From Bolinopsis microptera (Eukaryota; Ctenophora; Tentaculata; Lobata; Bolinopsidae), in assembly GCF_026151205.1 (NCBI RefSeq), contig NW_026971874.1:1-24732 (forward strand): DNA of 24,732 nt. Reading direction: 5' to 3'. Shown piece by piece: positions 1 to 24,732 of the stretch. Position 1 is the stretch's first letter, and each line of letters starts with the position of its first letter. Both the position numbers and the translations under genes were made by a program. Below the pieces are notes generated by a model. It did not search any database and was not told the origin of the DNA. It was given only the letters and a program-made list of their open reading frames with translations.

Positions 1-146
1 GATCTGATAAAGTGATAACTCGTAACATTTGACTGATACCAAAAAAATGACTGACCTATAGGGGGGGGGTGTCATGTCCGTCTATGTCCGCCTATGTCCT
101 GTCCTTTTTGGATTCTATGAGACAACGGACGTGTTTTTTGGGACAT

Positions 147-305
147 TGGCGGACACGGACGGACATTGGCGGACTCGGACGGACATTGGCGGACTCGGAC
201 GGACATTGGCGGACTCGGACGGACATTGGCGGACCCGGACAGACATTGGCGGACTTGGACGGACATTGGTGGACATTAGCGGACATTGGTGGACATTAGC
301 GGACA
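147..305. repeat. Decamer minisatellite (GGACATTGGC / GGACTCGGAC)
   Basis: About sixteen tandem units of a 10-bp motif alternate between GGACATTGGC and GGACTCGGAC-like forms. On the minus strand the units read GTCCGCCAAT, so they are the inverted counterpart of the TATGTCCGCC decamers at 2038-2150. Short open frames through this array are an artefact of the repeat. Confidence 0.85.
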
Positions 306-312
306 AACATTT

Positions 313-1870
313 TGAGGACTGAAGAGTACTGAGGAGGATGGCCGAGGAGGATGGCCGAGGAGGATGGCTGAGGAGGATGGCTGAGGAGGATGACTGAGGA
401 GGATGACTGAGGAGGATGACTGAGGAGGATGACTGAGAGGGAGGAGAAGGATCAGGAAGACCCAGGAGGAGGAGGAGGAGGAGGAGGACCCAGAATTGAA
501 GGAGGACCTAGGAGGAGAAGGAGGAGAACTGAGGAGGATGACTGAGGAGGAGGAGGACTCAGGAGGAGGACTCAGGAGGACTGAGAAGGAGGAGGACTGA
601 GGAGGATGGCTGAGGAGGATGGCTGAGGAGGATGACTGAGAGGGAGGAGGAGGAGGAAGAGGAGGAAGAGGACTGAGGAGGAGGAGAAGGACTGAGGAGG
701 AGAAGGAGGACCCAGGAGGAGGAGGATCCAGGAGGAGGAGGACCCAGTAGGAGGACCCAGGAAAAGGCCCCAGAAGGAGGAGGAGGACTGGGGAGGAGGA
801 GAACTGTTGAGGACTGATGAGGAGGACTGAGGACGAGGAGGATGAGTAGGAGGAGGACTGAGGAGTAGGAGGAGGACTGAGGAGGGGAGGAGGAAGAGGA
901 CTGGGGAGGATCAGGAAGACCCAGGAGGACCCAGGAGGAGGAGGAGGAGGAGGACTGAGGACTGAGGAGGAGGACTGACGATGACTGAGAAGGAGGAAGA
1001 CTGAGGAGTACTGAGGAGGATGGCTGAGGAGGATGGCTGGGGAGGATGGCTGAGGAGGATGACTGAGGAGGATGACTGAGAGGGAGGAGGAGGACTCAGG
1101 AGGAGGACTCAGGAGGAAGAGGAGGAGGACTCAGGAGGAGGACTTAGGAGAAATGAGAAGGAGGACTGAGGAGAACTGAGGAGGAGGAGGAGGAGGAGGA
1201 CTGAATAGGAGGGGGAGAAGGAGGGGGACTGGGAGAGGACTGGGGAGGAGGAGGACTGATGAGAAGGATGAGGAGGAGGACCCAGGAGGAGGAGGACTGA
1301 GGACCGAGGAGGAAGAGGAGGAGGATGAAGAGGAGGAGGAGGACCCAGGAGGAGGAGGACTGATGAGGAGGACTGAGGAGGACTGAGGAGGATGGCTGAG
1401 GAGGATGACTGAGAGGGAAGAGGAGGAGGAGGAGGAGGAGGACTCAGGAGGAGGAGGAGGAGGACTGAGGAGGACTGAGAAGGAGGAGGACTGAGGAGGA
1501 GGAGGAGGAGGAGGAGGAGGACTGAATAGGAGGAGGAGGAGGGGGACTGGGGGAAAACTGAGGAGGAGGATGGAGGACTGAGGAGAAGGATGATGAGGAG
1601 GACTCAGGAGGACTGAGGACTGAGGAGGAAGAGGAGGAGGATGAAGAGGAGGAGGAGGACCCAGGAGGAGGACCCAGGAGGAGGACCCAGGAGGAGGACC
1701 CAGGAGGAGGACCCAGGAGAAGGAGGAGGACTGGGGAGGAGGAGGACTGTTGAGGACTGATGAGGAGGACTGAGGACGAGGAGGAGGAGTAGGAGGAGGA
1801 CTGAGGAGGGGAGGAGGAAGAAGACTGAGGAAGATCAGGAAGATCCATGGGGAGGAGGAGGAAGAGTAGG
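313..1870. repeat. GGA-rich purine minisatellite
   Basis: Nearly 1.6 kb is built from variable GAGGAGGATGACTGAGGAGG-like units, with the plus strand overwhelmingly G and A and interrupted by short CTGA or CCCA pieces. Blocks of several hundred bases recur inside it; for example, the stretches around 790-900 and 1720-1820 share the order CTGTTGAGGACTGATGAGGA. A minus-strand frame rich in Ser and Pro (1444-1983) is an artefact of the reversed repeat. Confidence 0.9.
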
Positions 1871-1896
1871 AGGAGGAAGCATCTAAATGTTATTTC

Positions 1897-2010
1897 CATT
1901 TTTGTCCGTTTTTGTCCATTTTTGTCCGTTTTTGTCCGCTTTTTTTTTATCCGTTTTGAAAATATAGGGTACCGAACGGACAAAAAACGTGATCCCCCTA
2001 TAACAGCAAA
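1897..2010. repeat. TTTTTGTCCG decamers and a nested element end
   Basis: Several tandem copies of TTTTTGTCCG/A (about 1897-1945) are followed by an inverted CGGACAAAAAACG (1976-1988) and by GTGATCCCCCTATA (1990-2003). The latter resembles the right terminus of the surrounding element (GTGACACCCC...TATA). This suggests a second, related terminus nested inside the element. Confidence 0.5.
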
Positions 2011-2037
2011 AATTGAACATTTTATTTAGCAATTTAG

Positions 2038-2150
2038 GTGTCCATTAATGTCCGCCTATGTCCGCCTATGTCCGTCTATGTCCGCTTATGTCCGCCTATG
2101 TCCGCCTATGTCCGTCTATGTCCGCCTATGTCCGCCTATGTCCTGTCCTT
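2038..2150. repeat. TATGTCCGCC decamer array
   Basis: About eleven tandem copies of TATGTCCGCC or TATGTCCGTC. They are in the opposite orientation to the decamers at 147-305, so the two arrays could pair as arms of a large foldback structure. Confidence 0.85.
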
Positions 2151-2363
2151 TTTGGATTCTATGAGACAAGCGGACATAGACGGACGTGACACCCCCCCCC
2201 CCCCTATAACTTTGATAAAACACATTGATATTCTGTAAAATTAAACCAACCCGTTAACAGGGCTAGTACGTTACTGTCTACAATGTTGCTGACTTATTGT
2301 CTAACTGTGGGCAGATACAACAGTTATTTTACTAAGAAGACAGGATAAAAGTAGGTAACAAAC

Positions 2364-2569
2364 CTGAAGGCTTATCGAGTATGTCAGAACAGATTTTCTG
2401 CAAATAATCTGCTTGGCAGAAGCTTTCAAGCCCATTGCCATAAAATAGCTTGAACTTTTTGTGTCTAAGGACAGCATAATTTGATGGTTTTCCGAATTTT
2501 TGGCTGCAGTAGTGTCCAGTTTTACCTTCAGGAAAAGGACCAGTTACAAGATTGTGCAGAATGGTCTCC
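2364..2569 (-). CDS. Sulfatase exon 9
   Basis: It reads ETILHNL... and NYAVLRHKKFKLFYGNG, the conserved 'REEILHNI' and 'AIRxGxWKL' segments. Donor CAG/GTTTGT at 2364-2358. If this donor is not used, translation stops at a TAG about ten codons later. Confidence 0.78.
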
Positions 2570-5500
2570 CTGAAATATTTTCAATGACGAAAGATATTTG
2601 ATTTGATTCGAGCTTCTATGTCAAAACCTACTTCATATTTCTAGCTTGTTAAAATTCTCTGCAAATTTTAAAATTCATATCAATAAAATACATTATGTAC
2701 ATTGTTGTCCATAGATTTGTATGTTAATAAACTGTGTGAGTGTTAACTGACAAAGCTGAAATTGTAAACAGTTTTGAAATAAACAGGGCCTTAACTGTGC
2801 TTTAACCGTGCCTTAACCGTGCGTTAACCGTGCTTTACCACATTACTGAATTGCCATAAACAGTAATTTAACTCACCTCCCAGCATGGTTATCGTTAAGA
2901 ACATCAATCAAGAAGTTTCTAGAGTCAAGTTCTGGACTTGTAGACTGACTAGAGTTTCTAAATCTACTAGACAAACTCCCTGATCGAACAAACTGTTAGA
3001 TCAATATTATCATATTTGTAACTAGAAACTTAGGTAATTAATCAATTTTGTTAACTAGAATCATCTTTCAGTCTTATCTAACCAGTATTAATAGACTGTT
3101 TAAACCTGACAGCTTATCGTCTGCAGCAGCCAGCATCAGAGAATAAACATCAACTGCGTGTAACAGAGCAGGACTTCGCTTTCCTCTTTGTTCATCAGTT
3201 AACCATGGAGTCCAGATAAAAGCAGCACTTTTTATACCTCCCTCGAAATATGAACCTGGGGTGGAAATGTATAAATAATGGCAAAAATGTTCAACATTAG
3301 GCATGAACAAATTCAAAACTTAAGATACATTTGGTGAAAGTTGAATGAATCGTTTAGTTAACCTTTTCCGTCCCTGTAAGGTAGGTTACTCCCACCAATA
3401 GTGTCCCAACAGTTGTTTGGCATAACTGCAGCACCGTGATCACTGGGAGGAATGACTGGTGTTACATATTGATGATAGATGCTATGTAGTATGCACTATG
3501 TATGGCATCTTCAGCTTGGGATCAAGCTTTTGATGGGAGGGCAATAATAAGTGTAATTGGATTCTAATGCAATTGGAGGAATTGAAAAGAAACCAGTTCA
3601 TCGGGTTCAGTGTTATAGATTTGAGCTGATAGATCAGAATTTGGCTGAATGACTGCACCTTTTTTGTATATCCATATTAACACAATTAAGTAAATGGAGA
3701 AGCCAGAGCATGACTGTAACATAATTAGAGCAAACAAGAATTAAAATCTGAATCAACCACACACTCACCTCATGAATAAGAACACAGTGTTATCCCACAT
3801 TTTCTTTCTTGATAAAGCATCAGCAATTTCTCCTACTCCATTATCTATTTGAGTTACCATTGCAGCATACTGCCGTTTTGCTTTGTCAACTATATGTTGA
3901 TTCCTGTTTTGAACTGAAAAAGTGAAAATTCCTTGAAAAGTGAACATTTGAAACGACTGTTATTAACAAAATGAAAGTAAGGTTAATTTAAGAAAATCAC
4001 ACCTTTACTGCTCCTTTGAATGATTTGTTATTAACTTGCCAATTTCATCATCAGGGTCAAGAGGGGAATGAGGGGCAGTATAGGACAAATATAGAAGCAT
4101 AGGTTTCTTATCATCATGACTTTCAATGATCTTCACTGCTTCCTATGATTAACCATTTATCTTTATATTTCATTGCTATGACATGTTAAATAATTTTATA
4201 GGTTCCATCATTGCATTTTCTGTCACATAATTGAATAAAACCTTTGTAAATAGGTTAATTGATATGTAACTGAACAACTTGATAACTTTTCAATACATTT
4301 ATAAAACAAAACCTGTGTAAAGAGTTCAGTTGAGTGTTTGCCTTCAACCTCTGAGGTTATGTCTATGGATGAGTTCGTGAATAGATCATCAGAATGAAAG
4401 TCTTTAACTGTTACCATTCTTTCTCTCTCATCCAATTTCCAACCCCTGTCAATAGTACATAGTAGGAATTTAACAGGACAAGCAGAGACAGGGTTGCAAA
4501 TGTGTTTATTTTAAACTTCCAGGCATTATCTTTAAGACATGCCTGCTTGTTATAATGAAGTATTAAATATGGTTCTGAGTGTGGTTTAGTCCCATAAAAA
4601 TGTACAGACTTATGGGCTTTGGGGCAGTTAGCTATTTAAGATACTGTCCAGAGGATTTTACATCATGGAATGCAAAACCAATATTCACTTGCCCTATCAA
4701 TATCAGTTTTATAAAATGAAAGATTATTTCTGTATGTATGACCGCCCACATGCAATTTGGGTGAAAATCAATTAAACAAATAATCAATTAAACAAATAAT
4801 CAAAGTTTTAGCACATTTTACAGCATAAAATTTAAACAAATGAAAACATATAATGCTCTTAGTGGTAAATGGCCGTTTGTTCTGAGCTGTATGATTTTTT
4901 GACAATCAACTAGCGGGGCAAGGAATGTACTGGCTGGTAGCTTTTGTACACACCAGAACGCTAGTCTGGTTGATTAGTGACCAAATTAGAGGCGTTGATA
5001 GGAAGGCATTATAATTTGTGGGTGTAAGAGGGAATATTTGGCATGCATTATTCTAGCAGCTATTTTGTAACAAATGGTCTTTACGATTATTAAGTATGGT
5101 AAGTATTTTGGGTGTTCAATACTAAATCATAGCTAAATGTCTAAGTGGGGGTTTAAATTTAAGGGAGAAAAAGAAATGAATATTGGGTTATAATATTAAT
5201 CATAGATGTCAACCCTGATATAACTATTGTACTAAAAATTTGATCATAATGCTTAGGGTCTTTATTAGAATTCAAATTGGATATAAAATAGGATCTCTTT
5301 ACACTACACTAACTCACTCACACATCACATTTAACTTGACAGAGGAATACGCTGGCAGAGTAAGTCAATTTGGTCATGAAATTTTGGAGGTCAGGTGGAA
5401 TCCCTGCAGGAGCCTACGAAAATTGAAGGTTACAAATATCAAAGTCTTTATTTGTCCAGTCATACACGGCATGACAATGCTGGTTGGAAAGTAGTGAAGA

Positions 5501-8500
5501 TTTCAGTTTGGATTTCAGGCAAGAAATACTAACAGAACAATCAAAGATTTTAAGGTTAGGGGTTATTATATTCCATATTTTCGTTGACCTCGTGTTATGG
5601 TTGTCTGGGGGATCCGGTTTATTGATAATAAGCATTGGTTTCCTGGAAGAACGAGAATACTCTTCGTACATAGACATAGGAGTAGAAAACTTCATGATCT
5701 CGAATAATTCTATGTAGCTATGGTAAGTATAAAGATTTTGTACAGTGAGTATCTCGTTGTTTTTAAACAGAGGTTTAGTGTGCTCCTTTTTATAAAATTT
5801 ACTATCAAGTTTCTGGTCAGTAAATGGTCTGGTTCGAACACACGTTTTGAATTTATCCAGGTAGGCTGCTCTATCACCAAACAAGACCCTCAGACAGTAC
5901 TTCTGTGCAGTGAATATTGAGCTTACACGATTTTTAGCTGCCCCACCCCATGCTGATATGCAGTACGACAGATGGGATTCAAAAAGAGTGTAGTATAACT
6001 GTCTGTGGAGAAATTCTGGGAGGGAGCAGCGTAGACGACACAGAGTTGAGGTGGCATGGTTAAGCTTTCGTTTTAGGGCTATTATATGTTCTTCCCATGT
6101 TAGATTTTCGTCAATGACGACTCCTAAAAATCTAGCTGACGTTACTCTTTTGATGGGGTAGTTGTCTATATTCATTATGAATTCTTCTTCAACGTTTGCT
6201 TCAGTACGTGACTTAGGTCTAAAGTGAATGTAGCAGCATTTTGACATGTTTATGTGAAGCTTGTTAGCCCGCATGTATGTTTGAAGGTTTGAAAGTAGGG
6301 CGTTGCTGCGTTCATATGCTTCTTGTGCAGTTTTACCAACAACAAATATGTTGGTGTCATCCGCAAAGGTGACAAACGATCCCAAGCTAGAGCTATTAGA
6401 GATATCATTTATGTAAAGTAGGAATAAAAGGGGTCCGACAATTGACCCCTGGGGAACCCCAAATTTTATTGGAAGTAGGTCGGACTTTTCTCCTACAACA
6501 TCAGTGTACTGAAATCGATTAGTTAGGTAGCTCTTGATCAGATCGTTTGCCACGCCACGGATGCCATACCTTTCTAGTTTGGTAAGTAATGTTGAGTGAT
6601 CTATAGTATCGAAAGCTTTGCTGAGGTCGATGAATATGCCTAACACATGGTGCTTCAATTTGATGTGCTTAGATATGAGGTCAACAGAGTAGTTTACTGC
6701 ATGGGAGGTTGAGTGCGATTGCCTGAAACCAAACTGAGTCTTGGATATTATTCCCTGAGAGCTGACAAACGAATAAATCCTAGAATATATGATTTTCTCA
6801 AATATTTTGCCAAATATGGACAAGGTGGATATAGGACGGTAGTTTTCTATTTCTTCTGGATTACCTTTTTTGAAGACGGGTGTGATTCTGCCAGTCTTAA
6901 GTATATCAGGGAATATACCATTTGACATAAGTTTGTTTAAGTATCTGCTGATAATTGGTGCAATAACGTGGGACGAAGTTTTAATAACGGTTATGGGAAT
7001 ATCACTGGCCTTTCCATTCTCGAATTCTTTGATTATTCTTAGAATCTCCTCAGGAGTGCTGTCCTCTAACATAATAGATCGAGAGTTACTAGGGCTAAGG
7101 AAGTCATGGAATGTTTTCATGGGGAGAATTGGAATACCAGAAGACAGGTCAGTTGTGATAGTTTCATTGAGCTTGGGAGCAATTGATACGAACCAGGAAT
7201 TAAAACCATTGGCAATTGCTCTCCGGTTCAAGATTCTTTCATTATTGATGATGAAAGGTGGTTTGGTTGTTTTCTTTCTTTTGCCCCTAAGCTCATTTAT
7301 TATCTGCCAAGTTTTCTTACTGCTTTCAATGTTTTTATAGATTTCGTTACAGTAATAGGAGCGTTTGGCTGCCTTTATGATACCCTTAAGCATCCTACGA
7401 TAGTCACTAAATATCTTATAAAGAAGGACATTGCCAGATGGATCTTTATTTGTTACTGTATCTGACCATTCTTTACAAAGCTCATGTTTTCTGTCGATTG
7501 AGAGGATGATTCCATCTGTAATCCAAGGATTAAGCTTTGGTGTTCTTTTGGTCGTTTTCGGTACTTCTAATTTACAGTGCTTGTCAAGGGTGGATTTGAA
7601 GCAATCGACAAATTCGCAAAAATCTGAAGATTGGGACAGCTGATTCACCTTCACCTCAAGGTCAGAAACAAAATTTTTAAGCTTGGCACTTGAGTAGTCG
7701 TAGTAGCGGACATGTTTTTCATTGTTCTTATTTCTTGGGGCCGGGGTTGAGGTGAAGGAGAATATGAACGTGTGTTCACTTAATCTATCCTGAAGTACAC
7801 CAGAGAGCAAAACATTATCAATATCACTAACTAGGATGTTATCTATACACGAGTTTTTACAATTAGGCCGGAAGTGGGTAGCAATTGAGATGGATGGATA
7901 CAAACCATTACTAATTATAGTGTCTTCAAATAACTGGTTGTGTGACGAAACTTTGAAGAGGTCTGAGTTCAAGTCGCCAAGCAAACGAAAGGGCTTGCCG
8001 GATATCTGCTTAGCAATGGTTTGTAAAGTTTCACAAAAAGCCTCAAGGCAGCCACTAGGGGGACGGTATACAACTCCGTAGACAACCCCAACACCAGTGC
8101 TATCAGTGATTTCGGCGAATAAGCATTCAATGTTTACAGTACAGTAGGATAACTTTTCTAGGACAACAGTGTTAAGGTTGTCTGAGACATAAAGCGCAAC
8201 CCCAGTGCCCTTTTTCTTATCTGGGAGGGTATTTTGATAAAAACTGGTGTAAGATGGGATCTGGTATAATTCTTGTAAGCTACTACCAACGTTGGTTTCA
8301 GCAAGTCCAAGAACATCAAATGGATGAGATAACCGTTTGAGTTCAACTTGGAATGTATCGAAATTACTGGCATTGCCATCAATGTTGAGGAACAGTGCTG
8401 AGAGGAAGGATCCATCACCACTGCTGATTTTTGTAGCTACTTCTGTGAATTCACGTTTGGAATAACGTTTACAGCTCTCGAGGGTATGACAAAATTTTTG

Positions 8501-11500
8501 GATGAGGGTGTCTTCTGCACCCTCATTGTAAGGCCTGTCCGACTTTTCGAGATCGTTTTGATTGTCAAAGGGGCAGTACCTATCCTCTGTGATAAGTGCA
8601 CATTCTGGGCACATCCATAGGCCATTCTTGCACTTAAAACTAGCAGATTTAAAACATCTAGTATGGATAACTTTGGTGCAGTTTTCACATTCAAGCATAG
8701 GTTGCCCAATATTAATCGACTTACTGCACGGATAGCACACCTCCTTATTGATTTTCAAGTTCATTTTGATCAAGTGGGATCATATCCCACTGTCTGACCA
8801 GGTTTCCTCTGTCTAGTTCTCTCAAGTTTCTCACGCACATACACCCAATGTTTAACACATCTCACAAACTTAGATAGACCGCGGTTGCCAAGATGTATCT
8901 CATCCCCATCTCTGGTCAAGTTCATGGCAAGCAGACCTTTGTTATCAACGAAGTGATAGACACCGATCTGCCACACGCTTTGCTCGAAGCTTGACTCAAG
9001 CATATCATAGACAAGTCTGTTGAACATGATGATGTTCATGTTCATGCGGGGAAATCGCGAAGGCAACACAGCGGTAACAAATATCTTAATACGAGGGCAT
9101 ATAGTCTGGATCTGTTGTAGCTTCAAGTGGAGAATATCCACGAGTTGATGAACATCGTTAGGAGATTTCAAGTTCTCAGTCCGGAGATCATTCGTCCCAC
9201 ACACAATAACAGCATTGCTGTATCCTATGCACAGTGACGGGTCAATGTTGCTGATCTTGCTAGCTTTGGCTCGCATACCAGGGAAGGATTGACCCATAGT
9301 ACCTGTTCCAGACCCAAACTTGATGTTCTTTGTGTTTGAGTCTCCAAGTATCACAGTGCTACGTTTGAACTGCTTGCTTATGGTTCTGAGTGTGATGGAA
9401 TACCGGCCTGTTTGCACAGGGAGCTGACTGGATGGTGGAACTGAGTCTCCTGATCCTATACTATGCTGATACCATGCCTGGGAGGACCGTGTCATGATGT
9501 ATACGGAGTTTGAGGCTGGATTAAGACAACTAGGATGGTCGGAAGTGTCTACTACACTATGAATAGGCCTGAAGCTGACTTTTCTCACGTCACCAATACT
9601 GATGGTTGCAATTTCTGAATCCGCTAAGATGTCAGGTTCGTCATCGGAATGAAAGGCTAGGCCATTGCACAAAGTAGCATTGTCTGGTGGAGGATAATAG
9701 TTTATTAGTACTGAATTAGGCCTATGTGTGAGCTCACAGTGGGATGCTACTTTGTCTATGGCTGTTACTAATGGCTGGGGAATTTCAGACGAGCTGGGTG
9801 GACTACTATCACCAGAGTACATGTAACTTTCCCCAAGCTTGAGGACCATCCTGCCGTTTTTCTGAACAAATTTCTGTGAGGTCTTGCAGTCAGACAGAAA
9901 GCTGGTCACAGATTCGAGGGTCTCTTCATCAAGGAAGTCCATTTTATAGTCCTTAATTGGTGGTTCTATGGTTTTAGGGAGGGGAATGGATACAGGCTTG
10001 GGGTCTGGTGTGATGTGGGTCCCAGGCTCTCGTGATCTTTGAAAGTTGGAGATCTCCTCGCTGAGCTTCTTTAGTCTGATCTCAAGGGATGAAATCTCTA
10101 GGGTTGGCATGCTCTGGTTCACAGCACCTGAAATGGCGTCTGAGATGACCTGTATATTCTTACTGTAGTGAACGCTATCTAGGAGAGTCTGGTCCATTTT
10201 GGCTGCTGTGCTTGTACCAGGTTTTGGAAAGTTAGTAGTGAAGCACCAAGGGCAAAGCCAGCTTTGGAGGATAGTATCAAGTGCTGCTTGTTGTGGTGTT
10301 TCCTCTTGGATATCATTAGCTCCCTTGAGGTTGGCACATGAAGCATGCCATTGTTGGTTGCACCTTGTGCATTTGAATTTCCACTCTTTCCCAAGGGAAT
10401 TTCTGAGACATGGGCAATTGGTCTTGTTAGCCCGCAGTTTGTCTGATTCTGTTGCAGGGGGTGTTTCTATATCTACTATATCTATGATGTCTGACACTCA
10501 AAAGGTTGCATTATAGCAACACAACTGGAAACGAGCATGTACACACTGCAGTGGCGTAATGAAGGGCCCCGCTGACCCCGCTGTGCAGGGGGGCGCCGTC
10601 TTAGGGGGGGCGCCAAATCGTTGTTTGAATGTGGGACAATTTCGAAAACTTAACTAAAGTACTAGCAAAACTGCGCGTTTTGCTCTAGATACACACTTTT
10701 TTAGAGATTTTACCAGCGTATCCTCACCTAATTTGTTCAAATTTAGGGAGGGGCACCAAAAGCTAAGGGGAGGGGGCGCCAACAGGGGGGCGCCTTTTCG
10801 GTGGGGGGCGCCAACAGGCAACGTTACGCCACTGACACACTGCACGTGCAATTATTGTTGAAAAGTCATTTTTGTCATATTACGTTAAGGGCTTTCTAGT
10901 ATAATATAAATCGTAAATTACTCATGAGAATGGTGATCAATTCCTCCACTGTAGCATCCATAAAATGATTCGAAGCCTCTGTTTAAGGGAAGATGAGGAG
11001 ATTTAAATCCCAGATGCCATTTTCCAACTCCACGAACACTGTAATCAAACTCTTCTGCTAAAATCTAATAATGAGAATGTTATTATTCGACTAAATTTAA
11101 AGCTCAACAGACAGTTAATACCAATTCAATAAAACAGGATTATAGATATATAATAAAAGATGTAGCAGAAAATTTTTTTTGTCCATGGCCTCATTAAAGC
11201 AAGCATTAAAGTAGGACATTTTGAGGGGACTGTAAACCATGTCGATTGACAATTTACAATTTGCAACAAAAACTGTTGCAGCAATTACTTTGATGAGAAT
11301 AGTCTTCCCTTTAAGAAAACCCAGGTTTTGAGGGGCCCCTATATTCCAGAGGTACTAGGGCTAGTTGCTATAGAGCATACAAAATTCTAGGTAATAACAA
11401 AAGACAAATTGAATTGTTTTACAACCCTAGGTTGAATATAATAATACATCAAAACTACAAACCTCAGTGAAAGTCCTGTGTTCAGGTTTTAAATATTCAT

Positions 11501-11816
11501 TGACACCGATAATAACAGAAGCTGAGAAAAGCCATCCCAGGCTGTGTGGATACCTTCCAGTAAGGAGGGATGATCTCGTTGGGGTGCACAAATTTTGTAC
11601 ATATAAATTTTCAAGAAAAACACTCTTTTCAGCAAGAATGTCTAAATTTGGAGTTTCGGGAGTAGCCAACGTTGTTCCATGCTTTTTGGAAAATCCTATG
11701 TCACCCCATCCCAAGTCATCAGCAATGATCAATACAATGTTTGGCTTAAATCTAGCAGTGGCAAGGATTGTATTTGGGACTAGAAGCAAGTGCAACAGGT
11801 AGAATAAATACGCCAT
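2364..11816 (-). CDS. Arylsulfatase (arylsulfatase B-like), nine exons, 3' end missing
   Basis: A spliced sulfatase gene. Exons in transcription order: 11816-11463, 11064-10922, 4445-4313, 4142-4036, 3903-3769, 3442-3363, 3255-3106, 2979-2877, 2569-2364. Every junction is GT-AG and the phases agree across all eight introns, giving about 470 residues. Family knowledge: sulfatases hydrolyse sulfate esters, here probably on glycosaminoglycans or other sulfated glycans in the secretory or lysosomal route. Seen: an N-terminal hydrophobic signal peptide; ADDLG (metal-binding Asp33/34); CTPTRSSLLTG at 77-87, whose Cys77 is the formylglycine precursor; GKWHLG at 132-137; and SDHG at 291-294. The order and spacing match arylsulfatase B. 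About 60 C-terminal residues expected for the family are absent after 2364, so a last exon probably lies left of the window. If exon 9 read through instead, a TAG would end the protein ten residues later. Intron 2 holds a whole LINE and a MITE. Strong homology call; substrate not determined. Confidence 0.88.
2365..2876. other. Sulfatase intron 8 and the exon 9 surroundings
   Basis: Apart from exon 9 (2364-2569), this stretch is AT-rich. At 2790-2835 there is a short tandem repeat of CTTTAACCGTGC-like 12-mers (TTAACYGTGC three to four times). No other coding signal was seen. Confidence 0.5.
2877..2979 (-). CDS. Sulfatase exon 8
   Basis: Acceptor CAG at 2982-2980, donor GTGAGT at 2876. A Ser-rich loop leads to FLIDVLNDNHAGR, equivalent to the DGxDVW...R segment. 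The split Arg codon links in phase to exon 9. Confidence 0.75.
3106..3255 (-). CDS. Sulfatase exon 7
   Basis: It reads SYFEGGIKSAAFIWTPWL, equivalent to the WEGGVRGVGF segment of arylsulfatases, then HAVDVYSLMLAAAD, the 'H..D..PTL' region in which D and L are retained. Confidence 0.86.
3363..3442 (-). CDS. Sulfatase exon 6: DHG metal site
   Basis: Short 80-base exon reading SDHGAAVMPNN...NLPYRDGK. SDHG is the metal-binding site equivalent to DNG in human arylsulfatase B. Acceptor CCCAG, donor GTTAAC. Confidence 0.85.
3769..3903 (-). CDS. Sulfatase exon 5
   Basis: It encodes NQHIVDKAKRQYAAMV...MWDNTVFLFM, matching the sulfatase helix and strand before the DNG/DHG metal site. The acceptor AACAG at 3905-3904 gives the correct phase; the CAG eleven bases upstream does not. 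Confidence 0.84.
4036..4142 (-). CDS. Sulfatase exon 4
   Basis: It starts in phase 0 with EAVKIIESHD and carries PMLLYLSYTAPHSPLDP, the conserved beta strand and substrate-loop region. The donor GTTAAT at 4035 was preferred over a later GTAAAG at about 4012 because it restores the family spacing of 17 residues between the conserved Pro and the Tyr of YAAMV. Confidence 0.82.
4313..4445 (-). CDS. Sulfatase exon 3
   Basis: Acceptor CAG at 4448-4446, donor GT at 4312-4311. It completes a Glu codon and reads GWKLDERE..., ending KHSTELFTQ, the sulfatase segment equivalent to YSTELFTE. Confidence 0.85.
4446..5239. other. Intron 2 of the sulfatase gene, 3' part
   Basis: AT-rich intronic DNA without a coding signal. 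A 16-base direct duplication (AATCAATTAAACAAAT) lies at about 4767-4798. The 3' boundary of the LINE lies somewhere near 5220-5260, but no clean target duplication was found. Confidence 0.5.
5414..8764 (-). CDS. LINE ORF2: PHD finger, APE endonuclease, reverse transcriptase
   Basis: About 1116 residues from ATG at 8764. The frame also opens at a TTG at 8773 that overlaps the ORF1 stop; residue numbers below count from that TTG. (1) Residues 13-58: PHD-like finger (Cys13, 16, 29, 32, His37, Cys40, 55, 58). (2) About 122-340: apurinic-like endonuclease with Asn130, Glu159 in AETN, Asp267/Asn269 in GDLNSD, Asp311 and His334; the usual SDH reads SEH. (3) About 620-880: reverse transcriptase with ITPVFKKG, NYRPIS, FIDLSKAFD (Asp716), GVPQGSIVGPLLF and FADD (Asp805/806). 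(4) A C-terminal domain with no recognised fold follows; no RNase H is seen. It nicks the genomic target and copies the element RNA at the nick. No internal stop or frameshift. Confidence 0.95.
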   Translation of the reverse strand: MNLKINKEVCYPCSKSINIGQPMLECENCTKVIHTRCFKSASFKCKNGLWMCPECALITEDRYCPFDNQNDLEKSDRPYNEGAEDTLIQKFCHTLESCKRYSKREFTEVATKISSGDGSFLSALFLNIDGNASNFDTFQVELKRLSHPFDVLGLAETNVGSSLQELYQIPSYTSFYQNTLPDKKKGTGVALYVSDNLNTVVLEKLSYCTVNIECLFAEITDSTGVGVVYGVVYRPPSGCLEAFCETLQTIAKQISGKPFRLLGDLNSDLFKVSSHNQLFEDTIISNGLYPSISIATHFRPNCKNSCIDNILVSDIDNVLLSGVLQDRLSEHTFIFSFTSTPAPRNKNNEKHVRYYDYSSAKLKNFVSDLEVKVNQLSQSSDFCEFVDCFKSTLDKHCKLEVPKTTKRTPKLNPWITDGIILSIDRKHELCKEWSDTVTNKDPSGNVLLYKIFSDYRRMLKGIIKAAKRSYYCNEIYKNIESSKKTWQIINELRGKRKKTTKPPFIINNERILNRRAIANGFNSWFVSIAPKLNETITTDLSSGIPILPMKTFHDFLSPSNSRSIMLEDSTPEEILRIIKEFENGKASDIPITVIKTSSHVIAPIISRYLNKLMSNGIFPDILKTGRITPVFKKGNPEEIENYRPISTLSIFGKIFEKIIYSRIYSFVSSQGIISKTQFGFRQSHSTSHAVNYSVDLISKHIKLKHHVLGIFIDLSKAFDTIDHSTLLTKLERYGIRGVANDLIKSYLTNRFQYTDVVGEKSDLLPIKFGVPQGSIVGPLLFLLYINDISNSSSLGSFVTFADDTNIFVVGKTAQEAYERSNALLSNLQTYMRANKLHINMSKCCYIHFRPKSRTEANVEEEFIMNIDNYPIKRVTSARFLGVVIDENLTWEEHIIALKRKLNHATSTLCRLRCSLPEFLHRQLYYTLFESHLSYCISAWGGAAKNRVSSIFTAQKYCLRVLFGDRAAYLDKFKTCVRTRPFTDQKLDSKFYKKEHTKPLFKNNEILTVQNLYTYHSYIELFEIMKFSTPMSMYEEYSRSSRKPMLIINKPDPPDNHNTRSTKIWNIITPNLKIFDCSVSISCLKSKLKSSLLSNQHCHAVYDWTNKDFDICNLQFS
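8762..8773 (-). promoter_or_regulatory. ORF1/ORF2 termination-reinitiation junction
   Basis: On the minus strand the sequence is TTGATCAAAATG: the ORF1 stop TGA (8772-8770) is followed five bases later by the ORF2 ATG (8764-8762), in a different frame. This tight layout is what is expected if ribosomes stop at ORF1 and restart on ORF2. Function is inferred from spacing only. Confidence 0.5.
8770..10497 (-). CDS. LINE ORF1: PHD finger, AlkB-like dioxygenase, SGNH esterase
   Basis: 575 residues. (1) Residues 28-85: a C4HC3 PHD-type zinc finger with Cys28, 30, 43, 46, His51, Cys54, 82 and 85. (2) About 136-155: a short helical, coiled-coil-like stretch, then a Pro-rich linker. (3) About 186-376: an AlkB-family 2-oxoglutarate/Fe(II) dioxygenase: NYYPP (266-270), His283 and Asp285 in FHSDDE, ATISIG (297-302), His345 in WYQHS, and Arg365/Arg371 spaced as RxxxxxR in GRYSITLR. 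All iron and 2-oxoglutarate ligands are present. (4) About 379-555: an SGNH hydrolase: GDSN (385-388), Gly407, GTND (434-437), and Asp532/His535 in DGDEIHLG. Family knowledge: CR1 ORF1 proteins can carry PHD and esterase domains, and ORF1 proteins coat LINE RNA; AlkB enzymes demethylate or oxidise alkylated bases in DNA or RNA. Inference: the dioxygenase may repair or edit methylation on the element's RNA or cDNA. Start chosen at the first in-frame ATG. Confidence 0.9.
   Translation of the reverse strand: MSDIIDIVDIETPPATESDKLRANKTNCPCLRNSLGKEWKFKCTRCNQQWHASCANLKGANDIQEETPQQAALDTILQSWLCPWCFTTNFPKPGTSTAAKMDQTLLDSVHYSKNIQVISDAISGAVNQSMPTLEISSLEIRLKKLSEEISNFQRSREPGTHITPDPKPVSIPLPKTIEPPIKDYKMDFLDEETLESVTSFLSDCKTSQKFVQKNGRMVLKLGESYMYSGDSSPPSSSEIPQPLVTAIDKVASHCELTHRPNSVLINYYPPPDNATLCNGLAFHSDDEPDILADSEIATISIGDVRKVSFRPIHSVVDTSDHPSCLNPASNSVYIMTRSSQAWYQHSIGSGDSVPPSSQLPVQTGRYSITLRTISKQFKRSTVILGDSNTKNIKFGSGTGTMGQSFPGMRAKASKISNIDPSLCIGYSNAVIVCGTNDLRTENLKSPNDVHQLVDILHLKLQQIQTICPRIKIFVTAVLPSRFPRMNMNIIMFNRLVYDMLESSFEQSVWQIGVYHFVDNKGLLAMNLTRDGDEIHLGNRGLSKFVRCVKHWVYVREKLERTRQRKPGQTVGYDPT
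10549..10834. mobile_element. hAT-type MITE, copy 1
   Basis: A 286-bp element with inverted ends CAGTGGCGTAA...TTACGCCACTG. It is flanked by a perfect 8-bp duplication ACACACTG (10541-10548 and 10835-10842), the hallmark of hAT transposition. GC-rich subterminal motifs (GGGGGCGCC, several copies) surround an AT-richer centre. No coding capacity, so it moved with a transposase supplied in trans. It lies between the LINE 5' end and the sulfatase exon 2 donor. Confidence 0.93.
10922..11064 (-). CDS. Sulfatase exon 2: GKWHLG motif
   Basis: Between acceptor AG at 11066-11065 and donor GT at 10921-10920. It starts in phase 0 with ILAEEFDYS, carries VGKWHLGF and ends in GGIDHHSHE, matching the arylsulfatase segment that ends YYSHE. 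Confidence 0.88.
11065..11462. other. Sulfatase intron 1
   Basis: 398 bases of AT-rich intron between donor GTTTGT (11462) and acceptor AG (11066-11065). No other feature seen. Confidence 0.7.
11463..11816 (-). CDS. Sulfatase exon 1: signal peptide and formylglycine site
   Basis: ATG at 11816 in a good context (A at -3, G at +4). It encodes 118 residues: a signal peptide of about 20, then PNIVLIIADDLGWGD and the CTPTRSSLLTGRYP signature. The donor is GAG/GTTTGT, phase 0. Confidence 0.9.
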
Positions 11817-12150
11817 GATTTGATTTAGTTCATAATATCAGTTCCTCATGCTGAATAAAGAATAGGCTTATAAACTCGATTGACAATATTATTAACAGAA
11901 GTAGAGACGATGATAAAAAGCTGATTTTTACAGATGAGATGATTGTCATCGCCTATCATTAAAAATCGTGGACCGTGTGATAACAGACAAGTAAATGTAT
12001 TCACTATAAGTATTATTATATACTAATACGTTTTAAAAGCTTTTACTCTATTGTCTGTTACACTACATATTTAATTAAAAATAAACATAATACACTGTAT
12101 AATTACACTGTAAAAACACTGCATTTTATGTTCAATATTTTTTACCATAA
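11817..12150. other. Sulfatase 5' flank
   Basis: AT-rich, with no coding signal. It contains the inverted pair TAACAGACAA (11979-11988) and TTGTCTGTTA (12051-12060), which could mark a small element. The sulfatase promoter should lie here, but no specific core element can be picked out with confidence. Confidence 0.4.
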
Positions 12151-14122
12151 TATAACAGAATGCGTTCTAGACTGTTCATTGCAGGAGGAGATAAGCATCT
12201 TTTTAGTGAAGAAGGGACCACACAAGGTGACCCACCGGCCATGGGATTTTATGCCTGTGGTACAATACCATTGATTGATGCAGGAAACATTGAGAAAAGG
12301 TGACTCAGATCTGGTATGCTGACGACTCTGCTGCTGGGGGAAAACTTGAAGAAATGAGGAAGTGGTGGGATAACCTCTGCATTAAGGGGACATATACAAA
12401 AAGCTTTTATGTCCTGGACATGCTGTTAACTTCATATTAAGAAAGTATACATCAAAACAATAAGATTTGATACATTAAAAATTATTTTTCAGGACTCGCA
12501 CTTTCGAAAAAATAAATACTTTCTTTTTCGAAAGTTTTGAAAATTTTGAGAAGTCTGTCACTGTTATACCGATATTTCAGTCGTTTTTAACTTTTTTTGG
12601 CTGATTTTTTAACTGAACATTATTTACAATCCGTACAAGAAGCCCTTTAAAGGATTTAATAATTAAAATATAGATGACGAAATTACAAACCAAACAAGGT
12701 CGAGAGAAGCAAAATTGAAATTTTTGTAAAAATCAAAGTTGTATATTTTACCATTCACCCAGGTCATAAGATATCGCTTTACAAATTCTTGTGAGTGTAG
12801 CTGATGATCATATCCAACTTTTTGGAACAGGGTTTCTCTCAGTTTTGAGTTTTAAGGTATGAAATGTGGCCTAAACGACTTAGTAAAATTCATCGTAAAA
12901 AAGGGCCAAACATGGCAGATTTTAGGCTTAAAATGCCTATAACTCAAAAAGTATCAATTTTTTTTGAAATAATTTTTACAGGATCGTAATCAGCTTGGTA
13001 AGACGAATCTTTTGGTACCAAATTTATAATAGTTAAAGACACAAAATTTGTAAAAAAATGTGTACAATTTGTACAAAATTTATACAAGGGGGGACCCTTG
13101 TGTTCGAGCTGGAAAATTATTTAAGACAAATTGTCGTTTAAAATCACCTATTTGGTACAAGATATGGAGGATTGGGAATACCAGTTATGATGGAAATGGC
13201 AGACCGAGAGTACAATTTCTCATGTAGAGCCACAATACTACACAGAGGACTGGAGACACAGTAAAGGAGTGAAAACTGAGATAACGACTGAACGAAATCT
13301 CTTCTATCGACAAAAACAAGCAGAAATACGCCAGGAGCTTGAGTCAACACCACTGGCAAAGTTGATGTTCCAACTAGCTGCTGAGAAAGGGGCAAGTGCT
13401 TGGTTAACAGCACTACCTCTAAAAGAGTATGGATATCTGATGAATAAACAACAGTTCTCAGATGCAATAGCTCTCAGATACAACCTGAACTTAAAGGACT
13501 GCCCTAAGACTATGTACGTGTGGCCAGAAATACTCAGCAAACCATGCGCTCATCTGAAAACTTGGTGGATATGTGTAACTGCGGCACAACTCGCTGAGAG
13601 ACACCTTTGCAGAACTAATGAGAACTGGGAATTGCAAGGATGTGCAGACTGAGCCAGTTCTTCTTCCAGTTGATGGTCTAGAGTTACCAAAGGGAACAGT
13701 CCTAGGAGATCAAGCCAGGCTGGACATTTCTGCAAGATCGATTTGGAATGCTTCAGAGGGCATATTTTGATGTAAGGGTATTTCATGCCCCAGCCCCCTC
13801 CAATGCAAGCAAATCGATCCCAGCAATGTACCTGTCCCATGAAAATGATAAAAAGCGATGTTACAATGCAAGGGTTCTTGAAGTGGAGAAAGGAAGCTTC
13901 ACACCTTTAGTGTTCTCGACTTCTGATGGAATGGGTGGTGAAGCTGAGAGACTGGTCAAGAAGCTGGCCAGTAAGATGGAGTACCACACTGGCCAGAGGT
14001 ACTCAGACGCTGTAGGATACATTAGAAAACGCCTTCGCTTTGAAATCCTTAGAACAACAGTGGTTTCTCTCCGTCGGAGAGAGGTGGAGACAGAGGTGCG
14101 AGAAAAAACATTGTTGATATAA
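12151..14122 (+). pseudogene. Decayed RT + restriction-like endonuclease retrotransposon
   Basis: Remains of a non-LTR retrotransposon protein with R2-like order (reverse transcriptase, zinc knuckle, restriction-like nuclease). Seen: RSRLFIAGG then EEGTTQGDPPAMGFYA (about 12169-12255), then after one frameshift QIWYADDSAAGGKLEEMRKW (12306-12365; catalytic YADD at 12315-12326). About 770 bases that do not align to the protein follow. Coding similarity resumes at 13149 with FGTRYGGLGIPVMME, then ELESTPLAKLMFQLAAEKG. After another frameshift comes a Cys/His knuckle (Cys codons 13513 and 13519, His 13543) whose last Cys codon is a TGA (13555), with a second stop TAA at 13576. The nuclease candidate has RLDI, YFDVRVF and an ExxK-like EVEKGSF; a frameshift lies near 13755. 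At least three frameshifts and several stops make it nonfunctional. Clade is not certain. Confidence 0.75.
12390..13145. other. AT-rich insert inside the decayed retrotransposon
   Basis: About 750 bases separate the YADD region from the rest of the protein. No coding signal. It contains the inverted repeat ACTTTCGAAAAA (12500-12511) / TTTTTCGAAAGT (12524-12535) and GTACAAATT-rich short repeats at 13045-13090. It replaces coding sequence rather than only interrupting it, so deletion plus insertion is likely. Confidence 0.5.
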
Positions 14123-14982
14123 ACAGTCTAGATCTTAACTTGGAGCCATAAGGCCAAGGGTAATTGTTGATCGTTAAGGGATTAAGGAATTCTTTAAGGG
14201 TTGATTTTATATAGAGTCATTGCTATATTATGTGTATATTGTTTGAATAATTTTTATATTTAAAAAAAATAATATGTGCTATATCGTGATATATTTCTAA
14301 TTTGTTTTATACTTGGTGCCTCAATTAATTTTCAAATAATTTCCCGAAATTTTGTTCAGGACCAAAAACCAATTTGAACTTATAAATTATTTGTAAGCTT
14401 ATATCATAAATATATAAAAACAAACTCTACTCTAAACCTAGTGACACCCACTGCTACCTTATCCCCACGTCATGCCATAGGAACCATGTTGTAAAAAACA
14501 TACCTTTTGGAGTGGCGAGGCGGGTGAGACAGAACAACAGTGAAGACACTAACTTCTTGGAGCAGAGAGAGGTCTATACACGTTACCTTCTAGCCCGAGG
14601 TTATCATTCCAGTATTATAGAAGATGCCTTTAACAAATTTAGTGATATAGCTAATAGGAAAAACTTGTATACCCTTAAAGACAAGGATGAGTCGACTGCC
14701 TGTTTAATACCCATGGTGATGGATCAAAATCCAGCACTTCCCAACATGGGGGGGCATTATCCATAAGTATAAGCACCTTCTCAACCTTGATCCGGCCCTG
14801 AAGAAGCTGGTACGTGCGGACAGTGTATTCGTGAGTCATCGAAAGAATCAAACTATCGGTGGCATGCTTGTACACAATAAGTACCGTGCCAGTGGAACTT
14901 TAAACTGTGATAATGAGAGAGAAACAACTGCAAGCCAGATCCAGGAACCAGACTCCGAAAGTCTAAGGGCGGTTCCCGGGGC

Positions 14983-15270
14983 CAGTGGCGTAACGAAAGG
15001 CACTGCTGACCCCGCTGTGCAGGGGGGCGCCGTCTTAGGGGGGCGCCAAATCGTCGTTTGAATGTGGGACAATTTCGAAAACTTAACTAAAGTACTAGCA
15101 AAACTGCGCGTTTTGCTCTAGATACACACTTTTTTAGAGATTTTACCGGCGTATTCTCTAAAATCACCTAATTTGTTCAATTTTAGGGAGGGGCACCAAA
15201 AGGGGAGGGGGCGCCAACAGGGGGGCGCTTTTTTCGGCAGGGGGCGCCAACAGGCAACGTTACGCCACTG
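14983..15270. mobile_element. hAT-type MITE, copy 2, inside the Penelope-like element
   Basis: A 288-bp element, clearly the same family as the copy at 10549-10834. Its termini CAGTGGCGTAACG / CGTTACGCCACTG are perfect over 13 bp, and an 8-bp duplication CCCGGGGC flanks it (14975-14982 and 15271-15278). Removing the element and one duplication restores the Penelope-like frame across the junction (RAVPGA/VDPGC), which dates the insertion after that of the Penelope-like element. Confidence 0.95.
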
Positions 15271-15424
15271 CCCGGGGCTGTCGACCCAGGGTGCCATGCT
15301 TGTGGTAAATGTTATGTTTGTAAGCAAAATTTCCTGTCCCCCTGTTCCAATTTTAGTAGTCACCATTCTAAACAAGTTTTCCCTATAACTAAGTATATAT
15401 CTTGTCAGAGTTATAACCTCATTT

Positions 15425-15975
15425 ATTTAATGGAGTGTAAGACTTGATTGAAATAAATTTTCGTGCACATACAGAATGAATGGTTAATAATTTAATATAT
15501 ATGTAGACCAAGGTCTGTGCACGGGATGCTTCCTGGAAGAATCCAGTTCTTTTAGCGGGGCACCCTACCTAAAGCCAAATTGAGATATAATAATCATATT
15601 CCTAGGAAATAATCAGAAATCGAATACCAATCAAATAATATGATATATAGGAGTAGTAACCATATTTACTATGCAAAATGCCCCAACCACATAGTGTAAA
15701 TTTATATAGAATTCAAATTCCATATCATCATTAAACCTCAATAGTCAATATAATAGCCCAAGCAAAATTAAATAACTTCTTATATACCTTACTGTCATAC
15801 TACAAATTAATTAAACATTTGAAATCTGTTAACCAGAGAATAAATTTCTAAACCTAATGCAAGTGAAATAATTTAGATGCAATAATGAATGCCTAATGTG
15901 AGTATCACACTTGTAAACAGTCGTATGTCGGTTATACTACCTCAAATCTCCCTAAGAGATTCTCTAACCATAAGA
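15425..15975. other. Noncoding insert in the Penelope-like element
   Basis: AT-rich sequence between the cysteine-rich linker and the nuclease tail. A faint trace of coding sequence (FRAH..RMNG, 15457-15484) remains at its left edge. No termini or duplication could be recognised. Confidence 0.4.
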
Positions 15976-16268
15976 GTCACATAAAGAAAGGTATAAGAAG
16001 TTGTAAATTAGTTAACCATTTTTTAGATATTGATCATGATTTAGATTTTAGTACCATAGCCTCCTATAATTCCTCACTTAGTAAGCACCTTTCTGTCATT
16101 ATAGTAGACGCTTTAGTATTTGAGCCTAATATTAGTAAAGCAGACAAAGAAAAGGCTATGGAAGCTAGAGAGGGGTTCTACCAGACCCAATTGAAAACCC
16201 TTGAACGGTTTGGGGGTATGAACACCCTTGATAGTAACCATCTACTTTTTAAATCTGCCGGAGCTTAG

Positions 16269-16890
16269 TTTTAGTATATTTTGTAGATTTTATTTAGTTA
16301 TACCATTATTCCAGAGACGTGCATATTACATTTTTTACTTAAGTATAAATTTTACAGGTTTTTGTTGTGATTTTAAGTGATTTTCCGAGAATCAGTTATC
16401 AGTATTTAGATAAGAAATAAGATAAGAGTACATTTTTAACGGCTTTCAGTTTCTTTTTTAAATTTCAGTTCATCAGATTTTCCCACTGCTTTTAGTTTGT
16501 ATTTATTCTCAATTGTATATGATTCGTATTTGTTGTAGTTACTTTAATGATATAATTTCTCAGAATTGATGTAAATAAACGATGCAAAGACTTTCGAAGA
16601 TCTAATCACAACCGCTTTCTTTTATTGTGTAGAAGTCCAGCCATGAAATATATATATATATAACCTAATTATATACCATAAAACGCAAGTTGGACTCGTT
16701 GTTAACGGGTGATACTCTTAAAATATTTGTTTCAGGACCGTCGACGAGTCCAACTCCTTGCACGTCCTGAAAGGTTTTTTAAACCTACAAAATCGTTGAC
16801 AATCTATATTTGAAACTAATATTTTATCACCTATAGCTAAGGAACCCTCAACTTCTACGCTTTTATATTTAAGATGCGGCGAAATAACAG
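16269..16890. other. Noncoding, AT-rich
   Basis: Follows the Penelope-like stop codon and may include its 3' UTR. The inverted repeat GTTGGACTCGT (16689-16699) / ACGAGTCCAAC (16744-16754) could form a hairpin with a 44-base loop. No gene seen. Confidence 0.4.
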
Positions 16891-16939
16891 GCTGAGCGCT
16901 TAATTGACGATGTCAATTCATCGCAGCTCGGCGAGGCAC

Positions 16940-17179
16940 AGAAGCCTCATTGATTGCGCGGCGCGGCACAGTAGAGCATCGCGCTACAAACTGAGCGCCG
17001 CCCAGTAAATATTTTTCGAGTATTGCTTGTTTCGCGTTATATTAGTAAATAAATCCCTGCGGCGCTCCTACTAATACATAAATCGCTCGCCCAAATTTTA
17101 ACAAAATTCTTGTAAAAAGGCCTTGTATGCTGTAGCGCAATGCGTTACTGTACCGCGCCGCGCACTCAATGAGGCTTCT
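16940..17179. mobile_element. GC-rich foldback MITE
   Basis: Arms of about 49 bp (16940-16988 and 17131-17179) are inverted copies with few mismatches: the left arm begins AGAAGCCTCATTGATTGCGC and the right arm ends GAGGCTTCT, with CGCGCCGC-rich centres. The loop is about 140 bp and includes a sequence seen again at 24474-24529. The element is much richer in GC and CpG than its surroundings. No coding capacity; superfamily unknown. Confidence 0.7.
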
Positions 17180-17210
17180 TACAGCGACAGTAACGGGAAT
17201 TCCAGTTTTC

Positions 17211-17233
17211 CAACTCCCAGCTGCTGGGAGTTG
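17211..17233. repeat. Perfect 11-bp inverted repeat
   Basis: CAACTCCCAGC, one base T, then GCTGGGAGTTG. A near-perfect palindrome next to the foldback MITE, of unknown role. Confidence 0.8.
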
Positions 17234-18600
17234 AAACTACCGAAGCGCATTATTATTTGAATTCCATTTGGAGTCAAGCGCTACGTTATCAGTTATACTC
17301 AATATATAGCTCGTTTCAAGGCGAAATTATCATTTGTTCAGTTTGTCTTTCGATTACGTTGCTACTTCTATTTTAAATCGTGTATGCTAATTTTTTTCAT
17401 TAATCTTATGAACCAGCTGATTTGCGTAGCAGTACACTAGTAAGTGTTTTTTAATGTTATTCTTCCCCAAGGAAGAGTGTTAACTTCAATAGTCACAATA
17501 TCACAACCAAATATTGACCAATACCAATCGTTTAATCGGTATTTAACTATTATCGGTGTCTTAGTCCCGTTTTACTAAGAGTCTAAGTCGTACTCTCAGC
17601 AAATATTAAACAATTGAAACTTAAAAGGACCGTGGCCTTAATTTTGTACTCTCCTAGTCCTTGGTTGTAACTTGTAGGTCTAAAACATAAAACTGCAACT
17701 TGGTTGCTAGGAAGAGATATCAGTAATTTCAAGAATCTATCTTTTGAGCTTTAGTTATGTTTCTTCTCAATTTTGATAGAACATGGAACAGTTGTCGTTT
17801 TAGAACTAAGAACCTGTTATGTTTTGTAGTAATTAAGCAATCATGGGCTGAAACCATTTAATATTAATTCATTAATTCCATTTGATCTATTACTCAGCAA
17901 ATTGAAGGTCAGGAATCTTATCATTAACATTGGGAACGGTACGATTACCAGCTTATTAGGCAAATACAGAAACTCGACTGACTTGTTTGAGTTTGTGTAA
18001 GTTAATTCAGTTACTAGAAACTAATGTCCTCTTTTACATGAACTTCAAAACTTTCAACGCCGGTTTAAACGCTTTTATACAGAAACTGATTTAATATATG
18101 TACATTGTACATATATATAATATATATTTTATAAGGCCCTTATAATAAGGGTAAGTCAAGATCACTGTACAATTTTGATATTTCAATTTCCAATCATTGA
18201 TTTATGAAGTAGCATGTTTGTTGAATGTTGAAATTGGTTTAATATGCTTGTTCGACTATTTAGGTTCTACTTCTGAGCAGCATAGGCCGATGAGTCCGAT
18301 CATAACATATTTCCCCAAAATATCGTATTTCAATATCATTAATATATGTCATAATGTCAAGAGATACATTACAATGTTACCAGGCCGGCCGTTCGGATTA
18401 CTATCCATTATTGCTGAGATTAATTATTATACATGGTGAGTCTTCGAATATTGTAGCGTAGGTAAATTATGTTCTGTTCAGATATATAATACATACAGTG
18501 GTTTTCTTGATCATTCAAAACATGTGCTATATTAAGCAGTTACATCACTGCTTGGACGGTTGGAGTGTAATAACAGCCCCCCCCCCCCCCACTAATATTT
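17234..18600. other. Noncoding, AT-rich
   Basis: No gene, splice-linked exon or RNA gene recognised. It holds an AT palindrome (TATATGTACA T TGTACATATA, about 18095-18115) and a C run at about 18578-18590. Confidence 0.5.
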
Positions 18601-18614
18601 AGCAATAAGAGATG

Positions 18615-18944
18615 AATGAAGAAGAGTTATTTGATATTTTGACCAACATGAAACGATTGTTATTTAAAATTTTAAAAGGCAATGCCTACGGTTGATGGAA
18701 ATCTAGCGTCCGCTAACCGGCGCGATTCTTGTTAATTAAACTGTACGAGGGTAAACTATCATGACGTACTTAATCTTACAGAGCCGCTTATTTTAATTGT
18801 TTTATTGGTCTTGAGTCGTTGAAGGGAACGCTAAAAATTATGGGTTACACTGATTATGTAGCACCAACATGGAAATGTATCGTGTTTGAAACACAGTCTT
18901 TATTAGCAGCAGGTACCCCATACTGGTATACCGTACAGTGTTAG
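18615..18944. repeat. Flanking direct repeat, left copy
   Basis: About 330 bp, collinear with 21063-21379 in the same orientation. Shared landmarks include TTTGACCAACATGAAACGAT-type sequence, GGCAATGCCTACGGTTGAT, CTATCATGACGTACTTAATC, GAAACACAGTCTTTATTAGC and the end CAGTGTTAG. Scattered substitutions and small indels show the duplication is not recent. Confidence 0.9.
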
Positions 18945-19471
18945 AAAATCGATAGAATTTCAATGCTATCATCCAAAATGTACTATTTTTTGGATTATAT
19001 TTCCCATATTTGGTAATGTACAAAATCAGAAATGTGACCAAGTAAGAGTTGGTTGGACGTTACTTGTAGGGGGTTCTTCAAAGAACCAAAAATTAAGGTA
19101 AAATTTGAGCTTCCTTCAAAAATGTGGTTGTCAACAGGACCCTATCATTGCAGGCTCCCAAGTGGTGCTTCCTAAAGAGTCCAACTTGATAAGCCCTTCA
19201 TTGCAGATGGTATAACTGCACTGCAGCTAACTCCAGTATTATTAGTAGTAAGTTAATAATTGTACGAGGGTAGTATCTGCCTGATTAACGCGTTTAGTCG
19301 ACACCACTTTTTCCATCGTCTAGTCGGTTCCATGAGTCCTCAAAGGGTGTCTACTGAACAAGTGTATACAATGAACTACTTCAGGACACATTTACATGTT
19401 GTCACATGATATCTCTATCAAAGCTAAAGGTTACATCATTGGTGTATCCAGCTCAGGAATTCTTGGGTTTT
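18945..19471. other. Spacer between left flanking repeat and octamer array
   Basis: No gene seen. Near its right end, GACACATTTACATGTTG (19384-19400) weakly resembles GACACATTTCCATGTTG at about 21659-21675, suggesting the duplicated flank was originally longer than 330 bp. Confidence 0.4.
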
Positions 19472-21059
19472 ACCTGGATAAGTGTATCCCGGTCACCTGG
19501 TTACCTGGAGAGGTGTCTCCAGGTAACCAGGTTACATGGTTACCTGGTTACCTGGTTACCTGGTTACCTGGTTACCTGGTTACCTGGTTACCTGGTTACC
19601 TGGTTACCTGGTTACCTGGTTACCTGGTTACCTGGTTACCTGGTTACCTGGTTACCTGGTTACCTGGTTACCTGGTTACCTGGTTACCTGGTTACCTGGT
19701 TACCTGGTTACCTGGTTACCTGGTTACCTGGTTACCTGGTTACCTGGTTACCTGGTTACCTGGTTACCTGGTTACCTGGTTACCTGGTTACCTGGTTACC
19801 TGGTTACCTGGTTACCTGGTTACCTGGTTACCTGGTTACCTGGTTACCTGGTTACCTGGTTACCTGGTTACCTGGTTACCTGGTTACCTGGTTACCTGGT
19901 TACCTGGTTACCTGGTTACCTGGTTACCTGGTTACCTGGTTACCTGGTTACCTGGTTACCTGGTTACCTGGTTACCTGGTTACCTGGTTACCTGGTTACC
20001 TGGTTACCTGGTTACCTGGTTACCTGGTTACCTGGTTACCTGGTTACCTGGTTACCTGGTTACCTGGTTACCTGGTTACCTGGTTACCTGGTTACCTGGT
20101 TACCTGGTTACCTGGTTACCTGGTTACCTGGTTACCTGGTTACCTGGTTACCTGGTTACCTGGTTACCTGGTTACCTGGTTACCTGGTTACCTGGTTACC
20201 TGGTTACCTGGTTACCTGGTTACCTGGTTACCTGGTTACCTGGTTACCTGGTTACCTGGTTACCTGGTTACCTGGTTACCTGGTTACCTGGTTACCTGGT
20301 TACCTGGTTACCTGGTTACCTGGTTACCTGTTTACCTGGTTACCTGGTTACCTGGTTACCTGGTTACCTGGTTACCTGGATAAGTGTATCCCGGTCACCT
20401 GGTTACCTGGAGAGGTGTCTCCAGGTAACCAGGTAACCAGGTTACATGGTTACCTGGTTACCTGGTTACCTGGTTACCTGGTTACCTGGTTACCTGGTTA
20501 CCTGGTTACCTGGTTACCTGGTTACCTGGTTACCTGGTTACCTGGTTACCTGGTTACCTGGTTACCTGGTTACCTGGTTACCTGGTTACCTGGTTACCTG
20601 GTTACCTGGTTACCTGGTTACCTGGTTACCTGGTTACCTGGTTACCTGGTTACCTGGTTACCTGGTTACCTGGTTACCTGGTTACCTGGTTACCTGGTTA
20701 CCTGGTTACCTGGTTACCTGGTTACCTGGTTACCTGGTTACCTGGTTGCCTGGTTACCTGTTTACCTGGTTACCTGGTTACCTGTTTACCTGGTTACCTG
20801 GTTACCTGTTTACCTGGTTACCTGGTTACCTGTTTACCTGGTTACCTGGTTACCTGTTTACCTGGCTACCTGTTTATCTGTTTACCTGGTTACCTGGTTA
20901 TCTGGAGAGGTGTCCCCAGGTTACATGGTTACCTGGTTACCTGGTTACCTGGTTACCTGGTTACCTGGTTACCTGGTTACCTCGTCACCTGGTTACCTGG
21001 TTACCCGGATAAGTGTATCCAGGTTACCTGGTTACCTGGTTATCGGGTTACCTGGATAA
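19472..21059. repeat. GGTTACCT octamer array with header modules
   Basis: Almost pure tandem GGTTACCT: about 104 units in block 1 (about 19532-20373), about 38 in block 2 (about 20446-20750), then a variant block to 21059. Blocks are introduced by a shared header, GGATAAGTGTATCCCGGTCA followed by a hairpin-forming segment (19476-19540 and 20377-20450, with degraded versions near 20890 and 21006). Because 8 and 3 share no factor, all three plus frames give the same octapeptide cycle WLPGYLVT without stops, so the long frames here are not genes. Each unit contains GGTTACC, a near-palindrome. Confidence 0.97.
19495..19532. repeat. 17-bp hairpin in the array header
   Basis: ACCTGGTTACCTGGAGA and TCTCCAGGTAACCAGGT are perfect inverted copies separated by GGTG. 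The same structure recurs near 20397-20434. A strong cruciform or hairpin candidate at the start of each block. Confidence 0.8.
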
Positions 21060-21062
21060 CCC

Positions 21063-21379
21063 AATGAAGAAGGGTTATGTGATATTTTGACCAACATGAA
21101 ACGATTTTTATTTAAAATTTTAAAAGGCAATGCCTACGGTTGATAGAAATCTAGCCTCCGCTAACCAGCGCAATTCTTGTTAATAAAACTGTTCGATGGT
21201 ACTATCATGACGTACTTAATCTAACAGAGCCGCTTATTTCAATTGTTCTACTGGTCATGAGTCTTCAAAAGGACCGCTACAAATGGGTTACACTGCTCAT
21301 GAAGCACCAACATGGAAATGTAATCTGTCTGAAACACAGTCTTTATTAGCAGCATGTACCCCATACCATACAGTGTTAG
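21063..21379. repeat. Flanking direct repeat, right copy
   Basis: Partner of 18615-18944, immediately right of the octamer array and about 400 bp upstream of the crystallin/aerolysin gene. Confidence 0.9.
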
Positions 21380-21400
21380 CATTGTGGTAAATACCTTATC

Positions 21401-21508
21401 GGACTTTAATTGGACGCTGGAGACCCTAGCGTTCATTTTAATGTCTGTTGAAATAAAATGAACGCTAGGGTCTCCAGCGTCCAATTACTGTCCGTTAAAA
21501 TAAAGTCC
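21401..21508. mobile_element. Small foldback element with 34-bp perfect arms
   Basis: Arms at 21407-21440 and 21454-21487 are perfect inverted copies (core GACGCTGGAGACCCTAGCG) around a 13-base loop. An outer pair GGACTTT (21401) / AAAGTCC (21502-21508) extends the symmetry. It is absent from the corresponding place after the left flanking repeat, so it inserted after the duplication. It may be a MITE; no target duplication is obvious. Confidence 0.7.
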
Positions 21509-21706
21509 AAGTTCAGTAGCTCAATTTTTAAACCGCATGAGTGTAGATATCGGCTCAGACGCTTTTAATCTTCCAAACCCTTTCATCTTGCGTTAAAGTG
21601 CGTCAATCAAGGGACGAACACAAAGAGTGGGGGGGGGGGACACAAAGAGGACCCTCATGACACATTTCCATGTTGCACCCTATCTCCTGCCATCATCACC
21701 ACGGAA

Positions 21707-21712
21707 TTTATA
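21707..21712 (+). promoter_or_regulatory. Possible TATA-like element
   Basis: TTTATA lies about 80 bases before the crystallin/aerolysin start codon, a spacing that would allow a short 5' UTR. Weak evidence: AT-rich hexamers are common here. Confidence 0.2.
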
Positions 21713-21788
21713 CCAGTGTGATAGATGTTTATTTAACCAGCTAGCTCAACACGAAATCTTATAATTTGTATCAAGCAACCTCGCAAAG

Positions 21789-23072
21789 ATGCTTCAATCC
21801 CTCTCTCTTCTCGCTCTGCTCTCCGCTTCGTGCGCTATCTGGCTGGACCTCTACGAGCACGACAATACCAATGGAAACAAGGTACGACTGACTGAACCTG
21901 TAGATTGGCTTGGAAATGTCCACTTTAATGATGCAGCATCCAGTGCACGAGCTGACGGGAACTGGGAACTGTACTCTAACTGGAACTTTGAAGGGCTGAG
22001 GATGGTAGTGGAAGGTGGTCGTCACTACAACAACTTGGGGGGAACCTTCAACGACGCAGTCTCCTCAGCTCGACCTACCTGTATTTACACAGGGGATGCT
22101 AATGATGCCCTGCTAGAAGTTTGGGAGCATGGTGACCACCGTGGCAACAAGAAGTCCTACACGAAGGATGAATCGTACTTGAACGACTGGAACGACAAGA
22201 TTAGCTCGGCGTGCGCTGTTAAGGGGGACTGGGAGTTATACGAACACTACCTCTTTACAGGAGTTAGATGGGTGATAAAAGAGAACGAATGTCATAACAT
22301 AGTGGCACACAATGATTACTACACCTCCCTGCGACCTCTCTGTGCCAGCTACCACCCAAAGTGTACTGTACAGAAAGTCAGGGTGGGGTCCCAGGGTTTG
22401 TTGACGCCCAGATACGAATCAACAGAGGTTATCGGCGCTAACGATGGTGGCACGTGCACTGGCCCGTCCACCTATACCCTGAGCATGCAACACTCGAGGA
22501 CAGTCACGGAATCGACCACGCTTGAGTTCGGGGAGAGTAACGAGGATAACTGGGGCGTGTCGGTGACAGTGGAAGTGGAGGCAGCTGCCAAGGTGTTTGG
22601 AGCAGGAAGTTCGGTGACCATGGGTGTTTCTGTTGGGTTCGGAGGATCCCGAACCGTCTCCAAATCAGAATCTACGACAAAAGAAGTGGCTCACCAGTCT
22701 TTGGTAGGGATGAGTGTAGCTTTTCCAGTGCCCGGAGCAGCTTTAGTGTTTGGACTGGTAGACAAGTACAAGATGGATGGAGCTGACGTACCAGCCACAA
22801 TGGAGCTGCTGTGTCCTGATGGCAGCACCAAAGAGAAGAAGACCCACATAAAAGTAAAGTCTACTACCTTCTCTTCTGCCACCTTCTGGTCAATGCAAGG
22901 AAAATTTAACACTGGGCCGTGTAATAGAGATTGGACATTGCCATTTTGTGTTAAACACGTTCGGCAACGGTACTCAAACTTCATCGGGAACAGGCAAGAA
23001 ATTGTAGACGGTTTCCGTGCTTGTTTTGCACATGGTAAAGGGTCCATTAATGGTTTTAAAGAGAAGAAATAA
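21789..23072 (+). CDS. Secreted beta/gamma-crystallin + aerolysin-like pore-forming protein
   Basis: 427 residues in one exon. Residues 1-16 are a signal peptide ending near SASCA. Residues 17-96 and about 108-186 are two beta/gamma-crystallin domains, each with two Greek-key motifs. All four calcium motifs of the form (N/D)(N/D)xx(S/T)S are present: NDAASS (47-52), NDAVSS (88-93), NDKISS (135-140) and NDYYTS (175-180). Residues about 190-380 form an aerolysin/ETX-MTX2-type region: long Ser/Thr-rich alternating strands, with an amphipathic stretch rich in Ala, Gly and Val (about 262-286) that could be the insertion hairpin. A Cys-containing tail follows. Family knowledge: this fusion occurs in animals, for example the frog beta-gamma-CAT alpha subunit, where the protein oligomerises on membranes in defence or vesicle roles. 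Inference: a secreted, calcium-tuned membrane-active defence or venom-like protein. Whether it is toxic cannot be told. Kozak context has A at -3. Confidence 0.9.
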   Translation: MLQSLSLLALLSASCAIWLDLYEHDNTNGNKVRLTEPVDWLGNVHFNDAASSARADGNWELYSNWNFEGLRMVVEGGRHYNNLGGTFNDAVSSARPTCIYTGDANDALLEVWEHGDHRGNKKSYTKDESYLNDWNDKISSACAVKGDWELYEHYLFTGVRWVIKENECHNIVAHNDYYTSLRPLCASYHPKCTVQKVRVGSQGLLTPRYESTEVIGANDGGTCTGPSTYTLSMQHSRTVTESTTLEFGESNEDNWGVSVTVEVEAAAKVFGAGSSVTMGVSVGFGGSRTVSKSESTTKEVAHQSLVGMSVAFPVPGAALVFGLVDKYKMDGADVPATMELLCPDGSTKEKKTHIKVKSTTFSSATFWSMQGKFNTGPCNRDWTLPFCVKHVRQRYSNFIGNRQEIVDGFRACFAHGKGSINGFKEKK

Positions 23073-23073
23073 A
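23068..23073 (+). terminator. Polyadenylation signal overlapping the stop codon
   Basis: AATAAA at 23068-23073 contains the TAA stop codon (23070-23072) of the crystallin/aerolysin gene. If used, the 3' UTR would be only 15-30 bases. Another AATAAA occurs at 23315-23320 (ATGAATAAATC). Confidence 0.5.
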
Positions 23074-23700
23074 CTTATTTGTTATTAAGTTCATTTCTTT
23101 CAAAAATCAACCCTATTTCTTGGTTTTTCATTTCATATCTTCATATATTTAAGGGATTTCTCGCTTTGTCTTTCAAAAATCATTTTGCACCCGTAATCGT
23201 TTCATGATTTTGTTTATCTCTTCAATTTATTAGTTGACCGATAGCATTTTCCTTATTAGTGATATAGTTCAGAGATGTTTGTTTTACTTTTCTTGAAAGC
23301 ATTCCTTACACAATGAATAAATCAATAACGCCAATGGATTCTTAAAATTATCAAACATCCATAAAAAACAATTCTTATTCAGTTTTCTAATCAGATACGT
23401 GGAACAGTGTTAAATAATCTGGAAAAGATATTTATCTTGAGACATTTGCCTTCTAATTCTATCAGCATTAAAGTTATGCTAAATCCCTGCTGTTAACAGC
23501 CTACATATTACACTAAAAGTATACTTAATCTTGCTTAGTAATCTCTACTATTATACACGTGTTTTTCTTTCCATACTATCACCGGTCACGCCAAATTATA
23601 ATGATATTAGTGTGTAAAGTAATCGTTGACATATTTACTCCGCAACTAGAACTGCGCGTCATTTGGCGCGTATCTTGCTGGAATTCCTCAATTCCTCTCT
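23074..23700. other. Noncoding, AT-rich 3' flank
   Basis: Downstream of the crystallin/aerolysin gene; no second gene, exon or RNA was recognised. Confidence 0.5.
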
Positions 23701-23760
23701 AGATCGGCGAGATGCGCTACTGTGCCGCGCTGAGATGAATTGACATCGTCAATTAACCTA
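23700..23760 (-). repeat. Dispersed repeat related to 16901-16988
   Basis: GATGAATTGACATCGTCAAT at 23734-23753 is the exact reverse complement of part of 16901-16923, and the neighbouring GATGCGCTACTGTGCCGCGC matches the inverted form of the foldback arm at 16960-16985 with small differences. It is a partial, inverted copy of the same family. Confidence 0.7.
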
Positions 23761-23880
23761 AACCCAAACTAAAACTAAACTGGGCTCTCCTCATGTGTCA
23801 CCAAACTAGACCAATACCAAATAAGCAATTTTAGATGTTATCCATATTGACAGTGTCAATGGTCAACCCATCGAGATCGA

Positions 23881-23911
23881 GATCGTTGCTTTGCGAAGCA
23901 GAGCAACGATC
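23881..23911. repeat. 10-bp inverted repeat hairpin
   Basis: GATCGTTGCT (23881-23890) and AGCAACGATC (23902-23911) around an 11-base loop, with CGAAGCA repeated nearby (23894-23900 and 23914-23920). Confidence 0.6.
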
Positions 23912-24394
23912 GACGAAGCAAGAATGCTAGTTTGCGCGTCGAAGTCCTCCAATTTTAGATTATTATATTTTTCTATATTTGTATAATAAGTATATTGACG
24001 TAGTGGATGGTTGAGCCTGAGGGGGTTTCAAGCACAGGTCACTCTCAAATCCTAAAGATAAGCAGTGGCTTTCGGCACTTGAAACTTCTTCAAACCTCCC
24101 CTGATTTATTTGTTAGTGATATTGTTTGATTGTGGATTGTGCCGTAAAAATAAATATTTGTTTTATTTATTAATATTTGTTTTATATTATTACGCGAATA
24201 CACATGGCTATGTGAAGGGTTTATGTAAAACCGTTTTGTACGGCTTCAAAACCATAAAAACCAAAGTCACGTTAAAATTGAAATTTTTGGGCGAGCGAAT
24301 TAGTAAATCGAATTCGTATTTTACTAGCCTGTCACGTGACCAAAACGGTTTTTTGCCCATAACTCTCCAGGAAAGCATTTTAACCCTACGTCAT

Positions 24395-24420
24395 GGGGGG
24401 GGGGGGGGGGGGGGGGGGGG
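24395..24420. repeat. 26-base G run
   Basis: An uninterrupted homopolymer of G directly after CTACGTCAT. Its true length is uncertain in any assembly. Confidence 0.85.
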
Positions 24421-24473
24421 TGATTCGGAATCAGCGTCCAAAAATACACCGATCTGGATCACTTTCATGCCCA

Positions 24474-24529
24474 AAGGGCCTTTTCACAAGAATTTTCTTA
24501 AAATTTGGGCGAGCGATTTAGTAGAAGCG
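24474..24529 (+). repeat. Dispersed repeat also at 17063-17124 (minus)
   Basis: The sequence ACAAGAATTTTCTTAAAATT followed by TGGGCGAGCGATTTAG matches the reverse complement of 17063-17124, the loop of the foldback MITE, with a 7-base indel and few substitutions. Confidence 0.75.
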
Positions 24530-24732
24530 TTTGTACCCAGGAAACTTTACTGGTAGGGGCCTAACTTCGAAAATAAAAGAGATAGAAACATTTGGTTTTC
24601 AACAAAATGTTTGCCTTGTAAAAATTAACGATACTCGTAAAATAAATGTTTCAAATTCAACAATGTAAAAATAACGTTTCCCCCCCCTAGGTTGTACTTG
24701 TAGGTTTATAACCTACCCAGGTTTATAACCTA

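Follow-up and report, generated by a model that had tools for sequence, protein, structure and literature searches.

Known AlkB-bearing elements and LINE ORF1 proteins

AlkB domains fused into proteins that handle genome RNA are known from plant positive-strand RNA viruses, where they were mapped in 2005, conserve the HxD, H and RxxxxxR residues and were proposed to protect viral RNA (passages of PMC544882). The same passages place them in replicase polyproteins and judge them recent integrations, unlike the LINE ORF1 domain described here. A retrotransposon-encoded AlkB dioxygenase has been described in Ty3/Gypsy elements of orchids (Phalaenopsis), as an additional ORF of an LTR element that demethylates m6A in vitro, falls in the ALKBH5 clade and was called recent (passages of PMC9289625).

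For LINEs, 448 elements of the Jockey superfamily were surveyed by Metcalfe and Casane (PMC4120745), and the ORF1 domains in the rows seen of their table are RRM, CCHC, PHD, esterase, Tnp22, CC and zf/lz, with AlkB absent from those rows; the term "alkb" has zero occurrences in the paper. An SGNH esterase characterizes the type IV (esterase) ORF1 of CR1/L2 LINEs. ORF1s of these LINEs often contain PHD fingers, and one subgroup has a PHD finger that probably opens ORF2, as here (passages of PMC4120745; PMC3905857). Within the survey, as far as seen, esterase ORF1s were confined to vertebrate groups, though occurrence in diverse phyla is cited there. No report of an AlkB domain in a LINE was found among the titles and abstract openings of the literature matches listed (subscription journals, Repbase reports and bioRxiv lay outside the search), or in passages of the krill and Mnemiopsis transfer studies. 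An earlier note on this DNA had taken such a domain to be seemingly undescribed, which holds within that coverage.

Layout of the element

The window, the whole stretch of DNA analysed, comprises 24,732 nt of Bolinopsis microptera (NW_026971874.1) and carries a LINE-type element on its minus strand. The ORF2 frame (5414..8773, minus strand) encodes an N-terminal PHD/C1-like finger, an endonuclease and a reverse transcriptase (RT), with Pfam matches to RVT_1 (6.1e-36), Exo_endo_phos (1e-5) and C1_1 (2.4e-5, slightly under its cut-off); the Pfam families listed for ORF2, to E 10, include no integrase. Because ORF2 combines an Exo_endo_phos-type endonuclease with an RT, the element is a non-LTR retrotransposon (LINE) and, in contrast to the orchid Ty3/Gypsy type, not an LTR element. 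Its domain make-up suggests that it is probably of the CR1/L2 kind. A relative of ORF2, P0202, is 96% identical and starts at the ATG at 8764.

ORF1 (8770..10497, minus strand) has 575 codons plus a stop, with no internal stops, and all of its domains lie on the minus strand. The PHD-like zinc finger (residues 28–85; 10243..10416) has all eight C4HC3 ligands. Two long helices (residues 97–156; 10030..10209) in the AlphaFold2 secondary structure are read as a probable coiled coil. They are followed by an AlkB-type 2-oxoglutarate/Fe(II) dioxygenase domain (residues ~174–377; 9367..9978), assigned by Pfam, structure matches and alignment, and by an SGNH/GDSL-type esterase domain (residues 381–560; 8818..9357), in which the fold and the catalytic Ser, Asp and His (S387, D532 and H535) are present, as in type IV ORF1s. 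The earlier note placed AlkB between a PHD finger and the SGNH esterase; in this copy the PHD finger is under the Pfam cut-off (E 0.14–0.23), though of the 54 rows with full coverage of the eight C4HC3 positions (82 rows aligned), 52 have every ligand.

The closest database protein to ORF1, P0002, is 95% identical. Because homology to P0002 begins only at residue 129 of that protein (a single copy compared), the window ORF1 is probably 5'-truncated relative to the longer P0002, which reads as an ordinary LINE truncation; the rest of ORF1 beyond the truncation, as well as ORF2, consists of open frames. At the other end of the element, a short tandem repeat (16 bp × 2.4; 4766..4803, minus strand) may mark the 3' end, judging by its position. 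Target-site duplications were recognized neither by eye nor in the repeat list of the window.

The junction of ORF1 stop and ORF2 start (8762..8790, minus strand) consists of a hairpin sequence, GTGGGAT-ATG-ATCCCAC, then one base, TGA, 5 nt and ATG. The inverted repeat is a perfect 7 bp, and its fold is not significant against shuffles (z −1.24). Among relatives that reach the C terminus, 28 of 76 end in PT, several of them in VGSxEPT or VGSxDPT. The codons of these endings could preserve a similar hairpin, a possible stop–restart signal.

Other features of the window

The start of a sulfatase gene (11520–11816, minus strand; PF00884, 2.8e-12) was identified, and the LINE lies ~1 kb downstream of it in the same orientation and may sit within one of the introns of the sulfatase gene. 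In the repeat list, a long GA-rich array at 331–1877 shows many periods that overlap, and an 8-bp tandem repeat, GGTTACCT, occupies 19522–21055 (192 copies, 93% match); the frames of this repeat produce long VTWLPGYL ORFs. A beta/gamma-crystallin protein of 427 amino acids is encoded at 21789–23072 (plus strand; Pfam 3e-17), the C-terminal half of which has no Pfam match and presumably resembles an aerolysin-type region.

The AlkB domain of ORF1

The sole strong Pfam match of ORF1 is PF13532 (2OG-FeII_Oxy_2), which aligns with residues 220–371 at E 9.8e-16 and 59 bits (curated cut-off 31.2), and chance resemblance is therefore excluded. The catalytic set comprises H283, D285, H345, R365 and R371, along with N266, and the pocket residues are Y225, Y227 and E287. 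The motifs listed in the earlier note (N266-Y-Y, H283-S-D285-D-E, ATISIG, H345, R365 and R371) were all found in the open frame at the residues it gave, so that the three iron ligands and both 2-oxoglutarate arginines are intact in the window ORF1. Structure prediction, proposed there as a check, gave the double-stranded beta-helix fold of AlkB. The fold reaches slightly past the bounds 9370..9942 given in that note, to ~9367–9978 by structure matches.

A protein search with the window ORF1 gave 81 relatives, aligned as 82 rows including the window (the first family). A second set of AlkB-domain proteins comprised 131 matches, of which the best 120 were listed; 110 of these 120 entered alignment A2, which left out nine of the eleven 552-amino-acid proteins and the 343-amino-acid P0166. 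All of H283, D285, H345, R365 and R371 are present in 80 of the 82 first-family rows, so the expectation that related proteins keep the ligand residues was borne out, and the catalytic set is complete in 104 of the 105 covering rows of the second set. The last Arg is lost in P0029 (R371C) of the first family and in P0108 of the second set. P0081 is without the AlkB domain; it keeps S387, with an esterase Pfam match of only 0.069, and is probably an esterase-type ORF1 lacking AlkB.

The catalytic columns rank among the best conserved of the AlkB domain, and the esterase residues S387, D532 and H535 are retained in 77 of the 78 rows covering all three. Identity to the window differs by region, with medians of 55% in the PHD-like finger (57 rows), 43% in the AlkB core (79 rows), 50% in SGNH (78 rows) and 24% in the coiled-coil stretch (72 rows). 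Conservation of the catalytic residues suggests purifying selection on the AlkB-bearing ORF1 architecture. The second Asp of HxDDE is more variable, being D in 67 and N in 14 of 82 first-family rows and D in 35 and N in 65 of 105 second-set rows. The presence of AlkB in ORF1 is confirmed, and extends more broadly than the earlier note could see.

Named hosts among the 81 relatives are the ctenophore Mnemiopsis leidyi (P0035, P0058 and P0079) and one labelled Moritella (P0062), a label that presumably reflects contamination or mislabelling. In the Mnemiopsis gene models P0058 and P0079, ORF1 pieces are apparently joined to unrelated sequence, giving the impression of chimeric models or exonised fragments. 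Four JGI proteins (P0052, P0064, P0067 and P0070) are called "alkylated DNA repair dioxygenase AlkB", yet are relatives of retrotransposon ORF1. In the second set, the eleven 552-amino-acid proteins (P0162–P0165, P0167–P0170, P0172, P0173 and P0175) have near-equal scores; these possibly represent the recent expansion of an element within a single eukaryote genome, their longest contigs being ~150 kb to 2.4 Mb.

Linkage to ORF2 in other elements

Linkage was assessed by pairing contigs of AlkB–ORF1 relatives with contigs of ORF2 matches of equal size. In the first family, 4 of 80 distinct ORF1 contig sizes recur among the best 120 of 467 ORF2 matches, against 0.69 expected, and at least 4 recurrences arose in 0.4% of 2000 trials; the best case is a 64,129-base contig (P0036 and P0237). 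This is suggestive of linkage between AlkB–ORF1 and an RT-encoding ORF2 in other first-family elements. For the second set, contig-size pairing gave no evidence of such linkage (2 of 118 recurring sizes versus 0.80 expected), and one of the two sizes (6223) is also among the four of the first family. DNA-level relatives of the locus were not confirmed in the viral contig or genome contig collections, and the AlkB part had no tblastn match in the phage collection.

Relation to cellular AlkB enzymes

As a single sequence, the window AlkB domain finds ALKBH2 only at E 0.023, and the ALKBH2/ALKBH3 relation therefore rests on profiles. Searched against solved proteins, a profile of 28 first-family rows matched ALKBH2 (1.4e-12), ALKBH3 (7.7e-11) and ALKBH8 (7.7e-9), and one of 22 second-set proteins matched ALKBH3 (1.1e-24), ALKBH2 (2.7e-21) and E. 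coli AlkB (1.8e-7), making ALKBH2 and ALKBH3 the nearest relatives by sequence among the solved AlkB proteins. ALKBH5 and FTO were absent from the 23 (first family) and 36 (second set) profile matches at E up to 0.1; by structure comparison, both share the fold of the ORF1 domain. The human cellular repair enzymes ALKBH2 and ALKBH3 are 20–24% identical to the ORF1 AlkB (VIA rows of the structure search). RNA-virus and giant-virus AlkB models also match it structurally, and of 200 matching predicted structures from viruses of every type (E ≤ 0.001), the best 50 have 10–22% identity to the window AlkB.

In simulations, Y122, F124, D173 and E175 of ALKBH2 touch the flipped m1A or m3C base (passages of PMC12795828). 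Profile alignment places Y225, Y227, D285 and E287 of ORF1 as their counterparts, which are kept in 79/80, 79/80, 81/82 and 80/82 of the rows with a letter, respectively. ALKBH5 and FTO probably carry other residues at the HxDDE motif. Sequence and active site together point to the ALKBH2/ALKBH3 class (m1A/m3C) for the ORF1 AlkB rather than to the ALKBH5/FTO class (m6A), which narrows the choice among m6A, m1A and alkylation that the earlier note had left open. ALKBH2 works on DNA, and pocket likeness therefore does not pick RNA over DNA. Unlike the orchid AlkB, the window AlkB forms part of a LINE ORF1, is ALKBH2/3-like, adjoins an esterase and is common to divergent ORF1 proteins.

An unrooted tree of 52 rows combined the two human enzymes with 28 first-family rows (of 82) and 22 second-set proteins (of 131). 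Human ALKBH2 and ALKBH3, the only two cellular sequences included, pair on a long separate branch (100/98), attached beside second-set P0193 (91/84), and the second set does not form one group.

Possible functions of the ORF1 AlkB

ORF1 proteins coat their element's RNA. m1A and m3C carry their methyl groups on the base-pairing edge, where they obstruct reverse transcriptases; m6A leaves pairing unblocked. We infer, at about even chances, that the AlkB of ORF1p removes m1A and m3C from the element RNA and so unblocks the element's own RT. The ORF1p that coats this RNA would use its AlkB domain to strip Watson–Crick-face methyl groups oxidatively, and their removal would free the RT during target-primed reverse transcription; the RNA-packaging protein would thus carry its own template-repair module. 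A precedent comes from OTTR, the enzyme of which is an R2 RT and thus derives from a non-LTR element: m1A hampered the copying of tRNA fragments into cDNA, and treatment with AlkB lifted the block, clearly so for 3' tRNA fragments (passages of PMC12140624). Since AlkB relieves an m1A block for a non-LTR-derived RT, an ORF1p-tethered demethylase could help the element to copy its own RNA.

Several points count against template repair. The AlkB effect on intact tRNAs in OTTR was modest (passages of PMC12140624), Asn replaces the second Asp of HxDDE in the 14/82 and 65/105 rows given above, and nothing indicates abundant m1A/m3C on LINE RNA in the host species. The surveyed LINE ORF1s are without AlkB as far as covered (passages of PMC4120745), as is P0081. 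A more specific version, in which an old ALKBH2/3-type capture was fused to an esterase ORF1 before the ORF1 families diverged and erases RT-blocking RNA methyls before copying, is less likely than not; its odds are reduced by the failure of the second set to form one group and by the position of P0193 beside the human pair.

Action on DNA is unlikely but has evidence of its own: AlkB would clear N1-methyladenine and N3-methylcytosine from target-site single strands or new cDNA in an ALKBH2-like manner, and the DNA enzyme ALKBH2 is the best solved-sequence match of the first-family profile (1.4e-12), with DNA-bound structures topping the VIA structure-match list.

It is improbable that AlkB strips m6A off the element RNA to evade host recognition or decay, a role put forward for the orchid Ty3/Gypsy AlkB. 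Such a role is less attractive because m6A leaves pairing unblocked and benefits human L1. For L1 in human cells, m6A is favourable and ALKBH5 restrains mobility (PMC7873242). The orchid enzyme does provide a retrotransposon-encoded m6A demethylase with activity in vitro, and work cited alongside it found endogenous retrovirus mRNA to be reduced by m6A in mouse stem cells, but that enzyme is nested among ALKBH5 homologues (passages of PMC9289625), whereas the ORF1 AlkB matches ALKBH2/3 best.

Less probable still is an enzyme that modifies host RNA (e.g. tRNA m1A/m3C) or protein, shifting translation or silencing in favour of the element. Some AlkB-like folds are indeed protein-acting enzymes. 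ALKBH3 also demethylates tRNA (PMC5304225), but no sequence feature pointing to a host target was seen, and ORF1p, of which the domain is part, is expected to reside on the RNA of the element itself. That the fold is only a structural relic, an RNA-binding or packing module with dispensable catalysis, is very improbable, since catalytic columns complete in 80/82 and 104/105 rows and among the most conserved outweigh one broken row per set (P0029 and P0108).

Implications

The domains known from LINE ORF1 proteins, whose functions are poorly understood, now include a predicted nucleic-acid demethylase. Metagenome proteins named "alkylated DNA repair dioxygenase AlkB" can hide retrotransposon ORF1 relatives, and natural ORF1-tethered demethylases might improve cDNA synthesis from modified RNA. 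If the RNA template is repaired, RNA base methylation would limit retrotransposition; in that case m1A/m3C deposited by the host, or alkylation damage, would act as a barrier to mobile elements, an epitranscriptomic restriction with its own countermeasure.
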